A stretch of DNA of 60,828 nt, taken from Trichocoleus desertorum ATA4-8-CV12 (GTDB taxonomy: Bacteria > Cyanobacteriota > Cyanobacteriia > FACHB-46). The position numbers and the translations under genes were made by a program. Location of the stretch: assembly GCA_019358975.1 (NCBI GenBank), contig JAHHIL010000029.1:1-60828 (forward strand), given 5' to 3'. Shown in pieces: positions 1-60,828 of the stretch. The first letter of the stretch is position 1; every line of letters starts with the position of its first letter. The notes beneath the pieces are model-generated. The model was not told where the DNA came from, made no database searches, and saw only the letters and a list, made by a program, of their open reading frames with translations.

Positions 1-118
1 TCCTGGTGTTCATGGCGCGGTGGAACCACACTGACCCATCTCGAACTCAGAGGTGAAACGCTGCAGCGGCGACGATACTTTGGGGGTAGCCCCACGGGAC
101 AATAGCTCGATGCCAGGA
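1..118 (+). rRNA. rrf: 5S ribosomal RNA
   Basis: The sequence has the conserved cyanobacterial 5S blocks: CCGNACTC-like loop B (here CTCGAACTCAGAGG), GTGAAACG, a GGGGGTAGCCCC stem, and the terminal helix TCCTGG (1-6) pairing with CCAGGA (113-118). It is the last gene of an rRNA operon whose 16S and 23S genes lie upstream of the window. A strong terminator follows within 10 bases. The gene appears complete or within a base or two of complete at the left edge. Confidence 0.95.
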
Positions 119-126
119 TAATATTA

Positions 127-168
127 AAGAAAAGACTCCTTTGTAACTGACGAAAGGAGTCTTTTCTT
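127..168 (+). terminator. rRNA operon terminator
   Basis: A perfect 16-bp inverted repeat (127-142 and 153-168, loop GTAACTGACG) whose second arm is T-rich (CTTTTCTT). It lies directly behind the 5S rRNA gene and is convergent with the DUF3370 gene, so it may also stop that gene's transcript. Confidence 0.85.
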
Positions 169-183
169 ATGGAATTGTGCAGT

Positions 184-1581
184 TCAATTGGCAGTATTTA
201 AGGTTTTGACTGTTAGAACTTGAGGGGGTGTTGAGTCAGGGGGATAGAGAAAATCAACCTGGACAAGGCGACGTTGGTTGGCAGGAATATTTAGGGTTAC
301 GAGAGGTTCACCTTCTTGACCACGTCGTTGTACTAGATGGATATATTGAGTAAGGGGGCGATCGCGCTCATCGTTATACCGGATGCGAACGCTGCCACGA
401 AAGAACACTTGACGAGCAGGTGGCTCTAGAAAACGTAATCCTTGCTTGCTAAGCGTATCCTCCTTCAAAGGTGTTTCTAGGGAAATAGCAACTGTTTGAG
501 GTTGGTTAGTGGGATTAGTTAGCGGCAGGGTTAAGTTGTACTCCATTGCGTAATTGCCATGAGCTTGGTAAGCGGTGTCAGGATAGCGAGCTAGCAACGG
601 AGCGCTTTGAATCTGAGTAGTTCCTAAAGTGCCAGCTAGTAGTGTGCTGAGACCATACGAAAAAGCTTCTCCAACTGCAGGAATTGTCAGGAATTGGCTA
701 GTAGGGTTATCTACAAGTTGCGATCGCCAGGTAGATCCTTGAGCAACTCCCGCGACTCGGCTATAGATCACTTGGCCTGTCTTGACATCCGGGGGTGTGG
801 GTGTGCGATCGCGTGGCCCTGATAAGTCACCATTGTTTAAGAGAGTTTCCCATTCTTCTAGGGTGGGAGCCTGTTCCGTGCCCTCTGTATTGGCACGCGC
901 AAACATCCCTAAGGTAGCCATGTAAACGGGGCCGTTGCTGCGTAAGCGCATGAGAGTAGAACGACCATTGATTGGTGGGTCAAGAGTGGCTACTGGAATC
1001 GGGAGATTGAGCAGCATACGGCTTTCTCCCGGTGGAATGACCAGTTGTGCTGGGAAGTTGTCCTGCCGTTTACCTCGCAGAACATCATTCATAGCGCGAT
1101 CGCCTGGGCCTGCATACACACTACCTGTTGGATTCTCAACGTAGGGAGGTAGCTCAATAAAGGGTGCATCGGGCTGGCTGAGATAACTGGCAGCTTGCAG
1201 AATGTCAACCGTGACTGGTTGGGTGCTGGAATTGTGGAGGATGGCACCCAAATAAAGTGTTTTCAGATCCTCAGGAGTCGTCGCTTTAGCGATGTGATGA
1301 GCGAAGAGATCGAAGCGGCCTTGCAATGGGACGTTGAGATGAGCAGCAGGAAAGCGCTTGCCTGTAGATGGAAAAGTTGAAAGGAGAATGCCTTCCTTTT
1401 GCACAACTTCTGGGCTGTTGCTATTGAAGACCAGAACATCGTCTAACTGACCGAGCAACGGTCTGACTTCTTGCAGCCGCACAAATTCTTCAGAGGGTGG
1501 TGGGGAAGGTGGAGCGGGAGTAGCTTGAGCCAAAGTTAATAGGGGCAACAACGAGAACATGCGATAGTTCACTCGAAACAT
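184..1581 (-). CDS. DUF3370 domain protein, exported
   Basis: A 465-residue protein of the DUF3370 family, which is largely cyanobacterial and of unknown biochemical role. The N-terminus has a hydrophobic stretch (about residues 8-19, FSLLPLLTLAQA) followed by a Pro-rich linker, consistent with a cleaved signal peptide after AQA, so a periplasmic or surface location is inferred. The rest is predicted soluble and rich in beta-structure-like sequence (GRSTLMRLRSNGPVYMATLG), with no enzymatic motif seen. It stands alone on the minus strand, convergent with the 5S gene. I recognise the family by its LQEVRPL...VFNSNSPE segment; function is not known. Confidence 0.8.
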   Translation of the reverse strand: MFRVNYRMFSLLPLLTLAQATPAPPSPPPSEEFVRLQEVRPLLGQLDDVLVFNSNSPEVVQKEGILLSTFPSTGKRFPAAHLNVPLQGRFDLFAHHIAKATTPEDLKTLYLGAILHNSSTQPVTVDILQAASYLSQPDAPFIELPPYVENPTGSVYAGPGDRAMNDVLRGKRQDNFPAQLVIPPGESRMLLNLPIPVATLDPPINGRSTLMRLRSNGPVYMATLGMFARANTEGTEQAPTLEEWETLLNNGDLSGPRDRTPTPPDVKTGQVIYSRVAGVAQGSTWRSQLVDNPTSQFLTIPAVGEAFSYGLSTLLAGTLGTTQIQSAPLLARYPDTAYQAHGNYAMEYNLTLPLTNPTNQPQTVAISLETPLKEDTLSKQGLRFLEPPARQVFFRGSVRIRYNDERDRPLTQYIHLVQRRGQEGEPLVTLNIPANQRRLVQVDFLYPPDSTPPQVLTVKTLNTAN

Positions 1582-1662
1582 GTCAGTAATAAGAAGTTTA
1601 CGGGGTGTAGGAAGTTTCTATGATTGGGTTTGAGAAAATTTAGCTGGAGTAAATGCAGTCAC

Positions 1663-2175
1663 CTAGAGGCTGAGCAGGCGCTGCATAATGGTTAAAAAAT
1701 CTGACACCATGAATTCGATGTTCTGTGGAGTCAAAATGGGTACGTGAACAAAGAGGCAATAATTCTGTAGCTTTTGCTCTCTGCTGTATTTCAAGAGAGA
1801 GTAATAGAGCCAGTTACAAACGAATTGCCCTGCATCATGGCTAATAGCTGTGGTCGGTAAGTCTGCGATTAAAGATTCTAAATTTAGAGGGGTGGTAATA
1901 ACTTCGCTGTCATGTTTGCCATTGGACTCGACCGTGAGTAGACTACGACTTTCTGCCATACCACAACAAAGAATGATGTGGGGTTGTAATTCATCTACTT
2001 TGGCTAGAAGCTGACTGGGGGCGAGATCAAAATCAACTGGAATCTGGCGGAGGAAGTGCAGTTGCTGAGGATAAGGATTTTGGTGGGAGACTATCTCCAG
2101 TAAGTCATCGGAAGAATTCGATCGCTGGTGGGGTTGCCAGGTGTCAAAAGAAGTGAGAAGGATACTTCGTGGCAT
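1663..2175 (-). CDS. pyroglutamyl-peptidase I family protein (peptidase C15)
   Basis: Probable cysteine peptidase of family C15, whose members remove N-terminal pyroglutamate from peptides in the cytoplasm. The catalytic triad is visible when counted from the ATG at 2175: Glu83 (in SLLTVES), Cys120 (in SHDAGQFVCNWLYY) and His144 (in LFVHVP). At 170 residues it is shorter than typical Pcp (about 200-215). The open frame extends 15 codons upstream, but MPRSILLTSF matches where family members begin, so 2175 is the better start. It is divergent from hisH with a 59-base spacer that must hold both promoters. The substrate could differ from classical Pcp, since cyanobacterial members of this short form are little studied. 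Confidence 0.75.
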   Translation of the reverse strand: MPRSILLTSFDTWQPHQRSNSSDDLLEIVSHQNPYPQQLHFLRQIPVDFDLAPSQLLAKVDELQPHIILCCGMAESRSLLTVESNGKHDSEVITTPLNLESLIADLPTTAISHDAGQFVCNWLYYSLLKYSREQKLQNYCLFVHVPILTPQNIEFMVSDFLTIMQRLLSL

Positions 2176-2234
2176 GAGAGGTAATCTACAACCAACTACA
2201 ATAAAAGTATGAATCAGCACAGGGAAGTGGATTA

Positions 2235-2870
2235 ATGGCAGTCATTGCGGTCGTCGATTATGACATGGGCAATTTGCACTCCGTATGCAAAGGTTTAGAG
2301 CGAGCGGGAGCCACACCTCAAATTACTGATCGCCCCCATGAAATTGACCAAGCTGATGCCGTGGTATTGCCTGGTGTAGGAGCTTTTGATCCAGCAGTGC
2401 AACATTTGCGATCGCGCCATTTAGAAGCACCAATCAAACAAGCGATCGCTAGTGGTAAGCCATTTCTAGGCATTTGCTTAGGTTTGCAAATTTTGTTTGA
2501 CGGCAGTGAGGAAGGCCAAGAACCAGGCTTAGGGATTGTGCCAGGAGTGGTGCGGCACTTTCGTCGTGAGCCTGGAATTACAATTCCCCACATGGGTTGG
2601 AATCAACTCAACTTTACGCAATCTCAGTTACCCATCTGGCAAAGCTTGCCTGCTCAGCCTTGGGTGTATTTTGTCCACTCTTACTATGTTGACCCTATTG
2701 ACTCCCAAGTTCGGGCTGCCACAGTGACGCATGGCACTCAAACCGTGACAGCGGCGATCGCACAGGGAAATTTGATGGCAGTGCAATTCCACCCCGAAAA
2801 GTCTTCTGAATCAGGTCTACAGATTTTAGCGAACTTTGTCAGTCAAGTTCGATCTACTGTTTTGGCTTAG
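2235..2870 (+). CDS. hisH: imidazole glycerol phosphate synthase, glutaminase subunit HisH
   Basis: Glutamine amidotransferase subunit of the histidine pathway. It hydrolyses glutamine and channels ammonia to HisF, which makes imidazole glycerol phosphate and AICAR. The class I amidotransferase triad is intact: Cys81 in GICLGLQ, then His186 and Glu188 in VQFHPEKSS. The oxyanion strand PGVGAFD is at about 46-52. At 211 residues it is full length. No other his gene is adjacent; hisIE lies 20 kb away, which fits the dispersed his genes usual in cyanobacteria. rsmD follows after 80 bases on the same strand and may be co-transcribed. Confidence 0.97.
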   Translation: MAVIAVVDYDMGNLHSVCKGLERAGATPQITDRPHEIDQADAVVLPGVGAFDPAVQHLRSRHLEAPIKQAIASGKPFLGICLGLQILFDGSEEGQEPGLGIVPGVVRHFRREPGITIPHMGWNQLNFTQSQLPIWQSLPAQPWVYFVHSYYVDPIDSQVRAATVTHGTQTVTAAIAQGNLMAVQFHPEKSSESGLQILANFVSQVRSTVLA

Positions 2871-2950
2871 GCGCTGAGCTTAGGCGCGAACATCGCAAGC
2901 ATGTTTATTCCTGCTGAGATGCCTATGGTAATCGCTCACCGTATTAATTC

Positions 2951-3499
2951 ATGAGTTTAAGGATTTATGGCAATCGCCAACTGAAAACTTTACCTGGACA
3001 GGGCACTCGACCGACGTCAGCGCGGGTTCGGGAAGCTTTGTTTAATATCTGGCAGGGAAGGCTTGAAGGTTGCCGTTGGTTAGACTTGTGTACCGGGAGT
3101 GGGGCGATGGGCGCGGAGGCTCTCTGTCGTGGCGCTACTTTTGTCTTAGGAATTGAACAATCGAACCGAGCTTGTAGCTTGATTCGGCAAAATTGGCAGC
3201 AGGTAGCCAAACCAGACCAACAATTTCAAGTGTGGCGAGGGGATATCTTACAGCGCTTATCAGGAGCAGCGGGGAAACAATTTGACTGCATTTACTTTGA
3301 TCCGCCCTATGCCAGCAATTTGTATCAACCTGTTTTAGAAGCGATCGCGCATTATCAGCTTTTAGCACCCGGTGGTGAAATTGCTGTGGAACATGACCCC
3401 CAAGGTTGGACGATCACTCAGATACCAACGCTAGAAGTTTGTCGTCAGAAAACCTATGGCAACACCGCCTTAACGTTTTACTGCCAAGCCCCAATTTGA
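2951..3499 (+). CDS. rsmD: 16S rRNA (guanine(966)-N2)-methyltransferase RsmD
   Basis: SAM-dependent methyltransferase predicted to methylate the 2-amino group of G966 of 16S rRNA in the small subunit. The N-terminal RPTSARVREALFN segment (20-32) is diagnostic of RsmD. SAM motif I is LDLCTGSGAMGAEAL (44-58), and the N-methyltransferase catalytic motif is DPPY (117-120). It has 182 residues, normal for the family. It sits downstream of hisH on the same strand. Confidence 0.95.
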   Translation: MSLRIYGNRQLKTLPGQGTRPTSARVREALFNIWQGRLEGCRWLDLCTGSGAMGAEALCRGATFVLGIEQSNRACSLIRQNWQQVAKPDQQFQVWRGDILQRLSGAAGKQFDCIYFDPPYASNLYQPVLEAIAHYQLLAPGGEIAVEHDPQGWTITQIPTLEVCRQKTYGNTALTFYCQAPI

Positions 3500-3619
3500 T
3501 TTGCAGGGCTAGAAACAGATTTGGGCAACCTAACAAGTAAAGACAGCTTAATAACTATGTTGAGCGATCTCTGGGGGTAATGGCAGCTTGGAGCGATCGC
3601 AACTTGTAGTCAAAAATTA

Positions 3620-3658
3620 GCCCTGGCTCCAAGGGTAAAACTCCTAATGAACCAGGGC
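3620..3658 (-). terminator. petG terminator
   Basis: A 7-bp perfect stem, GCCCTGG (3620-3626) with CCAGGGC (3652-3658), and a large loop. Read on the minus strand it is followed by a T-run (complement of AAAAA at 3612-3616). It lies just after the petG stop and opposes the end of rsmD. Confidence 0.6.
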
Positions 3659-3664
3659 GAGGTG

Positions 3665-3778
3665 TTACAGACCGAGCTGATTGCCGCGACGGTACTGTAG
3701 GTACGCTGCGACAAACAATCCAGCTAAGGTAATGGGAATCAAACCGAGAACAATCCCCGAAAGCAAAGGCTCTACCAC
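3665..3778 (-). CDS. petG: cytochrome b6f complex subunit V (PetG)
   Basis: A 37-residue single-span subunit of the cytochrome b6f complex in the thylakoid membrane, required for assembly or stability of the complex. Translation from GTG at 3778 gives [20 protein letters not shown] and ends YRRGNQLGL, essentially the canonical PetG sequence, so the identification is firm despite the small size. The start codon is GTG, with GGAGA about 7 bases upstream. It is transcribed away from cytM, with about 200 bases between the two starts. Confidence 0.97.
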
Positions 3779-3979
3779 GTCAAATCTCCTTATGAGTGTT
3801 TGCAGTACGTTAACGTTTCTTGCCTGTTTTTCATACTACTAGCTCTTGCTAGGAAAAAAAGAGTTTCATCAAACCTTTAGTCTTCTATGCAGCAGTGGGA
3901 TCGGAGGCTTCGCTCACCCGTCTGGAAAAACTCTCCAAACTTGCCTGCACGCTTTGAAACTTTTAAGCTATGTTATTGA

Positions 3980-4396
3980 ATGAAAAATTCTTTGTATATC
4001 TCCTTCACAGTTAGAAAACTTTTGGATAACCAGACGATTAAGCCCGAAATTTTAGTTCAGAAGATCAGCTTAATTGCGCTATCAATTTTGCTGACGATTT
4101 TGTTGGTGATTCTGGGTGTCCACCAATGGCAAGTTTCTGATCCTTATGTCAAGAGTGTGTTGTCTCTAAGAGGAGACCCAATTCTAGGCCATGCCATCTT
4201 TCAAATGAATTGTGCTGGATGTCATGGGCTAGAAGCGGATGGTCGTGTGGGTCCGAGTTTGCGTAATATTTCTCAGCGAAAGTCGAAGCTGAAGCTGATT
4301 CATCAGGTGATTAGTGGCAGAACGCCCCCAATGCCACAATTCCAGCCGAGTCCGCAAGAAATGACAGATTTGCTGAGCTATCTAGAAACGCTTTAA
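3980..4396 (+). CDS. cytM: cytochrome cM, membrane-anchored c-type cytochrome
   Basis: Class I c-type cytochrome of cyanobacteria (CytM), 138 residues. One N-terminal membrane anchor lies at about 30-47 (ISLIALSILLTILLVILG). Heme is bound through Cys78-Ala-Gly-Cys81-His82, and the likely axial Met is Met119 in PPMPQF. The C-terminal SPQEMTDLLSYLETL is typical of CytM. In model cyanobacteria CytM modulates respiratory and photosynthetic electron flow under stress or in the dark. The N-terminal cytoplasmic tail is about 25 residues longer than I recall for the Synechocystis form; there is no internal ATG before residue 76, so this start is used. The gene is divergent from petG and ends exactly where the convergent ABC exporter gene ends. 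Confidence 0.9.
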   Translation: MKNSLYISFTVRKLLDNQTIKPEILVQKISLIALSILLTILLVILGVHQWQVSDPYVKSVLSLRGDPILGHAIFQMNCAGCHGLEADGRVGPSLRNISQRKSKLKLIHQVISGRTPPMPQFQPSPQEMTDLLSYLETL

Positions 4397-6127
4397 CTAG
4401 CCGATTTGAAATTGTTGAGCATAGAAGCGAGCATAGCGATCGCCTTGGGCTAAAAGTTCCGCATGAGTCCCGGACTCCACCACACGGCCTTTTTCTAGCA
4501 CCAAAATGCGATCGGCCCGCCGAACTGTGGCAAGACGATGGGCAATGATAAAGACTGTACGGCCTTGCATCAGCCGTTCTAGCGCTTCTTGTACCAAGGC
4601 TTCAGATTCGGAGTCTAGAGCTGAGGTGGCTTCATCGAGGATGAGAATGCGGGGGTCTAGGAGCACGGCACGAGCGATCGCAATTCGTTGGCGCTGCCCT
4701 CCTGATAAATTAACGCCACGTTCTCCGACCCAAGTTTGATAACCTTCCGGAAGCTGGGTAATAAACTGATGAGCATTGGCAACTTTGGCAGCAGCTTCCA
4801 CAGCATCCAGGTCGAAGTTAGCGCGACCAAAGGCAATGTTTTGGGCGATCGTCCCAGAAAACAAGATCGTTTCTTGGGGGACAATCCCAATCTGCTGCCG
4901 TAAACTGCGCAAAGTGACATCGCGGATATCTACGCCATCAATCAGCACTTGCCCTACCTGAGGATCGTAAAACCGAGGTAAAAGGTTCACAAGAGTAGTT
5001 TTTCCCGCTCCAGAAGCACCGACTAGGGCGATCGCTTCTCCAGGCAAAGCTAGAAGGCTGAGGTGTTGCAGCACAGGCTGATCGGGTTGGTAGCTAAAAC
5101 CAATGTTGCGGCATTCCACTTTGCCAGTTACCGCAGGCGTGGGTCGAGCATTAACTTTTTCAGTCACCGCAGGTTGAATGGCAAACAATTCATAGATCCG
5201 ATCAACCGAGGCTTCTCCTTGCTTGAACTCGTTGTAGTTATCAGTAATGTGGGCGATCGGATCAATTAGTAAACCTACACCCGCCACATAACTACCAAAC
5301 TCAGCTCCAGTTAGGTTGCCTTGGGAGATCTGCCAACCGCCCAACAGCAGCAGCAACAGCACGCTCAACGCATAGAGAAAACCCACCACGGGAAACTGTA
5401 CCGCTCGTAACCAAGCCGCTAAATATTTGGCTTGGCGGTTGCGCTCTGCTTCGCGACTAAAGCGATCGATTTCATAGTCTTCGGCAGCAAAGGCTCGCAC
5501 TAAACGAATACCACTGAAGACTTCGGTGAGCAGGGAGGACAAATCAGAGACGCGGTTTTGGCTGGTGCGAGAGAAAAGCAGCATTTTTTGACCGAACCAG
5601 CTAATCAGAACCCCCATCAGCGGGGCAACGAGAAAGGTGGCGAGGGTCAATTGCCAGTTGAGATAAATCATGTAGCCCAACACGACTACGAGTTGCAACA
5701 CGCAAGGGATAAAGTCATGAAAGATTTTGTTCACAACTTCGCCAATGCGATCGATATCTTCGGTCAGGCGGTAGGTTAAGTCTCCGGTCTGAGCAGTTTC
5801 AAAATAGCTGAGGTTGAGGGTTTGCAGATGGCTATAGACTCGCCGCCGCAGGTCATAGGCGATCGCTAACGCTGCCTTAGCCATCAGCGAATCTTGCCCA
5901 TACTGAGCCGTTTTCTGCACCAGAAACCCGACGGCAACTACGCCTGCGACTTGAGCCAGCTCCCTTATATCTCCTTTAGCAGTGAGACTCAGCAGCTTCC
6001 CTGCTAGCCAGACTAAAGCAGGCCAAAAAGCGGTAAATACCAGGGTGCAAGCAAAAGCTCGAGCGATCGTGCGCCAATGAGGTTTGAGATACGGCAGTAG
6101 CTGCCAATAGTGCGATCGTGTCTTCAA
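4397..6127 (-). CDS. ABC exporter, fused membrane and ATPase domains (MsbA/HepA-like)
   Basis: Type IV-fold ABC exporter half-transporter of 576 residues that acts as a homodimer in the inner membrane. The N-terminal six-helix membrane domain spans about 1-310. The nucleotide-binding domain has Walker A GASGAGKTT (370-378), the signature LSGGQRQR (474-481), Walker B ILILDE (494-499) and the switch His530 in IIAHRLATV. The substrate cannot be told from sequence; relatives export lipids, glycolipids or drugs, and heterocystous cyanobacteria use close homologues (HepA, HglK-type) for envelope deposition. The stop codon abuts the stop of cytM with no intergenic base. DedA lies 83 bases upstream on the same strand. 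Confidence 0.9.
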   Translation of the reverse strand: MKTRSHYWQLLPYLKPHWRTIARAFACTLVFTAFWPALVWLAGKLLSLTAKGDIRELAQVAGVVAVGFLVQKTAQYGQDSLMAKAALAIAYDLRRRVYSHLQTLNLSYFETAQTGDLTYRLTEDIDRIGEVVNKIFHDFIPCVLQLVVVLGYMIYLNWQLTLATFLVAPLMGVLISWFGQKMLLFSRTSQNRVSDLSSLLTEVFSGIRLVRAFAAEDYEIDRFSREAERNRQAKYLAAWLRAVQFPVVGFLYALSVLLLLLLGGWQISQGNLTGAEFGSYVAGVGLLIDPIAHITDNYNEFKQGEASVDRIYELFAIQPAVTEKVNARPTPAVTGKVECRNIGFSYQPDQPVLQHLSLLALPGEAIALVGASGAGKTTLVNLLPRFYDPQVGQVLIDGVDIRDVTLRSLRQQIGIVPQETILFSGTIAQNIAFGRANFDLDAVEAAAKVANAHQFITQLPEGYQTWVGERGVNLSGGQRQRIAIARAVLLDPRILILDEATSALDSESEALVQEALERLMQGRTVFIIAHRLATVRRADRILVLEKGRVVESGTHAELLAQGDRYARFYAQQFQIG

Positions 6128-6210
6128 GGGATAGCGTCCAGCAAGTGTTCTCTCCTTTGTCTGACGCTACCAGCTTTTGGTAGTTTCTGAATGGCTTAGC
6201 CTGAGGAAAC

Positions 6211-6813
6211 TTAGGCGCGTTTCCAGTTCTTTTTGACCACCCAAATAATAAAGGCTGCAATCAGAATGCAGAGGACGACTTTAGAGAGCGGGCCGATATA
6301 TTGATCCACCAAATGATAGTTTTGGCCAAGTGCATAACCTGCGTAAGTCAACAGGCTCACCCATAAAGTGGTGCCTAGGGTGGAGTAGATCAGGAACGGT
6401 ACCATTGGCATACCGCTAATACCCGCAGGGAGAGAAATCAACGTCCGGACACCAGGGACAAGACGGCAGAAAAAGACAGCTTTGGCATTGTAGCGATCGA
6501 ACCAGTCATCGGCTCGGTCAATGTCTTTGCTAGAAATAGACAGCCATTTGCCATAGCGATCGGCTAAAGCCTTCAACCGTTCTTCCCCCAGTAACTTGCC
6601 TGCATAGTACCAAGGCAAGGCTCCTAATACTGTGCCCACAACCCCTGCTAAGACGGCATAGAAAAACTGCATTTTGCCCTGAAAAACTGTGAAGCCTGCC
6701 AGAGGCATGATCAGCTCGGATGGAATGGGTGGAAAGAGATTTTCCAAAAACATCAATAGACCAATACCCACGTAGCCTAGGGAGTTCATGGTGTTAGTAA
6801 TCCACTCAGCCAT
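6211..6813 (-). CDS. DedA family membrane protein
   Basis: DedA/VTT-domain integral membrane protein of 200 residues. The family scrambles or flips polyprenyl or other lipids across the membrane and supports envelope homeostasis. The signature FCRLVPGVRTLISLPAGISGM at about 114-134 carries the conserved Arg residues, and EIIPPIPSE-like NLFPPIPSELIMPLAG appears near 24-40. Several hydrophobic spans follow, ending in a basic tail (VVKKNWKRA). It lies upstream of the ABC exporter on the same strand and may share its transcript; both would handle envelope lipids, which is inference. Confidence 0.88.
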   Translation of the reverse strand: MAEWITNTMNSLGYVGIGLLMFLENLFPPIPSELIMPLAGFTVFQGKMQFFYAVLAGVVGTVLGALPWYYAGKLLGEERLKALADRYGKWLSISSKDIDRADDWFDRYNAKAVFFCRLVPGVRTLISLPAGISGMPMVPFLIYSTLGTTLWVSLLTYAGYALGQNYHLVDQYIGPLSKVVLCILIAAFIIWVVKKNWKRA

Positions 6814-6852
6814 CTGCTCAATTCCTCACGGGTGATTTAGAACATAAACAAA

Positions 6853-6873
6853 TGGGGCGCTGAGAACGCCCCA
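6853..6873 (-). terminator. ahcY terminator
   Basis: A 7-bp GC-rich hairpin (TGGGGCG at 6853-6859 with CGCCCCA at 6867-6873), 26 bases beyond the ahcY stop. Read on the minus strand it is followed by a moderately T-rich tract (ATTTGTTTATG). Confidence 0.55.
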
Positions 6874-6898
6874 ATTTAGAGAATGCTAAAAACTAGGT

Positions 6899-8188
<1,290 letters not shown>

Positions 8189-8277
8189 TTAGAATATTGA
8201 ACTCACTGACTTAAACTAGACTAACCGCATTTGCTGATGATCTAACACCTGAAATGGGGTCTGATTCGCTGCATAGA

Positions 8278-9849
8278 CTACAGGGGTTTCTCTTCAACCT
8301 GAGTTAAGTTTTCTGCCAGCAGAGGAGCTAGTTTGCTATTCAGGCGACCTGCTCGCACAAATTCTGCATAGGTGTCAGCTTCGATCGCCGTGAGTTCTTC
8401 CCATAGAAGCTCATGGCTAAAATCGCGTAGGTCAGGATACTCATTGTGGAGTTGGTCAATCTCACTCTGCAAATCGCTGAGCTGACCTTTGACCAATGCA
8501 GTTTGGTAGCGATAAAATTCGGGGTCAATTTCGGGGCGATCGCTTTGCGTCAAGTGTTTTTTGACTCGATTGATCGCCACCCAACGAGCGATCGTCTCTA
8601 CATATTTTTGCTGGATGGGTTGATCGCTGAGGAGCCCTAGCCGCTCTAGCAAAGGTTTGACCGTGAGTCCTTGAACTAAGAGAGTGAATAGAACCGCCCC
8701 AAAAACAGTAGCAATCACTTCTTCTCGCTCTCCCAGCATCGTGGGCACACTCAAGGCTAAGGCAATAGAGACTGACCCCCGCAACCCGCCCCACCACAAC
8801 ACCGTCTGATCCGGTAAGGAAATGAGAGATTTAGCGACCCCATTACTCAGGGCACCTAAAGCATAGATAGCGATCGCGCGGGAGAGCAGCATGGCTCCAA
8901 TGGTGATGGCGATCGTGCCTAAGTTAGCGCCCAGCACCGAAAAATGAATTTGATCACCAATCAATAAAAAGACAATCGAGTTGACGAAAAAGGCCAAGAA
9001 GTCCCAAAACTCAGTGACTACCAACCGAGTTCGAGGACTCATGCCAATGCGAGAACCAAGGTTGCCCAAAATAATGCCAGCCGTGACCACACCGATCACA
9101 CCAGAGCCACCCAAATCTTCGGTAATTAAGTAGGTACCGTAGGCTGAAACGAGGGTCAGAGATTGCTCCACCAAGGGTAAATCAAACCGCTGGGTCAGAT
9201 AGGAAAGGCCAAAGCCAATCAGACAGCCCACGCCAATCCCGATCCCAACCACCCCAATTAAACTAGCGAGCAGATCTGAGATATCCCAGTTGCTAGTGCC
9301 GAGGGGCAGGCCCACCAGAAACCCAAAGGCAACCACAGCCATACCATCGTTAAATAGACTTTCGCCTTCCATCAAGGTGGTCAACCGTTTACCTGCGCCT
9401 AACTCTCGAAATAAAGCAATCACAGACACCGGATCGGTGGCGGATAAGCTAGCCCCGACTAGCAGGGCTGTGGTCAAGGAGACCCCTCCTAAGTAGATCA
9501 ACCCCCAAGCGACCCCGGCGATCGAAATGACCACCCCTAGCACTGCAAATAAGCTAATCGGGATCAAGTCTTGCTTGAGATTAGACCACTTGATATTCCA
9601 AGCTGCCTCGAATAACAGCGGTGGTAAAAAGATAGACAGAATCAGCTCTGGCGAGAGATTCACTAAGCGAATATCAATAAACGCCAGCCCTAGCCCCACA
9701 ATCACCAACAGTAGTGTGTAGGGAATTTGGCGAAACCAGCTAATGATCCGGGGTAGGGTGGCCACACTTAAGGAAACAGAGAGCACCAGGAGGAACTGCT
9801 TGAGATTTTGCTCAATGGCTACTCCCTCTGTTACTGCTTCTACAGCCAT
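8278..9849 (-). CDS. Na+/H+ antiporter, CPA1 (NhaP-like) family
   Basis: Monovalent cation/proton antiporter of 523 residues in the plasma membrane. About 12 hydrophobic segments span residues 15-405. The transport-core motif SATDPVSVIALF (about 137-148) and ESLFNDGMAVVAF (about 164-176) hold the paired Asp residues of electroneutral CPA1 exchangers. A charged cytoplasmic tail of about 110 residues, probably helical (EIDQLHNEYPDLRDFSHELLWEE), follows and is the usual regulatory part. Role: sodium extrusion and pH homeostasis. Start at ATG 9849; the next gene upstream begins 280 bases away on the other strand. Confidence 0.9.
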   Translation of the reverse strand: MAVEAVTEGVAIEQNLKQFLLVLSVSLSVATLPRIISWFRQIPYTLLLVIVGLGLAFIDIRLVNLSPELILSIFLPPLLFEAAWNIKWSNLKQDLIPISLFAVLGVVISIAGVAWGLIYLGGVSLTTALLVGASLSATDPVSVIALFRELGAGKRLTTLMEGESLFNDGMAVVAFGFLVGLPLGTSNWDISDLLASLIGVVGIGIGVGCLIGFGLSYLTQRFDLPLVEQSLTLVSAYGTYLITEDLGGSGVIGVVTAGIILGNLGSRIGMSPRTRLVVTEFWDFLAFFVNSIVFLLIGDQIHFSVLGANLGTIAITIGAMLLSRAIAIYALGALSNGVAKSLISLPDQTVLWWGGLRGSVSIALALSVPTMLGEREEVIATVFGAVLFTLLVQGLTVKPLLERLGLLSDQPIQQKYVETIARWVAINRVKKHLTQSDRPEIDPEFYRYQTALVKGQLSDLQSEIDQLHNEYPDLRDFSHELLWEELTAIEADTYAEFVRAGRLNSKLAPLLAENLTQVEEKPL

Positions 9850-10078
9850 AGTTCTGAAGTAATGAACAACAAATCACAATCGTGACTTGCTGCCATAGTG
9901 ACATACTCACCCCTAATGCTATCTAGATGCTATTGGATTGAACCCAGACGCTATCAGTACATAAATACTATAATCATATAGAAGTACAACGGCTCAATTC
10001 AATCTTAAAAAACGGTTGATTTTTCAGCGTTTCAGGGTGGTTATTACCCTAAAATACGACCTCCATAGGCACCCTATA

Positions 10079-10130
10079 TGTAGTGACTATAAACTACAAT
10101 AGATCTAGTGAGATTCAAGTTCTAAATATG
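10079..10130 (+). promoter_or_regulatory. shared leader motif, copy 1
   Basis: Contains a small hairpin (TGTAGT 10079-10084 with ACTACA 10093-10098), then TACAAT (a -10-like hexamer), then GATTCAAGTTCT at 10112-10123, four bases before the ATG at 10128. The same parts occur in the same order before the next gene (10547-10596). There is no Shine-Dalgarno sequence at this start; the motif occupies its place. Confidence 0.5.
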
Positions 10131-10511
10131 CAGATCGGTCGCTTTTTTTCGTTACAGCAAGGTCGCGTCGGTCAATATTTATCGCCGCGAGTTTTGGTCG
10201 TGCGTAGCCCGTTCCAGAAGCTACCAAAATCGGGTGGGCCCACTGCCGCTTGCTACTTTGGTTTTGACAAATTGAGTAAGGCTCAAGCTTTCGCTAAGTA
10301 CCTTTCAGGCTTGGGTTATAACTATCAGCTCCGACGAGGGAAAATGCTGCTTCAGTACGCCTATGAGATCGCTCTACCGCAGCATACTGACCTAGCAAAG
10401 GTGTTGGCTTATTGGGATCGGATGGATGGTAAGCGGCCCAATTTGAGCGTTGATCGAGCTAATATTCGCGATCGCGCCTTGCAAGTGGTGCCTCCTGGAT
10501 TAGCGGCTTAA
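10128..10511 (+). CDS. unknown small basic protein
   Basis: I do not recognise this 127-residue protein. It is basic, soluble and lacks membrane spans. Notable stretches are VVRSPFQKLPKSGGPTAACY and DKLSKAQAFAKYLSGLGYNY, the latter resembling a small alpha/beta fold with a helix. The open frame extends 15 codons upstream to 10083, but that part would translate the shared leader motif, so the ATG at 10128 is preferred. It is the first gene of the small accessory island at 10-13.8 kb. The next gene uses a nearly identical leader, which suggests common regulation. Confidence 0.6.
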   Translation: MQIGRFFSLQQGRVGQYLSPRVLVVRSPFQKLPKSGGPTAACYFGFDKLSKAQAFAKYLSGLGYNYQLRRGKMLLQYAYEIALPQHTDLAKVLAYWDRMDGKRPNLSVDRANIRDRALQVVPPGLAA

Positions 10512-10546
10512 GCGTGGCGTAGCGGGCTTGTTTTCTCTTGAAAGTG

Positions 10547-10596
10547 TTGTGGTAATGCACTACAATAAGGATAGTGATTCAAGTTCTTGCGCCATG
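10547..10596 (+). promoter_or_regulatory. shared leader motif, copy 2
   Basis: Hairpin TTGTGGT (10547-10553) with ACTACAA (10559-10565; one G-T pair), overlapping a TACAAT -10-like box, then AGTGATTCAAGTTCT at 10573-10587, and the ATG at 10594. It is the closest relative of copy 1: both read CTACAATA, four variable bases, then TAGTGA followed by TTCAAGTTCT. Confidence 0.5.
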
Positions 10597-10872
10597 ACTA
10601 AGCACTACATTCTCAGCGTGGACCCAACCGCCAAATATGACTGGGACCGTTGCACCCTCCGCGACCCCATCACCGCCAATCGCCCTGACCTAGCCGAGCT
10701 GATTGCTGAGGCAGTAGGGAAAGCGGCTGGCTCCTATTTGGTAGCGGTCAATATTGAAGTTCAAGTGTTAGAACAAACCGCACCGAATGCTCAAACGAAG
10801 CGTCTGCTTCCGAGTGATCTGGACGCAGCCGTGCGATCGCAGCGAGTGCAGTTAGAAGAATTAGCTGCGTAA
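10594..10872 (+). CDS. unknown small acidic protein
   Basis: A 92-residue protein that I cannot assign. The sequence begins MTKHYILSVDPTAKYDWDRC and ends in a predicted amphipathic helix (SDLDAAVRSQRVQLEELAA). It has no membrane span and no catalytic motif. An in-frame opening reaches back to 10528 through the leader motif, so the ATG at 10594 is chosen. The TnpB element's left end begins within about 20 bases of the stop. Confidence 0.6.
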   Translation: MTKHYILSVDPTAKYDWDRCTLRDPITANRPDLAELIAEAVGKAAGSYLVAVNIEVQVLEQTAPNAQTKRLLPSDLDAAVRSQRVQLEELAA

Positions 10873-10893
10873 TTTAGCTACTAGCGGGGAAGC

Positions 10894-10924
10894 CCCGCGC
10901 TGTACCTGAAAGGTCAGCGTCGGG
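10894..10924 (+). repeat. left-end bulged hairpin of TnpB element
   Basis: CCCGCGCTG (10894-10902) pairs with CAGCGTCGGG (10915-10924), leaving one bulged T on the 3' side. An upper ACCT/AGGT stem is set off by a bulged T and capped by a GAA loop. The right end (12245-12277) repeats this architecture. Confidence 0.7.
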
Positions 10925-11051
10925 ATGAGAAGCGCGTGACTGAGGGTGCGCTGCCTGACCGATTCCGCAGGACAGGGAAGGTAACAGCGCCCGAAGAAAC
11001 ACACTATTTATAGTGCTTATCAGAAATTCAAAAATACGCTAAAATAAGGAC

Positions 11052-12263
11052 GTGCTAAAAGCAACCAAGGTACGAATTTATCCGACTGATGGGCAGGTCA
11101 TTCAGTTGTCCAAAGATTTTGGCGCAACTCGATGGCTCTGGAATCAGTCGCTTTCCTTAATGTCCGCGACCTACAAGGAAACGGGTAAAGGCGTATCTGC
11201 TTACGACATGAAGAAGCGGATACCAGAGCTAAAGAAGGAGTTCGAATGGCTCAAGGAGACTTACTCACAGTGCCTCCAGCAGTCGATCCTGAATCTGTCT
11301 CAAGCGTTTATCAACTTCTTTGAAGGGCGGGCAAAATACCCCACATTCAAAAGCAAGTTTGATAGACAGTCGCTTCAATATCCTGCCAACGTAAAACTTC
11401 ACGGCGATGATGCGATTAAGTTCCCTGGAAATCTAGGCACCGTAAAAGCTAAAATCCATCGCATTTTACCTACAGGCAAGATTAAGACCGTTACGGTATC
11501 TAAGACCCCTGAAGGACACTACTTCGCCTCTTTGTTGATCGATGACGGTACGGCTAAGCCTGAAATCAGCAGCGACGGTAAAGCTGTTGGGATTGACTTG
11601 GGATTGATTGATTTTGCCGTTACTTCCGATGGCTCAAAGTTCTACAATCCCAGGCACCTCAAGAAACATGCCAAGAACTTAAAGCGCAAGCAGCAAAAGC
11701 TATCCAGAAAAACCAAGGGCAGCAAGACTCGCATAAAAGCGCGTCGCCTGGTCGCTAAAGTTCACGGCAAAATTGCCAGAGTCAGAGAAGATTTTCTCCA
11801 CAAACTATCTCGCAAGCTAGTCAACGAAAACCAAGTTGTAGTGGTGGAAAATCTGGCAGTCAAGAACATGGTAAAAAATCATACTCTTGCCAAAGCCATC
11901 AGCGATGCGGGCTGGGGTAAGTTTTGCACCATGCTCAAGTACAAAGCCGAGTTTGACGGCAAAACCTATCTTGAAGTAGACAGATTTTTCCCGTCGTCTC
12001 ATTTGTGTTCAAACACGCTGCTACAAATCCCCAAAATGGATCTCTCTGTCCGCTTCTTTGATTGCCCGCACTGCCAGCAACGGCATGAGCGGGATGTAAA
12101 TGCGGCAATCAATATCAGAAATGAAGGCTTGCGATTACTGGCGTTGGGAATCAGCGCTACTGCCAATCGAGGGAGTGTAAATCCGAAGGGTTCTGGACGT
12201 AAAAAATCCATGAATTCGGAGGTAGCTCCCGTTGAAGTTGGAAGCCCGCGCTCTATCGTTTAG
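11052..12263 (+). CDS. tnpB: RNA-guided TnpB nuclease, IS200/IS605 family
   Basis: TnpB proteins are RNA-guided DNA nucleases, ancestors of Cas12, that use a guide RNA made from the element's right end. This 403-residue protein has the N-terminal helix-turn-helix/OB part (RIYPTDGQVIQLSKDFGATRWLWN) and a split RuvC domain with Asp182 (IDLGLIDFAV), Glu266 (VVVENLAVKNM) and Asp348 (ERDVNAAINI), so catalysis looks intact. The zinc-ribbon is odd: C-terminal Cys338/Cys341 are present, but the N-terminal pair reads Cys319-Ser-Asn-Thr322 rather than CxxC. The start codon is GTG. The stop lies inside the right-end hairpin. Confidence 0.92.
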   Translation: MLKATKVRIYPTDGQVIQLSKDFGATRWLWNQSLSLMSATYKETGKGVSAYDMKKRIPELKKEFEWLKETYSQCLQQSILNLSQAFINFFEGRAKYPTFKSKFDRQSLQYPANVKLHGDDAIKFPGNLGTVKAKIHRILPTGKIKTVTVSKTPEGHYFASLLIDDGTAKPEISSDGKAVGIDLGLIDFAVTSDGSKFYNPRHLKKHAKNLKRKQQKLSRKTKGSKTRIKARRLVAKVHGKIARVREDFLHKLSRKLVNENQVVVVENLAVKNMVKNHTLAKAISDAGWGKFCTMLKYKAEFDGKTYLEVDRFFPSSHLCSNTLLQIPKMDLSVRFFDCPHCQQRHERDVNAAINIRNEGLRLLALGISATANRGSVNPKGSGRKKSMNSEVAPVEVGSPRSIV

Positions 12264-12277
12264 CGATGAGCGTCGGG
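12245..12277 (+). ncRNA. right-end hairpin, probable 3' end of the TnpB guide (omega) RNA
   Basis: CCCGCGCT (12245-12252) pairs with AGCGTCGGG (12269-12277) with a bulged T, and an upper stem ATCG/CGAT has a TTTAG loop. In this family the guide RNA overlaps the 3' end of tnpB and ends at the right boundary, with guide sequence taken from flanking DNA. Here the variable part would begin just after 12280. The RNA itself is inferred, not shown. Confidence 0.5.
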
Positions 12278-12354
12278 TAATTCACGCTGATGCCTATTGC
12301 TCTCCGGGCTGGGTTGCTATTCTCCTCAGCCTCCGATTGATTCCTGACACTCAC

Positions 12355-12388
12355 ATTCAAGTTCTCAGTTTGCTTAGGAAAGATATCT
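12355..12388 (+). promoter_or_regulatory. shared leader motif, copy 3
   Basis: ATTCAAGTTCT at 12355-12365, 23 bases before the ATG at 12389. The TnpB element's right end lies about 75 bases upstream. A purine-rich AGGAAAGA lies between motif and start. Confidence 0.4.
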
Positions 12389-12763
12389 ATGAAATTCAGT
12401 ATTAGTCAGTATCCCGCCGCGATCGCTCAAGCTGCTCAAGCGGTGAATGAGCTAGAACACCAAATTGGGGAAGCCCGCCAGCATATTGCTCGCTTAGAAG
12501 GCAATGCTGACTTGGTCGTGGCGTTTGAAACCAACTTGAAGAATGACAACCAACGCAAGGCGCGCCGCTTCGAAGTGCTGCAAGCAAATCCTGAATATCA
12601 GCATGCGATGGATGCCCTGCTGCGCCTGAGTACCGAGAAATCCAATGCCTTGGCTCATCTAGAGCACTTGCGCAATGAGTTTAGCGTCGCCAAGTTAGAA
12701 GCGCGTCTAGCGATCGCTCAGCAGCTGACTGGCCTAGAGACCCGCGAGTTTGTTGGGCTGTAG
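12389..12763 (+). CDS. unknown coiled-coil protein
   Basis: A 124-residue protein made almost wholly of predicted helix with heptad-like spacing (NELEHQIGEARQHIARLEGN; ALAHLEHLRNEFSVAKLEARL). It has no enzymatic motif or membrane span. I do not recognise a family; the composition resembles small structural or phage-type coiled-coil proteins, but this is only resemblance. It is preceded by the shared ATTCAAGTTCT motif and followed by its own strong terminator, so it is probably a monocistronic unit. Confidence 0.6.
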   Translation: MKFSISQYPAAIAQAAQAVNELEHQIGEARQHIARLEGNADLVVAFETNLKNDNQRKARRFEVLQANPEYQHAMDALLRLSTEKSNALAHLEHLRNEFSVAKLEARLAIAQQLTGLETREFVGL

Positions 12764-12818
12764 TCACCTAAGCGTTAAGCTTCTCTCCTCTCGAAGCAAT
12801 TTTTGAGAGGAATGTAGT

Positions 12819-12848
12819 AGCAGTAGGACCCTTGTCCTGCTGCTTTTT
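12819..12848 (+). terminator. intrinsic terminator
   Basis: AGCAGTAGGAC (12819-12829) pairs with GTCCTGCTGCT (12834-12844) around a 4-base loop, followed by TTTTTT. It ends the transcript of the coiled-coil gene. Confidence 0.85.
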
Positions 12849-12908
12849 TCTTAAATGTTGAACTGTTATTTCTAATTTGATTACTTATAGAAACAAACAG
12901 CAATAAAA

Positions 12909-12955
12909 AAGTGGCCCCCGCCGCGAGGTGAAGGTCACTTAGTGATTCAAGTTCT
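12909..12955 (+). promoter_or_regulatory. hairpin plus shared leader motif, copy 4
   Basis: AAGTGGCC (12909-12916) pairs with GGTCACTT (12933-12940; one G-T pair). Immediately after comes AGTGATTCAAGTTCT (12941-12955), identical over 15 bases to copy 2. The ATG follows 30 bases later behind a strong Shine-Dalgarno sequence (GAGGGAGG, 12975-12982). Confidence 0.5.
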
Positions 12956-12985
12956 TAATTTAAGCCTAGTAGATGAGGGAGGTTT

Positions 12986-13390
12986 ATGCAAGAAAATGTG
13001 GTGGAATTAATCCGAGAGCTGATGAAAACTCAGCAGATGAGCATTCGCAAAATCTCGGCACGAATCGCTAAAGAGCATGGAGGCAGCGCTTTGGGCTATA
13101 CTCAGCAAATTAATCGAATCCTGAATGATTCGGACTACGATCCCAACTTTTCTACCGTTCAAAAAGTGCTTGCTGCTCTCAATTGTTCTTTCTGGCAATT
13201 GACAACCGCTCAGAGAAATTTTGACTTCAAAGCGATAGAAGGACGCTTAGATCGCTTTGATACGGAAATTACAGACCTAAAGTTGGCAGTTGACCAACTT
13301 CGTGGATCAGTTGAAGAATTGGTGCAAGAATTACGGCCTATTCAGCCAGAAGTAAAGCGACCATCAGCTTCTATTCGTTCGTCTAGTTAA
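12986..13390 (+). CDS. XRE-like helix-turn-helix regulator with coiled-coil tail
   Basis: A 134-residue protein. Residues about 1-75 resemble a Cro/C1-type DNA-binding domain (MSIRKISARIAKEHGG, QINRILNDSDYDPNFSTVQKVLAALNCSFWQL). Residues 80-120 form a predicted coiled coil (EGRLDRFDTEITDLKLAVDQLRGSVEELVQEL), likely for oligomerisation. It is the only recognisable regulator in the island and carries the shared leader motif itself, so it is a candidate for binding that motif, which is inference. The following gene starts 7 bases after its stop and is probably co-transcribed. Confidence 0.7.
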   Translation: MQENVVELIRELMKTQQMSIRKISARIAKEHGGSALGYTQQINRILNDSDYDPNFSTVQKVLAALNCSFWQLTTAQRNFDFKAIEGRLDRFDTEITDLKLAVDQLRGSVEELVQELRPIQPEVKRPSASIRSSS

Positions 13391-13397
13391 TTTGATT

Positions 13398-13775
13398 ATG
13401 AATACAATTCTCACGCCGACAGAAATTTCTGATTTTCGCGCCGAACTGAGCGATTATCCCCAGGCTTTAGTCGCTTTAGATGTAGTTGAAGACTGTGAGG
13501 GCGATTTAGAAGATGCCGCGATCGCCCTAGCAATTCATGTCGGGCAGCAACCCACCACATCTGAGGGCTGGATCGCAGGATTGGCGAAGCGCTGGCGACC
13601 TAGGCTGTGCCAAGCTGAATTGCGAGCTGATTTAGAAACTAACCGTGTGGCAACTACCATCACACAGCTAGTCACGACAAATGCTCTACCTTGGGAACTG
13701 GCTACCCTCGTGAGTATCTACGCCGCTAAAGCTGGAATCGATGATTTCTGCAAGCCGCTAGAAGAAAAGCTCTAG
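13398..13775 (+). CDS. conserved cyanobacterial protein of unknown function
   Basis: A 125-residue acidic, helical, soluble protein, with segments such as FRAELSDYPQALVALDVVEDCEGDLEDAAIALAI and WIAGLAKRWRPRLC. I have an impression of this as a conserved cyanobacterial hypothetical but cannot name a domain. The ATG at 13398 is chosen over an in-frame TTG two codons earlier. It sits 7 bases behind the helix-turn-helix gene, so the two form a likely operon. It ends 5 bases before the convergent panB stop. Confidence 0.65.
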   Translation: MNTILTPTEISDFRAELSDYPQALVALDVVEDCEGDLEDAAIALAIHVGQQPTTSEGWIAGLAKRWRPRLCQAELRADLETNRVATTITQLVTTNALPWELATLVSIYAAKAGIDDFCKPLEEKL

Positions 13776-13780
13776 TGCTT

Positions 13781-14572
13781 TTAGGGTTTGGGCTGGTTGG
13801 GAGGAAATTCACGAGATTGCACTTCGGTAGCAAAGGTTTGTACCGCTTGGGTAATGCTCTCTCGTAAGTTGGCGTAGGTTTTGGCGAAGGGGGGTTGCCA
13901 ACTGGAAAGCCCTAGCAAATCCGCTGTGACCAACACCTGACCGTCGCAATGAGGACCAGCACCAATGCCAATAGTCGGAACGGTGAGTTTTTGCGTGATT
14001 TGCTGGGCTAATTCAGTAGGGATATGTTCTAAGACGATCGCGAAGGCTCCTGCTTGCTCAAGGGCGATCGCTTCTGCCAAAATCCGCTCCTTCGCTTCTA
14101 CGGATTTGCCTTGTTGACGATAGCCCAGTTGATGCACTGACTGGGGGGTAAGACCGACATGCCCCATGACTGGGATGCCAACTTGGACTAAATGAGCAAC
14201 GGTATCAGCGATCGCGGGGTAGCCACCTTCTAGTTTCACGGCTTGGGCACCTGTTTCTTTGAGGACTCGCCCTGCTGAGTGAATGGCCTGTTGCCAACTC
14301 TCCTGATAGCTCAAGAAGGGCAAATCCACCACGATCAGCGCTTGCTTCACCCCACGACGGACTGCTTTGGCATGGTGCAGCATTTCTTCTAAAGTGATGG
14401 GCAGGGTGGTGTCGTAGCCTAGCGCCACCATTGCTAGGGAATCTCCGACTAAGAGTACATCGGCCCCCGCTTGATCCAGAATTTGAGCGAAGGCGTAATC
14501 CCAAGCGGTAAGTACGACGATGGGACGACCTTGCTGTTTCCATTGGCTCAATTGCTGGATTTTGACTGTCAT
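13781..14572 (-). CDS. panB: 3-methyl-2-oxobutanoate hydroxymethyltransferase
   Basis: First committed step of pantothenate (coenzyme A) synthesis: transfer of a hydroxymethyl group from 5,10-methylene-THF to 3-methyl-2-oxobutanoate to give ketopantoate. It has 263 residues. Conserved segments are [29 protein letters not shown] (about 21-49), with the Mg-binding Asp, and [19 protein letters not shown]-like and [15 protein letters not shown] near the C-terminus. No panC is adjacent. Confidence 0.96.
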
Positions 14573-14668
14573 GGTTGTCTGGTTGAACAGGAGATCTAGT
14601 CTTACTTGTTAAGCTGGCGATCGCAACTTGGTGTTTACTTTTGGTCTAAGACCAAGATCTTGGGTGAG

Positions 14669-14706
14669 ACCTAACCCCCAGCCCCTTCCCTGTAGGGAAG
14701 GGGAGT
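14669..14706. repeat. dispersed C-rich repeat, copy A
   Basis: CCTAACCCCCAGCCCCTTCC followed by a short hairpin (CCCCTTCCCT / AGGGAAGGGG). A near-identical copy lies at 43669-43706. Such repeats are common between cyanobacterial genes, and the hairpin could act as a weak terminator for the neighbouring TPR gene or panB. Confidence 0.6.
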
Positions 14707-14720
14707 AGAATTCACGGGTT

Positions 14721-15908
14721 TTAGTCTTTGAAGCTTTTTAGGGCGGATTCGGCCTTTTCTTCGCCTGCTTTGTCACCTTGGCGTTTGAATAAGTCGCGGG
14801 CTTTTTGGAAGGTGTCTTTGGCTTCGTCTAGGCGATCGCGGCCTCTAAGAGCAACGGCTAGGTTATAGACGGTTCTAGCATCATCGGGAGCAGCTTCTAG
14901 AGCTTCGCGATAGGCAACGATCGCTCGCAGGAAGTTTTGCTCTTCTAGGTAAAGGTCGCCAATGGCGGTGTGCGCGTCGGTCAAACTGGGTTTAATGGCC
15001 ACTGCTCGTTGGTAGGCTTGTAAGGCTCCAGTGCGATCGTCTTGGTTTTGCAAAATTTTGCCGATTTGCAGATGGATATCAGCGTTGCGGGGTTCCATCT
15101 GGGCAGCACGTTCTAGGGCAGTAATACCGCCACGGGTATCGCCTTGATTGAGGAACGCAACACCTAGGTTAATTTGTGTGCTGGCCCGGTTGGGGGCGAG
15201 TTGAGCAGCACGTTGTAAGGTAGAGGTCGCTTCTCGATAGCGCTTTTGCTCCAAAAATAAGGAGCCGAGGGCTTCGTAGGCTTTGGCACTGTTGGGATTA
15301 ATGCCAATCACCTTTTGATAAGCGGCGATCGCGTCGTTGTTGTTGCCTTGCCGCGCCAAGACAATCCCAAGCCCTAAATAAGCTTCTGTGTTTTTGCCAT
15401 CTAGCTGAGTGGCTCGCTGATAAGCAGCTGCCGCGCCTGAGTTGTCGCCTGAGCTGGCTAAGCTGTAGCCAAGGGCATACTGAAAGTCGGCGTTTTTCTC
15501 GTCTAGGGCTACGGCTTGACGGTAGGCGGCGGCAGCAGCAGGAAAATTGCCTTGGCGAGCCTGCAAGTAGCCAATCCCGGAGAAAATCTTGGCATTCTTA
15601 CTGTCTAAGCTGGCGGCTTGTTGGTAGGCCGCTAATGCCCCAGAAAAATTCCCAGTGTCAACGAGTTTGCGACCTTCCTGGAGGAGACGGCTGAGTTCTT
15701 GACTGTTGGCACTGCTGGTTTGAGCGATCAGACGGTTGGCGATCAGACGGTTGGCGATCGCTGGGTGCTGGCGGCTTGCTGTCGTTGTCTGCTTTGCTTC
15801 AGCGGCTTGAGTGACGGGTGCAGCTAAGGCCAAGCTGGCTAACCACAGCGTACTCACTGCTAATAGAGTTGGTTTATACACGGCCAATTTCCTAGACGAC
15901 ATTTGCAA
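14721..15908 (-). CDS. exported tetratricopeptide-repeat protein
   Basis: A 395-residue protein with an N-terminal hydrophobic segment (about 10-30, LLAVSTLWLASLALAAPVTQAAEA) that looks like a cleavable signal peptide. It is followed by about eight to nine TPR units from residue 70 on; each has the W/G/Y-A pattern, e.g. AIFSGIGYLQARQGNFPAAAAAY. TPR arrays bind protein partners; here the location would be periplasmic or thylakoid lumen. The segment LIANRLIANRLIAQ (about 51-63) comes from a 15-bp in-frame tandem duplication. Partner and pathway are unknown. Confidence 0.8.
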   Translation of the reverse strand: MQMSSRKLAVYKPTLLAVSTLWLASLALAAPVTQAAEAKQTTTASRQHPAIANRLIANRLIAQTSSANSQELSRLLQEGRKLVDTGNFSGALAAYQQAASLDSKNAKIFSGIGYLQARQGNFPAAAAAYRQAVALDEKNADFQYALGYSLASSGDNSGAAAAYQRATQLDGKNTEAYLGLGIVLARQGNNNDAIAAYQKVIGINPNSAKAYEALGSLFLEQKRYREATSTLQRAAQLAPNRASTQINLGVAFLNQGDTRGGITALERAAQMEPRNADIHLQIGKILQNQDDRTGALQAYQRAVAIKPSLTDAHTAIGDLYLEEQNFLRAIVAYREALEAAPDDARTVYNLAVALRGRDRLDEAKDTFQKARDLFKRQGDKAGEEKAESALKSFKD

Positions 15909-16072
15909 GTGTTAAGGGCTACTGGGATTTCCAAAAAGGATCAGGAAGGAGACTACCGAGATCCGTCGCAAGTTCCACTCGGAGCAAAACTTTTATGATT
16001 GAAACTAGCTGAGGAAGCTGCACCCTGACCTGAAGCTTGAACTTTTTAAGTATTGTTGCAGGAGGACAATTG

Positions 16073-16399
16073 ATGATTTTATCAACAACTGATGTCATTC
16101 AAGGGGCAACTGTCGAAGCGTACTTGGGTATCGTGACCGCTGAAGTGGTCTATGGCAGTAATGCGCTGCGAGATTTTTTTGCGGGAATTCGAGACATTAT
16201 TGGCGGGCGAACAGCTAGCTATGAGCGGGTCTTTGAGCAAGGCCAACGAGACGCACTGGCAGAGCTAGAAAAGCGGGCCGAGCGTTTAGGAGCCAATGCT
16301 GTGATTGGCATCGAGATTGATACAGGCACGATCAGCCTCGACCAGTCTGGAGTTTTGTTGTTGATTACAGCGACCGGAACGGCAATTCGGCTGCGCTAG
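16073..16399 (+). CDS. YbjQ family (UPF0145) protein
   Basis: A 108-residue protein of the YbjQ/UPF0145 family, a small homopentameric fold sometimes labelled heavy-metal-binding, with no settled function. Recognised from ATVEAYLGIVTAEVVYGSNALRDFFAGIRDIIGGRT and GANAVIGIEIDTG. The start at ATG 16073 is set by GGAGG at 16061-16065. The longer open frame to 16037 lacks this signal and is not conserved in style. It is monocistronic and divergent from the TPR gene. Confidence 0.85.
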   Translation: MILSTTDVIQGATVEAYLGIVTAEVVYGSNALRDFFAGIRDIIGGRTASYERVFEQGQRDALAELEKRAERLGANAVIGIEIDTGTISLDQSGVLLLITATGTAIRLR

Positions 16400-17009
16400 G
16401 ACTGAATCACCCTTACTACTAATGGCTGAGAAAGAATTGCTAATTACCACCTTGACTGCCAAAAAACAGTCCAAATTCTACCTAAGGACGTAGAGCTTTT
16501 TTGATAATTGGCTTATCAGCTTTCAAAACTTACTTTACCAGAAGGATAAATTTTAGAATATGTGAACATGAACTCAGGGATAGTAGTTACATTGTGATAG
16601 AGACTACTTTTCGAACTTAATTTGCCGACAATAAGATGGAGGTTTAAAGCTTAATAAAAGAAGTGAAAAAATGTGAAGCTGTCGAGCTAAAGTTAAATTA
16701 GACTCGCCTGAAAGGATTGCTACGGGGGCGATCGCCAACCTTGGTCAAAGCTCCCTAAGACAAATTAAGTTGAGCTAGATGAGAAATCTGGATAAATTAA
16801 TCCCAAAAAGCTAAAAAATTTATGATCCCCACTTTCTCCAGCAAAACTAATTTTAATTTCTATATTTAGAGGGCCAATCTAGCTAAACCCTTATTCCCGG
16901 CGATAGATGCCAGTAGTTGTAGAGACGGCTTAAAGTGAGTTTCAAATGTTGATATTGCTAGAGCAAATACTTTAAGACACTTATACAGTGGGAGGGAAAA
17001 GATAGAGCT
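16400..17009. other. 610-base intergenic stretch, mostly AT-rich
   Basis: No open frame longer than about 60 codons looks coding on either strand. The sequence is AT-rich, with a single HIP1-like GGGGCGATCGCC at about 16725. The last 25 bases contain GGGAGGG upstream of the next ATG, a probable ribosome site. No tRNA, riboswitch or clear terminator was seen. It may hold regulatory sequence for the membrane protein gene downstream. Confidence 0.5.
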
Positions 17010-17660
17010 ATGGCATACACAAATCGGCCAGCAGATAGCGTAGTAGAAAGATCAGCTTACGGTCCAGTGGCTGAGTATCATGATCGAGTCCGTTGGGGTC
17101 CTATTTTGGCAGGTTTGCTCACCGCTTTGGCTAGCCAATTGGTGCTGAGTGCTCTCGGTGCAGCTATTGGGCTATCTAGCATCGCTGGGTCTGGTGCTCC
17201 CCGCTCCAATGCTGGAGATGTTGGAACCGCTGTGGGCATCTGGAGCATTATTAGTTTATTTATTTCTCTGTTTATTGGTGGTTGGATTACAAGTCGCACC
17301 TGTGGTCCCATGAACCGCAGCACGGCTCTGTTAAATGGTGCGATTCTTTGGGCAACAACCCTAGCAATTAGCTCTTGGTTGTTGGCTAGTGGTGTATCTG
17401 GTACTTTTGGTTTGCTAGTGAATAGTGCTGCCGATGCTGCCTCTGCCGCAGCGCAGCCCGGTGGGATTGACATCCCTGACCCAAGCGCTATCCAAAGCCC
17501 TAATCTTTCGACTCAAGGTACTCGCGACTTAGCGGGTAATGCCGCAAAGGCAGGCTGGTCTTTCACCTTTGGCTCCTTGCTCGGTTTGGTAGCTTCGATG
17601 ATTGGTGCTTCTGTGGGTGCTCGTAGTCCTCGAACCAACGGCAATCACCAGCACAGCTAG
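17010..17660 (+). CDS. predicted membrane protein, PhnA-like/DUF family
   Basis: A 216-residue integral membrane protein with about four spans: near 30-52 (WGPILAGLLTALASQLVLSA), 75-95 (IWSIISLFISLFIGGWI), 108-125, and 185-205 near the C-terminus. The opening DRVRWGPILAGL...LSALGAAIGLS resembles proteins labelled PhnA-like, whose function is unknown. A Pro/Asp-rich loop lies between the last two spans. It stands alone with a good ribosome-binding site (GGGAGGG, about 15 bases before ATG). Confidence 0.65.
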   Translation: MAYTNRPADSVVERSAYGPVAEYHDRVRWGPILAGLLTALASQLVLSALGAAIGLSSIAGSGAPRSNAGDVGTAVGIWSIISLFISLFIGGWITSRTCGPMNRSTALLNGAILWATTLAISSWLLASGVSGTFGLLVNSAADAASAAAQPGGIDIPDPSAIQSPNLSTQGTRDLAGNAAKAGWSFTFGSLLGLVASMIGASVGARSPRTNGNHQHS

Positions 17661-17882
17661 TTGAGAACAGCTAGTCATTGACTGCTAAAAAGACTGCTAA
17701 AAACTTTCTCATAGCCCTGAGCTAAAGTTAAATCCATGCTATGCAGCACTTTCTCAACTTGAGGAGGTGCTATTTTTTGCGATCGCCCTTCTTGTCTCAA
17801 CTTGATATTCCGAGCCCGACTCGACTAGTGGTGACCAAAAGACATAGGTTAGAATCAGCAAGCCTTAAAATTGAGTTTTACC

Positions 17883-18563
17883 ATGTCTCCCTGGTGGAAG
17901 TTGCCCATTGTGTCTATGACAAGTGCGAGTAAATGTTTAACGGCAAGTGAGCTGACCTCACAGGTAGAATCGCCCAAGCAGCGTCGGTCATGGCGACAGC
18001 AAGTGTTGGCTGCGGTGCTGGGGTTGGTGATTGCGATCGCGGGGTTCTGGTCGGTGGGAGCTTCACCCGCTTGGGCAGGCATCGACGACGATCGCTTTGA
18101 TGGCAATATCTTTGCGCTCTATGCAGGCAATGGGGCACTGGTCCCACCGAGAACCACTTTGGCAGATTCCATTCAGCGTCATAAGCCTGCGTTACTGGTG
18201 TTTTTTGTGGATGACAGCAAGGATTGCAAGCAGTTTTCCCCAGTGGTCTCGCAGCTCCAGGGTTTTTATGGCAAGGTCGTGGACTTTATCCCCATCAACG
18301 TGGATGCCCTACCAGTTAAGTCTAGCTATAGCCCTACTGAACCAGGTTACTACTACGCTGGCATTGTGCCTCAGACAGTAGTGATCAACCAAGAGGGTAA
18401 AGTGGCGCTGAATGCGAAGGGTAAGGTTCCCTTTGAAGCAGTGGATGATGTTTTCCGAGAAGTCTTTAACCTGCTGCCCCGCTCTGAGTCTGTACCGCTA
18501 AGACGGCGCATGTTTAATGAGTTCAACTCTGAGTTGACTGAACAAGCAGCTCCGAAGAAGTAA
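17883..18563 (+). CDS. thioredoxin-like thylakoid PSI accumulation factor (Slr1796-like)
   Basis: A 226-residue protein. A hydrophobic segment (about 39-58, VLAAVLGLVIAIAGFWSVGA) ends in SPAWAG, a likely signal cleavage or anchor. A thioredoxin fold follows (PALLVFFVDDSKDCKQFSPVVSQL...VVDFIPINVDALP...YYYAGIVPQTVVINQEGKVALNAKG). The redox CxxC is absent: the position reads DDSKDCKQ, with one Cys, so dithiol exchange is unlikely. Related cyanobacterial proteins are named for a role in photosystem I accumulation at the thylakoid. The ATG at 17883 is used; an in-frame TTG lies four codons earlier. Confidence 0.75.
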   Translation: MSPWWKLPIVSMTSASKCLTASELTSQVESPKQRRSWRQQVLAAVLGLVIAIAGFWSVGASPAWAGIDDDRFDGNIFALYAGNGALVPPRTTLADSIQRHKPALLVFFVDDSKDCKQFSPVVSQLQGFYGKVVDFIPINVDALPVKSSYSPTEPGYYYAGIVPQTVVINQEGKVALNAKGKVPFEAVDDVFREVFNLLPRSESVPLRRRMFNEFNSELTEQAAPKK

Positions 18564-18598
18564 TGGGGTTGCTGAATTAGAAATGAATCTGGCCTCAT

Positions 18599-18659
18599 CC
18601 CCAACCTTGCTCTCTAGGGAGAAGGAAGCAGAAACTCAATTCCCTCTAGGAGGTTGGGG
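18599..18659. repeat. dispersed palindromic repeat between convergent genes
   Basis: CCCCAACCT (18599-18607) and AGGTTGGGG (18651-18659) are perfect inverted arms enclosing CTCTAGGGAG and CCCTCTAGG. It lies between the convergent PSI-factor and beta-propeller genes and could terminate both. Confidence 0.55.
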
Positions 18660-18728
18660 TGAAGGTGGATCGAGTGATTTTCGACCGGACTCAGCAATAT
18701 CAAATTATTGAGGTAGAGGATTGGGTAA

Positions 18729-19739
18729 TTAGGGTCGCCAAACAGGAAATTCATTGACTGTTTCTTCGGCTTCAGAGTCGGTGATCCTCGTGTTCTCAGA
18801 GCCATCCACATTGATCGTGTAAATCTCGGTCTTCCGCTTGTACGCGATCGGTTTCAAAGCATAAACCAGTCGCTTGCTATCCGGGGACCAACTCGGAGAT
18901 AAACTCCGATTACCGAATGGATTCTGCGTTACCTGAGTCTGACCAGACCCATCCGCATTCATTACATAGATGTTAAAACGCTCCTGGCGAAGTGAAGCAA
19001 AAGCAATTTGCTTACCATCCGGGGACCAGCTCGGAGAATCATCCGGTACTAGGTTATCTGTCAATCGAGTTGGGTTAGACCCATCCGCATCCACGACATA
19101 AATCTCAGTATTGACCATACTAAGGCTTGTCACATGCTGGCTAGAGGTAAAAGCAATGCGTTTGCCATCAGGAGACCAGGATGGCGACATGTCGCCAGCA
19201 TCCTCGATTAGTTTGATTGGATTAGAGCCGTCAGCATCCATCACATAAATGGCACCCATCGGGAAAAAGCCCCCACTAAAAGTTACGTGGAAGGCAATCT
19301 TTTTGCCGTCAGGCGACCAAGTAGGAGCAGAACTGCTATACTCGCTTGCTAATTTGACTTCTCCAGATCCATCTGCATTCATCACACAGATTGAGATTTT
19401 ACTTTTACCCACCTGGCCCGCAGAACAAGCGATCTGCTGACCATCCGGTGACCAAGCAGGGTTGTAATAGTTAACCTTAGGATTGCGGCTGATCTTAGTT
19501 TGTCCAGACCCATCCGCATTCATTACATAGAGCGCCCCTGTACCGTCCCGATCAGAAACAAAAGCAATCTCAGCATTCCCGTTAGTCATAGAAAGAGCCG
19601 AAGGAAGAGTGTCAGCGGGCTTGAAGGGTGAACTTGCAGCACCAATCTCTTCAGATACCCTATTGCCACAAGCGGGCAAGAGTAGCCCTAGTAGACAAAC
19701 CGTAGCAGCAAGATAGTGCTTGGGAAGGGAATTTTCCAA
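18729..19739 (-). CDS. TolB-like beta-propeller lipoprotein
   Basis: A 336-residue lipoprotein: signal sequence with lipobox LLPAC, the acylated residue being Cys24. It then has six or seven PD40/TolB-type repeats. Each carries the signature PSWSPDGK(R/Q)IAF and a strand IYVMDADGSN. Repeats start about every 43 residues from residue 60 on. The fold is a beta-propeller used for protein contacts; without the TolB N-terminal domain or neighbouring tol/pal genes, a role in the Tol complex is not supported. The DNA is visibly repetitive because repeats encode near-identical blocks. Confidence 0.85.
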   Translation of the reverse strand: MENSLPKHYLAATVCLLGLLLPACGNRVSEEIGAASSPFKPADTLPSALSMTNGNAEIAFVSDRDGTGALYVMNADGSGQTKISRNPKVNYYNPAWSPDGQQIACSAGQVGKSKISICVMNADGSGEVKLASEYSSSAPTWSPDGKKIAFHVTFSGGFFPMGAIYVMDADGSNPIKLIEDAGDMSPSWSPDGKRIAFTSSQHVTSLSMVNTEIYVVDADGSNPTRLTDNLVPDDSPSWSPDGKQIAFASLRQERFNIYVMNADGSGQTQVTQNPFGNRSLSPSWSPDSKRLVYALKPIAYKRKTEIYTINVDGSENTRITDSEAEETVNEFPVWRP

Positions 19740-19851
19740 AGTTGAATTTCCTGACTCTACAGTAAACTGCCCGCATGAATGACCAGCGGCTCAAGCGGCT
19801 ACGAGAGCGAAGATTGTTGATGCACGGTCCGATTTCGAGAAAGGTAGTTTT

Positions 19852-19869
19852 AGCCTGCCTCCGCAGGCT
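19852..19869. repeat. GCCTGC-CTCC-GCAGGC hairpin repeat
   Basis: AGCCTGC and GCAGGCT around a CTCC loop, followed 23 bases later by a second AGGCT...AGCCT pair. It is a dispersed cyanobacterial hairpin repeat located between egtD and the lipoprotein gene. Confidence 0.5.
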
Positions 19870-19936
19870 TAGTTCTAATAGCCCCAGGCTTCAGCCTGCG
19901 AGACTTTAACGATTTATGCTAAGGGTCGGGATTGGG

Positions 19937-20992
19937 CTAAACCTGACACAAGACGAGGCCAAACCACTGCTTAGGATCGCTCCAAGCTTGAATTGGGTTT
20001 AAGCCTTTAGCTTTAAGGTCTTGCTGCATCAGTGACAGATCAAACTTGCGGGAGATCTCGGTGTGAATGGTTTCACCTGCGGCAAACTCCAGGGTTAAGT
20101 TGAGCGATCGCAGATGGACGGTTTGCGATCGCAAGCTCTTTAAGTAAATCTCAATTTGATGCAGTGACTGGTTATAGAAGGCAACATGCTCAAACTGCGA
20201 GATATCAAAGTCACCTTGGAAACGCCCATTGAGATGGGCCAGCATATTGAGGTTAAAGGCTGCGGTGATCTCTTGGCTGTCGTCATAGGCAGCTTCTAGA
20301 ACCTCGGGTGACTTTTGTAAGTCAAACCCCAATAGGAAATACTCACCTGGTTTCAGGGAAGCTTTCACTTGGCTAAAGAAAACCTCGCATTCTGCTGGGG
20401 TGAGATTGCCGAGGGAACTGCCGAGGAAACAAATCATCCGGGTGGGCAGTTGGGCAGGCTCTAGCTTCGCCAGGGCTAGCTCGTAGGTACTGACTAAGCC
20501 GTGGACTTGCAAGGTGGGGTAGTCGATCAGCAAATCCCGCGCACTACTTTCTAGAATGCCAGCGCTGACATCAATCGGCATGTAGTGTAAAGGCTGATCC
20601 AAAGCAGCGTAAGCATCTAGCAAAATCCGGGTTTTGATGGCACTACCGCTGCCGAGTTCGACCAGCTCACAAGGTCCGGTAATTTGAGCGATCGCAGAGG
20701 CATACTGCTGGAGGATAGCCGTCTCAGTCCGAGTTAAGTAGTACTCTGGCAGTTCACAGATTTGCTCAAATAGCTGAGAGCCGCGATCGTCGTAGAAATA
20801 ATGCGGGGGCAAGGATTTAGGCGCTTTGCTTAAACCCTCCACCACATCCTTTCCAGCCGTAAGCTCTTTGGCTAAAGGATTACTAGGACTGATCAGGTGG
20901 TCAATCTGCAAGCGCTGTTCTAGGGGCTGAACAACACCTTGGTCTGGGGGTTGAGACACAAGATTGCTGCCCACTGCTTTAAAAATTGACAT
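19937..20992 (-). CDS. egtD: L-histidine N-alpha-methyltransferase (EgtD family)
   Basis: SAM-dependent enzyme that trimethylates histidine to hercynine, the first step of ergothioneine synthesis. It has 351 residues. Family marks are FYDDRGSQLFEQICELPEYYLTRTE (about 65-89), the SAM site LVELGSGSAIKTRILLDAY (about 112-130), PIDVSAGIL, and FLGSSLGNLTPAE. EgtB, the sulfoxide synthase usually beside it, is not in the flanking sequence, so the rest of the pathway must lie elsewhere or the enzyme serves another end product. Confidence 0.9.
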   Translation of the reverse strand: MSIFKAVGSNLVSQPPDQGVVQPLEQRLQIDHLISPSNPLAKELTAGKDVVEGLSKAPKSLPPHYFYDDRGSQLFEQICELPEYYLTRTETAILQQYASAIAQITGPCELVELGSGSAIKTRILLDAYAALDQPLHYMPIDVSAGILESSARDLLIDYPTLQVHGLVSTYELALAKLEPAQLPTRMICFLGSSLGNLTPAECEVFFSQVKASLKPGEYFLLGFDLQKSPEVLEAAYDDSQEITAAFNLNMLAHLNGRFQGDFDISQFEHVAFYNQSLHQIEIYLKSLRSQTVHLRSLNLTLEFAAGETIHTEISRKFDLSLMQQDLKAKGLNPIQAWSDPKQWFGLVLCQV

Positions 20993-21277
20993 CCTACCTC
21001 CGTAAGTGTGATGGCAGCGAGATGGCTGATGACTCGCAGCAAGTTAGCACATCCATGTAAAAGCATGAGCTTATGGATGCGAGGCTTCTTAAATAGAGAA
21101 CCACACAGCTATTCTCAGCCAAATCGAACTCAAGTGAGATTTTTTGACCAATCACTGGCTCCCCTCCCGTGGATACTATGTCTATAAACAGGTTAGGGCT
21201 GGCTATACACATCAGATTCCGTGGGAGAGGGGTGACGTAGGCGGGGTGAGGTTTAGATTTGATCTAATCCAGCTTTC

Positions 21278-22576
21278 TTAGAGGCTCGACAACACATCCC
21301 GTGCAGCTTCTAAGGTGCGATCGATATCGGCGTCGGTATGAGCTAAAGAAGTAAAGCCTGCTTCAAACTGGGAAGGAGCTAAGTATACGCCCCGCTCCAA
21401 CATGCCGCGATGGAAACGGCTGAACTTGGTGAGGTCGCACTTCTTGGCATCTTCGTAATTGTGCACAGGCCCTTCGGTAAAGAAGAAACCGAACATGCCA
21501 CTGATACTGCCGCCGCAAGCCGCATGACCTGTTTCTTTAGCGATTTGCAACAGACCTTCAACCAACTTCTTGGTGACGCGATCGAGATGCTCGTAACTGC
21601 CAGGTTGCCGTAATAGCTCCAAAGTTTTGATGCCAGCGGTCATGGCCAAAGGATTACCAGAAAGGGTGCCAGCTTGGTACATCGGGCCAGAAGGCGAAAC
21701 CATCGCCATAATGTCGCGGCGACCTCCATAAGCCCCGACAGGTAGCCCCCCGCCAATCACTTTACCCATCGTGGTCAGGTCGGGAGTGATGCCGAATTTT
21801 TGCTGAGCACCACCGTAGGAAATCCGGAAGCCAGTCATGACTTCATCAAACACCAGCAAAGCCCCATGCTCTTGAGTAATCTCGCGTAAGCCAGCTAAGA
21901 AGCCAGCATCGGGAGGAATGAAGCCCGCATTGCCGACGACAGGCTCTAGAATCACCCCAGCAATTTGGTCGGGGTTCTCCGCGAACAATGCTTTTACGGC
22001 ATCAAGGTCGTTGAAGGGAGCCGTCAAGGTGTTGGCAGTCGTGGACTTAGGTACGCCAGGGGAGTCAGGCAAGCCGAGGGTCGCAACACCCGAACCCGCC
22101 TTGACCAAGAACATATCGGCATGACCGTGGTAGCAGCCTTCAAACTTGACGATTTTCTCCCGTCCGGTGAAAGCCCGCATCAAGCGCAACACGGACATAC
22201 AAGCTTCGGTACCAGAGTTGACGAAGCGTACCATTTCAACGCTGGGTACAGCATCAATGACCATCTCAGCCAGAATATTTTCTAGCGCTGAGGGTGCACC
22301 AAAACTCGTCCCTTTTTCGAGGACTTCATGCAGAGCTTTGTTCACTTCCGGATGGGAATGCCCACAAATGGCTGGCCCCCAGCTACCCACATAGTCAATG
22401 TACTGGTTTCCGTCTACGTCCCAAGCGTAGGCTCCCTGGACGCGATCGAAAACGATGGGCTGTCCACCCACGGATTTGAAGGCACGCACTGGAGAACTAA
22501 CGCCCCCTGGCATCAATTTTTGAGCAGCTGCGAAGATTTCTTCTGATTTAGTGGTTTTAAGTGTCGTGACAACCAA
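21278..22576 (-). CDS. hemL: glutamate-1-semialdehyde 2,1-aminomutase
   Basis: PLP-dependent enzyme converting glutamate-1-semialdehyde to 5-aminolevulinate in the C5 route to haem, chlorophyll and bilins. It has 432 residues, full length. The PLP lysine is in [18 protein letters not shown] (about 271), with preceding [10 protein letters not shown]. The N-terminal [11 protein letters not shown] gating region is intact. It is monocistronic; the upstream 360 bases separate it from the divergent hisIE. Confidence 0.98.
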
Positions 22577-22937
22577 GGTTCTCTCCTGATGTTTCTCTTA
22601 ACTTTAAAGTCTGACTTGAAACTGAAGTTTTTTAGGGCGTAGAGCTAGAGAGGCAAAATCCACTCTCTCGGCTCAAAGACTGTTGGTTTGAACGCTTCAA
22701 TATTTGCTGTCAGACAGGCGTAAGCTGCAATTCCAGAAGCTATGCTAGCCAATTATCCCATTTCTAGGAGCAGCAGGGTTGCTGGGTCATGAATCTGGGA
22801 CTGAGCGTAAATGGTTCCGACGATCGCCCAAAGTTTTGATGGGGCTATTTGATGGAGCTAGCAGTTTGATCGCGATCGCGCAATGATATCTTAGACGGGT
22901 TAACCTTGCGCCAACCTCCGCTGGAACTGCTGAAGTT
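22577..22937. other. 361-base divergent intergenic region between hemL and hisIE
   Basis: It must hold the promoters of both genes. It contains GCGATCGCG (HIP1-like) near 22871 and no open frame with coding character. No riboswitch or tRNA was recognised. The last 40 bases before hisIE are GC-rich and lack an obvious Shine-Dalgarno sequence. Confidence 0.5.
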
Positions 22938-23588
22938 ATGTCTGCTCCTGAATCGACTGCCTTTCGTCAAGCTATCCCTGTAGACCAAATTCGCTACAAC
23001 GAGCAGGGGCTGGTGCCCGCCATTATCCAAGACTATTTGGATGGCACCGTGTTGATGATGGCTTGGATGAATCGGGAGTCCTTACAAAAAACCCTAGAGA
23101 CGGGCGAAACCTGGTTTTGGAGCCGCTCGCGGGCTGAGTTTTGGCATAAAGGCGAAACCTCTGGTCACACTCAAAAGGTGCGATCGCTGCGTTACGACTG
23201 CGACAGTGATGCACTGTTAGTCAGCGTGGAGCAAATTGGCGATATTGCCTGCCACACCGGAGAGCGCAGTTGTTTCCATCAAGTCGATGGTGGCATCACT
23301 CCCCCACCCGCCGATACGCTGTCCCAAGTGTTTGGTGTGATTAGCGATCGCCGCGACAACCCCAGCCCTGACTCCTACACCTGCAAACTTCTGGCGGGTG
23401 GCGACAACAAAATTCTGAAGAAAATTGGTGAAGAATCAGCAGAAGTGGTGATGGCCTTTAAGGATGACGATGCCGAAGCGATCGCGGGTGAGGTAGCCGA
23501 CTTGTTCTATCACACGCTGGTCGCTCTAGCCCACCACAAAGTAGACCTCAAAGCCGTATACCGCAAGCTCCAAGAACGTCGCCGTTAA
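22938..23588 (+). CDS. hisIE: bifunctional phosphoribosyl-AMP cyclohydrolase / phosphoribosyl-ATP pyrophosphatase
   Basis: Fused enzyme for steps 2 and 3 of histidine synthesis. The N-terminal HisI domain (about 15-120) holds the metal ligands in [29 protein letters not shown]. The C-terminal HisE domain (about 128-213) holds [18 protein letters not shown] and [13 protein letters not shown]. It has 216 residues, the normal fused length. No other his gene is adjacent. Confidence 0.97.
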
Positions 23589-23604
23589 GCACAAGACGCG
23601 GTAG

Positions 23605-23667
23605 GGGCAAAGCATTCAGCAATCAAGTCGGAGGCAAGATAATAAATCCCGACTGAATGCTTTGCCC
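23605..23667. repeat. palindromic repeat, arms GGGCAAAGCATTCAG
   Basis: A perfect 15-bp inverted repeat (23605-23619 and 23653-23667) with a 33-base centre. It lies directly behind hisIE and could terminate it, though no T-run follows. It resembles dispersed repeats common in cyanobacterial spacers. Confidence 0.7.
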
Positions 23668-23715
23668 AGTGCAACTTGCTGAGCAATTAAATTAGTTGTC
23701 TACGTTCAAATCCTA

Positions 23716-23779
23716 GGGTTTAGCATTTGGAGCAAGAGCTAACGGTTTTGTCTTCCCATCAGTACCAAATGCTAAACCC
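23716..23779. repeat. palindromic repeat, arms GGGTTTAGCATTTGG
   Basis: A second perfect 15-bp inverted repeat (23716-23730 and 23765-23779) in the same spacer, with a 34-base centre. It has nearly the same size and arm length as the neighbouring palindrome but a different sequence. Both arms contain AGCATT. Confidence 0.7.
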
Positions 23780-23830
23780 CTACATGCTGTCGAGGTCTTC
23801 AAGAAATTCTGAAATCGTTACAGCCCTGAA

Positions 23831-25006
23831 TTATCCAGGTTGAGACATTAGGCGTTGCAAGGACTGCAAAATCCCTAACGCGATCGCAACACTCAAAGCC
23901 AAGCCTAACCAAAAACTGTAAGCCACAAACTTGGACTGATCGAGTGCCCAACCTCCCAGTGGCGGGCCGATAAAATAGCCGATCGCCCAGCATTGCGAAT
24001 TAATTGAGAGATAGACACCGCGTAAAGATTCTGGTGCCAGATCTACTACCAATGAGGAAGCCGCAGGTGTGTAAGCTACATTGGCGATCGCCAGTACTGC
24101 CAAACTCAAGCTCGCCCACAACCATTGCCCACTGGACGTGACACCTGTAGCCCATACCAGGACAAAGCCCACCGCCCAAATCAAGGCCGAGATCATCAAA
24201 GCACGGGGACGGCTAAAGCGGTTCAGCCAGCGGGCAACAGGAAGTTGGCACAGTACTGATAAGACTAAGTGCCCTGTAAACAACGCGCTGATTTCTTTGG
24301 GCGCAAACCCTTGGCTCGCATTGCCAACTGAAACAAAGTTGCTAAAGTACAGCGGCATGGTGCTTTGGATTTGGGAGATATAGGTGGTGAACAGAATATT
24401 CACCAGTGCATAGACCAGCAAAGCCCGATCGCGTAGAGCTACGCCCCAGCCTTTTAGCCATTGCTGAGGCTCATTTTTGGGTTTCACAGTTTCAGCGATC
24501 GCTACATAAACCACACCCAAGAAGACCACAAAGGAAATGCCATCCAGGATAAATAACGTGCGATAAGCCCCCGTAGCACTGATCAACACTCCTCCAAGTA
24601 CCACACCCAACCCTAAACCCAAGCTATCGGCCAACCGAGTCAAGGCGTAAGCTTCATTGCGTTGGTCTGGAGTGGTCAGATCGGCCACGACCGCTTCGGT
24701 GGCAGGCCAGTACAAGCCTAAGCCCAAGCCCATCAACAAGTTGCCGATGACAAAGATGGGAAAGTTGGTGGTCGCAGCCAAGACAAAAGAAGCGATCGCC
24801 GAAACCAACGCCGACAAAAGTAATGTGCGTCGTCGGCCCCAACTCGGAGAGTCGCTCAAGGAACCGCTCAAGAGCCGCCCCACAACCCCAGAAATGGAGG
24901 CACTGCCTAGCCCCAAACCGACGGCGACTGCGGACAAATGCACCTGATTAACAAAAAAAATGGGGGCGTAAAATAAGGTGAAGCCGCTGCCAATTTGAGA
25001 GAGCAA
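23831..25006 (-). CDS. major facilitator superfamily transporter, start uncertain
   Basis: MFS permease with about 12 spans expected. From the TTG at 25006 it has 391 residues and begins in the middle of the first helix (SQIGSGFTLFYAPIFFV). The frame is open upstream to a stop at 25091 and encodes a plausible N-terminus (NSRFSWLPQLNPQVWILVFG), yet contains no ATG, GTG or TTG there. An ATT at 25078 or ATC at 25072 follows GGGAGA and might be used. Conserved loop-2/3 signature GRLLSGSLSDSPSWGRRRT supports drug-efflux-type or sugar MFS. The substrate is unknown. Confidence 0.8.
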   Translation of the reverse strand: MLSQIGSGFTLFYAPIFFVNQVHLSAVAVGLGLGSASISGVVGRLLSGSLSDSPSWGRRRTLLLSALVSAIASFVLAATTNFPIFVIGNLLMGLGLGLYWPATEAVVADLTTPDQRNEAYALTRLADSLGLGLGVVLGGVLISATGAYRTLFILDGISFVVFLGVVYVAIAETVKPKNEPQQWLKGWGVALRDRALLVYALVNILFTTYISQIQSTMPLYFSNFVSVGNASQGFAPKEISALFTGHLVLSVLCQLPVARWLNRFSRPRALMISALIWAVGFVLVWATGVTSSGQWLWASLSLAVLAIANVAYTPAASSLVVDLAPESLRGVYLSINSQCWAIGYFIGPPLGGWALDQSKFVAYSFWLGLALSVAIALGILQSLQRLMSQPG

Positions 25007-25215
25007 TCGACCGAATACCAGAATCCAAACTTGGGGATTGAGCTGGGGTAGCCAAGAAAATCGAGAATTGATAGGAATTTCTCCCGTCAGTCAAACCTTC
25101 ATCCAACCAATCTTAGCGATCGCAGCCTTCTAATCATGATTCTTCCTGAAGAGGAAGCGATTTCCAGCAAGCTCCCCTTAAACTTTTCATGGACTGACCG
25201 GAGCGTAAAGAAGCT

Positions 25216-25962
25216 GTGACACAATTTCTATTTGTAACCGACCTGGACAACACTCTGGTAGGAGATGCAGCCGCCCTTCAGGTGTTGAATCAGAAGCTAG
25301 CCCAGCATCGCCAAGAGCATGGCACCAAAATTGTTTATAGTACCGGGCGATCGCTGTCGTCTTACCAAGAACTCAAAGCCGAACAGCAATTGCTAGAGCC
25401 AGATGCCCTAGTTGTGGCGGTGGGCACCGAAATCTACTACAAGGGCAGTGAAACCCCAGACGCAACTTGGTCAGATAAACTTTCACACCAGTGGGATCGA
25501 GAGGTGGTAGTAGCAACGGGGGCGCATTTTGGCGATCTGGTGCCTCAGCCTGAGCCAGAACAGCGTCCCTTTAAGGTGAGTTATTTCTTGACGGAGAACG
25601 CCGCCGTTGAAGTTCTGCCCCAAATCGAAGCCTTGTTAAAGGAACGCGGCCTAGAAGTAAAGCTGATTTACAGCAGTGGCAAAGACTTCGATATTTTGCC
25701 TCACCAAGCCGATAAAGGGAGGGCAATGGCGTTCCTACGGCAAACCTGGGGGATTGACCCAGCCCAAACTGTGGTGTGTGGTGATTCTGGCAATGATTGC
25801 GCTTTGTTCTCGGTGGAGAAGGAACGAGGAATAATTGTCGGCAACGCCCAACCGGAAATGCTAGCGTGGCACGAAGCTAACCCCTTCGAGCATCACTATT
25901 TAGCCAAAGCCCACTGTGCGGGCGGTATTCTGGAAGGTCTGAACTACTTCGGCTTTCTCTAA
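25216..25962 (+). CDS. spp: sucrose-6F-phosphate phosphatase
   Basis: HAD-superfamily phosphatase that dephosphorylates sucrose-6-phosphate to sucrose, a compatible solute and transport sugar in cyanobacteria. It has 248 residues with catalytic motif I VTDLDNTLVGD (nucleophile Asp9, acid Asp11), motif II YSTGRS, and motif III CGDSGNDCALF. A C2-type cap (about 80-165) contains the sugar-binding region. The start is GTG at 25216. ruvA starts 11 bases after the stop, so they may be co-transcribed. No sucrose-phosphate synthase gene is adjacent. Confidence 0.94.
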   Translation: MTQFLFVTDLDNTLVGDAAALQVLNQKLAQHRQEHGTKIVYSTGRSLSSYQELKAEQQLLEPDALVVAVGTEIYYKGSETPDATWSDKLSHQWDREVVVATGAHFGDLVPQPEPEQRPFKVSYFLTENAAVEVLPQIEALLKERGLEVKLIYSSGKDFDILPHQADKGRAMAFLRQTWGIDPAQTVVCGDSGNDCALFSVEKERGIIVGNAQPEMLAWHEANPFEHHYLAKAHCAGGILEGLNYFGFL

Positions 25963-25973
25963 ACTTTCTCCCA

Positions 25974-26600
25974 ATGATTGGTTATCTCCAAGGCACCGTT
26001 GCCAGCATTCAAAAAAATCCCAGCAATCGGGTCACACTCACCTTAGATGTCAACCAAGTGGGCTACGACATCCAAGTGGTTCCCCGTTTAATTCAACAGC
26101 TGCCTGATTTAGGCGAGCCTATTCAAGTTTTCACGCATTTACAGGTGCGAGAAGACCAAATGATTTTGTTTGGCTTTGGCACCGCCGCTGAGCGGGATTT
26201 ATTTCGGCAATTGGTCAGCGTCAGTGGGATTGGCCCCCAACTAGCTGTGGCCTTGCTGGATAAAATGGGGCTGCAAGATTTGGTACAGGCGATCGTCTCT
26301 GGCAACACGAAAGCCTTAGCCCGTACCCCTGGTGTGGGCAACAAGACAGCGGAACGGATTGCCTTAGAACTAAAAACCAAGCTAGCCGAGTGGCGACAAC
26401 ATGCAGGCTTGTCCAGCTTGCCCTCGGCTGGTCCTACTGCCGAAATTCAAGAAGATGTGGAGATGACGCTGCTGGCTTTAGGCTATACCAACGACGAGAT
26501 TACGCAAGCGCTCCAAGCGGTGGGGCAAAATAGCAGCTTGGCGAAAAACGCTGAACCAGACACCTGGATTCGAGAAGCGATCGCCTGGTTGAGCCAATAG
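25974..26600 (+). CDS. ruvA: Holliday junction DNA helicase subunit RuvA
   Basis: Tetrameric junction-binding subunit of the RuvAB branch-migration complex. It has 208 residues: an OB-fold N-terminal domain (about 1-63), two helix-hairpin-helix motifs (VSGIGPQLAVALLD and TPGVGNKTAERIALELK) and the C-terminal RuvB-binding helices (DVEMTLLALGYTNDEI). It follows spp at an 11-base interval. Confidence 0.97.
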   Translation: MIGYLQGTVASIQKNPSNRVTLTLDVNQVGYDIQVVPRLIQQLPDLGEPIQVFTHLQVREDQMILFGFGTAAERDLFRQLVSVSGIGPQLAVALLDKMGLQDLVQAIVSGNTKALARTPGVGNKTAERIALELKTKLAEWRQHAGLSSLPSAGPTAEIQEDVEMTLLALGYTNDEITQALQAVGQNSSLAKNAEPDTWIREAIAWLSQ

Positions 26601-26721
26601 AAAACCACTCTTCTGACCGCTTTCTGTGCTTCTGGAGACTGATGTGGTTGCTGAGCAGGAAAATTCACACTTGGTAATAGCGCTCTCAGCGATCGCAACT
26701 TCCGTTTTCTGAAGGACTGTT

Positions 26722-28392
26722 ATGGCAAGCCCAATTGAGTTCAGCTTATTTGCTCCCCGTGTCGAAAAAGTGGCACTGATCGGAACGTTCTCAGACTGGC
26801 AAGAGACTCCGATGACCAAAGGAGAAGATGGCTACTATCGGGCATCGGTAGACCTAGAAGACGGAGTCTATCAGTATAAATTTCGCGTGATCTCCAAGAC
26901 CGAGTCCCTGCTAGGCCAGTGGCTTGACGTGAATGATCCTTACGTCACCGAGATCGACCTCAACACTCAAAATGGCGTGATGCGGGTTAAGGATGGGGAA
27001 AAGGTCAGCACGTTTTACGAATGGCAGCACGATGATCAGCCTCTGCCTGCCAACGAAGAACTGATCATTTATGAGATGCACATCGCCGATTTCGTGGGTG
27101 AAATTGAAGGGGTCACGTTGGGGCAGTATTTTCTTGCGGCGATCGCGAAATTAGACTACTTGGTGGAGCTGGGCATTAACGCGATCGAACTGATGCCCGT
27201 GACGGAATACACCGGAAATTACCGCTGGGGCTATTTGGTGCGTTACTTCCTTGCCCCTGAGTCTAGTTACGGCAACCCAGAGGATTTGAAACGCTTTATT
27301 GATGAGTGCCATGCCCGAGGCATTCGAGTCTTGATCGATGGCATCTATAACCACTGCGATGGTGAAAGTCCGCTCCTCAAGATCGATCGCGACTACTGGT
27401 ACTACCACGACATGCACTACCCGGACGACCCCGACAACTTCTGGGGGCCAGAGTTTAACTACGAGCAATACGACGAAACCCTAGATGTCAAACCAGCCTG
27501 GAAGTTTATTGGGGACGTGGTGCGCTATTGGGTGCAGGAGTACCACGTTGACGGCATTCGCTACGATGCGATTCGCCAACTGGGAAACTACGACTTTTTG
27601 CTCTGGCTGACCCAAGAAGCCACCAAAGCCGCAGGCAACAAACCCTTCTACAACATTGCCGAGCATATTCCAGAGGCCATTTGCGTTACAGAACCAGATG
27701 GGCCGTTTGAAGGCTGCTGGCACGAAAGCTTCCGCATCTTCGCGATCGAGCATATTTGCAGCGACAGGTTCGATATAGCCAAACTCAAGGAAGCACTTGA
27801 CGGTAAGCTTCAAGGGTTTGCGAGTGCCACTTCGGTCGTCAACTATCTCGCCAGTCACGATCGCGAACGCACTTTGACCGAACTAGGCGATCGCGGCATT
27901 TTTGACCAAGCGGCTTTCCAACGCGCCAAGTTAGGAGCTGTCCTGCTCATGACCGCAATGGGCCTGCCGATGCTTTGGATGGGGGATGAATTTGGGGAGT
28001 ACAAGCGCAAAACCGAAACCACAACCCAACCCAATAAGTTGCAATGGCATTTACTAGAGCAAGACGTTAACCAGGATTTGCTCAAGTATTACCAAAAGCT
28101 GATTACTTTACGAAAGAAAATTCCTGCCCTGAAAACCAATAATGTCAATTTCTTCTACGAACATATCGAGAATAAAGTTCTAGCTTATGTGCGCTGGAAT
28201 GATATGGGTTCTAGGGTGGTAGTCGTCGCTAACTTCTCCGATCAGTCGTTTCCCGAATATCAAATTCCTCAGTTTCCAGAAGATGGGAATTGGTATGAAT
28301 GGCTGAGCGATCGCCAATTTCAGGCAGAATCGGGTTGCCTCACCCTGGAACTCAAAGATCTTGAAGCAAAAGTATTGATTTATCAGCCATAA
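26722..28392 (+). CDS. GH13 alpha-amylase-family enzyme with CBM48-like N-terminus, copy 1
   Basis: A 556-residue cytoplasmic glycoside hydrolase family 13 protein. An early-set/CBM48-like domain (about 1-105, LIGTFSDWQETPM) precedes the catalytic barrel. Conserved regions are LIDGIYNH (204-211), GIRYDAIRQ with nucleophile Asp282, NIAEHIP with acid/base Glu314, and LASHD with Asp380. The layout resembles branching-enzyme-like or maltooligosyltrehalose-hydrolase-like members but is shorter than GlgB. In place of the usual WGYNP it reads WGYLV (169-173), unlike its downstream paralogue, so substrate preference may differ. It is followed by a terminator, so it is separately transcribed from copy 2. 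Exact activity is not assignable. Confidence 0.85.
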   Translation: MASPIEFSLFAPRVEKVALIGTFSDWQETPMTKGEDGYYRASVDLEDGVYQYKFRVISKTESLLGQWLDVNDPYVTEIDLNTQNGVMRVKDGEKVSTFYEWQHDDQPLPANEELIIYEMHIADFVGEIEGVTLGQYFLAAIAKLDYLVELGINAIELMPVTEYTGNYRWGYLVRYFLAPESSYGNPEDLKRFIDECHARGIRVLIDGIYNHCDGESPLLKIDRDYWYYHDMHYPDDPDNFWGPEFNYEQYDETLDVKPAWKFIGDVVRYWVQEYHVDGIRYDAIRQLGNYDFLLWLTQEATKAAGNKPFYNIAEHIPEAICVTEPDGPFEGCWHESFRIFAIEHICSDRFDIAKLKEALDGKLQGFASATSVVNYLASHDRERTLTELGDRGIFDQAAFQRAKLGAVLLMTAMGLPMLWMGDEFGEYKRKTETTTQPNKLQWHLLEQDVNQDLLKYYQKLITLRKKIPALKTNNVNFFYEHIENKVLAYVRWNDMGSRVVVVANFSDQSFPEYQIPQFPEDGNWYEWLSDRQFQAESGCLTLELKDLEAKVLIYQP

Positions 28393-28418
28393 AAGCTGCC
28401 TTAAACAACTCGTCTCTG

Positions 28419-28457
28419 AAGCCTAAGAAGTCTATACAGTTACCTCTTAGGCTTTTT
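28419..28457 (+). terminator. terminator between the two GH13 genes
   Basis: AAGCCTAAGA (28419-28428) pairs with TCTTAGGCTT (28445-28454) and runs into TTTTTT. Confidence 0.8.
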
Positions 28458-28608
28458 TAAGAACTCCATTTTCGGTGGCGCCCCTATCTAAAGGCATAAA
28501 ACAAGGTAAATCAAGAACGTGATCATCCTTACTCTAGCGGGATGATTTAATTGAGCAAAAAGCTAGAGAATCGTCCTGTATTTTACTTACTCAACTTTCA
28601 AGAGCTTT

Positions 28609-30264
28609 ATGTCAAGCCCTATTGAATTTAATTTATTTGCTCCCTATAACGAAGGTGCTGCCTTAGTTGGGTCTTTTTCCGATTGGCAAGAGATCCCAAT
28701 GGAGAAAAGCAAAGATGGTTACTTCCGCACCAAAGTTGAATTAGAAGATGGGGTTTATCAATATAAATTTCGGGTGCAATCCAAGAGCTGGTTTTTTGAA
28801 CCGGATCAATGGGTTGATGTAAACGATCCCTATGCCACAGATATCGATAACCCAACTCAAAATGGGGTGGTACGGATTAAAGATGGCGAAAGAATTGTTG
28901 ATACTTATGTCTGGCAACATGATGACAAACCCTTGCCACCAGACCATGAGCTAGTCATCTATGAAATGCATGTGGGAGACTTTTCGGGTGGCGAAGATGA
29001 TCCTTATGCCCGTGGTCAATATAAGCATGTAGTTGAGAAATTAGATTACCTGTGCGATCTAGGCATTAACGCGATCGAGCTGATGCCCGTAAAAGAATAT
29101 CCCGGCGACCATAGCTGGGGCTACAACCCCCGTTATTTCTTCGCCACCGAATCTAGCTACGGCACCACCGATGGACTCAAGCGCCTGATCGATGAGTGCC
29201 ATGCCCGTGGCATTCGCGTGATCATGGATGGGATCTACAACCACTCCGAAGCTGAAAGCCCTCTGACCCAAATCGATCACGACTATTGGTATCACAAAGA
29301 ACCCCGTGACCCCGACAACAACTGGGGACCTGAGTTCAACTACGAGCACTACGACGAAAACCTAGATACCTATCCCGCCCGACGCTTTGCAGGCGACACG
29401 GTGCGCTTCTGGACGGAGGAATATCATATTGATGGCGTTCGCTACGATGCCGCTCGTCAAATTGCCAACTACGACTTTATGCACTGGTTGGTCCAAGAAG
29501 CAAAGCAATCCGCAGGCAGCAAGCCGTTTTACAACATTGCGGAACATATTCCAGAAAACCCCAGCATCACCAACATCGATGGCCCGATGGACGGTTGTTG
29601 GCACGACAGTTTCTACCACTGCGTCTTAGAGCATATTTGCGGCGATACTTTCGACCTAGAGCAGCTCAAAGATGTGATTGACGCGAGACGACAAGGCTTC
29701 ATGGGAGCCACCAATATCGTCAACTACCTCACCAACCATGACCACAACCACATCATGGCCGAGTTGGGCGATCGCGAAATCTTTAATGAAGAAGCCTTCA
29801 AGCGCGCCAAACTAGGAGCTGCCCTGCTCATGACCGCAATGGGAGTGCCCCTAATTTGGATGGGTGAAGAATTTGGCGAGTACAAATATAAAACCGTAGA
29901 CCAAGCCAAGATCGAGTGGCCTTTACTAGCAAACGATCTGAATCGGAACTTGTGGGATTACTACAAAGGCTTGATTCACCTCCGCAAAACCAATCACGCC
30001 CTCTATACCGAAAATGTCGATTTCTTCCACGAGAACCCAGAAGCCAAAGTTCTGGCCTATACCCGCTGGAACGATGAAGGCTCCAGAGTGGTCGTGGTTG
30101 CCAACTTCTCTGACGAATTTTTGGCAGGCTATCAAGTGCCCAACTTCCCAGCCAACGGCACTTGGCACGAGTGGACCAGAGACTATGACGTAGACTCAGG
30201 AGACCATAATCTTATTGTCGATCTGGGTAGCTACGAAGCCCAAATCTTTGTTTGGCAATCTTAA
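28609..30264 (+). CDS. GH13 alpha-amylase-family enzyme with CBM48-like N-terminus, copy 2
   Basis: Paralogue of the preceding gene, 551 residues, similar along its full length. The catalytic residues are Asp280 (GVRYDAARQ), Glu312 (NIAEHIP) and Asp378 (LTNHDHN). The canonical WGYNPRYFF (170-178) is kept here. The CBM48-like N-terminus is LVGSFSDWQEIPM. The C-terminal all-beta domain ends LGSYEAQIFVWQS. Probable role in alpha-glucan (glycogen) metabolism; whether it hydrolyses or transfers glucan chains cannot be told. The pair arose by tandem duplication followed by clear divergence. Confidence 0.86.
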   Translation: MSSPIEFNLFAPYNEGAALVGSFSDWQEIPMEKSKDGYFRTKVELEDGVYQYKFRVQSKSWFFEPDQWVDVNDPYATDIDNPTQNGVVRIKDGERIVDTYVWQHDDKPLPPDHELVIYEMHVGDFSGGEDDPYARGQYKHVVEKLDYLCDLGINAIELMPVKEYPGDHSWGYNPRYFFATESSYGTTDGLKRLIDECHARGIRVIMDGIYNHSEAESPLTQIDHDYWYHKEPRDPDNNWGPEFNYEHYDENLDTYPARRFAGDTVRFWTEEYHIDGVRYDAARQIANYDFMHWLVQEAKQSAGSKPFYNIAEHIPENPSITNIDGPMDGCWHDSFYHCVLEHICGDTFDLEQLKDVIDARRQGFMGATNIVNYLTNHDHNHIMAELGDREIFNEEAFKRAKLGAALLMTAMGVPLIWMGEEFGEYKYKTVDQAKIEWPLLANDLNRNLWDYYKGLIHLRKTNHALYTENVDFFHENPEAKVLAYTRWNDEGSRVVVVANFSDEFLAGYQVPNFPANGTWHEWTRDYDVDSGDHNLIVDLGSYEAQIFVWQS

Positions 30265-30287
30265 TTGATTCAACAAAGCCAAACCTC

Positions 30288-30340
30288 ACCCCGCCTCCGG
30301 CACCCCTCTTTCGCGGGAGAAGGGACGGGGGAGAGGTCAG
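30288..30340. repeat. dispersed C/G-rich palindromic repeat
   Basis: CCTCACCCCGCC...ACCCCTCTTTCGCGGGAGAAGGG...GGGGGAGAGG: an imperfect palindrome of the type scattered in cyanobacterial spacers, behind the second GH13 gene. Confidence 0.5.
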
Positions 30341-30421
30341 TTCAGGTTAAAAATTCCGAAAGTTATTTGCTTCAAGTCAAGCTTGATTAAAGCAGGGAAA
30401 CTGGACTTTCAAGTTTCACAC

Positions 30422-30449
30422 TTGGGGTCCAGCATCCTTGTGGTAAGAT
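30422..30449 (+). promoter_or_regulatory. candidate promoter of rpsO
   Basis: TTGGGG (30422-30427), 16-base spacer, TAAGAT (30444-30449), 42 bases before the rpsO start. It is a plausible sigma70-type promoter. Confidence 0.4.
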
Positions 30450-30490
30450 GGTAGACTGCTGAACTTACGATTAGAAATTAACTGCATCCT

Positions 30491-30760
30491 ATGGCCCTGC
30501 TGCAAGAGCGTAAGCACCAAATCATTGACGACTACCAGGTTCACGAGACCGACACTGGTTCTGCGGACGTCCAAGTTGCCATGCTCACAGAGCGCATCAA
30601 TAAGCTAAGTGAGCACCTCAAGACCAACAAAAAAGACCACGCTTCTCGTCGTGGACTTCTAAAGATGATCGGTCATCGTAAGCAGTTACTCGCTTACATC
30701 CTGAAGCAAGATCAGGGGCGCTATAGAGCTTTGATCGGTCGGTTAGGCATTCGCGGTTAG
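30491..30760 (+). CDS. rpsO: 30S ribosomal protein S15
   Basis: Small-subunit primary binding protein that contacts the 16S rRNA three-way junction, 89 residues. Typical sequence: [43 protein letters not shown]. It begins an apparent two-gene operon with the PAM68-family gene 13 bases downstream. Confidence 0.98.
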
Positions 30761-30773
30761 AGGGTAAGCGGTT

Positions 30774-31235
30774 ATGGCTCCTGAATCTGATGATCGAGCA
30801 CGCCTACCCTTTGAACCCACTAAAAATCGTAAAAAAGCTGCAAAACCGGAGAACCCTACGCCACAAACTGTGGTGAAGCAAGAGAGTAAGCCTAAGGCCA
30901 ATGCTCCAAAATCCTCTAATCAGGAAATGGCTATCCCCGATGCGGTGAGCAAGCGCATGGCTCGTCGCATGGCTTTCTTTTGTGGTATCCCTACGAGTTT
31001 AGGGATGGCCACATTTTTTGTGGCTTATTGGGTAGTCAGTCACGACTGGATTAAGCTGCCCAATGTGGCTGTGATACTGGTGAGTATGGGCTTTTTTGGT
31101 CTGGGAGTTTTAGGGCTTACCTACGGGGTGCTCTCAGCCTCCTGGGATGAAGAAACACCGGGTAGCTTATTAGGAGCCTCGGAGTTTGGTACCAATTGGG
31201 GCCGCATGACGGCGGCGTGGCGCGCTAATAAATAG
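30774..31235 (+). CDS. PAM68 family protein (DUF3464), photosystem assembly
   Basis: A 153-residue membrane protein. A basic, Lys/Pro-rich cytoplasmic N-terminus of about 60 residues precedes two transmembrane helices (about 69-92, MAFFCGIPTSLGMATFFVAYWVV, and 104-125, VAVILVSMGFFGLGVLGLTYGVL). The ending SWDEETPGSLLGASEFGTNW is diagnostic. Plant PAM68 and cyanobacterial homologues assist early photosystem II assembly and chlorophyll loading of CP47. Linkage to rpsO suggests co-expression with ribosomes, which fits membrane-coupled assembly. Confidence 0.9.
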   Translation: MAPESDDRARLPFEPTKNRKKAAKPENPTPQTVVKQESKPKANAPKSSNQEMAIPDAVSKRMARRMAFFCGIPTSLGMATFFVAYWVVSHDWIKLPNVAVILVSMGFFGLGVLGLTYGVLSASWDEETPGSLLGASEFGTNWGRMTAAWRANK

Positions 31236-31311
31236 CAGGAAGATTTGCCCTAGCTGCTTCCGACGAAATTTTCTGATAAATCGCTATCTTCATAAGCATG
31301 AGGACTTTTGC

Positions 31312-32370
31312 ATGATTGTAGTCATGAAGAGCGGCTCTTCTGAAGCCGAGGTTGCTCGTGTGGTTCAAGAGCTAACGACTTGGGGGCTGACCCCAGAAAA
31401 GATCGTCGGGAAACATAAGGTGGTCTTGGGCCTCGTAGGTGAAACTGTTGACTTGGACCCATTGCAAATTCAAGAGATTAGCCCTGCGATTGAGCAGGTA
31501 CTACGAGTAGAGCAGCCCTTTAAGCGAGCTAGCCGCGAATACCGTCACGGAGAAGCTAGCGATGTCGTAGTTTCTACGCCCAACGGCCCCATCCACTTCG
31601 GTGAGCATCACCCTGTTGTAGTGGTGGCTGGCCCTTGCTCCGTCGAAAACGAAGAAATGATTGTGGAAACGGCGCGGCGGGTAAAGGCGGCAGGCGCACA
31701 TTTCCTCCGAGGTGGTGCTTACAAACCCCGGACTTCACCCTATGCGTTTCAAGGTCACGGGGAAAGTGCTTTGGGTCTCTTAGCCGCCGCTCGTGAAGCA
31801 ACTGGCTTAGGAATTATTACCGAAGTCATGGACGCTGCTGATTTAGACAAAATTGCAGAAGTGGCAGATGTGGTGCAAGTGGGTGCCCGCAACATGCAAA
31901 ACTTCTCTCTCTTGAAGAAAGTGGGGGCTCAAGATAAGCCTGTACTGCTGAAGCGGGGTATGTCAGCCACGATCGAAGAATGGCTGATGGCCGCTGAATA
32001 TGTTTTGGCCGCAGGAAACCCCAACGTGATTCTCTGTGAACGTGGTATTCGCACGTTCGATCGCCAGTATGCCCGCAATACGTTGGATCTCTCTGTATTA
32101 CCTGTGCTGCGATCGCTCACCCATCTCCCGATTATGATTGACCCCAGCCACGGCACAGGTAGAGCGGAGTATGTACCCTCAATGGCAATGGCAGCGATCG
32201 CAGGTGGCACAGACTCACTGATGATCGAAGTTCATCCAAATCCCAAGAAAGCGCTCTCGGATGGGCCTCAATCCCTTACCCCCGATCGCTTTGACCAATT
32301 GATGAAAGAACTGGCCGTAGTGGGTAATGCTATGAATCGTTGGCCCCAATCTGCGGCAGCGATCGCTTAA
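31312..32370 (+). CDS. aroF: 3-deoxy-7-phosphoheptulonate synthase, type I-beta
   Basis: First enzyme of the shikimate pathway, condensing PEP and erythrose-4-phosphate. It has 352 residues. The N-terminal ferredoxin-like regulatory domain (about 1-70) is typical of the beta subtype. The catalytic barrel shows VVVAGPCSVENEEMI, RGGAYKPRTSPYAFQG, QVGARNMQNF, LCERGIRTF and IDPSHGTGR. It is followed by a strong terminator. The DAHP synthase/chorismate-mutase alternative is not supported, since no AroQ domain is present. Confidence 0.95.
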   Translation: MIVVMKSGSSEAEVARVVQELTTWGLTPEKIVGKHKVVLGLVGETVDLDPLQIQEISPAIEQVLRVEQPFKRASREYRHGEASDVVVSTPNGPIHFGEHHPVVVVAGPCSVENEEMIVETARRVKAAGAHFLRGGAYKPRTSPYAFQGHGESALGLLAAAREATGLGIITEVMDAADLDKIAEVADVVQVGARNMQNFSLLKKVGAQDKPVLLKRGMSATIEEWLMAAEYVLAAGNPNVILCERGIRTFDRQYARNTLDLSVLPVLRSLTHLPIMIDPSHGTGRAEYVPSMAMAAIAGGTDSLMIEVHPNPKKALSDGPQSLTPDRFDQLMKELAVVGNAMNRWPQSAAAIA

Positions 32371-32390
32371 ACATCATCCATTCAATGATG

Positions 32391-32428
32391 AAAGGAGAAG
32401 AGTGAATCCAAACCTCTTCTCCTTTTTT
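32391..32428 (+). terminator. DAHP synthase terminator
   Basis: A perfect 12-bp stem, AAAGGAGAAGAG (32391-32402) with CTCTTCTCCTTT (32414-32425), followed by more T. It lies only 20 bases after the gene and also faces the end of the convergent hepT. Confidence 0.9.
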
Positions 32429-32431
32429 CAA

Positions 32432-32773
32432 TTAATATTCTTGATCCAGAACCTGTTTCAGAGCAGTATCTAGTGCTGGAATTTTATTGGCGACAACATC
32501 CCACACAATGTCATAGTCAACGCCGAAGTAGTTGTGAATTAGGCGATCGCGCATCCCAGCCATTGCTCTCCACTCAATAGCAGGGTATTTCTGCCGTAAA
32601 GGCTCAGGAATTTGTTTTACTGCTTCACCAATTATTTCGATACTTCGAACAAAAGCCCGTTTGAGTGTTTCATCTTGCACAAAGGTTGCTTTGGCTAGAC
32701 CCGCAGAGTTTGCCAAGATGTAAGTGGTTTCGTCGAGGATGTGCTGTAAATATTCACGGGCTGACAGAGACAT
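32432..32773 (-). CDS. hepT: HepT-like ribonuclease toxin (DUF86)
   Basis: HEPN-domain toxin of the MNT/HepT system, 113 residues. The RNase motif Rx4HxY is present as RDRLIHNY in [19 protein letters not shown]. In characterised systems HepT is neutralised when MntA adenylylates the motif's Tyr. The ATG at 32773 ([13 protein letters not shown]) is chosen. It overlaps the 3' end of the antitoxin gene by 20 bases, which couples translation. The longer open frame to 32803 would lie wholly inside mntA. Confidence 0.85.
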
Positions 32774-33068
32774 ACTCAACTTCTTCAAGAATGCGTGGGC
32801 CAATATAGGGGCTTAAAGACTCGACCGTAAGCAAGTCAACGGCTCGGCCAAAGAGGTCTTCTAGAAAAAAAGACAAGTGCATGAAGTTGTCAAATGTCTT
32901 TTGCTCTGGCTCAAAAATGACCAAAACATCAACATCACTTTGCTCATGGATAGCAGTATCTCGCACAAAGGAACCAAAAATACCGCAACGTTTAACACCA
33001 AAACGCTGTAATTCCTGTTGATGCTGCTTCAGAAGATCGAGCACCTGAGTTTTGGTCTGAACAGGCAT
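32754..33068 (-). CDS. mntA: MntA-like nucleotidyltransferase antitoxin
   Basis: Minimal nucleotidyltransferase, 104 residues. The core [22 protein letters not shown] contains the Gly-Ser and the metal-binding Asp-x-Asp. It is expected to transfer AMP to HepT and silence it. It is the upstream gene of the pair, as in other MNT/HepT modules. Pair length and overlap are normal. Confidence 0.86.
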
Positions 33069-33199
33069 TTTAGCTAATACTTACTTAGTGGGCGATCGCC
33101 ATTATTATCTATAACAATTCGGTTCAGCGGTAGCAAACAGCCTTGAAGCCAGCATAAAAGGCTTCAGATGTCCAATGCAACCGACTAGTTACGCCGTGG

Positions 33200-33610
33200 C
33201 TAAGGCAAAATCTGTTTAACCTGGTCATGCCACTTCTGAAACCACTGATTTGGCAACTCGACTTTGGAGAAGCAAAGTGTCTGAAGCTGTTTCAGACTAT
33301 AAGTATTTGAGAGATATAAATCCCACTGTGCTGACACCTCTTCTGCAACATCTGCAAATACCTTGAGAGCACTATCGTCCTCAATAGTCAAATCACCATA
33401 CATCAATGCTGTATGAAAACGATCGCACCAATGAGCAATATCTTGATGTGTGTAAGTCGTGCTTTCCAAGCCAGCACCTTGAGCAAGCAGAGATGCAAAA
33501 TTTTCTAGTGAAAATGTCAATGGAATTTCTTGCCATCCAGTCTCTGTCCAGCTGCCGACGTACTTGTTTCTACTCTTGTTTTTTCTAGGCTGGAAAACGT
33601 AGTTACTCAT
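33200..33610 (-). CDS. protein of unknown function
   Basis: A 136-residue soluble protein that I do not recognise. From the ATG at 33610 it begins with a basic patch (VFQPRKNKSRNKYVGSW), then a helical region rich in aromatic and acidic residues (HWCDRFHTALMYGDLTIEDDSALKVFADVAEEVSAQWDLY). The AT-rich surroundings and position next to a toxin-antitoxin pair suggest an accessory gene. An extension to 33658 is possible but looks like spacer. Confidence 0.55.
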   Translation of the reverse strand: MSNYVFQPRKNKSRNKYVGSWTETGWQEIPLTFSLENFASLLAQGAGLESTTYTHQDIAHWCDRFHTALMYGDLTIEDDSALKVFADVAEEVSAQWDLYLSNTYSLKQLQTLCFSKVELPNQWFQKWHDQVKQILP

Positions 33611-33928
33611 AGTGAATGATTTGACATAAATGATTAAGTTATCAAATTCTGACCTCAAGCAAGCAACTCTGCGAAGTTAGCTAATTAATAGGTAGGAGTA
33701 GCCTAACAATAGTTATGCTGAAAGGTTCTGTTGATCATCCTAGAACAGAGTGGATAGATAGGTGAAAAATTTTATGTCTTTGAGATGAATCAGAATTACA
33801 ATTTCTATTCTGTTTATAGCAAGGCGATCGCTCTTTTTAAGTTAAGTCATGGTGAAAGCGATCGCCCTTACTCTAAGCTAATGGCTACATAATGTAACCA
33901 AGCTTGATTTGGAGCAGTAGATATAGCA

Positions 33929-34603
33929 ATGACCTCAGAATCTCATGTTTTTCTTGCGGGTGCCAGCCGAGGGGTAGGGCGAGAAATCGCTCGTTGTTTA
34001 GTCGAACAAGGCATCAAAGTCACAGCACTGTTGCGATCTGAAGCGGCTCGTCCAGAGTTAGAAGCGATGGGCATTACAGTAGTGCTGGGTGACGCTCTTA
34101 ACCTAGCTGACGTAGAACAGGCAATGCAGGGAACTCCCATACAAGCTGTAATTAGTACTGTTGGTGGGTTGCCCAAGGATGGAGAACGAGCCGATTATTT
34201 GGGTAACAAAAACCTAGTCGATGCCGCCGTGAAAGCGGGAGCCCAAAAGTTTATCTTAGTGTCATCTATTGGCAGCGGGGACAGTATCGTGGCACTCTCA
34301 CCCCAAGCCCTAGAAACCTTGAAACCCGTATTAATCGAAAAAGAGAAAGCAGAGCAGCACTTAATAGAGAGCGGTTTGACGTGCACCATCGTTCGGCCTG
34401 GTGGCTTAAAGTCCGAACCTGCGACTGGAAACGCAGTATTGACAGAAGATCCTAAAGTGTCGGGTATGATTCATCGGGCTGACGTGGCGGATCTAGTGTG
34501 CCAGTGTCTCCCATCCGATCGCGCTAACAACAAAATCCTCTCCGCGATCGATCGCCAAATGTTATTTGTCCCGGTTGAGTTTACTGAATTTTCTCTCAAC
34601 TAA
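33929..34603 (+). CDS. NAD(P)-binding atypical short-chain dehydrogenase
   Basis: A 224-residue Rossmann protein of the NAD(P)H-binding/NmrA-like atypical SDR group. The cofactor loop is LAGASRGVGREIARCL (about 9-24). Strands VTALLRS and VVLGDALN, and VSTVGG, follow the fold. The usual YxxxK catalytic pair is not evident, which is common in this group. Relatives act as redox sensors, isoprenoid or chlorophyll reductases, or protein-assembly factors; no specific role can be given. Confidence 0.8.
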   Translation: MTSESHVFLAGASRGVGREIARCLVEQGIKVTALLRSEAARPELEAMGITVVLGDALNLADVEQAMQGTPIQAVISTVGGLPKDGERADYLGNKNLVDAAVKAGAQKFILVSSIGSGDSIVALSPQALETLKPVLIEKEKAEQHLIESGLTCTIVRPGGLKSEPATGNAVLTEDPKVSGMIHRADVADLVCQCLPSDRANNKILSAIDRQMLFVPVEFTEFSLN

Positions 34604-34689
34604 ATCCTAAAAGTTCCCAGCAGGGCGATCGCAGTCTATCCTTACCATGTCACGACTCCCTCTTTTTGCTGCTACCCTGCGGGAACACT

Positions 34690-34850
34690 TTCATCCCTCA
34701 TCCTACGCTTCGCAAACGGCAAAGCCGAACATCTCTCATTCTTCCTCCTTTCCCCCTCTCTCCTCACCCCTCACCCCTTACTCCTCTCTCCTCACTTTTC
34801 ATCCCTCATCTTTCATCCCTCATCCTTCCCCATTCTCCCTTCCGTTCCTG
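34690..34850. repeat. C/T-rich degenerate short repeats (CCCTCATCCTT/CACCCCTCACC type)
   Basis: The stretch is strongly strand-asymmetric, with heptamer-like units such as CATCCCTCATC, CTCCTCACCCCTCACCCC and TTTCATCCCTCATC. This is the short tandemly repeated sequence style common in cyanobacteria. The last part overlaps the 3' end of the histidine kinase gene and supplies its final dozen codons. Confidence 0.7.
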
Positions 34851-37064
34851 CCGAATCGGGATCTCAATAATGAACTCTGTACCCTGACCAACTTGAGAAA
34901 CACAGCGCAGTGAACCGCCATGTTTTTCGGTCACAATTTGGTAACTGATGGACATGCCTAGGCCCGTTCCCCTACCAATTGGCTTAGTGGTAAAGAAGGG
35001 GTCAAACAATCGATGCTGAACGGTTTCAGACATCCCTGGCCCATTGTCGGCGATCGTAATTCTTACCCGTTCGGGATGGAGTTCTTCAGTCTGAATGCAG
35101 ATCTGACTAGGATGCTGTGCGATGTCTTGGGGAGAGCGTTGTTGATCTCGTTCTTCAATGGCATCAATTGCATTGCTCAAGATATTCATAAAGACTTGGT
35201 TGAGCTGGCCCACATAGCACTCAACCCCAGGCACCTGTCCATAATCTTTAACCAATTTAATAGCTGGATGCTCATGCCCTGCCTTCAGCCGATGCTGCAA
35301 GATCATCAACGTGCTGTCGATCCCTTCATGCAGATCCACTTCTTTCATCTCGGATTCATCCATGCGTGAGAAGTTGCGCAAGGAGACCACAATTTGACGA
35401 ATGCGATCGGCTCCTACTTTCATAGAAGATAGCAACTTGGGCAAATCTGTCATGAGAAAATCGAGATCGATCGCTTCCACTTCCGCCGCCACTGCTGCGG
35501 CAGGTTGAGGATAATGCTGCTGATAGAGCTGTAGTAAACCTAAGAGGTCTTGAGTATATTCATTGGCATGTTTCAGGTTGCCATAAATGAAATTCACCGG
35601 GTTGTTGATCTCATGAGCCACCCCTGCTACAAGTTGTCCTAAGCTTGACATTTTTTCGCTTTGGATAATCTGAGTTTGCGTCTGCTTAAGTTCCCGAAGC
35701 GTTGATTCTAATTCCTGAGCCTTTTCTCGTAGCTGGGTTTCAGACTGGCGTAAGGCAGTTTCTGTTTGCTTTCGCTTGATACCAAGGGCAACTTCTTGGG
35801 ATACAAATGCCAGAGCGTCTAGAGTGGAAGGCTTGAGGGGTTGACAGGTAAACATAGCCATCACCCCCAAGAGTTGATCTCCTGCCAAGAGTGGATAGCC
35901 TGCAAAAGCCTCTATGCCCTCTCTTTTGGCCCAAGCTTTGTCTCCCACCCGTGAGTCATCTAGGACTGTATTCGTTAAGTGGGGCTGGCGTTCTGCCGCG
36001 ATCAGGCCAATCTTCAACTGACCCACAGGAACGCGAGCATGGGGTCCATTTAGATGTGTATAGAGACCAGAGCTAGCTTGCAACTCCAACACATCTGTTT
36101 CGGAGTTGAGTAGCCAAACGCGAGCAAATGCCGCATCTAAATGGTCTACCATTGCGTCAGTGCAGTGCTTTAACATGCCTGGAAGGTCGTCGCTGCGGGT
36201 CAGAGAAGCGTCCACATCAGCTCGGAAGGCTGCTAGACGGACTTGATCCATCAGTGCTTGTTCGGCTTGCTTCGCTTCGCTAATGTCTCGTGCTACCCAC
36301 AACACAGATTGTTCGCTCAAGGCAACCAGTGTGGCATCAAACCAAATCAGTTGATCCTCCACAGGTAAACTGTACTCAACCTTGACAGCGGCTTGTGTCG
36401 TTAGAGCTTGCTGAATGTGTTGCAAGAAAAAGTCTGCTGCGGCTACAGGCAATACCTCATGCATGGTCTTGCCCACCAAATCGATTGAGGGGCGGTATAG
36501 GAGAGGAGCGCAACTCGGTGCAATTTTTAGATAACGGCCCTCAGCATTCATCACTAAAATCACATCTTGCATGGCCCCAAATAGAGTCATTAATTCTGCT
36601 TGAGTCATGCTTAATGCGGCTTCGGCCCGAGAGCGTTTGTCTTCGATACCCTCGAATTCGGCAGTGAGTTGATGGGCTGTGAGGTCTTGAGTAACTTGAG
36701 CAACCCCTTGGAGTTGTCCGTTGATATCAAATAGCGCGGTTACTACCACACTGGCCCAATATCGAGAGCCACCTTTACGAATCCGCCACCCTTCTTCTAC
36801 ACAACAGCCTTGAGCGATCGCGGTTGCCAAAATTTGGCTAGGTTTGCCTTGCTCCACATCCTCAGCCGGAAAAAAGCTAGAGAAATGCTGCCCAATTACT
36901 TCTTCTGGCTGGTAAGCTTCTAAGTTCTGAAGCCCTGCACTCCAACTGCAAACATATCCGTCAGGGTCGAGAATCATGGTTTCGCCATCTTGCATGCGCC
37001 CTAGAGAGCGGGTGGAGCCTGACTTATGAGGCTGGCAAGAAGTCGCTACTAGTGGGTGGTGCAT
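34806..37064 (-). CDS. PAS/PAS/GAF sensor histidine kinase, soluble
   Basis: A 752-residue kinase with no membrane span. Domains in order: PAS (about 25-130), PAS (about 155-275), GAF (about 285-430), a coiled-coil linker (LRQSETQLREKAQELESTLREL), a HisKA dimerisation domain with the phospho-accepting His in AGVAHEINNPVNF (about 495), and an HATPase domain with N-box and DNGPGMSE, GRGTGLGMS. The HEINNPVNF type is characteristic of the four-HATPase NtrB-like class. The GAF domain lacks an obvious bilin-binding Cys motif. The C-terminus (RKGEWGRMRDER) is encoded by the low-complexity repeat. No response regulator is adjacent, so the partner is unknown. Confidence 0.9.
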   Translation of the reverse strand: MHHPLVATSCQPHKSGSTRSLGRMQDGETMILDPDGYVCSWSAGLQNLEAYQPEEVIGQHFSSFFPAEDVEQGKPSQILATAIAQGCCVEEGWRIRKGGSRYWASVVVTALFDINGQLQGVAQVTQDLTAHQLTAEFEGIEDKRSRAEAALSMTQAELMTLFGAMQDVILVMNAEGRYLKIAPSCAPLLYRPSIDLVGKTMHEVLPVAAADFFLQHIQQALTTQAAVKVEYSLPVEDQLIWFDATLVALSEQSVLWVARDISEAKQAEQALMDQVRLAAFRADVDASLTRSDDLPGMLKHCTDAMVDHLDAAFARVWLLNSETDVLELQASSGLYTHLNGPHARVPVGQLKIGLIAAERQPHLTNTVLDDSRVGDKAWAKREGIEAFAGYPLLAGDQLLGVMAMFTCQPLKPSTLDALAFVSQEVALGIKRKQTETALRQSETQLREKAQELESTLRELKQTQTQIIQSEKMSSLGQLVAGVAHEINNPVNFIYGNLKHANEYTQDLLGLLQLYQQHYPQPAAAVAAEVEAIDLDFLMTDLPKLLSSMKVGADRIRQIVVSLRNFSRMDESEMKEVDLHEGIDSTLMILQHRLKAGHEHPAIKLVKDYGQVPGVECYVGQLNQVFMNILSNAIDAIEERDQQRSPQDIAQHPSQICIQTEELHPERVRITIADNGPGMSETVQHRLFDPFFTTKPIGRGTGLGMSISYQIVTEKHGGSLRCVSQVGQGTEFIIEIPIRQERKGEWGRMRDER

Positions 37065-37299
37065 AGGTGCTGCTTGAGAAGCTAATTTTGGGCAGCATCA
37101 GCTTCCTAAACTTTTAAGGTTGCCAAAAATTTGGGCAGAAATGCTGACACTAAACCTAAGGCTTCCCAAGCTAGCCATGACTTTTCTAAGACTGTTCACG
37201 GAATCTGCATCAGCTAGTTGGCGCTGCTTTATTAGTAATATTGCTGAGTTCAACCCAGTTTTACCTCAAGTCAAAACCGGGGAATTGGGTAAAAAAAGC

Positions 37300-37761
37300 C
37301 TAATTGGAATTGAATCGCTTAACCCAGCGTTGCTGAATTGCAAAGTCTAGCGTGAAACGAGCGATCGCAAATAAGCACACACTTTCGATCGCCAGCAGAC
37401 CAAACGGCCAGAGTGTCCCTTGCAGGCTAAACCCCACATCAACCTGCGCTAAACCCCGGACTAAACCAAAAGCCAAGACTGCCCCCGACTTGAGGTGAGG
37501 ATTTTGGTCTTCGCGGATGACGTAGCGATAGGTAACCCCAAACAAAAAACCAGCTAGAATCGCGATCGCGCCACTCATGAGCAAATTAGCGTCGATGCTG
37601 ACGATTTGTAGACTAGCAAAACTAGCAAACTGGATCGCCAAAACTTGACTGTTGACTAAGGCGATCGCCGCAAAAGCAACACATACAGACAAAGCGGCTA
37701 AGGTTCCTGCCTTGAGCGATTCAATGCGTTCTGCTAAATTCAGCTCGAAAGACCCGTTTAC
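37300..37761 (-). CDS. cyanobacterial membrane protein of unknown function
   Basis: A 153-residue protein with about four hydrophobic spans: 20-37 (AALSVCVAFAAIALVNS), 57-76 (NLLMSGAIAILAGFLFGVTY), 88-105 and 112-138. No polar catalytic motif. It begins ATG 37761 (an ATG three codons earlier is equally possible). It is divergent from petN. Family and function not recognised. Confidence 0.6.
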   Translation of the reverse strand, partial: VNGSFELNLAERIESLKAGTLAALSVCVAFAAIALVNSQVLAIQFASFASLQIVSIDANLLMSGAIAILAGFLFGVTYRYVIREDQNPHLKSGAVLAFGLVRGLAQVDVGFSLQGTLWPFGLLAIESVCLFAIARFTLDFAIQQRWVKRFNSN

Positions 37762-37979
37762 CATGCGCAATTTTGCTCAATCCTGTCAAGGCGCGATTGT
37801 ATCAGGTTGAGCCGCCCGATAGATAAATTTGAAATTAATTGTCAGGGTTGAGTTGAGTAAGCCTGCGGGCAAAATGGGTCTGATATTTTTGGGCCAGGTT
37901 CATGAGTGAGTGCCTGGATTGCTCAAGTTTTGAACTATCATAAGGGTCGGAGTAGTTTCATAGGCTGGTCTTTAACAAT

Positions 37980-38069
37980 ATGGATATTCTGACGCTAGGC
38001 TGGGTTTCTCTCCTCGCTGTCTTCACCTTTTCGATCTCAATGGTAATTTGGGGCCGCAACGGGTTTTAG
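37980..38069 (+). CDS. petN: cytochrome b6f complex subunit VIII (PetN)
   Basis: A 29-residue single-span b6f subunit. Translation gives [20 protein letters not shown] then MVIWGRNGF, matching the nearly invariant PetN sequence. It is required for b6f assembly in the thylakoid. It is easily missed by size-filtered gene callers. A palindromic repeat follows directly. Confidence 0.97.
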
Positions 38070-38082
38070 GCTCTCCCCCCAT

Positions 38083-38134
38083 CCCCTCTTTCTAGGGCCA
38101 CCGTGTATACACAGCAGTCCCTAGGGAGAGAGGG
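38083..38134. repeat. palindromic repeat with GTGTATACAC centre
   Basis: Arms CCCCTCTTTCTAGGG (38083-38097) and CCCTAGGGAGAGAGGG (about 38119-38134) pair imperfectly. Between them lies a perfect 10-bp palindrome GTGTATACAC (38103-38112). It stands 14 bases after petN and could form a transcript end. Confidence 0.55.
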
Positions 38135-38265
38135 ACCACAGATCGGTTGAGGTCAAGCCTCAGTCAACTACCTTAAAAGTTGCTTGCTTCACGTATCCAA
38201 GCATTTTTTAAGAGCAAAACTATTTCGTCCCTGAGTAGTCTCATTCAAATCATTCAAAAGTTATT

Positions 38266-38529
38266 GTGGAAGCTACTATTTCTAACGTCCTAGTTATTGC
38301 TGCGTTCGGACTGCTGATTACCGTCACCGGGGGCATTGCCTACCTAACCGCAGTCGAGTGGCGCGATCGCCGTCGGCGGGAGCTAGAGCAGCGGGAAGTA
38401 GTACCCGGTCGGGTTCGTCGTGAGCAAGAGCAACAGGAAAAATCCCGCGATCGCACTCGACGTGAAAAAGACAAACGCGAAAAAGACAAACGTGAAAAGA
38501 CGCAAGGCCGCCGCTCTAAAAAATCTTAG
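38266..38529 (+). CDS. small membrane protein with basic, repeat-rich tail
   Basis: An 87-residue protein starting with GTG at 38266. A single transmembrane helix (about 6-28, NVLVIAAFGLLITVTGGIAYLTA) is followed by a tail of almost only charged residues, with a tandem REKDKREKDKREK (about 66-78). Such tails bind nucleic acid or acidic surfaces, but no function is known. It lies 196 bases after petN and has its own terminator. Confidence 0.7.
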   Translation: MEATISNVLVIAAFGLLITVTGGIAYLTAVEWRDRRRRELEQREVVPGRVRREQEQQEKSRDRTRREKDKREKDKREKTQGRRSKKS

Positions 38530-38596
38530 TAGAGGGTGATCAATCCTGGAGAAGGGCGCAACCACTCACCGAAACACAAAAGCATTAAAAGCTAAA

Positions 38597-38637
38597 AGAG
38601 AGGATACATCCATGATTAGATGTGTCCTCTCTAGTTT
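38597..38637 (+). terminator. intrinsic terminator
   Basis: AGAGAGGATACATC (38597-38610) with GATGTGTCCTCTCT (38619-38632), one G-T pair, followed by AGTTTTTG. It ends the basic-tail gene and faces the end of the large LGFP gene. Confidence 0.8.
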
Positions 38638-38674
38638 TTGACAGAGCAAAGATTGGCAGATGCAGAAGCAGAGT

Positions 38675-41569
38675 CTAGAGATCAATCCGACGGATCACTG
38701 AACCTTGTAAGTTGTCCAGCAAGTCCATCCGTAAAGGAGCAGTCGCGATCGCATCTGTAGCCCAGTCGGCAGGCCGTAAGCGAGCTGCTTTGCCAGCTTC
38801 TAGCGTAATGTTTGGCCGCACTGTCGCTGCTTCTTGATTGGAGCCAGATTGTACCTTCAGCTCAAATCTAGTATCCGGTCCAGCATTCTCTAGTAGCAGT
38901 TCTTGCCCGCCGTCCGCTAAACGAGCTTTAATTGCTTGCCCAGGAGTCATCGTCAGGTTGTTCAACTCAAATCGCTTGATCTGGGCTACATCCCCTTCTG
39001 CCCAACCTACCAACTCCAGGTTGGCTTGCTTGGCTGCACCCGTAGTCGCTGTCGCCAGAGAGATAGTTGGATCAGAAGATCCCATGCGTTCTACCGTAAT
39101 CACGTCTGTAGCACTACTGGTGTTGGGTACTAGAGCCGTGGCAGACATGACCGCAGACCGCATCGCCCAGCGATATTGTCCACCTTGCCGTCCGGCGATT
39201 TCTTGTCGAATGGTGTCAGCATCACCACGTTTGTAGTACAGTTCGGGCAACTGCTGAAACGTCAAGTTGACGGCCTCAAAAAGGGCTGGGTCAATTCCCA
39301 TCGTCCGCAGCAGGGGAACTCTTGCCAAGTCAGGAATGCGAGCATTTTGATCTTGACGAATTTGTTGCCACTGAGTCGGAACTGCGCCCAAATTCGGTTC
39401 ATAGAAGGTACGACCGACATTGTCCGTGATTTGTTGCGTTTCCCCATCGTCACCCAGCAAGATCAAGGCGCCTGCCGTTAGGAGAGCGAAAACCTCCCAG
39501 AATGGTGTCCGAGGATGATGGCACAACTGATTGAAAGGAATGGCATACATCCGCCCACCTGACCAAGCACCACCCAACCAAATCTTACTACTACTAAATT
39601 GATAACGGAACGTATTATTCGTGGGATTGATTTCGATGCGGCAGTGGGGGTCGTCGTCGCCGTAGCGAGCTGCTGGACGGTTAGGGTCAGCAATTTTGAT
39701 CACCCAGCGGTTGGGGTTGAGATCGTCCCAATCGTAGGGTCGCACCACATGACCGCCCAGCTTAAGGGATTCTGGCGTCACGACCATCACGGGGTAATCG
39801 CCTCGGTAGTGAGCGTCACGACTTTCTCGAAAGGCTCGTACTGGGTCGTGAGTATGCCCCGCAATAAATTTGCCCAAGAACCAATCAAGTAAACCACCGC
39901 TGACCTGGTAGCCATGCTTGAGGTTGATTTCGTTAATAATTTCGCGATCGCTCGGCTTATTAGGGTCAGGTTTGGAGCCATCTTGCGGGCCAAAGCGAGA
40001 AATCGGTTCTGCATAGATCGAACGGTTCACCTGAGCATACACAGACTCCAGGCACATGCCAAAGCAGTTACCCCCCGCTGCAAGCTTCTTATAAACCAGT
40101 TCATAAAAAGCTCGGTTGAAAGGATGCCAAAACCAAGATTCATCTTCTGCGACATCTCGAAAAGTCTGGGCGTACTGACTGCGGGACAACTCTGCCGTAC
40201 TGAAGTTAGCAAAGGGCCAGAAGAGTTGCTGCCGAAACTTAGTAGGGTCGTAGGGCATGGGGTCGCGGAACTTATAGACCGCTAGAAAATTTCCTCGCCA
40301 GTGGGTGGCATCCTCGCTTAAGCCCCAGAGGTTATCGATGGTATAGCGCTCCTGTACCGTACCCAGGCGATCGTCGCCATCGAAGGGGCGGCCAGAGTCC
40401 GAATCCCAACCATCCAGCCGCACATTAACGACTAAATCTCCTCGAATGACAGGCACTCGAATAAAGACACGATCGATTTCTTCATCCGCACCATAGTCAC
40501 CACTGGATGGCATCCGAGTGTTGAGGCGTTGGCCTGTAGAAGCACTAACGTCCACATAAACATATACATCTTGCGCTCCCCCCGCGCCATCACTCCCCTT
40601 AGAGCCAAAGCGATCCATATAGAACTCTAAGGAGAAAATCGCTCTAGTTCCGGCGTAGGCACCACCACCATGCCAAACGAGAACCCCTTTCTCAAAGTTG
40701 TTGAAGCGGCCTCCAGAGGTAGGCGTGCTGGTTTCACCAGAGGTGGGAAAACCTAAAGCTCCAGTTGCACCGCCGTACTGGTTTTCCCAGGCATCTCGAA
40801 TGGCTCCGTAGACCTCCCAAGCCCCGGTGCCACCACTCCAGTAAATCGTGCCCCCCTGGAAACGGTTAAACCGCCCGACTTGGGTACTACCTTTCATCAC
40901 AGCCATCTCGTCGGTGAGGGGATAGCCAAGAAATCCACCTGCACCCCCTAACAGCAACCAGCGATCGCGAATCGCTCCATAAATCGCTCTGGCTCCCGTG
41001 TCTCCGCGCCAATAGAGGTCGCCGCCATCAAAGCGCGATCGCCGCCCACCATTGGGTGCTTCCTCCTCATCGGATAAAGGCAAACCGAGGAAACCCTTGA
41101 CATCATCAAACTCCCGGTAGCGACCGTAGATCATGCCGTAAACCACAAAGGCTTGACCACTGCCACGCACCACAATCATGCCGCGCTCGAAGTAAATGGC
41201 TTGACCGCCATCCCGAGTTCCAAAATAATCATGGGTTGGATAGCCAATATAACTTTGGACACCATTGCCAGCCAGCGCCACCCATTTGTTATAGAGGGCA
41301 CGAGACAAAATCCGGGCACCATAAGCGGCTGAGTAAAAAATGACGGCCTGCTTAAATTCTTGGTAGGTTCCCTTACCATCGGGTGTGGGTTGAGGCTTAG
41401 AAGTGGGGTTGCCAAGGGTGCCAGCACCACCTGCTGCTTTCCACTTGCGACCAATTGGGCTTTCTTCATCCACAGTTGGAATGAGGAGAGAAAAGTTGAA
41501 ATCTGGGCGAATGGTTCTGGCAACACCCAGCGCTTCAGGACTAACTTTAGTAAATTCAATGCTTTGCAT
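38675..41569 (-). CDS. large LGFP-repeat protein with papain-like Cys/His motif
   Basis: 964 residues from ATG 41569, set by AAGGAG nine bases upstream. Residues about 35-300 contain four to five LGFP repeats (GFLGYPLTDE, GALGFPTSGE, FLGLPLSDE), which bind cell-wall glycans in other bacteria. A beta-sandwich-like region follows (about 310-435, with Asp-rich turns). A central module has Cys502 in GGNCFGMCLES, His607 in GGHVVRPYDW and Asp628/Asn630 in KIADPNRP, the order of a papain-fold Cys-His-Asp/Asn triad. The C-terminal 250 residues look like beta-rich adhesion domains. No signal peptide or anchor is seen, so its export route is unclear. Cysteine peptidase or transglutaminase activity is inference. 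Confidence 0.7.
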   Translation of the reverse strand: MQSIEFTKVSPEALGVARTIRPDFNFSLLIPTVDEESPIGRKWKAAGGAGTLGNPTSKPQPTPDGKGTYQEFKQAVIFYSAAYGARILSRALYNKWVALAGNGVQSYIGYPTHDYFGTRDGGQAIYFERGMIVVRGSGQAFVVYGMIYGRYREFDDVKGFLGLPLSDEEEAPNGGRRSRFDGGDLYWRGDTGARAIYGAIRDRWLLLGGAGGFLGYPLTDEMAVMKGSTQVGRFNRFQGGTIYWSGGTGAWEVYGAIRDAWENQYGGATGALGFPTSGETSTPTSGGRFNNFEKGVLVWHGGGAYAGTRAIFSLEFYMDRFGSKGSDGAGGAQDVYVYVDVSASTGQRLNTRMPSSGDYGADEEIDRVFIRVPVIRGDLVVNVRLDGWDSDSGRPFDGDDRLGTVQERYTIDNLWGLSEDATHWRGNFLAVYKFRDPMPYDPTKFRQQLFWPFANFSTAELSRSQYAQTFRDVAEDESWFWHPFNRAFYELVYKKLAAGGNCFGMCLESVYAQVNRSIYAEPISRFGPQDGSKPDPNKPSDREIINEINLKHGYQVSGGLLDWFLGKFIAGHTHDPVRAFRESRDAHYRGDYPVMVVTPESLKLGGHVVRPYDWDDLNPNRWVIKIADPNRPAARYGDDDPHCRIEINPTNNTFRYQFSSSKIWLGGAWSGGRMYAIPFNQLCHHPRTPFWEVFALLTAGALILLGDDGETQQITDNVGRTFYEPNLGAVPTQWQQIRQDQNARIPDLARVPLLRTMGIDPALFEAVNLTFQQLPELYYKRGDADTIRQEIAGRQGGQYRWAMRSAVMSATALVPNTSSATDVITVERMGSSDPTISLATATTGAAKQANLELVGWAEGDVAQIKRFELNNLTMTPGQAIKARLADGGQELLLENAGPDTRFELKVQSGSNQEAATVRPNITLEAGKAARLRPADWATDAIATAPLRMDLLDNLQGSVIRRIDL

Positions 41570-41961
41570 AAATGGGCTCCTTAGATAAAAGCCTAGGGCT
41601 GCCATTCTGCTTGACACACGCCCTAAACTTTCATTGATCTCTAGTCACCACCATGCCTCACCTTTGAAGCGACCTGTGCTACCCCTTGGGGTACTGTTGC
41701 AGCAATAGCTCAGCTTAAATTTAGATCAGCAATTTACCATAGCCGTCTTAAATCGTTTGTGAGATTAGCGGGTTGTGATCTACAGAACTTCTACTTGTGA
41801 TCTATGCGACGACGAGAGAATTTTGATTGTGATACCGTAATGGCACTTATGTAGTGAAGCGATCCCAAGAGGTAATTTTTTACACATAAAATCTAGGGCG
41901 ATCGCGGTCAAGCAGCAATTTTTGGGAAGTCTAAAGTAATCTCCGGCGTAAAGTCACCTCT
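41570..41961. other. 392-base spacer upstream of the LGFP gene
   Basis: It holds the ribosome-binding site of the LGFP gene (minus strand) and otherwise non-coding sequence. A HIP1-like GGGCGATCGCGG sits near 41897. No convincing RNA gene or terminator was found. Confidence 0.45.
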
Positions 41962-42093
41962 ATGAGTATTTTCTTATCCTTGGCAATGCTGGTAGTGATC
42001 TTAGTTTTGGGTGAGTCTCCGGGTGCGGCTTTGGCAATGGGTTTGAGTGTTTGTACAGCCGCGATCGCCATTCGCTATGTGGCGCTAGATTAA
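41962..42093 (+). CDS. possible 43-residue membrane peptide
   Basis: An open frame from ATG 41962 to TAA 42091-42093 encodes a peptide beginning MSIFLSLAMLVVILVLGESP and ending IAIRYVALD. It is two hydrophobic segments joined by a Glu-Ser-Pro turn. The ribosome site is weak. Hydrophobic character and clean boundaries favour a real small protein, but no family is recognised. It could also be chance in a spacer. Confidence 0.35.
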   Translation: MSIFLSLAMLVVILVLGESPGAALAMGLSVCTAAIAIRYVALD

Positions 42094-42196
42094 ACGGAGC
42101 ATGGGCGACTCTGCGGTTCTCTTACTTTATAGGGATGTATAATCCCTGCCAGAAAGGATGCTTAGAATGTAAGACTAAGCGGGCAGGAGCGCTGGT

Positions 42197-43660
42197 ATGG
42201 AAGCGTTACATCGAGTTGCCAAAAAAGTTTCTGACACGATTTGGGAGATCCCAGTTTCTTATAAAGAAGGTATGCGGGTGCCTGCCCGAATCTACGCCAC
42301 CGACAAACTGATTGAAGACATAGACGAAGGGGTGATTGACCAAATCACTAACGTCGCCACATTACCAGGCATTACCCAATACGCGCTTTGTATGCCTGAT
42401 GGCCATTTTGGGTATGGCTTCCCCATTGGGGGAGTCGCCGCGATGGATGTTGAGCAGGGAGGGGTAATTTCTCCAGGTGGCATTGGCTTTGACATTAATT
42501 GCGGGATGCGCCTGGTGACTACCAACCTCACCTATAAAGAAGTCAAGCCACATATCAAACAACTTGTAGACAAGCTCTATCAAAAAGTACCTGCGGGGGT
42601 GGGTAGTAAAGGGTTTGTCAAACTGTCCCGCAATGACTTCCGGCAAGTGCTGCAACAGGGGGCGCGTTGGTGTGTGGATAACGGCTACGGTTGGGAAACT
42701 GACCTCGAACTTATGGAAGAAAACGGTTGTCTCGCAGGAGCCAATCCTGACAAAGTGAGTGAGAAGGCGATCGATCGCGGCTTTAACCAAATTGGAACGT
42801 TGGGTTCTGGCAACCACTACCTAGAAATTCAAGTTGCCAAACGAGAAAATATTTACGACCGAGAGTTAGCGCGAGCCTTTGGCATTACCATCCCCGATCA
42901 AGTGGTGATCATGTTTCACTGTGGTAGCCGAGGCTTTGGGCACCAAGTCGCCACGGATTATTTGCAAGTCTTCCTGAAGGTGATGGAAAGCAAGTATGGC
43001 ATTAAAGTGCTGGATCGAGAACTTGCTTGCGCTCCCTTCGACTCTCCCGAAGGCCAAGCTTACTTTGCTGCTATGCAGTGTGGCATCAACATGTCCTTCG
43101 CCAATCGCCAGGTGATTCTGCATCGCATTCGGGAAGTTTTCTCGGACGTATTTGGTCGCTCCGCCGAAGACCTCGAATTGGAGATGGTCTACGATGTCGC
43201 TCACAACACCGCCAAGCTAGAACAACATATTGTAGATGGTCAAGCGCGATCGCTCCTCGTCCATCGCAAAGGAGCAACTCGTGCCTTTGGGCCTGACATG
43301 ACCGATGTCCCCGAAGCCTACAAAGTATTTGGTCAACCCGTGATTATTGGCGGCAGTATGGAAACGGGTTCCTACTTATTAGTCGGAGTACCCACAGGGG
43401 ACCAAACTTTTTTCAGTACCGCTCATGGCAGTGGCCGCAAGATGAGCCGAGCCAAAGCCCGCAAAACCTGGCGCGGTGATGTTCTACAAAAGGAAATGCT
43501 GTCCAAAGGCATTTATGTCCGCAGCACTTCTGCATCCGGTTTAGCTGAAGAAGCAGGCGGTGCTTACAAGAATGTAGATGATGTGATCGAAGCAGCCGAA
43601 CTCGCTGGAATTAGTAAACGGGTGGCCCGCCTAACTCCGATCGGCAACATTAAGGGTTGA
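42197..43660 (+). CDS. rtcB: RNA-splicing ligase RtcB
   Basis: GTP- and Mn-dependent ligase that joins RNA 2',3'-cyclic phosphate or 3'-phosphate ends to 5'-OH ends. It has 487 residues. The guanylylated His is His410 in AHGSGRKMSR. Metal ligands are visible in FDINCGMRL, GTLGSGNHYLE, FHCGSRGFGHQ and VYDVAHNTAKLE. It is full length with all core motifs. It heads a same-strand run with a COG0523 GTPase, a histidine kinase and archease, its known activator. A hairpin repeat just after the stop may limit read-through. Confidence 0.97.
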   Translation: MEALHRVAKKVSDTIWEIPVSYKEGMRVPARIYATDKLIEDIDEGVIDQITNVATLPGITQYALCMPDGHFGYGFPIGGVAAMDVEQGGVISPGGIGFDINCGMRLVTTNLTYKEVKPHIKQLVDKLYQKVPAGVGSKGFVKLSRNDFRQVLQQGARWCVDNGYGWETDLELMEENGCLAGANPDKVSEKAIDRGFNQIGTLGSGNHYLEIQVAKRENIYDRELARAFGITIPDQVVIMFHCGSRGFGHQVATDYLQVFLKVMESKYGIKVLDRELACAPFDSPEGQAYFAAMQCGINMSFANRQVILHRIREVFSDVFGRSAEDLELEMVYDVAHNTAKLEQHIVDGQARSLLVHRKGATRAFGPDMTDVPEAYKVFGQPVIIGGSMETGSYLLVGVPTGDQTFFSTAHGSGRKMSRAKARKTWRGDVLQKEMLSKGIYVRSTSASGLAEEAGGAYKNVDDVIEAAELAGISKRVARLTPIGNIKG

Positions 43661-43668
43661 TGGCGGAA

Positions 43669-43706
43669 CCTAACCCCCAGCCCCTTCCCTACAAGGGAAG
43701 GGGAGC
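43669..43706. repeat. dispersed C-rich repeat, copy B
   Basis: CCTAACCCCCAGCCCCTTCC followed by CCCTACAAGGGAAGGGG, nearly identical to the copy at 14669-14706. It forms a 9-10 bp hairpin between rtcB and the COG0523 gene. Confidence 0.6.
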
Positions 43707-43741
43707 CAGAGATTCCATCGGCAAAGGGCAATATTAAACCC

Positions 43742-44629
43742 ATGACAACGCGCACCCCCCTAACCCTGATTACAGGCCCCCTCGGTAGTGGCAAAACTAC
43801 ATTGCTACGCCATATTCTCGCTACGGTATCGCAGAAGATTGCGATTCTGATGAATGAGTTTGGTGAGATTGCGATCGATGCCAAAGTGATTCAAGGCCAG
43901 AACGTGAGCATGGCTGACCTAGGCGGGGGGTGCGTTTGCTGTTCGCTCTTGGGTGAGTTTGAAGCGGCTGTAAATGAGATTATTGAAACCGTCAATCCAG
44001 ATCTAATCGTGGTAGAAACCACTGGGCTAGCGGAACCGGATGCGCTGGTGTTTGACATTCAAGAGAGCATTCCTCAGGTGCGCTTAGATGGTGTAGTGAC
44101 CGTGATTGATGCGGATGGTTTGGTTCAATATCCGCAAGTGGGGCATACCGGGCGGATTCAGATTGAGTCAGCCGATGCCATTTTGCTCAACAAGGTGGAT
44201 TTAGTAGCGGAGAGTGAACTGGAAGCGATCGCCACTAAACTCCACCACTTTAATGAAACGGCTCCTATCTTTCAGACACAGCGTGGTCAGATTGATCCAG
44301 CCTTATTGTTTGGGATTGCCAAAGCTGAGCGATCGCTCCAACCACCCCATCACATCCATCAGCCAGAGTTTGACTCCTTCAGTTACACCTCGCCTGCCAC
44401 CTTCGATCGCACCTGTTTTGAAGAATTTGCGGATAGTCTAGCGCCAACGGTCTACCGAGCTAAAGGTTTTGTACGCTTTGTAGATGATATTTATCTATTT
44501 AACTTTGTAGCGGGTCGCTGGGACTTTGAACCCTTTGAGCAAGAAACGACAGAGCTAGTCTTTATTGGTAAACAGGTGAATGAACACCAAGCAGAAATTC
44601 TGACTCGTCTCAAAGCCTGTGAGCACTAA
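43742..44629 (+). CDS. COG0523 (CobW/ZNG1-type) GTP-dependent metallochaperone
   Basis: A 295-residue G3E-family GTPase. Walker A is GPLGSGKTT (12-20), Walker B-like VVETTGLAEPD, and base recognition NKVDL. The metal-binding motif Cys64-Val-Cys66-Cys67 is in GGGCVCCSLL. The short C-terminal domain (about 205-295) is typical of COG0523. These proteins insert or deliver Zn, Co or Ni to client enzymes. Position between rtcB and archease raises the possibility of a metal-dependent client there (RtcB uses Mn), but this is inference. No Zur or cobalamin riboswitch signal was seen upstream. Confidence 0.9.
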   Translation: MTTRTPLTLITGPLGSGKTTLLRHILATVSQKIAILMNEFGEIAIDAKVIQGQNVSMADLGGGCVCCSLLGEFEAAVNEIIETVNPDLIVVETTGLAEPDALVFDIQESIPQVRLDGVVTVIDADGLVQYPQVGHTGRIQIESADAILLNKVDLVAESELEAIATKLHHFNETAPIFQTQRGQIDPALLFGIAKAERSLQPPHHIHQPEFDSFSYTSPATFDRTCFEEFADSLAPTVYRAKGFVRFVDDIYLFNFVAGRWDFEPFEQETTELVFIGKQVNEHQAEILTRLKACEH

Positions 44630-44736
44630 GGCAAATCGTATCCTTATGAATAGCATGAGCCAAAATCGATTGGTTAAACTCTAGGCTGGGCTGTTGCTAC
44701 TGACAGTCTGTTCAAAAGGACGGAGGTTAGAGCATT

Positions 44737-46710
44737 TTGGAAGTTGCCCTCTCTCAACTCCGGAACTATGGTAGCGCTGTGTTGCTGGTTGCGATCGCCT
44801 CACTACTAATTCTGCTAGCCCCCGACTCGACAATTGCAGAAAGTCCTTGGCTGATCGGTTTTGCTCCGGTCATTTTGAGTGCAAGATATGGGGGTCTAGG
44901 GCCAGGTCTCCTCGCTACAGTGCTAGCTGGTTTTGCTTGTGCCTACGGCCTGCCGTCATTCAACGGTGCGATCGCTTTTGTGCCAAGTGACCTAGTTGCG
45001 CTAGGGATATTTGGGCTAGAAGGCCTCTTGATCAGTGCGTTTCTCCATAAGCTCCATACGACTCTACCCCAACAGCAGCGGGGGCCATATTCCGAGCCGC
45101 AATTAAGAGCTATTTTAGACAATGCTCCAGTGGGACTGTATGTCGTAGGCAGTTCTAGCTATGAGTTTGTCAACCAGTACTTGTGCTCTTGGTTAGGGCT
45201 GACTTCAGAACAAATTTCGGGTAGTGGTTGGATAGATAGCATTCATCCAGACGACAGAGAATGGGTGGTGCATGCGACTACAGCAAGCCTGACAGGAGGC
45301 CATGCCTTTGAAGCCGAGTATCGGATTCTAGACCAAAGTGGCACAAGCTATTGGATCTTAGATCGGGCTGTCCCAGTGCGAGATCAAGCAGGTCAACTAC
45401 TGTTCTTCCAAGGGTCTTGTGTAGATATCACCGCCCGCAAGCAGGCTGAGGAGTGTTTACAGACATTGGCAAACCAATTGCAAGAGCGAACCGCAGAGCT
45501 TTCTGCTGCACGAGCCCACACTCAAGCCATTCTGGACTACACCCCCGCCATCATCTACATCATTGATACCGATGGCTATATGAGGTTTGCCAACGCTGAA
45601 TGGTATCGGATCTTTGGAGCCGTACTCGGAAACCCCATTGAAGGTCGCAATCTCTATGATTTTTTGCCTCCGGAAGCAGCGGCTGTGTTCTTTCGTGAGA
45701 ATGAAGAGCTTTTTAACTCAGCCAAGGTCATGACGTTTGAGAATGATATGACCCTACCCGATGGCGTTCATAGTTTTATCCGCATTAAGTTTCCGCTTCA
45801 GGACGCCAACGGAGAAGTTTACGCCTTCTGTGGAGTCTCACTTGATATCACCGAGCGCAAGCAAGCCGAAGCCCAATTGCAAGCTCTCACGCGCCAATTA
45901 CAAGCGCAAAATGAACAATTGACAGAAGTATCGCGTTTGAAGTCAGAATTTCTCACCAATATGTCGCATGAGTTGCGCACGCCTCTCACTTCGATCCTAG
46001 GCTTCTCCAGCGTTTTGCTACAAAAGAATTTTGGGCCGTTGAATCCTAAACAAGAGCAGTATTTATCCCTGGTTCATTCTAGTGGCGAACATTTACTCAC
46101 GCTGATCAATGATTTGTTAGATCTAGCCAAAATAGAAGCAGGCAGACTAGAGCTTTATGTGGAGGAGCTCAATCTTGCAGCATTATGCCAAGCCGCTCTA
46201 GAAATGGTGCAGGTGCGAGCATTGAGTAAACAGCAGCAGTTATCTCAAGAACTCCCCCTAGCTTGTGAATTTATCCTAGGCGATCGCCAACGCATTTTGC
46301 AGGTGTTGCTGAACTATCTATCCAACGCTATCAAGTTCACGCCATCAGGCGGCACCATTACGCTAAAGACTCAACTTGCGACTGCTGTGGAGTTACAGAG
46401 CCTCAATGTGTTGGAGTCAGAGGGAGATGTGGCTTTGAGTGGTGTCTCTCCTTCTATGTTTGTAGGTTTATCAGTGAGTGATACAGGGATTGGTGTCCCG
46501 CTCGAAGATCAACATTTACTGTTCCAAACTTTTCAGCAAGTGGATGGAACGACCGATCGCCAGCATGAGGGAACAGGCTTGGGTTTAGCGCTGACCAAGC
46601 GTTTAGTCGAGTTACATGGAGGCAGGGTCTCGTTTACCTCCACCTGTGGAGTTGGCAGCACTTTCTCCGCTTGGTTTCCCTTACTTGAGACCAGCGTAGA
46701 ACCAGTTTAG
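44737..46710 (+). CDS. membrane sensor histidine kinase, DUF4118-PAS-PAS-HisKA
   Basis: A 657-residue hybrid-free kinase. The N-terminal DUF4118 (KdpD-type) membrane domain has four spans within about 10-110. Two PAS domains lie at about 120-245 and 262-380, each ending in a PAC segment (DITARKQAEE, DITERKQAEA). HisKA with FLTNMSHELRTPLTSILGF carries the phospho-accepting His (about 415), and an HATPase domain has DTGIGVPLEDQ and EGTGLGLALTKRL. The start codon is TTG at 44737 behind GGACGGAGG. The signal sensed is unknown. No response regulator is adjacent. Its place between a metallochaperone and archease is not explained by known pathways. Confidence 0.9.
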   Translation: MEVALSQLRNYGSAVLLVAIASLLILLAPDSTIAESPWLIGFAPVILSARYGGLGPGLLATVLAGFACAYGLPSFNGAIAFVPSDLVALGIFGLEGLLISAFLHKLHTTLPQQQRGPYSEPQLRAILDNAPVGLYVVGSSSYEFVNQYLCSWLGLTSEQISGSGWIDSIHPDDREWVVHATTASLTGGHAFEAEYRILDQSGTSYWILDRAVPVRDQAGQLLFFQGSCVDITARKQAEECLQTLANQLQERTAELSAARAHTQAILDYTPAIIYIIDTDGYMRFANAEWYRIFGAVLGNPIEGRNLYDFLPPEAAAVFFRENEELFNSAKVMTFENDMTLPDGVHSFIRIKFPLQDANGEVYAFCGVSLDITERKQAEAQLQALTRQLQAQNEQLTEVSRLKSEFLTNMSHELRTPLTSILGFSSVLLQKNFGPLNPKQEQYLSLVHSSGEHLLTLINDLLDLAKIEAGRLELYVEELNLAALCQAALEMVQVRALSKQQQLSQELPLACEFILGDRQRILQVLLNYLSNAIKFTPSGGTITLKTQLATAVELQSLNVLESEGDVALSGVSPSMFVGLSVSDTGIGVPLEDQHLLFQTFQQVDGTTDRQHEGTGLGLALTKRLVELHGGRVSFTSTCGVGSTFSAWFPLLETSVEPV

Positions 46711-46765
46711 ATCTGCAAATATAGAACTTAGTAATTACCTTTAACCTAAATAAACTAACAAACCT

Positions 46766-47197
46766 ATGTCTTACGAATTTTTAGAAGATATTGCGATCGC
46801 GGATATTGCCTTTCAAGCTTGGGGCAAGGATTTGCAGGAAGTATTCTTGGCGGCAGGAGATGCGGTCACCAATACCATGATTGATAACCTAGAGGCGATC
46901 GCACCTCAAGAAACTCGCACCTTTACCCTAGACAACGACGAGCTAGATCTATTGCTCTTTAATTTCCTGCAAGAGTTCATCTACTACAAAGACAGCGAAC
47001 TCCTCCTCCTGCGTCCTCAACAGGTAAAAATCGAGCAAAAGGATATGATTTATTACCTAACGGCGATCGCAAAGGGAGAAGAACTCGATCCAGAACGACA
47101 CGAGCAGCGAGTTGATGTAAAAGCCGTAACTCTTCACCGCTTCAAGCTAGAACAAACGCCCGACGGCTGGACGGCACTGGTCATTTTAGATATTTAA
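46766..47197 (+). CDS. archease
   Basis: Small protein (143 residues) that accelerates guanylylation and turnover of RtcB and widens its nucleotide use. Family marks are FLEDIAIADIAFQAWG, the LDLLLFNFLQEFIYYKD helix and the C-terminal strand ending LVILDI; the conserved acidic residues for metal binding are kept. It lies 3.1 kb downstream of rtcB on the same strand, 55 bases after the kinase gene. Confidence 0.9.
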   Translation: MSYEFLEDIAIADIAFQAWGKDLQEVFLAAGDAVTNTMIDNLEAIAPQETRTFTLDNDELDLLLFNFLQEFIYYKDSELLLLRPQQVKIEQKDMIYYLTAIAKGEELDPERHEQRVDVKAVTLHRFKLEQTPDGWTALVILDI

Positions 47198-47243
47198 GAG
47201 TCGTGTGACAGTCGTAGGAGGTATTGTACTTCGATGATACGCG

Positions 47244-47492
47244 CTACAAAGTCGGCAAGTACATCCCATAAATACTTTTAGTTGAGTTGCCAGTATGTTT
47301 ATTGATTTGTTTTTTACTTTGAGGTGAGGTTTTAACCTTGGTTGGAGATGACGATAGTGGCAAAAATAAAACAGCAATACTTGATAGTACGCTAATTATA
47401 AATGCCACAACTATACTCCATAGAATTTTATCTCTTAGTTCTATAACCCTAGAATATCTTTCAATTTCTTTTTCTATTAAAATAAATCTTTT
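47244..47492 (-). pseudogene. out-of-frame continuation of the 47.5 kb membrane gene
   Basis: An 82-codon open frame on the minus strand, between a stop at 47493-47495 and the stop at 47244-47246. It lacks ATG/GTG/TTG before its membrane span. It reads IEKEIERYSRVIELRDKILW then a hydrophobic span (SIVVAFIISVLSSIAVLFLPL) and a Ser/Lys-rich tail. It overlaps the last 16 bases of the preceding gene in another frame. The simplest reading is a frameshift near 47480-47492 that cut a longer protein; programmed frameshifting is an alternative. Confidence 0.4.
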
Positions 47493-48286
47493 TCATATAA
47501 TTTAGACATCATTAATCTCACTAAACCATAGGGTAGCAACATTGCAAGAATTAAAACATACAAGAAATATGGCTGCTCAAAAAAAGTTCCTTTTGGATAT
47601 TTGTAGTCTGGGTAAGTGGAAATAGAAGACTGCGGAGTGTGAATTCTTTCTCTAATTAAAAAGTCTAGTTTCTCATTTGTATTTTTAGTGCTCAGGGCTT
47701 GATTTGCTGCTTTGTTAGTCTTTGCAATTTCTTCTTGTACTTTTTTGTCTCGTTCCGTCTCCCATTGAGCAAGGCTTTTATCATATTGTTTTTGATATTG
47801 CTCAACTCTGTGCACCTGTAAAGAAGGTAAAGTTGCAGTCCAGGCTACAAGAACGGAAACAAAAAAAATAGCAAAATTCCTTGTAGAGAAAATCCTCTGA
47901 AGATTGCTTATTCCAACTGCATTAACTTCATTTCGTAGGTATCTGTCTAAATCTGAAAATATAAGAAACACAAAATCTCGATTCTCCCCCCCAATTGTAA
48001 GCTGTGTTATTGAAGAAAATGTTAATGAAAGTGATAACTCCTTCTCAAAACTCATTTCGATTTGAATTGCTTCTATTCTTTGTGTTTTTGAGTTGCCTTC
48101 GCTTAAAATAACTTGGATATCATTCGTGTCGAAAACAAAAGAGTCTGAGCGAAATACTCTGTATTTTGGTTTGCAATCATGATTGATAGCTTGACCGCGG
48201 TTAGTTAAGATTTCGTGGATTTTTTGTATCCGTTCTTCAGTTAGAATAAATCCATCAGTATTTTGATAAGTAGAATAAGCTCCCAT
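47477..48286 (-). CDS. AT-rich accessory membrane protein, unknown, possibly 3'-frameshifted
   Basis: A 269-residue protein. The cytoplasmic N-terminal 140 residues hold a predicted beta-rich domain (FVFDTNDIQVILSEG...IEMSFEKELSLSLTFSSIT). Transmembrane helix 1 is at about 137-155 (AIFFVSVLVAWTATLPSL). A long coiled-coil-like segment follows (VEQYQKQYDKSLAQWETERDKKVQEEI), then helix 2 at about 240-258. A good ribosome site (AAAGGAAG) precedes ATG 48286. Base composition is much more AT-rich than the neighbours and HIP1 sites are absent, suggesting recent acquisition. Family not recognised. See the downstream frame for a possible missing C-terminus. Confidence 0.6.
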   Translation of the reverse strand: MGAYSTYQNTDGFILTEERIQKIHEILTNRGQAINHDCKPKYRVFRSDSFVFDTNDIQVILSEGNSKTQRIEAIQIEMSFEKELSLSLTFSSITQLTIGGENRDFVFLIFSDLDRYLRNEVNAVGISNLQRIFSTRNFAIFFVSVLVAWTATLPSLQVHRVEQYQKQYDKSLAQWETERDKKVQEEIAKTNKAANQALSTKNTNEKLDFLIRERIHTPQSSISTYPDYKYPKGTFFEQPYFLYVLILAMLLPYGLVRLMMSKLYEKDLF

Positions 48287-48530
48287 ATATCACTTCCTTT
48301 AGAAACCCCATTACCTAAAGTAATACTAGCGTCTTGATCGAGATAAAATAACTTATTCATAAAGATTCTACATAGTAAATTACCTTAATAACCTTAGTAC
48401 TATATTTTTTGTTATAATAATTCCTAAGCCTAACTTCTGCTATTAGGCTAGGGCGCTCGTATTTATTCTGATTCAAATAGTTGCGATCGCTGTGCAAAAA
48501 GAAGTTTTCAAAGATTGATCGCACTACACC

Positions 48531-48977
48531 TTAACCAGAAATGTTTTCCTCTGGAAGCCAGTCTTCTGTAAGCACTAACTTCAGCGGATATGGACAGGTT
48601 TCTGGAAAAACCTCAAGGGATATTCCGGTTTGCTTAGCGGCTTGTTGTCGAGCGCGTTGATAGCTTACTTCCAGATATTCTGCTGGGTAACTTTTGAGAG
48701 TAGGGCTGTCTTCAAGAGCCAAACTGATTTGAGTCCGAGCATCCGTAATAGAGTCTAGCCAGCTATCAGAGCGGCGTTGCGGTTGATATTGCCACTTGAG
48801 CAAGTGCAGTAGGAGGCGAATCAATTGACTGGTGACTCCCCGCCGTTCACTCTTGCCCAAATCTTCAATTTCCTCAATCAGATGCTCCAGATCAACTTCA
48901 TGCCAACGGCGATCGCGGAGTAGCTGGGCTGTTTGTTTGATCCATAAATCAAAATCTGCGGTGTAAGTTATGCTCAT
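48531..48977 (-). CDS. DUF29 domain protein
   Basis: A 148-residue member of DUF29, a family expanded in cyanobacteria with no known function. Recognised by YTADFDLWIKQTAQLLRDRRWHEVDLEHLIEEIEDLGKSER and LLHLLKWQYQPQRRSDSW. The ATG at 48977 (MSITYTADF) is chosen, with GGAG upstream. It is all-helical and soluble. Confidence 0.9.
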   Translation of the reverse strand: MSITYTADFDLWIKQTAQLLRDRRWHEVDLEHLIEEIEDLGKSERRGVTSQLIRLLLHLLKWQYQPQRRSDSWLDSITDARTQISLALEDSPTLKSYPAEYLEVSYQRARQQAAKQTGISLEVFPETCPYPLKLVLTEDWLPEENISG

Positions 48978-49273
48978 AACTCGCTCCTTCTGCTGGAGTG
49001 CCCTTAGCTTTACCCAGTGCCATCCCAATCATAGCCTTCTGATGCTGGAAGCAATTTTCTGGGATGAGCGATCGCCCTAATTCTAAGGCGGAGCGATCGC
49101 AACTCGGGATAAACCTGATCTCTAAAGTCATGATGAACTGATTTTTCGCTCGGCGACTCTCCGGTTAAACTAGGTTTTGGTGTGAAAAGTATACAGAGTT
49201 TAAGTAATTACTCTGAAACGGGTGTAGATACTGGTCATGGGGAGATAACATCGCAAGCAACTAGGAAAGGGTA

Positions 49274-50800
49274 ATGCATCGAGAAGCCGCCAACTCGTTT
49301 GAGCGTTCCACCCGTCATTTTTTCTCAAACGGTATTCGATTTCTACTGCAACTACTGAATAGAAAAACCGTTTTGATTCTGACTCTCCTGTTCATTGCTG
49401 GGGTGTCTGGAGCTTTGTGGAATATGTCGCGGCTCTCATCTAGCTTGATAGAGTCTCAGGCACTTCAGAGCGCTGCTTTGTATGCTCAAGCCATTGAAGA
49501 AGCTCGCACCCTCTACAGTTCCGAAGCAGTCAGGCGAGTCGCAGGTGTTCCCGGAGTTACAGTGACGTATGACTACACAGATACGCCGGGTGCGATCCCA
49601 GTACCAGCCACCTATTTGATCGAGCTGAGCCATCACCTGAGCGACAAAAATCCTGGCATGTCGGTACGGCTGTATAGTGCCTACCCATTTCCTCAGCGCA
49701 AAGCTGAAGGTGGCCCTAAGGATGACTTTGAGCGCGAAGCTCTGCGTTATCTAACCCAACATCCTGAGCAACCGTTCTATAGAATCGAAACTTTTCAAGG
49801 TCGTCCTGCTCTGCGCTATGCCCAAGCGGACATCATGCAGGCTAGTTGCGTCAGTTGCCATAACAGTGACCCCAATAGCCCTAAACGAGATTGGCGGGTA
49901 GGAGATGTACGAGGTGCGCTGGCGATTAGTCGGCCACTAGATACGTTTATGGCTCAAACCAATGCTGGCTTACGTGGCACCTTCCTCATGCTCAGCACTC
50001 TGTCACTTTTAGCGTTGTCAGGAATCGCACTGGTGATCGGTCGCTTGCGTCAAACTTCTAAAGAGTTGGAGTTGCGCGTAATTGAGCGTACAGCCCAATT
50101 GCAATCTGCAAATCAGGAATTGGCTACCGAACAAGGAAAATCGGAACGCTTGTTGCTGAATATTTTGCCTCCACCCATTGCTCAAAAGCTCAAAGACGGT
50201 CAGAGCAATATTGCGGATGGTTTTGCCTCGGCCACAATTTTGTTTGCGGATCTGGTCAACTTTACCCAATTGGCCGAACAAGTGCCTCCTGAAGAACTCG
50301 TGGCGATGTTGAATGAGATCTTTTCCGCCTTCGATCGCCTGAGTGAACAATATGACCTAGAAAAAATCAAGACAATTGGAGATGCTTATATGGTGGTGGG
50401 AGGCTTACCCACGATACGACCTGACCATCCCCAAGCGATCGCCGAAATGGCTCTGGCTATGCGCGAGGAGATCCACAAATTCAATCTCCGCTATCACCAA
50501 AATTGCAGCCTCCGAATTGGTATTAATACGGGGCCAGTAGTAGCTGGGGTGATTGGCACCAAGAAGTTTATCTACGACCTATGGGGCGATACGGTCAATG
50601 TTGCCAGTCGCATGGAATCTCATGGCTTACCAGGGGAAATTCAAGTCACTGCTGCTACCTACGAATGCCTCCGGGATGACTACAGCTTCGAGTTTAGAGG
50701 TTCAATTGAGGTCAAAGGGAAAGGAGCCATCACGGCCTATTTGCTGACAGGCAGGAAAAGCCATGCCAACCTTTATCTGACTCCTGCATCGGTAACTTGA
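49274..50800 (+). CDS. class III adenylate cyclase with heme-motif DUF3365 sensor domain
   Basis: A 508-residue membrane cyclase. Transmembrane helix 1 is at 33-50. The extracytoplasmic DUF3365 (Tll0287-like) domain (about 58-225) carries Cys192-Val-Ser-Cys195-His196, a c-type heme attachment motif. Helix 2 is at 235-256, then a coiled coil, then the cyclase domain (about 315-505). Catalytic residues are Asp326 and Asp370 (metals), adenine-specifying Lys366 and Asp435, and Asn442 and Arg446, so ATP rather than GTP is predicted. It probably reports redox, gas or small-ligand state by making cAMP. It has no operon partner. Confidence 0.9.
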   Translation: MHREAANSFERSTRHFFSNGIRFLLQLLNRKTVLILTLLFIAGVSGALWNMSRLSSSLIESQALQSAALYAQAIEEARTLYSSEAVRRVAGVPGVTVTYDYTDTPGAIPVPATYLIELSHHLSDKNPGMSVRLYSAYPFPQRKAEGGPKDDFEREALRYLTQHPEQPFYRIETFQGRPALRYAQADIMQASCVSCHNSDPNSPKRDWRVGDVRGALAISRPLDTFMAQTNAGLRGTFLMLSTLSLLALSGIALVIGRLRQTSKELELRVIERTAQLQSANQELATEQGKSERLLLNILPPPIAQKLKDGQSNIADGFASATILFADLVNFTQLAEQVPPEELVAMLNEIFSAFDRLSEQYDLEKIKTIGDAYMVVGGLPTIRPDHPQAIAEMALAMREEIHKFNLRYHQNCSLRIGINTGPVVAGVIGTKKFIYDLWGDTVNVASRMESHGLPGEIQVTAATYECLRDDYSFEFRGSIEVKGKGAITAYLLTGRKSHANLYLTPASVT

Positions 50801-50837
50801 AGTAGGCGATCGCTCTATTAACATTTTCAATCATTTT

Positions 50838-50939
50838 TATAGCAATCCCAAATGGATTGGGAACAGGGGGTGGGGGCTTTGTCCCCACGCAAGGGTTTTA
50901 CCTCTGCACCCCATTCAAGAATCAAAAAGGATTGCTATA
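50838..50939. repeat. 102-base MITE-like element with 11-bp terminal inverted repeats
   Basis: TATAGCAATCC (50838-50848) and GGATTGCTATA (50929-50939) are perfect terminal inverted repeats enclosing GC-rich sequence without coding potential. TA flanks both sides, as for Tc1/IS630-type targets. It sits in the leader of crcB. Confidence 0.5.
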
Positions 50940-50974
50940 TAGCGATAGATTTAATTGACTGAGGAGCGTATCAA

Positions 50975-51373
50975 TTGCTGCAAAATGTTACTTTGCTGGG
51001 TGTTTTAGCTATTGCGATCGGTGCAGTCCCAGGTGCCGTAAGTCGCTATTACTTGACTGAGTTTTGCAAAAAGTCCTTCGGCACAGATTTTCCTTACGGA
51101 ACTTTTATTGTCAATTTCACGGGCTGTTTATTAATGGGTTTTTCCGTTACTTTGTTTATGGCAATTCCAGGGTTTCCACCAGAAGCAGATTTGTTGGTCA
51201 GAACTGGTTTCTTGGGTGCCTATACAACCTTTTCAACTTACGGTTACGATACAGTTTCGCTGTGGAAAAATCGCCAGAAAGCAGCCTCTCTCTTTTATTG
51301 GCTAGGTAGTGCAGTTTTGGCGGTAGTTGGTATTGTAGTGGGTCGTTATTTGGCAACCCTAATTGTGGGATAA
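50975..51373 (+). CDS. crcB: fluoride channel CrcB/Fluc, copy 1
   Basis: Small membrane protein (132 residues, four spans) forming dual-topology dimeric fluoride channels that expel F-. Signatures: GAVPGAVSRYYLT, GTFIVNFTGCLLMGF with the pore Asn, and TGFLGAYTTFSTYGYDT with the Phe-box and central Na-site residues. The start is TTG at 50975 behind GAGGAG. The second crcB begins 69 bases later, so the two may form a heterodimer of fixed opposite topology. Confidence 0.93.
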   Translation: MLQNVTLLGVLAIAIGAVPGAVSRYYLTEFCKKSFGTDFPYGTFIVNFTGCLLMGFSVTLFMAIPGFPPEADLLVRTGFLGAYTTFSTYGYDTVSLWKNRQKAASLFYWLGSAVLAVVGIVVGRYLATLIVG

Positions 51374-51442
51374 GAGTCATCCACTTGAGTAAAAATATCA
51401 ACTCCAAGCCAATCTATTTAACTATCAAAGAAACTTTTGACC

Positions 51443-51841
51443 ATGCAAAATGCTTTTGTTCGTACTGTTATGGCGATCGCCTTAGGTGCAATTCCAGGTG
51501 CTTTAGGACGCTACTTTATCACTGAAATCACTCAGGCAGCGATTGGCAAAGATTCCTATTACGGTACATTTTTCATCAACGTAACAGGCTGTTTTATGAT
51601 TGCCTTGTTTTACACTCTAAACGAAAAGAGGCTTGAAAGCTTTTCACCTGAAACTCGGTTGGCGATCGCGACTGGTTTTTGTGGTGCCTATACCACTTTC
51701 TCAACTTACGGATTAGAAACCTTTACTCAAGTGGATCAAGGTAATGGTACAGTAGCCTTAATTTATTGGTTGGGCAGCATAGTGTTTGGGATGCTTGCGG
51801 TGCAAGCGGGTATCCTTTTAGGTAATCTAAAATCCCAATAG
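51443..51841 (+). CDS. crcB: fluoride channel CrcB/Fluc, copy 2
   Basis: Second tandem Fluc protein, 132 residues. It keeps GAIPGALGRYFIT, GTFFINVTGCFMIALF and TGFCGAYTTFSTYGLET. Charge pattern in the loops differs from copy 1, as expected when paired genes encode fixed opposite orientations. ATG 51443 is chosen over an in-frame TTG two codons earlier. Confidence 0.93.
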   Translation: MQNAFVRTVMAIALGAIPGALGRYFITEITQAAIGKDSYYGTFFINVTGCFMIALFYTLNEKRLESFSPETRLAIATGFCGAYTTFSTYGLETFTQVDQGNGTVALIYWLGSIVFGMLAVQAGILLGNLKSQ

Positions 51842-51937
51842 GCTAATCTCTAGATTTATGGTTAGGATGTGCCACCAACAGGCTGCTTACCCCGTTGCCT
51901 GACTTATGGAGCGTAGTCTGGATAATGCAGGACTGAT

Positions 51938-52804
51938 TCAGTCGCTTGCTCGGATTTGCTCATGCTGTAGCTGAATCAGGATATAACTGGCGAACTCGCG
52001 ATCTGCTGCCAGCTTAAATCCCATCAACCGTTCTAAGGCTTCACTCCGATTGGCCGCAATGGGGTTCACTTGGTTAACCACCAATAGGTAGCCTACTTGC
52101 CAATTGTTGATTACTAAACTTTCTACTTGGTGTGGCTCTTGCCGTCGGCCCGCATAAACCAGCAAGCCATTCGCCTCTAGGTCGCAGATAGCTCTGTTTA
52201 GAGCAAATTCGGCCTTGGTTCTATCTGGGCTAGTTCTATCTGGACTAGTTCTTTCTGGGCTAGTTCTTTCTGGCTTGGCGATCGCATCCCAGCCATTCAG
52301 CTGCTCCTGGATGTTTTGCAGGAAACTGCTGGCTAGTTCAGTCCTGTCACTATCCAAATTGTCCTGATGGAACCGAGAAGCGTGGCTACCGCGCAATAGG
52401 GATATCAGTTGGATGCCAGTCTCCATTCTATAGAGCAGCAAAGGAGATGGAGTGGGTTCTGCTGCTGGCAGGTTTAGCTTAAGGGTATCCCGTATCCAGG
52501 TTTCATGCCGATGCTTGATCTCTTTCAGCATGTCCACAGGATATGTGTGAGGCTGAGCATCAATCAGTTGATGATGGATTTGACAGAGCAAAATGAGATT
52601 GGCGTAGTCATCTCGCTCCTCCACAGTCAGCGAAAAACTACCACGGGGGCCACCTGGTTCGGGTGCCACAATATGACATTCATTGCCGATCGCCGACTCT
52701 AAGTATGATTCAGTGGCGTGCATGACCAATCGACGCTGACAAACAGCACAGCGATCGCCTGAGCGTCTCCAAAGGATCTTGCGTGTCTTATTCGAGATGG
52801 CCAT
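51938..52804 (-). CDS. HNH endonuclease family protein
   Basis: A 288-residue protein. The N-terminal HNH module (about 15-90) has zinc or structural Cys in DRCAVCQRRL, the catalytic His in GNECHIVA, and the C-terminal NLILLCQIHHQLID. The remaining 180 residues are of unknown type and may bind DNA or a partner. Residues about 180-199 contain a tandem RTSPE/RTSPD pentapeptide, encoded by four 15-bp repeats. It may be an orphan defence or homing nuclease. No methylase or helicase is nearby. Confidence 0.85.
   Translation of the reverse strand: MAISNKTRKILWRRSGDRCAVCQRRLVMHATESYLESAIGNECHIVAPEPGGPRGSFSLTVEERDDYANLILLCQIHHQLIDAQPHTYPVDMLKEIKHRHETWIRDTLKLNLPAAEPTPSPLLLYRMETGIQLISLLRGSHASRFHQDNLDSDRTELASSFLQNIQEQLNGWDAIAKPERTSPERTSPDRTSPDRTKAEFALNRAICDLEANGLLVYAGRRQEPHQVESLVINNWQVGYLLVVNQVNPIAANRSEALERLMGFKLAADREFASYILIQLQHEQIRASD
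52215..52274. repeat. four tandem 15-bp repeats within the HNH gene
   Basis: Units of the form TAGTTCTATCTGGGC at 52215, 52230, 52245 and 52260, with one to three substitutions each. The period keeps the reading frame. Confidence 0.85.
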
Positions 52805-52971
52805 CGTGAAAATTTAATAAGTCTAGGCAGTGGAAGGTGATTAACTGTAGCCAAGCCGCTGACAGGCAAGCGCCACTAACTAATCCACCCATCCCAGTAT
52901 TCCCTCCCTAGATTGGGTTCTAACCAGACTTGAGATGAGTGTGATGACTGAATATGTCTTACCGCGTGCCT

Positions 52972-53496
52972 TTAGGAGCGCTTTTGGAAAGTGTAGGAAA
53001 CTTGCAACAACCCCGTCTCATAAGTTCGGGTATCCTTCAGCTCCAGGATTGTCTCTAAGGTGGGGTCCTGGGCAATCAGAGGAATACCACTGCCCAGAAT
53101 CATCGGATGAATCGAGAGAATCAGCTCATGGACAAACTCATGCTGAAGACAAAAATGAATGATTTCGGAACCACCCACTAACCAGATATTTTTGCCATCT
53201 CCCTGACACAACTCGTTCAGAAAGATAGCCTCATCAGAACTGACAAATTCTACATTTTCATCTCGCTGCTGGAGCTGAGTTTTAGAGAAAACATATCCTT
53301 GTTTTTCTGAATAAGGATATTCCCCAAAACTCAAAACCTGCTCATAGGTTTTACGCCCCATCAAGACTGTATCGACTTGCTCAAAGAATTCGCTGTAGCC
53401 GTAGTCTTGGTCTGTCAATAGCCAATCGACGGCTCCTGATGTTCGGGCAATATAGCCATCTAAACTCGTAGCAATAAACAGTTGGATTGAGCGCAT
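52972..53496 (-). CDS. dihydrofolate reductase-fold protein (RibD C-terminal family)
   Basis: A 174-residue protein of the RibD_C/YyaP-type group. IQLFIATSLDGYIARTSGAVDWL (4-26) and VLMGRKTYEQVLSFGEYPYS match. NIWLVGGSEIIHFCLQHEFVHELILSIHPMILGSGIPL is the C-terminal core. The family uses NADPH; the substrate is unknown and not riboflavin precursors with certainty. The next gene upstream is on the same strand, 9 bases away, so a two-gene unit is likely. Confidence 0.9.
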   Translation of the reverse strand: MRSIQLFIATSLDGYIARTSGAVDWLLTDQDYGYSEFFEQVDTVLMGRKTYEQVLSFGEYPYSEKQGYVFSKTQLQQRDENVEFVSSDEAIFLNELCQGDGKNIWLVGGSEIIHFCLQHEFVHELILSIHPMILGSGIPLIAQDPTLETILELKDTRTYETGLLQVSYTFQKRS

Positions 53497-53505
53497 CTTC
53501 CTCGG

Positions 53506-54444
53506 TTAATAAGTACTAGATTCTAAAGCAGCTCGATCCCAACCACCTAAATCAGCAGCAGCTTCATAAGTGCTTTGCAAAAAGGCAAGAAGCATGGCAT
53601 CAGGATCGGTTGCTTGCTGTAGGGCTGCGTAGGGCAAAACAAATTCTTGGAGATCAGGGCTATAGAAGGCTTCTACAGGTTGAATCACATAATCTCGAAA
53701 CCCTTCAGGCCCAGGATAAGCATAAGCGTAGAAGATCGGCTCTGCCACGGTGCCGCCTCCGGGCCAAAAGCCACAACTGCTCACCTCATGGGAGTAAGCT
53801 TCTCTAGTCACCCAATCGGCCATGTGAGGAACGCCACCGGGATGTTCTGGGGCAAGACGGCCAGAGAAGCGAGTCACAGCCAAATCAAAGCTGCCCCAAA
53901 AGAAATGTACCGGGCTCGCTTTACCGATAAAGTGGGAGCGAAATACAGTCATCACTCGGTGTGTTTGCACCAAAATCTGCCAAAGCCGCTGAGCATACTC
54001 TGGATCATAGGTGGCATGTTGATGATCTTGTTCAAAGCGAATCGGGTCTGCAATTTCCTGCGGCATCGTCCATATTTGAACTGCAATCCCTAGCTCCTGC
54101 AAGGTGCCAATGATCTCTTGGTAAAAATCTGCAACAGAGCGAGAAACTAGAGGGATATTTCTGGTCATCCCATCGCTCGTTTCAATAAGTAAGTTGTGAT
54201 CGAGAAAGTCAAAACTAATCTGAAAGAGACGGGTTTGGCAGGGAATAGCAGAAGTCGTCAAGCCTCTGGGTGTGACGTACAGTGTGGAATGCCACCAATG
54301 ATTGAGTTTAGGAGTCAGGGTGAGCCGAATCTTACCGACAATCTGAGTCCACAGGTGCAGGGTTGCATAAGTGTCTTGCCATGCCGCTACTGGCAGGCTC
54401 GGCCAAAGACTGCTGCTAGCGGTGTTATGAACAGGAGCTGTCAT
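53506..54444 (-). CDS. DUF5996 family protein
   Basis: A 312-residue protein of DUF5996 (no known function), recognised from WPSLPVAAWQDTYATLHLWTQIVGKIRL and HWWHSTLYVTPRGLTTSAIP. His/Trp/Tyr-rich conserved stretches (HFFWGSFDLAVTRFSGR, GFWPGGG) hint at a ligand- or metal-binding pocket. ATG 54444 follows AGAGG. An extension to 54513 is open but not family-like. It is probably co-transcribed with the DHFR-fold gene. Confidence 0.88.
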   Translation of the reverse strand: MTAPVHNTASSSLWPSLPVAAWQDTYATLHLWTQIVGKIRLTLTPKLNHWWHSTLYVTPRGLTTSAIPCQTRLFQISFDFLDHNLLIETSDGMTRNIPLVSRSVADFYQEIIGTLQELGIAVQIWTMPQEIADPIRFEQDHQHATYDPEYAQRLWQILVQTHRVMTVFRSHFIGKASPVHFFWGSFDLAVTRFSGRLAPEHPGGVPHMADWVTREAYSHEVSSCGFWPGGGTVAEPIFYAYAYPGPEGFRDYVIQPVEAFYSPDLQEFVLPYAALQQATDPDAMLLAFLQSTYEAAADLGGWDRAALESSTY

Positions 54445-54654
54445 TGAGAAACCTCTAGATAACCCTGTCCCCATTAAACTGGTCAGATCGCAGCAACCCA
54501 CTTTCCTTAGCAATTTATTCGGTTAAGTTGTGGCTCAATCTGCGATCGCGTCAAGACGCAAAAGCCCCTGAGTGTCAGCAATGATGCCAATTTGTGTTGC
54601 TGCTTGCATGACTGGCTTCTCCATCGTTTGCTTTGCTGCCTAACCCTACTTCGA

Positions 54655-55323
54655 CTATGCTGCCTGAGCTAAAGGAGAATTGTCATAGTGAGCTAAGAGA
54701 TCGGCTGGGTCGTTGTAAATGGCGATCGCATCCACTAGCTGCTCATCTGAGAAGCCACCAGAACGCACCGCAATTACCCCGACTCCCGCTTTGCCTGCTG
54801 CCTCAATGTCATAAGGTGTATCGCCTATCATCACAACTTCTTCTGGAGCCATTTGGCTTTTAGCTAGAGCTACTTCCACAATATCTGGCGCAGGTTTGGA
54901 ATGTTCGGCATCCCCAGAGGCGGTGGCTTCATGGAGTAGATCATCTACTTGAGCGACTTTTAGTAGTATTTTCAGTTCTTCCTTAGTAGCGGAAGTCGCA
55001 ATAATCAGGTGTAGGCCTTGTTCCTGCATCTTCAAAACAAGGTCTCGGCTACCATTGGCGGAATCTAATTGCTTGCCAAATTTGTTGAGAATCAGCTCTT
55101 TGCGGCGAGTACTAATCTCTTTTCCCACCCCTTCTTTGTTATTTAGATCGGACACCATCTGCGGAATGATTTGATCGCCACCCATGCCAATCAAAGGCCG
55201 CACTTTCTCAAAAGGAACTTCATAACCAGAAGCAGCAAAGGCTTCCACCCAAGCCTGAGCATGAGCATCGTTGCTCAACACTAGCGTTCCATCTACGTCC
55301 AGAATTACACCTTTAAGTGCCAC
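54655..55323 (-). CDS. HAD-family phosphatase
   Basis: A 222-residue haloacid dehalogenase-type hydrolase. Motif I is ILDVDGTLVLSNDAHAQAW (nucleophile Asp9), with a helical C1 cap (about 20-85). Motif II is IATSAT, and motif III/IV is SKPAPD...MIGDTPYDIEAAGKAG. It resembles phosphoglycolate phosphatase or beta-phosphoglucomutase-like members; the substrate is not determinable. The GTG at 55323 with AAGGGAAA upstream is preferred to an in-frame ATG at 55377. Confidence 0.85.
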   Translation of the reverse strand: MALKGVILDVDGTLVLSNDAHAQAWVEAFAASGYEVPFEKVRPLIGMGGDQIIPQMVSDLNNKEGVGKEISTRRKELILNKFGKQLDSANGSRDLVLKMQEQGLHLIIATSATKEELKILLKVAQVDDLLHEATASGDAEHSKPAPDIVEVALAKSQMAPEEVVMIGDTPYDIEAAGKAGVGVIAVRSGGFSDEQLVDAIAIYNDPADLLAHYDNSPLAQAA

Positions 55324-55532
55324 TGCAATTTCCCTTTTGAGCAAATTCCTTGCATAGTGGCATAGTCTACAAATCACTTCATCAGTCTTGGAGATGAGAA
55401 GATTGAGACTCGATACTGTAGCGAGAAACCTGCATGGATTTGGCAGGGTTGCTGCGGAATAAGCGGACGATTCGGGTGATTGGGTTTGAGGTTGTATCTA
55501 TGCGCGATCGCCTTTTTACAGAAATCGCCGTA

Positions 55533-55558
55533 AAGCCCACATGCTAAAGCATGTGGGC
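55533..55558. repeat. solo hairpin resembling an IS605-type right end
   Basis: AGCCCACATGC and GCATGTGGGCT form an 11-bp perfect stem with a TAAA loop. Read on the minus strand it is CCCACATGCTTTAGCATGTGGG, closely like the right-end hairpin at 58329-58351 (CCCACGCGCTTTAGCCGTGGG). It abuts the left inverted repeat of the IS4-type element. Confidence 0.5.
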
Positions 55559-56700
55559 TAAGTACAGGACAAAAGCTTGCAAACACATCTAAGGGAAGGG
55601 TTTCATGAGAATTACTACATTCCGAGCATGAAACCCTTATGCATCAGGTTACTTTACTTCGAGATGCCTTGCGTCCCCACCTCACTTGGCATGGAGCTAG
55701 ACTGAGTTTTCTGGCCGCTTTCCTGATCGCTCTGCTGCGAGTTAAAACCATCAACTTTGCTGAACTCGCCACAGCCTTCAGTAGCAATGCTCAAACTGAT
55801 TCCCACTACAAACGACTCCAGCGGTTTTTTCGCCACTATGCCATCGATTATGCTGAGATCGCCCAGGCAGTGATGGCTCTGATGGCGATTCCGGAACCGT
55901 GGGTGCTCTCCCTCGACCGGACGCAGTGGCAATTTGGGGAGCACACCTTCAACATTCTGATGCTGGGTGTGGTGCATGAAGGTGTTGCCTTTCCTGTCGT
56001 CTGGTGCCTCCTCGACAAACCCGGCAATTCCAACACCGATGAACGCATCAAGTTGTTCAACCAGTTTCTAGAGCGCTTTGGAGAGCGATCGCTGGCCTGT
56101 TTGACTGCCGACCGAGAGTTCATCGGCCAAGACTGGTTCCGCTACTTGCTGCAAGAGCCACGAACTCCCTTCCGCATCCGCATCTGCCACAATCACATCT
56201 TGGGCAAGGGTCGTCAACGTCTGAAGGTCAGCAGCGTCTTTCAAGCACTTCAGCCTGGACAGCAACAGGTGCTCCGACACAAACGACGATTGTGGGGACA
56301 TTGGCTCTACATCGCGGCGTTGCGCTTGGAAGATGGCACCCTGCTTGTGGTTGCAACTCAGAGTGCTCCTAAGTCTGCAATTACAGATTATGCCAAGCGC
56401 TGGGGGATTGAAACCCTGTTTGGCAGCTTCAAAAGCCGGGGGTTCTGCTTGGAATCGACCCATCTAAGCGATGGGGAGCGACTCAATAAACTGCTGGCGC
56501 TGCTTTCCTTAGCCCTTTGCTGGGTCTTTCTGACTGGGGAGTGGTTGCATCAGCTCAAGCCGTTGGTGGTGAAGAAGCATGGGCGCAGAGCCAAGAGTTT
56601 ATTTCGCTATGGATTTGACTATCTGCGTAACATCGTCCTCAACTTGGAACAGAAAGGAGATCAGTTTTCCAAGGCTCTACAGTTTTTGTCCCGTACCTAG
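55558..56700 (+). mobile_element. IS4-family insertion sequence
   Basis: A 1.14-kb element. Left inverted repeat CTAAGTACAGGACAAAAGCT (55558-55577); right inverted repeat AGTTTTTGTCCCGTACCTAG (56681-56700), matching at 17 of 20 positions. One complete transposase gene fills it. No clear target duplication is seen in the 9-12 bases on either side, so the ends may be imprecise or the insertion old. Confidence 0.8.
55639..56700 (+). CDS. IS4-family DDE transposase
   Basis: A 353-residue transposase. The catalytic triad is Asp93 (LSLDRTQWQFG), Asp158 (LTADREFIGQDWF) and Glu258 within the IS4 YREK signature (Tyr251, Arg254, Glu258, Lys265). The DNA-binding N-terminus is about 1-85. The stop codon TAG forms the last bases of the right inverted repeat. 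No internal stop or frameshift; it may be active. Confidence 0.92.
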   Translation: MHQVTLLRDALRPHLTWHGARLSFLAAFLIALLRVKTINFAELATAFSSNAQTDSHYKRLQRFFRHYAIDYAEIAQAVMALMAIPEPWVLSLDRTQWQFGEHTFNILMLGVVHEGVAFPVVWCLLDKPGNSNTDERIKLFNQFLERFGERSLACLTADREFIGQDWFRYLLQEPRTPFRIRICHNHILGKGRQRLKVSSVFQALQPGQQQVLRHKRRLWGHWLYIAALRLEDGTLLVVATQSAPKSAITDYAKRWGIETLFGSFKSRGFCLESTHLSDGERLNKLLALLSLALCWVFLTGEWLHQLKPLVVKKHGRRAKSLFRYGFDYLRNIVLNLEQKGDQFSKALQFLSRT

Positions 56701-56737
56701 GCGGTGGGATATAAGGCGGTGAGCCGGAGACGAACAA

Positions 56738-57150
56738 CTATCTTGAGCGCTGAGAATCAATGTATCGACGAATAGTATCCCCAGAAACACAACCAGCCGT
56801 AGAAACAAAATAACTACGAGTCCAAAGGCTAGGTAGCTTGGTTTTTAGCCAAGGAAACTCTTGCCTCAGTTCATGAGAAGTAAACCCCTTGATGCGCTGA
56901 ATGATTTGATTTGGAGCCAGGGTTGGCAAGCAATTAATGAATAGGTGAACGTAGTCTTTGTCAGTTTCTAGGGCAAGAATTTCGCAATCGATTGCACTAG
57001 CAGCCTGAGCTATCAATTCTTTTAAGCGCTGGTCTAGAACGCCTTCTAAGATAGGTCGCCTTAGATAGGTCGCCTTCTGCGGACGATCCAGACAAAGTGG
57101 TAATTCAATAAGCTCACGGATGTCTGGCAATTTCTGTACTTCTGAGCCAC
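56738..57150 (-). pseudogene. tnpA: IS200/IS605 Y1 transposase TnpA, frameshifted
   Basis: Single-strand HUH transposase remnant. The N-terminal part reads SLLNYHFVWIVRRRRPI and stops; the rest continues in another frame as ILEGVLDQRLKELI... to IRRYIDSQ, which holds the catalytic Tyr. A 14-bp tandem duplication (57049-57062, 57063-57076) lies exactly at the switch; removing one copy joins both parts into one normal protein of about 130 residues. In addition, the HUH motif reads Tyr-Val-His instead of His-Val-His. It is divergent from tnpB, as in IS605. Confidence 0.88.
57049..57076. repeat. 14-bp tandem duplication within tnpA
   Basis: AGATAGGTCGCCTT occurs twice without a gap. Fourteen is not a multiple of three, so it shifts the tnpA frame. 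Confidence 0.95.
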
Positions 57151-57195
57151 AGGTTTTAGTTGCTTATGGTCTACGGCTATGGTATCATAGACAGC

Positions 57196-58320
57196 ATGAA
57201 GACATTGAAGTTTAAGCTCTATCAGCACAAGCGAAACCGCCATCTAAAGCGGACCATTAATGCTGCCGGAGTCATCTACAACCACTGCATTGCTCTCCAC
57301 AAACGCTACTACCGGATGTGGAGTAAGCACTTGAGTTGTGCAAAACTTCAATCTCATATTTCTAAGCTACGGAAACGCAAACCTTTCTGGCAATTGGTTG
57401 GCTCTCAAGCTGTGCAGGATGTGTGCCAACGCATTGAGAAAGCATATCAACTGTTCTTTAAGCATCACAAAAAAGGAGGCAGGCCACCTGGTTTTAAGAA
57501 GGTGAGACGATACAAGTCGTTCACCCTGAAACAGGCAGGGTACAAATTCCTGGGGGGTAATCGCGTCAAGATTGGAGAGCGGATTTATCAGTATTGGAAC
57601 TCCAGAGAGGTCGAGGGCAAAGTCAAGACTCTGACCATCAAGCGCACTGCGTTAGGGGAGTTGTTTATGGTGGTTGTGGTTGAGACTGAATCTGAGCCAG
57701 AAGCAAAGTCCGAGCCGAGTAGAATCGCTGGATTTGACTTCGGGCTGAAGTCGTTTCTCACTGGCTCTGAAGGCTTCAGTATTGAGTCTCCGCAGTTCTT
57801 CAAGCAGTCACTTGCTGCCATCCAAAAAGCCAGTCGTCACCATTCCCGTAAATGCAAAGGCTCTCACGGTCGCGAAAAGGCTCGGTTGAACCTCGTTCGC
57901 AAGCATGAGGACATTGCCAATCGCAGACGGGACTGGTTCTGGAAGTTGGCACACAAGCTGACTGAACAATTCGATGTGCTGTACTTCGAGACACTGAACC
58001 TGAAGGGAATGCAGCGTCTCTGGGGTCGAAAGGTGAGTGATTTAGGGTTCCGTGAATTTCTGCAAATTCTCGAATGGGTCGCCACTAAAAAGGGTAAGCA
58101 CGTCGCCTACATTGATCGTTGGTTCCCCAGTTCTAAGGCTTGCTCAAAATGTGGGCACGTTTTGGAATCCCTGGAGCTATCAACCAGACAATGGCGCTGC
58201 CCCTCTTGTCAGTCAGTGAATGAGCGAGATAGCAACGCCGCTGTGAATATCAAACAGGTTGGGATCTCAACCTGGGGATTAGGAGATGTCAGTCAGGCTC
58301 AGCCTGCAATCTTTGCCTGA
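57196..58320 (+). CDS. tnpB: RNA-guided TnpB nuclease, IS605 family
   Basis: A 374-residue TnpB with full RuvC triad Asp181 (GFDFGLKSFLTG), Glu265 (VLYFETLNLKGM) and Asp345 (ERDSNAAVNI), and an intact zinc-ribbon Cys316/Cys319 and Cys335/Cys338. The ATG at 57196 (MKTLKFKLYQHKRNRHLK) matches family starts. It is only distantly similar to the TnpB at 11 kb, so two lineages co-exist. The guide RNA would end at the hairpin 58329-58351, with guide bases from beyond 58355. Confidence 0.93.
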   Translation: MKTLKFKLYQHKRNRHLKRTINAAGVIYNHCIALHKRYYRMWSKHLSCAKLQSHISKLRKRKPFWQLVGSQAVQDVCQRIEKAYQLFFKHHKKGGRPPGFKKVRRYKSFTLKQAGYKFLGGNRVKIGERIYQYWNSREVEGKVKTLTIKRTALGELFMVVVVETESEPEAKSEPSRIAGFDFGLKSFLTGSEGFSIESPQFFKQSLAAIQKASRHHSRKCKGSHGREKARLNLVRKHEDIANRRRDWFWKLAHKLTEQFDVLYFETLNLKGMQRLWGRKVSDLGFREFLQILEWVATKKGKHVAYIDRWFPSSKACSKCGHVLESLELSTRQWRCPSCQSVNERDSNAAVNIKQVGISTWGLGDVSQAQPAIFA

Positions 58321-58328
58321 GTCCCGAA

Positions 58329-58351
58329 TCCCACGCGCTTTAGCCGTGGGA
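58329..58351 (+). ncRNA. right-end hairpin, probable 3' part of omega RNA
   Basis: TCCCACG...CGTGGGA with the loop CGCTTTAGC, preceded by CCCGAA. This is the typical right end of cyanobacterial TnpB elements and presumed scaffold of the guide RNA. Confidence 0.5.
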
Positions 58352-58480
58352 GTGGATCAAGCATTGCTCACCTGATTACCGCAGCAGTAGTCAAAGGAGA
58401 GAGTGGCCGACAGGCATAGTGCAGTAAACCTAAGAGAGCGGTAAACCTAAGAGAGAAGAGAGAAACTGTGGGGTGGAGCT

Positions 58481-59527
58481 ATGTTGAAAATTGATGGTTC
58501 CTACGGTGAGGGAGGCGGCCAAATCCTCCGCACCAGCTTGAGTTTGGCGGCAATCACAGGGCAACCAATCCGGATCGATCGCATCCGTGCGGGGCGCAAG
58601 AAACCAGGATTAGCGATTCAACACCTCACCGCTGTTCGAGCCGCAGCCAAGATATGTCGAGCCGAGCTGACAGGAGATGCAGTTGGCTCCACGACGCTAG
58701 AATTTAAGCCCACCATTTCGCCACAACCAGGTCAGTACAAATTTGACGTAGCAGAAACCACTCGCGCAGGCTCGGCTGGAGCCATTATGTTGATTTTGCA
58801 AACGATTCTGCTGCCTTTGGCGCTCAGTTCCGGCAACTCCCACGTTACGCTTCGAGGCGGCACTCATGTTCCTTGGAGTCCTCCTGCCACCTACATCGAA
58901 CAAGTCTACTTGCCAATGGTGCAGCAGATGGGGGTGCAAGCGGAGATGCAACTGCAAGCTTGGGGTTGGTATCCTCAGGGAAACGGCGAGGTAGCTCTAG
59001 AAATTACGGAGAGCCAAACGCCACTACAAGGCATGGAAGTATTAGAGCGAGGAAAACTGAAGCAGGTGCAGGGGTTGGCTGTAGTGACAGAGTTGCCCGC
59101 ACATATCCCGCAGCGGATGGCGAGCCGAGCTTATAACCTCTTGCAGCAAGCTCAATTGCGAGCCGATGTGCAACCCCGACGGGCGCGAGGCATTGCTCCT
59201 GGGGCGGGGATGTTTCTCACGGCAGAATATCAGTACAGCCGCGCCGGGTTTAGTGGAATTGGCAAAGTGGGTTTGGCGGCAGAAAAAGTCGCAGAAATGG
59301 CCGTACAGGAGTTTCTAGCGTTTCAGGCGACAGGGGCACCGATCGATGTGCATTTGGCGGATCAGTTGTTGTTGCCTGCGGCTCTAGCGGCGGAACCAAG
59401 CCAATATCGAGTCGCAGAGGTGAGCTTGCACCTGAAGACTAACGCCTGGGTAATTGAGCAGTTTGGTTTGGCTAAGGTGGCGATCGCGCCTGACACTCAA
59501 GTTGTGACCATTACACCCAATCGTTAG
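58481..59527 (+). CDS. rtcA: RNA 3'-terminal phosphate cyclase
   Basis: ATP-dependent conversion of RNA 3'-phosphate to 2',3'-cyclic phosphate, which creates a substrate for RtcB. It has 348 residues. The N-terminal IDGSYGEGGGQILRTSLSLA (4-23) and RAGRKKPGLAIQHLTAV are diagnostic. Later segments are GGTHVPWSPPATYIEQVYLP and LADQLLLPAALA, and a conserved His for adenylylation is expected near residue 290-310 (DVHLADQ). It is separated from rtcB and archease by 11-15 kb of accessory and IS sequence. Confidence 0.96.
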   Translation: MLKIDGSYGEGGGQILRTSLSLAAITGQPIRIDRIRAGRKKPGLAIQHLTAVRAAAKICRAELTGDAVGSTTLEFKPTISPQPGQYKFDVAETTRAGSAGAIMLILQTILLPLALSSGNSHVTLRGGTHVPWSPPATYIEQVYLPMVQQMGVQAEMQLQAWGWYPQGNGEVALEITESQTPLQGMEVLERGKLKQVQGLAVVTELPAHIPQRMASRAYNLLQQAQLRADVQPRRARGIAPGAGMFLTAEYQYSRAGFSGIGKVGLAAEKVAEMAVQEFLAFQATGAPIDVHLADQLLLPAALAAEPSQYRVAEVSLHLKTNAWVIEQFGLAKVAIAPDTQVVTITPNR

Positions 59528-59622
59528 CCAAGTTTGAACCATTTCTCCCCGCAGACTGAAGTAGGTTCTACTGCCCTGCCTACCATTCAAGGTAAAGGAT
59601 GCGCGAGAAAGCAAGAGATTTT

Positions 59623-60135
59623 ATGAATTATCTAGTGGCGGTTTTACCAGATCGGAACCAGGCAGAGGCAGCTTATACAGCCTTAGAGAAATCAGGCTTA
59701 CCTCTAAACCAGGTAGATATTCTAGGTAGAGGTTACAAAAGTGCTGATGAATATGGCTTGATTGACCCTAACTCTCAGGCGAAAAAGGGAGCGACGCGAT
59801 TAGCTGTTTGGTTAATTCCTTTTGGCTTTGTTGCGGGTTACGCCTTCAACTATTTAACCGGAATTGCCATCTTGCCGATCGCTGCATTGGGCAACCACAT
59901 CATTGGTGGGTTACTGGGGGCTGCTTCCGGTGCTTTGGGTGCTTTCTTCGTTGGCGGTGGCGTAGGTTTATCTGTGGGAAGTGGAGATGCGCTACCCTAC
60001 CGCAATCGGCTCAACGCTGGGAAATACTTGGTGGTGGTGAAGGGGTCGGAAGAACTAACTCACCAAGCCACTCATGTCCTACGCCAATTTGAACCAGAGA
60101 ACCTGCAAGGTTACGCCGAACTGACAGCAGCTTAG
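59623..60135 (+). CDS. membrane protein of unknown function, stress-protein-like
   Basis: A 170-residue protein. The N-terminal 45 residues resemble the small alpha/beta fold of general-stress proteins (VAVLPDRNQAEAAYTALEKSGLPLNQVDILGRG). A Gly/Ala-rich hydrophobic region (about 70-130) holds two membrane spans, and a C-terminal strand-helix (KYLVVVKGSEELTHQATHVLRQF) repeats the N-terminal fold. The ATG at 59623 is preferred over one at 59599. Similar architecture is seen in cyanobacterial hypotheticals; function unknown. Confidence 0.65.
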   Translation: MNYLVAVLPDRNQAEAAYTALEKSGLPLNQVDILGRGYKSADEYGLIDPNSQAKKGATRLAVWLIPFGFVAGYAFNYLTGIAILPIAALGNHIIGGLLGAASGALGAFFVGGGVGLSVGSGDALPYRNRLNAGKYLVVVKGSEELTHQATHVLRQFEPENLQGYAELTAA

Positions 60136-60234
60136 TCAAGGGTAGACAGCTCAAAGAGTGGCATACCGCACCGCTTAAGAAATGGGGGAGGTAGAGCTTG
60201 GAGTCATGCACAGCCCTTCCCCCTACTTTGGTGT

Positions 60235-60726
60235 ATGCAAAACTTTTGGTTCACTTCAACCATGCTAGGGTTCCTGTTAGCGCTTCTATCCACTGCTGCC
60301 CCCGCGATCGCTCAACCTACCATTCCATCCAGCACCCCATCTGTTCCTGCTGCCCAAACGACCCCCGTCAAGGTGCCAGAAATTCTCTCTGGGCCACCTA
60401 ACACCACCTTGCCAGTACATCGGTCTTTGGGTAACTGTCCCTCTACCATTCGCCTCTGGACAGCCTCGCGTTACTACGAAGGCGGAGCCGAAAATACGGT
60501 GATCATGAATATGTCGGCGATCGCCTCAGCCCCGGCGAAGTTTATGGATGTGCGCGATCGTGTGGTGATCTATGGCGCACCTTTGCAGAAAACCTATGCT
60601 TCTTGTGTCGGCTGGGTCGTAGCTCCCAATGCGCCTGAGTACAATATCTGGCTGCAATTCGGCAACGCTTACTTCCGCTTCGATCTAGATGCCTTAAAGG
60701 GTAGTGGTCAGTCAATAAAAGCTTGA
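60235..60726 (+). CDS. exported protein of unknown function
   Basis: A 163-residue protein with a signal peptide (hydrophobic 9-26, cleavage likely after AIA). A Pro/Thr linker (about 28-60) precedes a compact domain with two Cys (LGNCPSTIRLW and TYASCVGWVV) that could pair. Family not recognised. Confidence 0.6.
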   Translation: MQNFWFTSTMLGFLLALLSTAAPAIAQPTIPSSTPSVPAAQTTPVKVPEILSGPPNTTLPVHRSLGNCPSTIRLWTASRYYEGGAENTVIMNMSAIASAPAKFMDVRDRVVIYGAPLQKTYASCVGWVVAPNAPEYNIWLQFGNAYFRFDLDALKGSGQSIKA

Positions 60727-60773
60727 CAGGCTTCTGGGGTAAGATAGAGCTAGTTGATCGAGTTACCCAGGCA

Positions 60774-60828
60774 ATGCCCAAGAAATACGTTGTGTGTCTC
60801 ACTGAAATAGAACGGCAGTATCTGGAGC
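60774..60828 (+). CDS. IS630-family transposase, N-terminal fragment at window edge
   Basis: The last 55 bases open a reading frame MPKKYVVCLTEIERQYLE, the typical start of IS630/Tc1-type transposases (MxKKYxVxLTxxER). The rest lies beyond the window, so integrity cannot be judged. Confidence 0.6.
   Translation, partial: MPKKYVVCLTEIERQYLE

Follow-up and report, generated by a model that had tools for sequence, protein, structure and literature searches.

A putative trans-acting antisense small RNA encoded upstream of an HTH gene in Trichocoleus desertorum and its predicted target leaders

A split gene cluster with four copies of one leader motif

The window analysed here is a 60,828-nt stretch of DNA from Trichocoleus desertorum ATA4-8-CV12. 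It contains a cluster of genes interrupted by a transposon gene:

10128..10511, + strand: gene 1, 127 aa, a conserved cyanobacterial protein on the evidence of its orthologues
10594..10872, + strand: gene 2, 92 aa (MTKHYIL..), the main predicted target, present in 73 of 388 genomes
11052..12263, + strand: TnpB-type transposon gene between genes 2 and 3 (OrfB_IS605, Cas12f1-like_TNB)
12389..12763, + strand: gene 3, 124 aa, probably a coiled coil
12986..13390, + strand: gene 4, a 134-aa helix-turn-helix (HTH) protein with a coiled-coil-like tail, identified from homologues

Gene 1 has no match in Pfam, PHROG, NCBIfam or PADLOC, and the AlphaFold model of gene 2 (pLDDT 61) was too poor to assign a fold. 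Gene 4 gives weak matches to HTH_3 and HTH_26, both below the gathering scores. The transposon gene belongs to a TnpB-only IS605-type insertion (about 10878-12276) that, among three congeners, is found in this species only. Its absence from the other two indicates that it is recent and has split the cluster. We rejected a phage or plasmid origin for the cluster, because gene 2 has no phage homologue and the HTH gene no plasmid homologue, and also a defence system, as the only PADLOC match was a weak one, between gene 3 and JetC.

The 11-mer ATTCAAGTTCT occurs in four exact copies, all on the + strand (10113-10123, 10577-10587, 12355-12365 and 12945-12955). The copies lie within 2.9 kb and stand 4, 6, 23 and 30 nt before the ATGs of genes 1 to 4, respectively. 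A scan of the whole window found no fifth exact copy, and allowing one mismatch adds a single site, at 26121. Copies 2 and 4 are extended by the 15-mer AGTGATTCAAGTTCT, which is exact at 10573 and 12941. The preliminary description of this DNA had reported a motif at four positions, 4-30 bases before an ATG and nowhere else in the window, with 15 bases identical between copies 2 and 4, and exact searching bears out both statements. In the 6.06-Mb assembly the 11-mer is found 13 times, against four occurrences of a reversed control pattern, and six of the 13 directly precede a start codon in the sense orientation. The counts in the window and in the assembly thus establish that the motif is real and non-random. 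The checks proposed in the preliminary description gave the same picture, in that the genome-wide distribution of the motif is not random and the motif is conserved upstream of gene-2 orthologues in three families.

The copies could nevertheless be functionless, reflecting either chance or the shared descent of duplicated leaders, and genes 1 and 2 are indeed alike in their promoter regions in this genus. However, a mean of 0.03 copies is expected in the window and none of 100 dinucleotide shuffles reached four, and the motif has been kept in three families while its flanks have diverged. We regard this explanation as extremely improbable.

Copy 4 belongs to a putative small RNA gene

Read on the minus strand, copy 4 becomes a 5' seed, AGAACUUGAAUCACU, directly followed by a hairpin and a U-run (AAGAACTTGAATCACTAAGTGACCTTCACCTCGCGGCGGGGGCCACTTTTTT). 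The features on this strand and their complement are:

12905..12957, - strand: putative small RNA (sRNA), from a covariance model, folding and pair counts, with a 5' seed AAGAACTTGAATCACT from 12956 down to 12941, a terminator stem at about 12940-12909 and a U-run to 12905
12941..12955, + strand: copy 4, the complement of the sRNA seed, from sequence
12963..12991, - strand: predicted sRNA promoter, with -35 TTGCAT (12991-12986), a 17-nt spacer and -10 TAGGCT (12968-12963)

The best reading is a putative sRNA of about 52-57 nt, ending in an intrinsic (Rho-independent) terminator, that is encoded on the minus strand in the interval from gene 3 to the HTH gene. The preliminary suggestion of a common leader RNA comes close for copies 1-3, which lie in the leaders of genes 1-3, but not for copy 4, which is best read as the gene of an antisense RNA pairing with them.

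Orthologous loci of other cyanobacteria have the same order of elements, namely AGAACTTGAATC, a few bases, a stem and a U-run, and always point away from the HTH gene. We built a covariance model from 13 orthologous-locus sequences and searched 388 genomes of the class. Strong matches were obtained in 19 genomes, with the window locus scoring 72.6 bits (E 7.8e-14); matches below about 35 bits (L144-L148 and L247-L251), most of which resemble other terminators, were not counted as members. The carriers fall into three families, comprising that of the window, Leptolyngbyaceae and one other (f1, f16 and f21 in our data-set labels). No Rfam family, Yfr1 and Yfr2 included, reaches its gathering score at the sRNA locus, and we found no description of the sRNA in the literature.

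The terminator stem is conserved as a structure. In a plain alignment of 13 distinct sequences 89% of the cells are paired, against 34-60% when the alignment is slid, and two-sided changes are present at four of 12 pairs, giving a covariation score that none of 500 shuffles reached. In folds of the individual sequences the seed remains single-stranded. The terminator stem of the G173 type has only a modest fold (z -0.8). Across the carriers the seed is near-invariant and the promoter spacing constant.

The -10 box of the predicted promoter lies 7 nt from the seed AGAACTTG, and the -35 box TTGCAT overlaps the HTH gene start, ATGCAA, of which it is the reverse complement. The arrangement TTGCAT, 17-18 nt, TANNNT, 6-9 nt, seed is present in 17 of the 19 genomes, and an eighteenth, G108, has TTGCCG-18-TAGCCT. 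Because TTGCAT is the complement of a start codon region, its conservation alone could stem from the protein. G108 provides a counterweight, as its HTH gene is gone and yet the replacement promoter occupies the same positions. In the remaining carrier, G098, the -10 box has been lost and the seed is mutated, as would be expected of a decaying gene. Promoter spacing in 18 of 19 genomes, together with the covarying hairpin and U-run, thus predicts an RNA with its own promoter and terminator. That these elements are attached to one copy of the motif only is expected of an RNA gene and not of an operator.

The gene-2 leader is the conserved predicted target

The predicted partner of the seed that recurs across genomes is the leader of gene 2, where two features adjoin:

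10538..10566, + strand: gene-2 promoter TTGAAA-17-TACAAT, from a promoter scan (10 of 12 matches; a consensus match only)
10573..10587, + strand: target site AGTGATTCAAGTTCT in the gene-2 leader, 6 nt before the ATG, from duplex energy and co-occurrence

From the predicted promoter, transcription of gene 2 would begin at about 10573, where the 15-mer starts, and its leader would consist almost wholly of target site. Copies 1 and 2 both lie at or just past the predicted transcript starts of genes 1 and 2, over the ribosome-binding region.

The duplex between the sRNA and the gene-2 site in the window has a predicted energy of -24.5 kcal/mol, compared with a shuffled mean of -5.2. Across genomes the seed complement lies 6-8 nt upstream of the gene-2 ATG, and in 16 of 17 genomes the sRNA and the gene-2 leader of the same genome form predicted duplexes of -16 to -25 kcal/mol (shuffled leader means -3.5 to -7), with G098 as the single exception. 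The conserved seed, unpaired in the folds, is thus complementary to the predicted target leader. The site is present in all 18 sRNA genomes with a visible gene-2 start, the copy in G200 having one extra base, and in three of 54 gene-2 loci without the sRNA (G152, G193 and G321), although these counts are phylogenetically non-independent because most of the variation lies on one branch. Several more Leptolyngbyaceae have a partial, shorter AAGTTCTTG in the gene-2 leader. Sites or AAGTTCTTG stretches without an sRNA may be leftovers after sRNA loss, or may reflect an older or other role of the stretch.

Several changes in the seed or target preserve the pairing. An A to G change opposite U gives a G.U wobble in two genera, a U-A pair is exchanged for C-G between seed and target in G076, and a one-base insertion in G022 is matched in both partners. 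Such co-change would equally fit a DNA-binding protein that recognises both sites, which gives weight to any evidence that separates RNA from protein. The motif might also be a leader element or a site for another protein or RNA-binding factor, with the minus-strand terminator being incidental. The occurrence of the gene-2 motif without the sRNA in three genomes, and of the partial motif in others, would fit such a factor. However, the constant spacing between seed and terminator and the accompanying promoter over 19 genomes would then be a coincidence, and we consider this reading very improbable.

The motif and the HTH gene come apart

The motif could instead be a DNA operator through which the gene-4 HTH protein controls its own gene and represses genes 1-3. 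The gene for this protein is a direct neighbour with one copy of the motif upstream of it, the motif is common to genes 1, 2 and 4, and the preliminary description had put this protein forward as a candidate binder. Several observations disfavour such a role. ATTCAAGTTCT contains no inverted repeat, and so does not have the two-fold symmetry of an XRE/HTH operator, and its orientation relative to the gene it precedes is fixed. G108, which is 99% complete, retains the sRNA and the gene-2 site, and no HTH homologue was found in it. An HTH homologue is present in six genomes (G020, G053, G155, G276, G183 and G294) that lack both the sRNA and the gene-2 site; that of G294 is inferred from the near-identical relative L081, as the gene lies beyond the stretch read. 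G321 is an exception in having the HTH gene and the site without the sRNA. Thus, given G108 and the lack of the site in most HTH-bearing genomes without the sRNA, the site follows the sRNA and not the HTH protein. An operator would also leave the covarying minus-strand terminator unexplained. On the basis of G108 and the HTH-bearing genomes without the motif we rejected the operator reading, which we judge improbable.

Copy 4 also lies in the 5' region of the HTH gene, where the sRNA would be antisense to an HTH transcript starting upstream. It could be argued that the minus-strand RNA is real but acts in cis only, its resemblance to the other leaders being incidental; in favour of this are the overlap of the RNA gene with the HTH 5' region and that of its promoter with the HTH ATG. 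However, G108 retains the RNA without any HTH gene, and the RNA and the gene-2 site co-occur. In Myxacorys californica (G035) genes 1-3 are on one contig and the sRNA, the HTH gene and gene 5 on another, with unrelated neighbours. The gene-2 site is kept there despite the separate loci, which argues for action in trans. A purely cis-acting RNA is thus hardly probable.

In M. californica a gene judged from its translation to resemble single-strand-binding proteins follows gene 3 (L181:474-944), a hint of a link to DNA repair.

Further predicted targets within the genus

Two other leaders in the window carry sites that could pair with the sRNA:

10113..10123, + strand: predicted site in the leader of gene 1, 4 nt upstream of its ATG and conserved also in G001 and G002; this genus only
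12355..12365, + strand: predicted site in the leader of gene 3, 23 nt upstream of its ATG and conserved also in G001 and G002; this genus only

The predicted duplexes have energies of -19.2 kcal/mol (gene 1) and about -13 to -14 kcal/mol (gene 3). The gene-1 and gene-3 leaders of other families do not fit the sRNA, and gene 2 is the one gene whose leader recurs reproducibly as a conserved target in the other genomes that carry the sRNA. A sensor-gene site common to G118 and G214 was rejected as an extra target since it is probably coding.

Two of the six 11-mers found at start codons are on contig 17, one before a 330-aa coiled-coil-like gene and one before a small gene, and both sites are conserved. 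A Rad52-like gene (Pfam) has a near-perfect site, GATTCAAGTTCC, upstream in all three congeners. More than one target beyond the opposite strand is therefore predicted, comprising genes 1-3 and the contig-17 genes, with the separate loci in G035.

The genes on contig 17 have some further features. The small gene (L009:9208-9570) has a nonsense codon right after its ATG in this species (G000) and is intact in the congener G002; its leader motif is present in both. The leader of the 330-aa gene (L115 and L124) has an insertion of about 70 bp, flanked by a GATTCA duplication, in G001 and G002 that is absent from G000, and the 12-mer target site is intact despite the insertion. L009:5485-6477 and 8056-9120 are two paralogous genes in tandem that are related to gp268 of Bacillus phage G, the first with 23.5% identity over the full length.

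Proposed mode of action and relation to known small RNAs

The sequences support the repeats, the seed-terminator unit, the covarying terminator, the promoter spacing, the complementary leaders, and a co-occurrence of RNA and site that is independent of the HTH gene. We think it probable that copy 4 encodes a new family of trans-acting antisense sRNA that pairs with the gene-2 leader and, in this genus, with other leaders. Such an RNA would be transcribed from its own promoter overlapping the HTH start codon, and would consist of a single-stranded 5' seed, AGAACUUGAAUC(ACU), with the Rho-independent terminator directly 3' of it. We infer that in the cell it would pair over 11-17 nt with the very start of the gene-2 mRNA, immediately upstream of the ATG, and repress by blocking ribosome entry. 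The most likely outcome would be a block to ribosome loading, and hence to translation initiation, or destabilisation of the message. In this genus the seed would also fit the leaders of genes 1 and 3, the 330-aa coiled-coil-like gene, the small gene and the Rad52-like gene, so that a small set of genes would be under the control of the sRNA in trans. A more elaborate scenario, which we consider unlikely, is that a lineage-specific sRNA arose with its promoter over the start codon of the adjacent regulator gene, and that its seed was later recruited by the leaders of recombination-like genes (Rad52-like) and phage-related ones (relatives of phage G gp268), bringing a small set of genes with a mobile or DNA-repair role under post-transcriptional control.

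To our knowledge, few cyanobacterial trans-acting sRNAs are known, nearly all of them from model strains. We file the present RNA with this already known kind, the trans-acting antisense sRNAs, as a putative new family. Its seed, terminator and promoter and a conserved target are all recognisable in the sequence, which makes a hidden RNA and its targets directly testable, and the natural gains and losses, together with the genome that has lost the regulator, are ready-made controls. It also offers a first handle on the widespread, uncharacterised gene-2 protein. More generally, the case illustrates how an unannotated antisense RNA may be given away by leader motifs that recur within a window.

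Yfr1 is a conserved cyanobacterial trans-acting sRNA, 65 nt long in Synechococcus elongatus, whose gene lies between guaB and trxA (PMC6202907). The RNA proposed here is likewise a very short cyanobacterial RNA encoded away from its targets, with base-pairing regulation proposed, but it has no Rfam match, another seed and other neighbours, and a far narrower distribution. PsrR1 and IsaR1 are also trans-encoded cyanobacterial sRNAs (PMC6202907), and resemble it in being conserved base-pairing RNAs with several mRNAs as predicted targets. They control photosynthesis or iron-related targets, whereas here the main predicted target is a small uncharacterised gene, accompanied by recombination-like genes. 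Dependence on Hfq or another chaperone is not universal in cyanobacteria (PMC6202907). Like cis-antisense RNAs at the 5' ends of genes, the present RNA runs antisense to the stretch that precedes the HTH gene; unlike them, it is kept where the HTH gene has been lost and is predicted to pair with other transcripts.

A conserved palindrome and LexA-like boxes

The -10 boxes of genes 1 and 2 are covered by a palindrome, TGTNGTG-N6-MACTACA (M = C or A):

10079..10098, + strand: palindrome TGTAGTG-N6-AACTACA, over the gene-1 -10 box
10545..10564, + strand: palindrome TGTTGTG-N6-CACTACA, over the gene-2 -10 box

The preliminary description had noted that copies 1 and 2 share CTACAATA. The shared sequence is real, but it is one half of the palindrome and thus a feature separate from the 11-mer. 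The palindrome is conserved also in relatives without the sRNA. It is a likely operator, the candidate site of a dimeric regulator, and a better operator candidate than the 11-mer.

The cyanobacterial LexA box is RGTACNNNDGTWCB. The 11-mer, with its AGT...GTTCT, is superficially similar, but it has neither the AGTAC half nor the LexA spacing, and we rejected it as a LexA/SOS box because the pattern is not matched; positions 9800-13500 of the window contain no match to the box. LexA-box-like sequences are found upstream of gene 1 or gene 2 in some relatives (L066:4743, L065:4406, L075:4034, L080:966 and L076:3466), hinting at SOS regulation of the cluster in some lineages.
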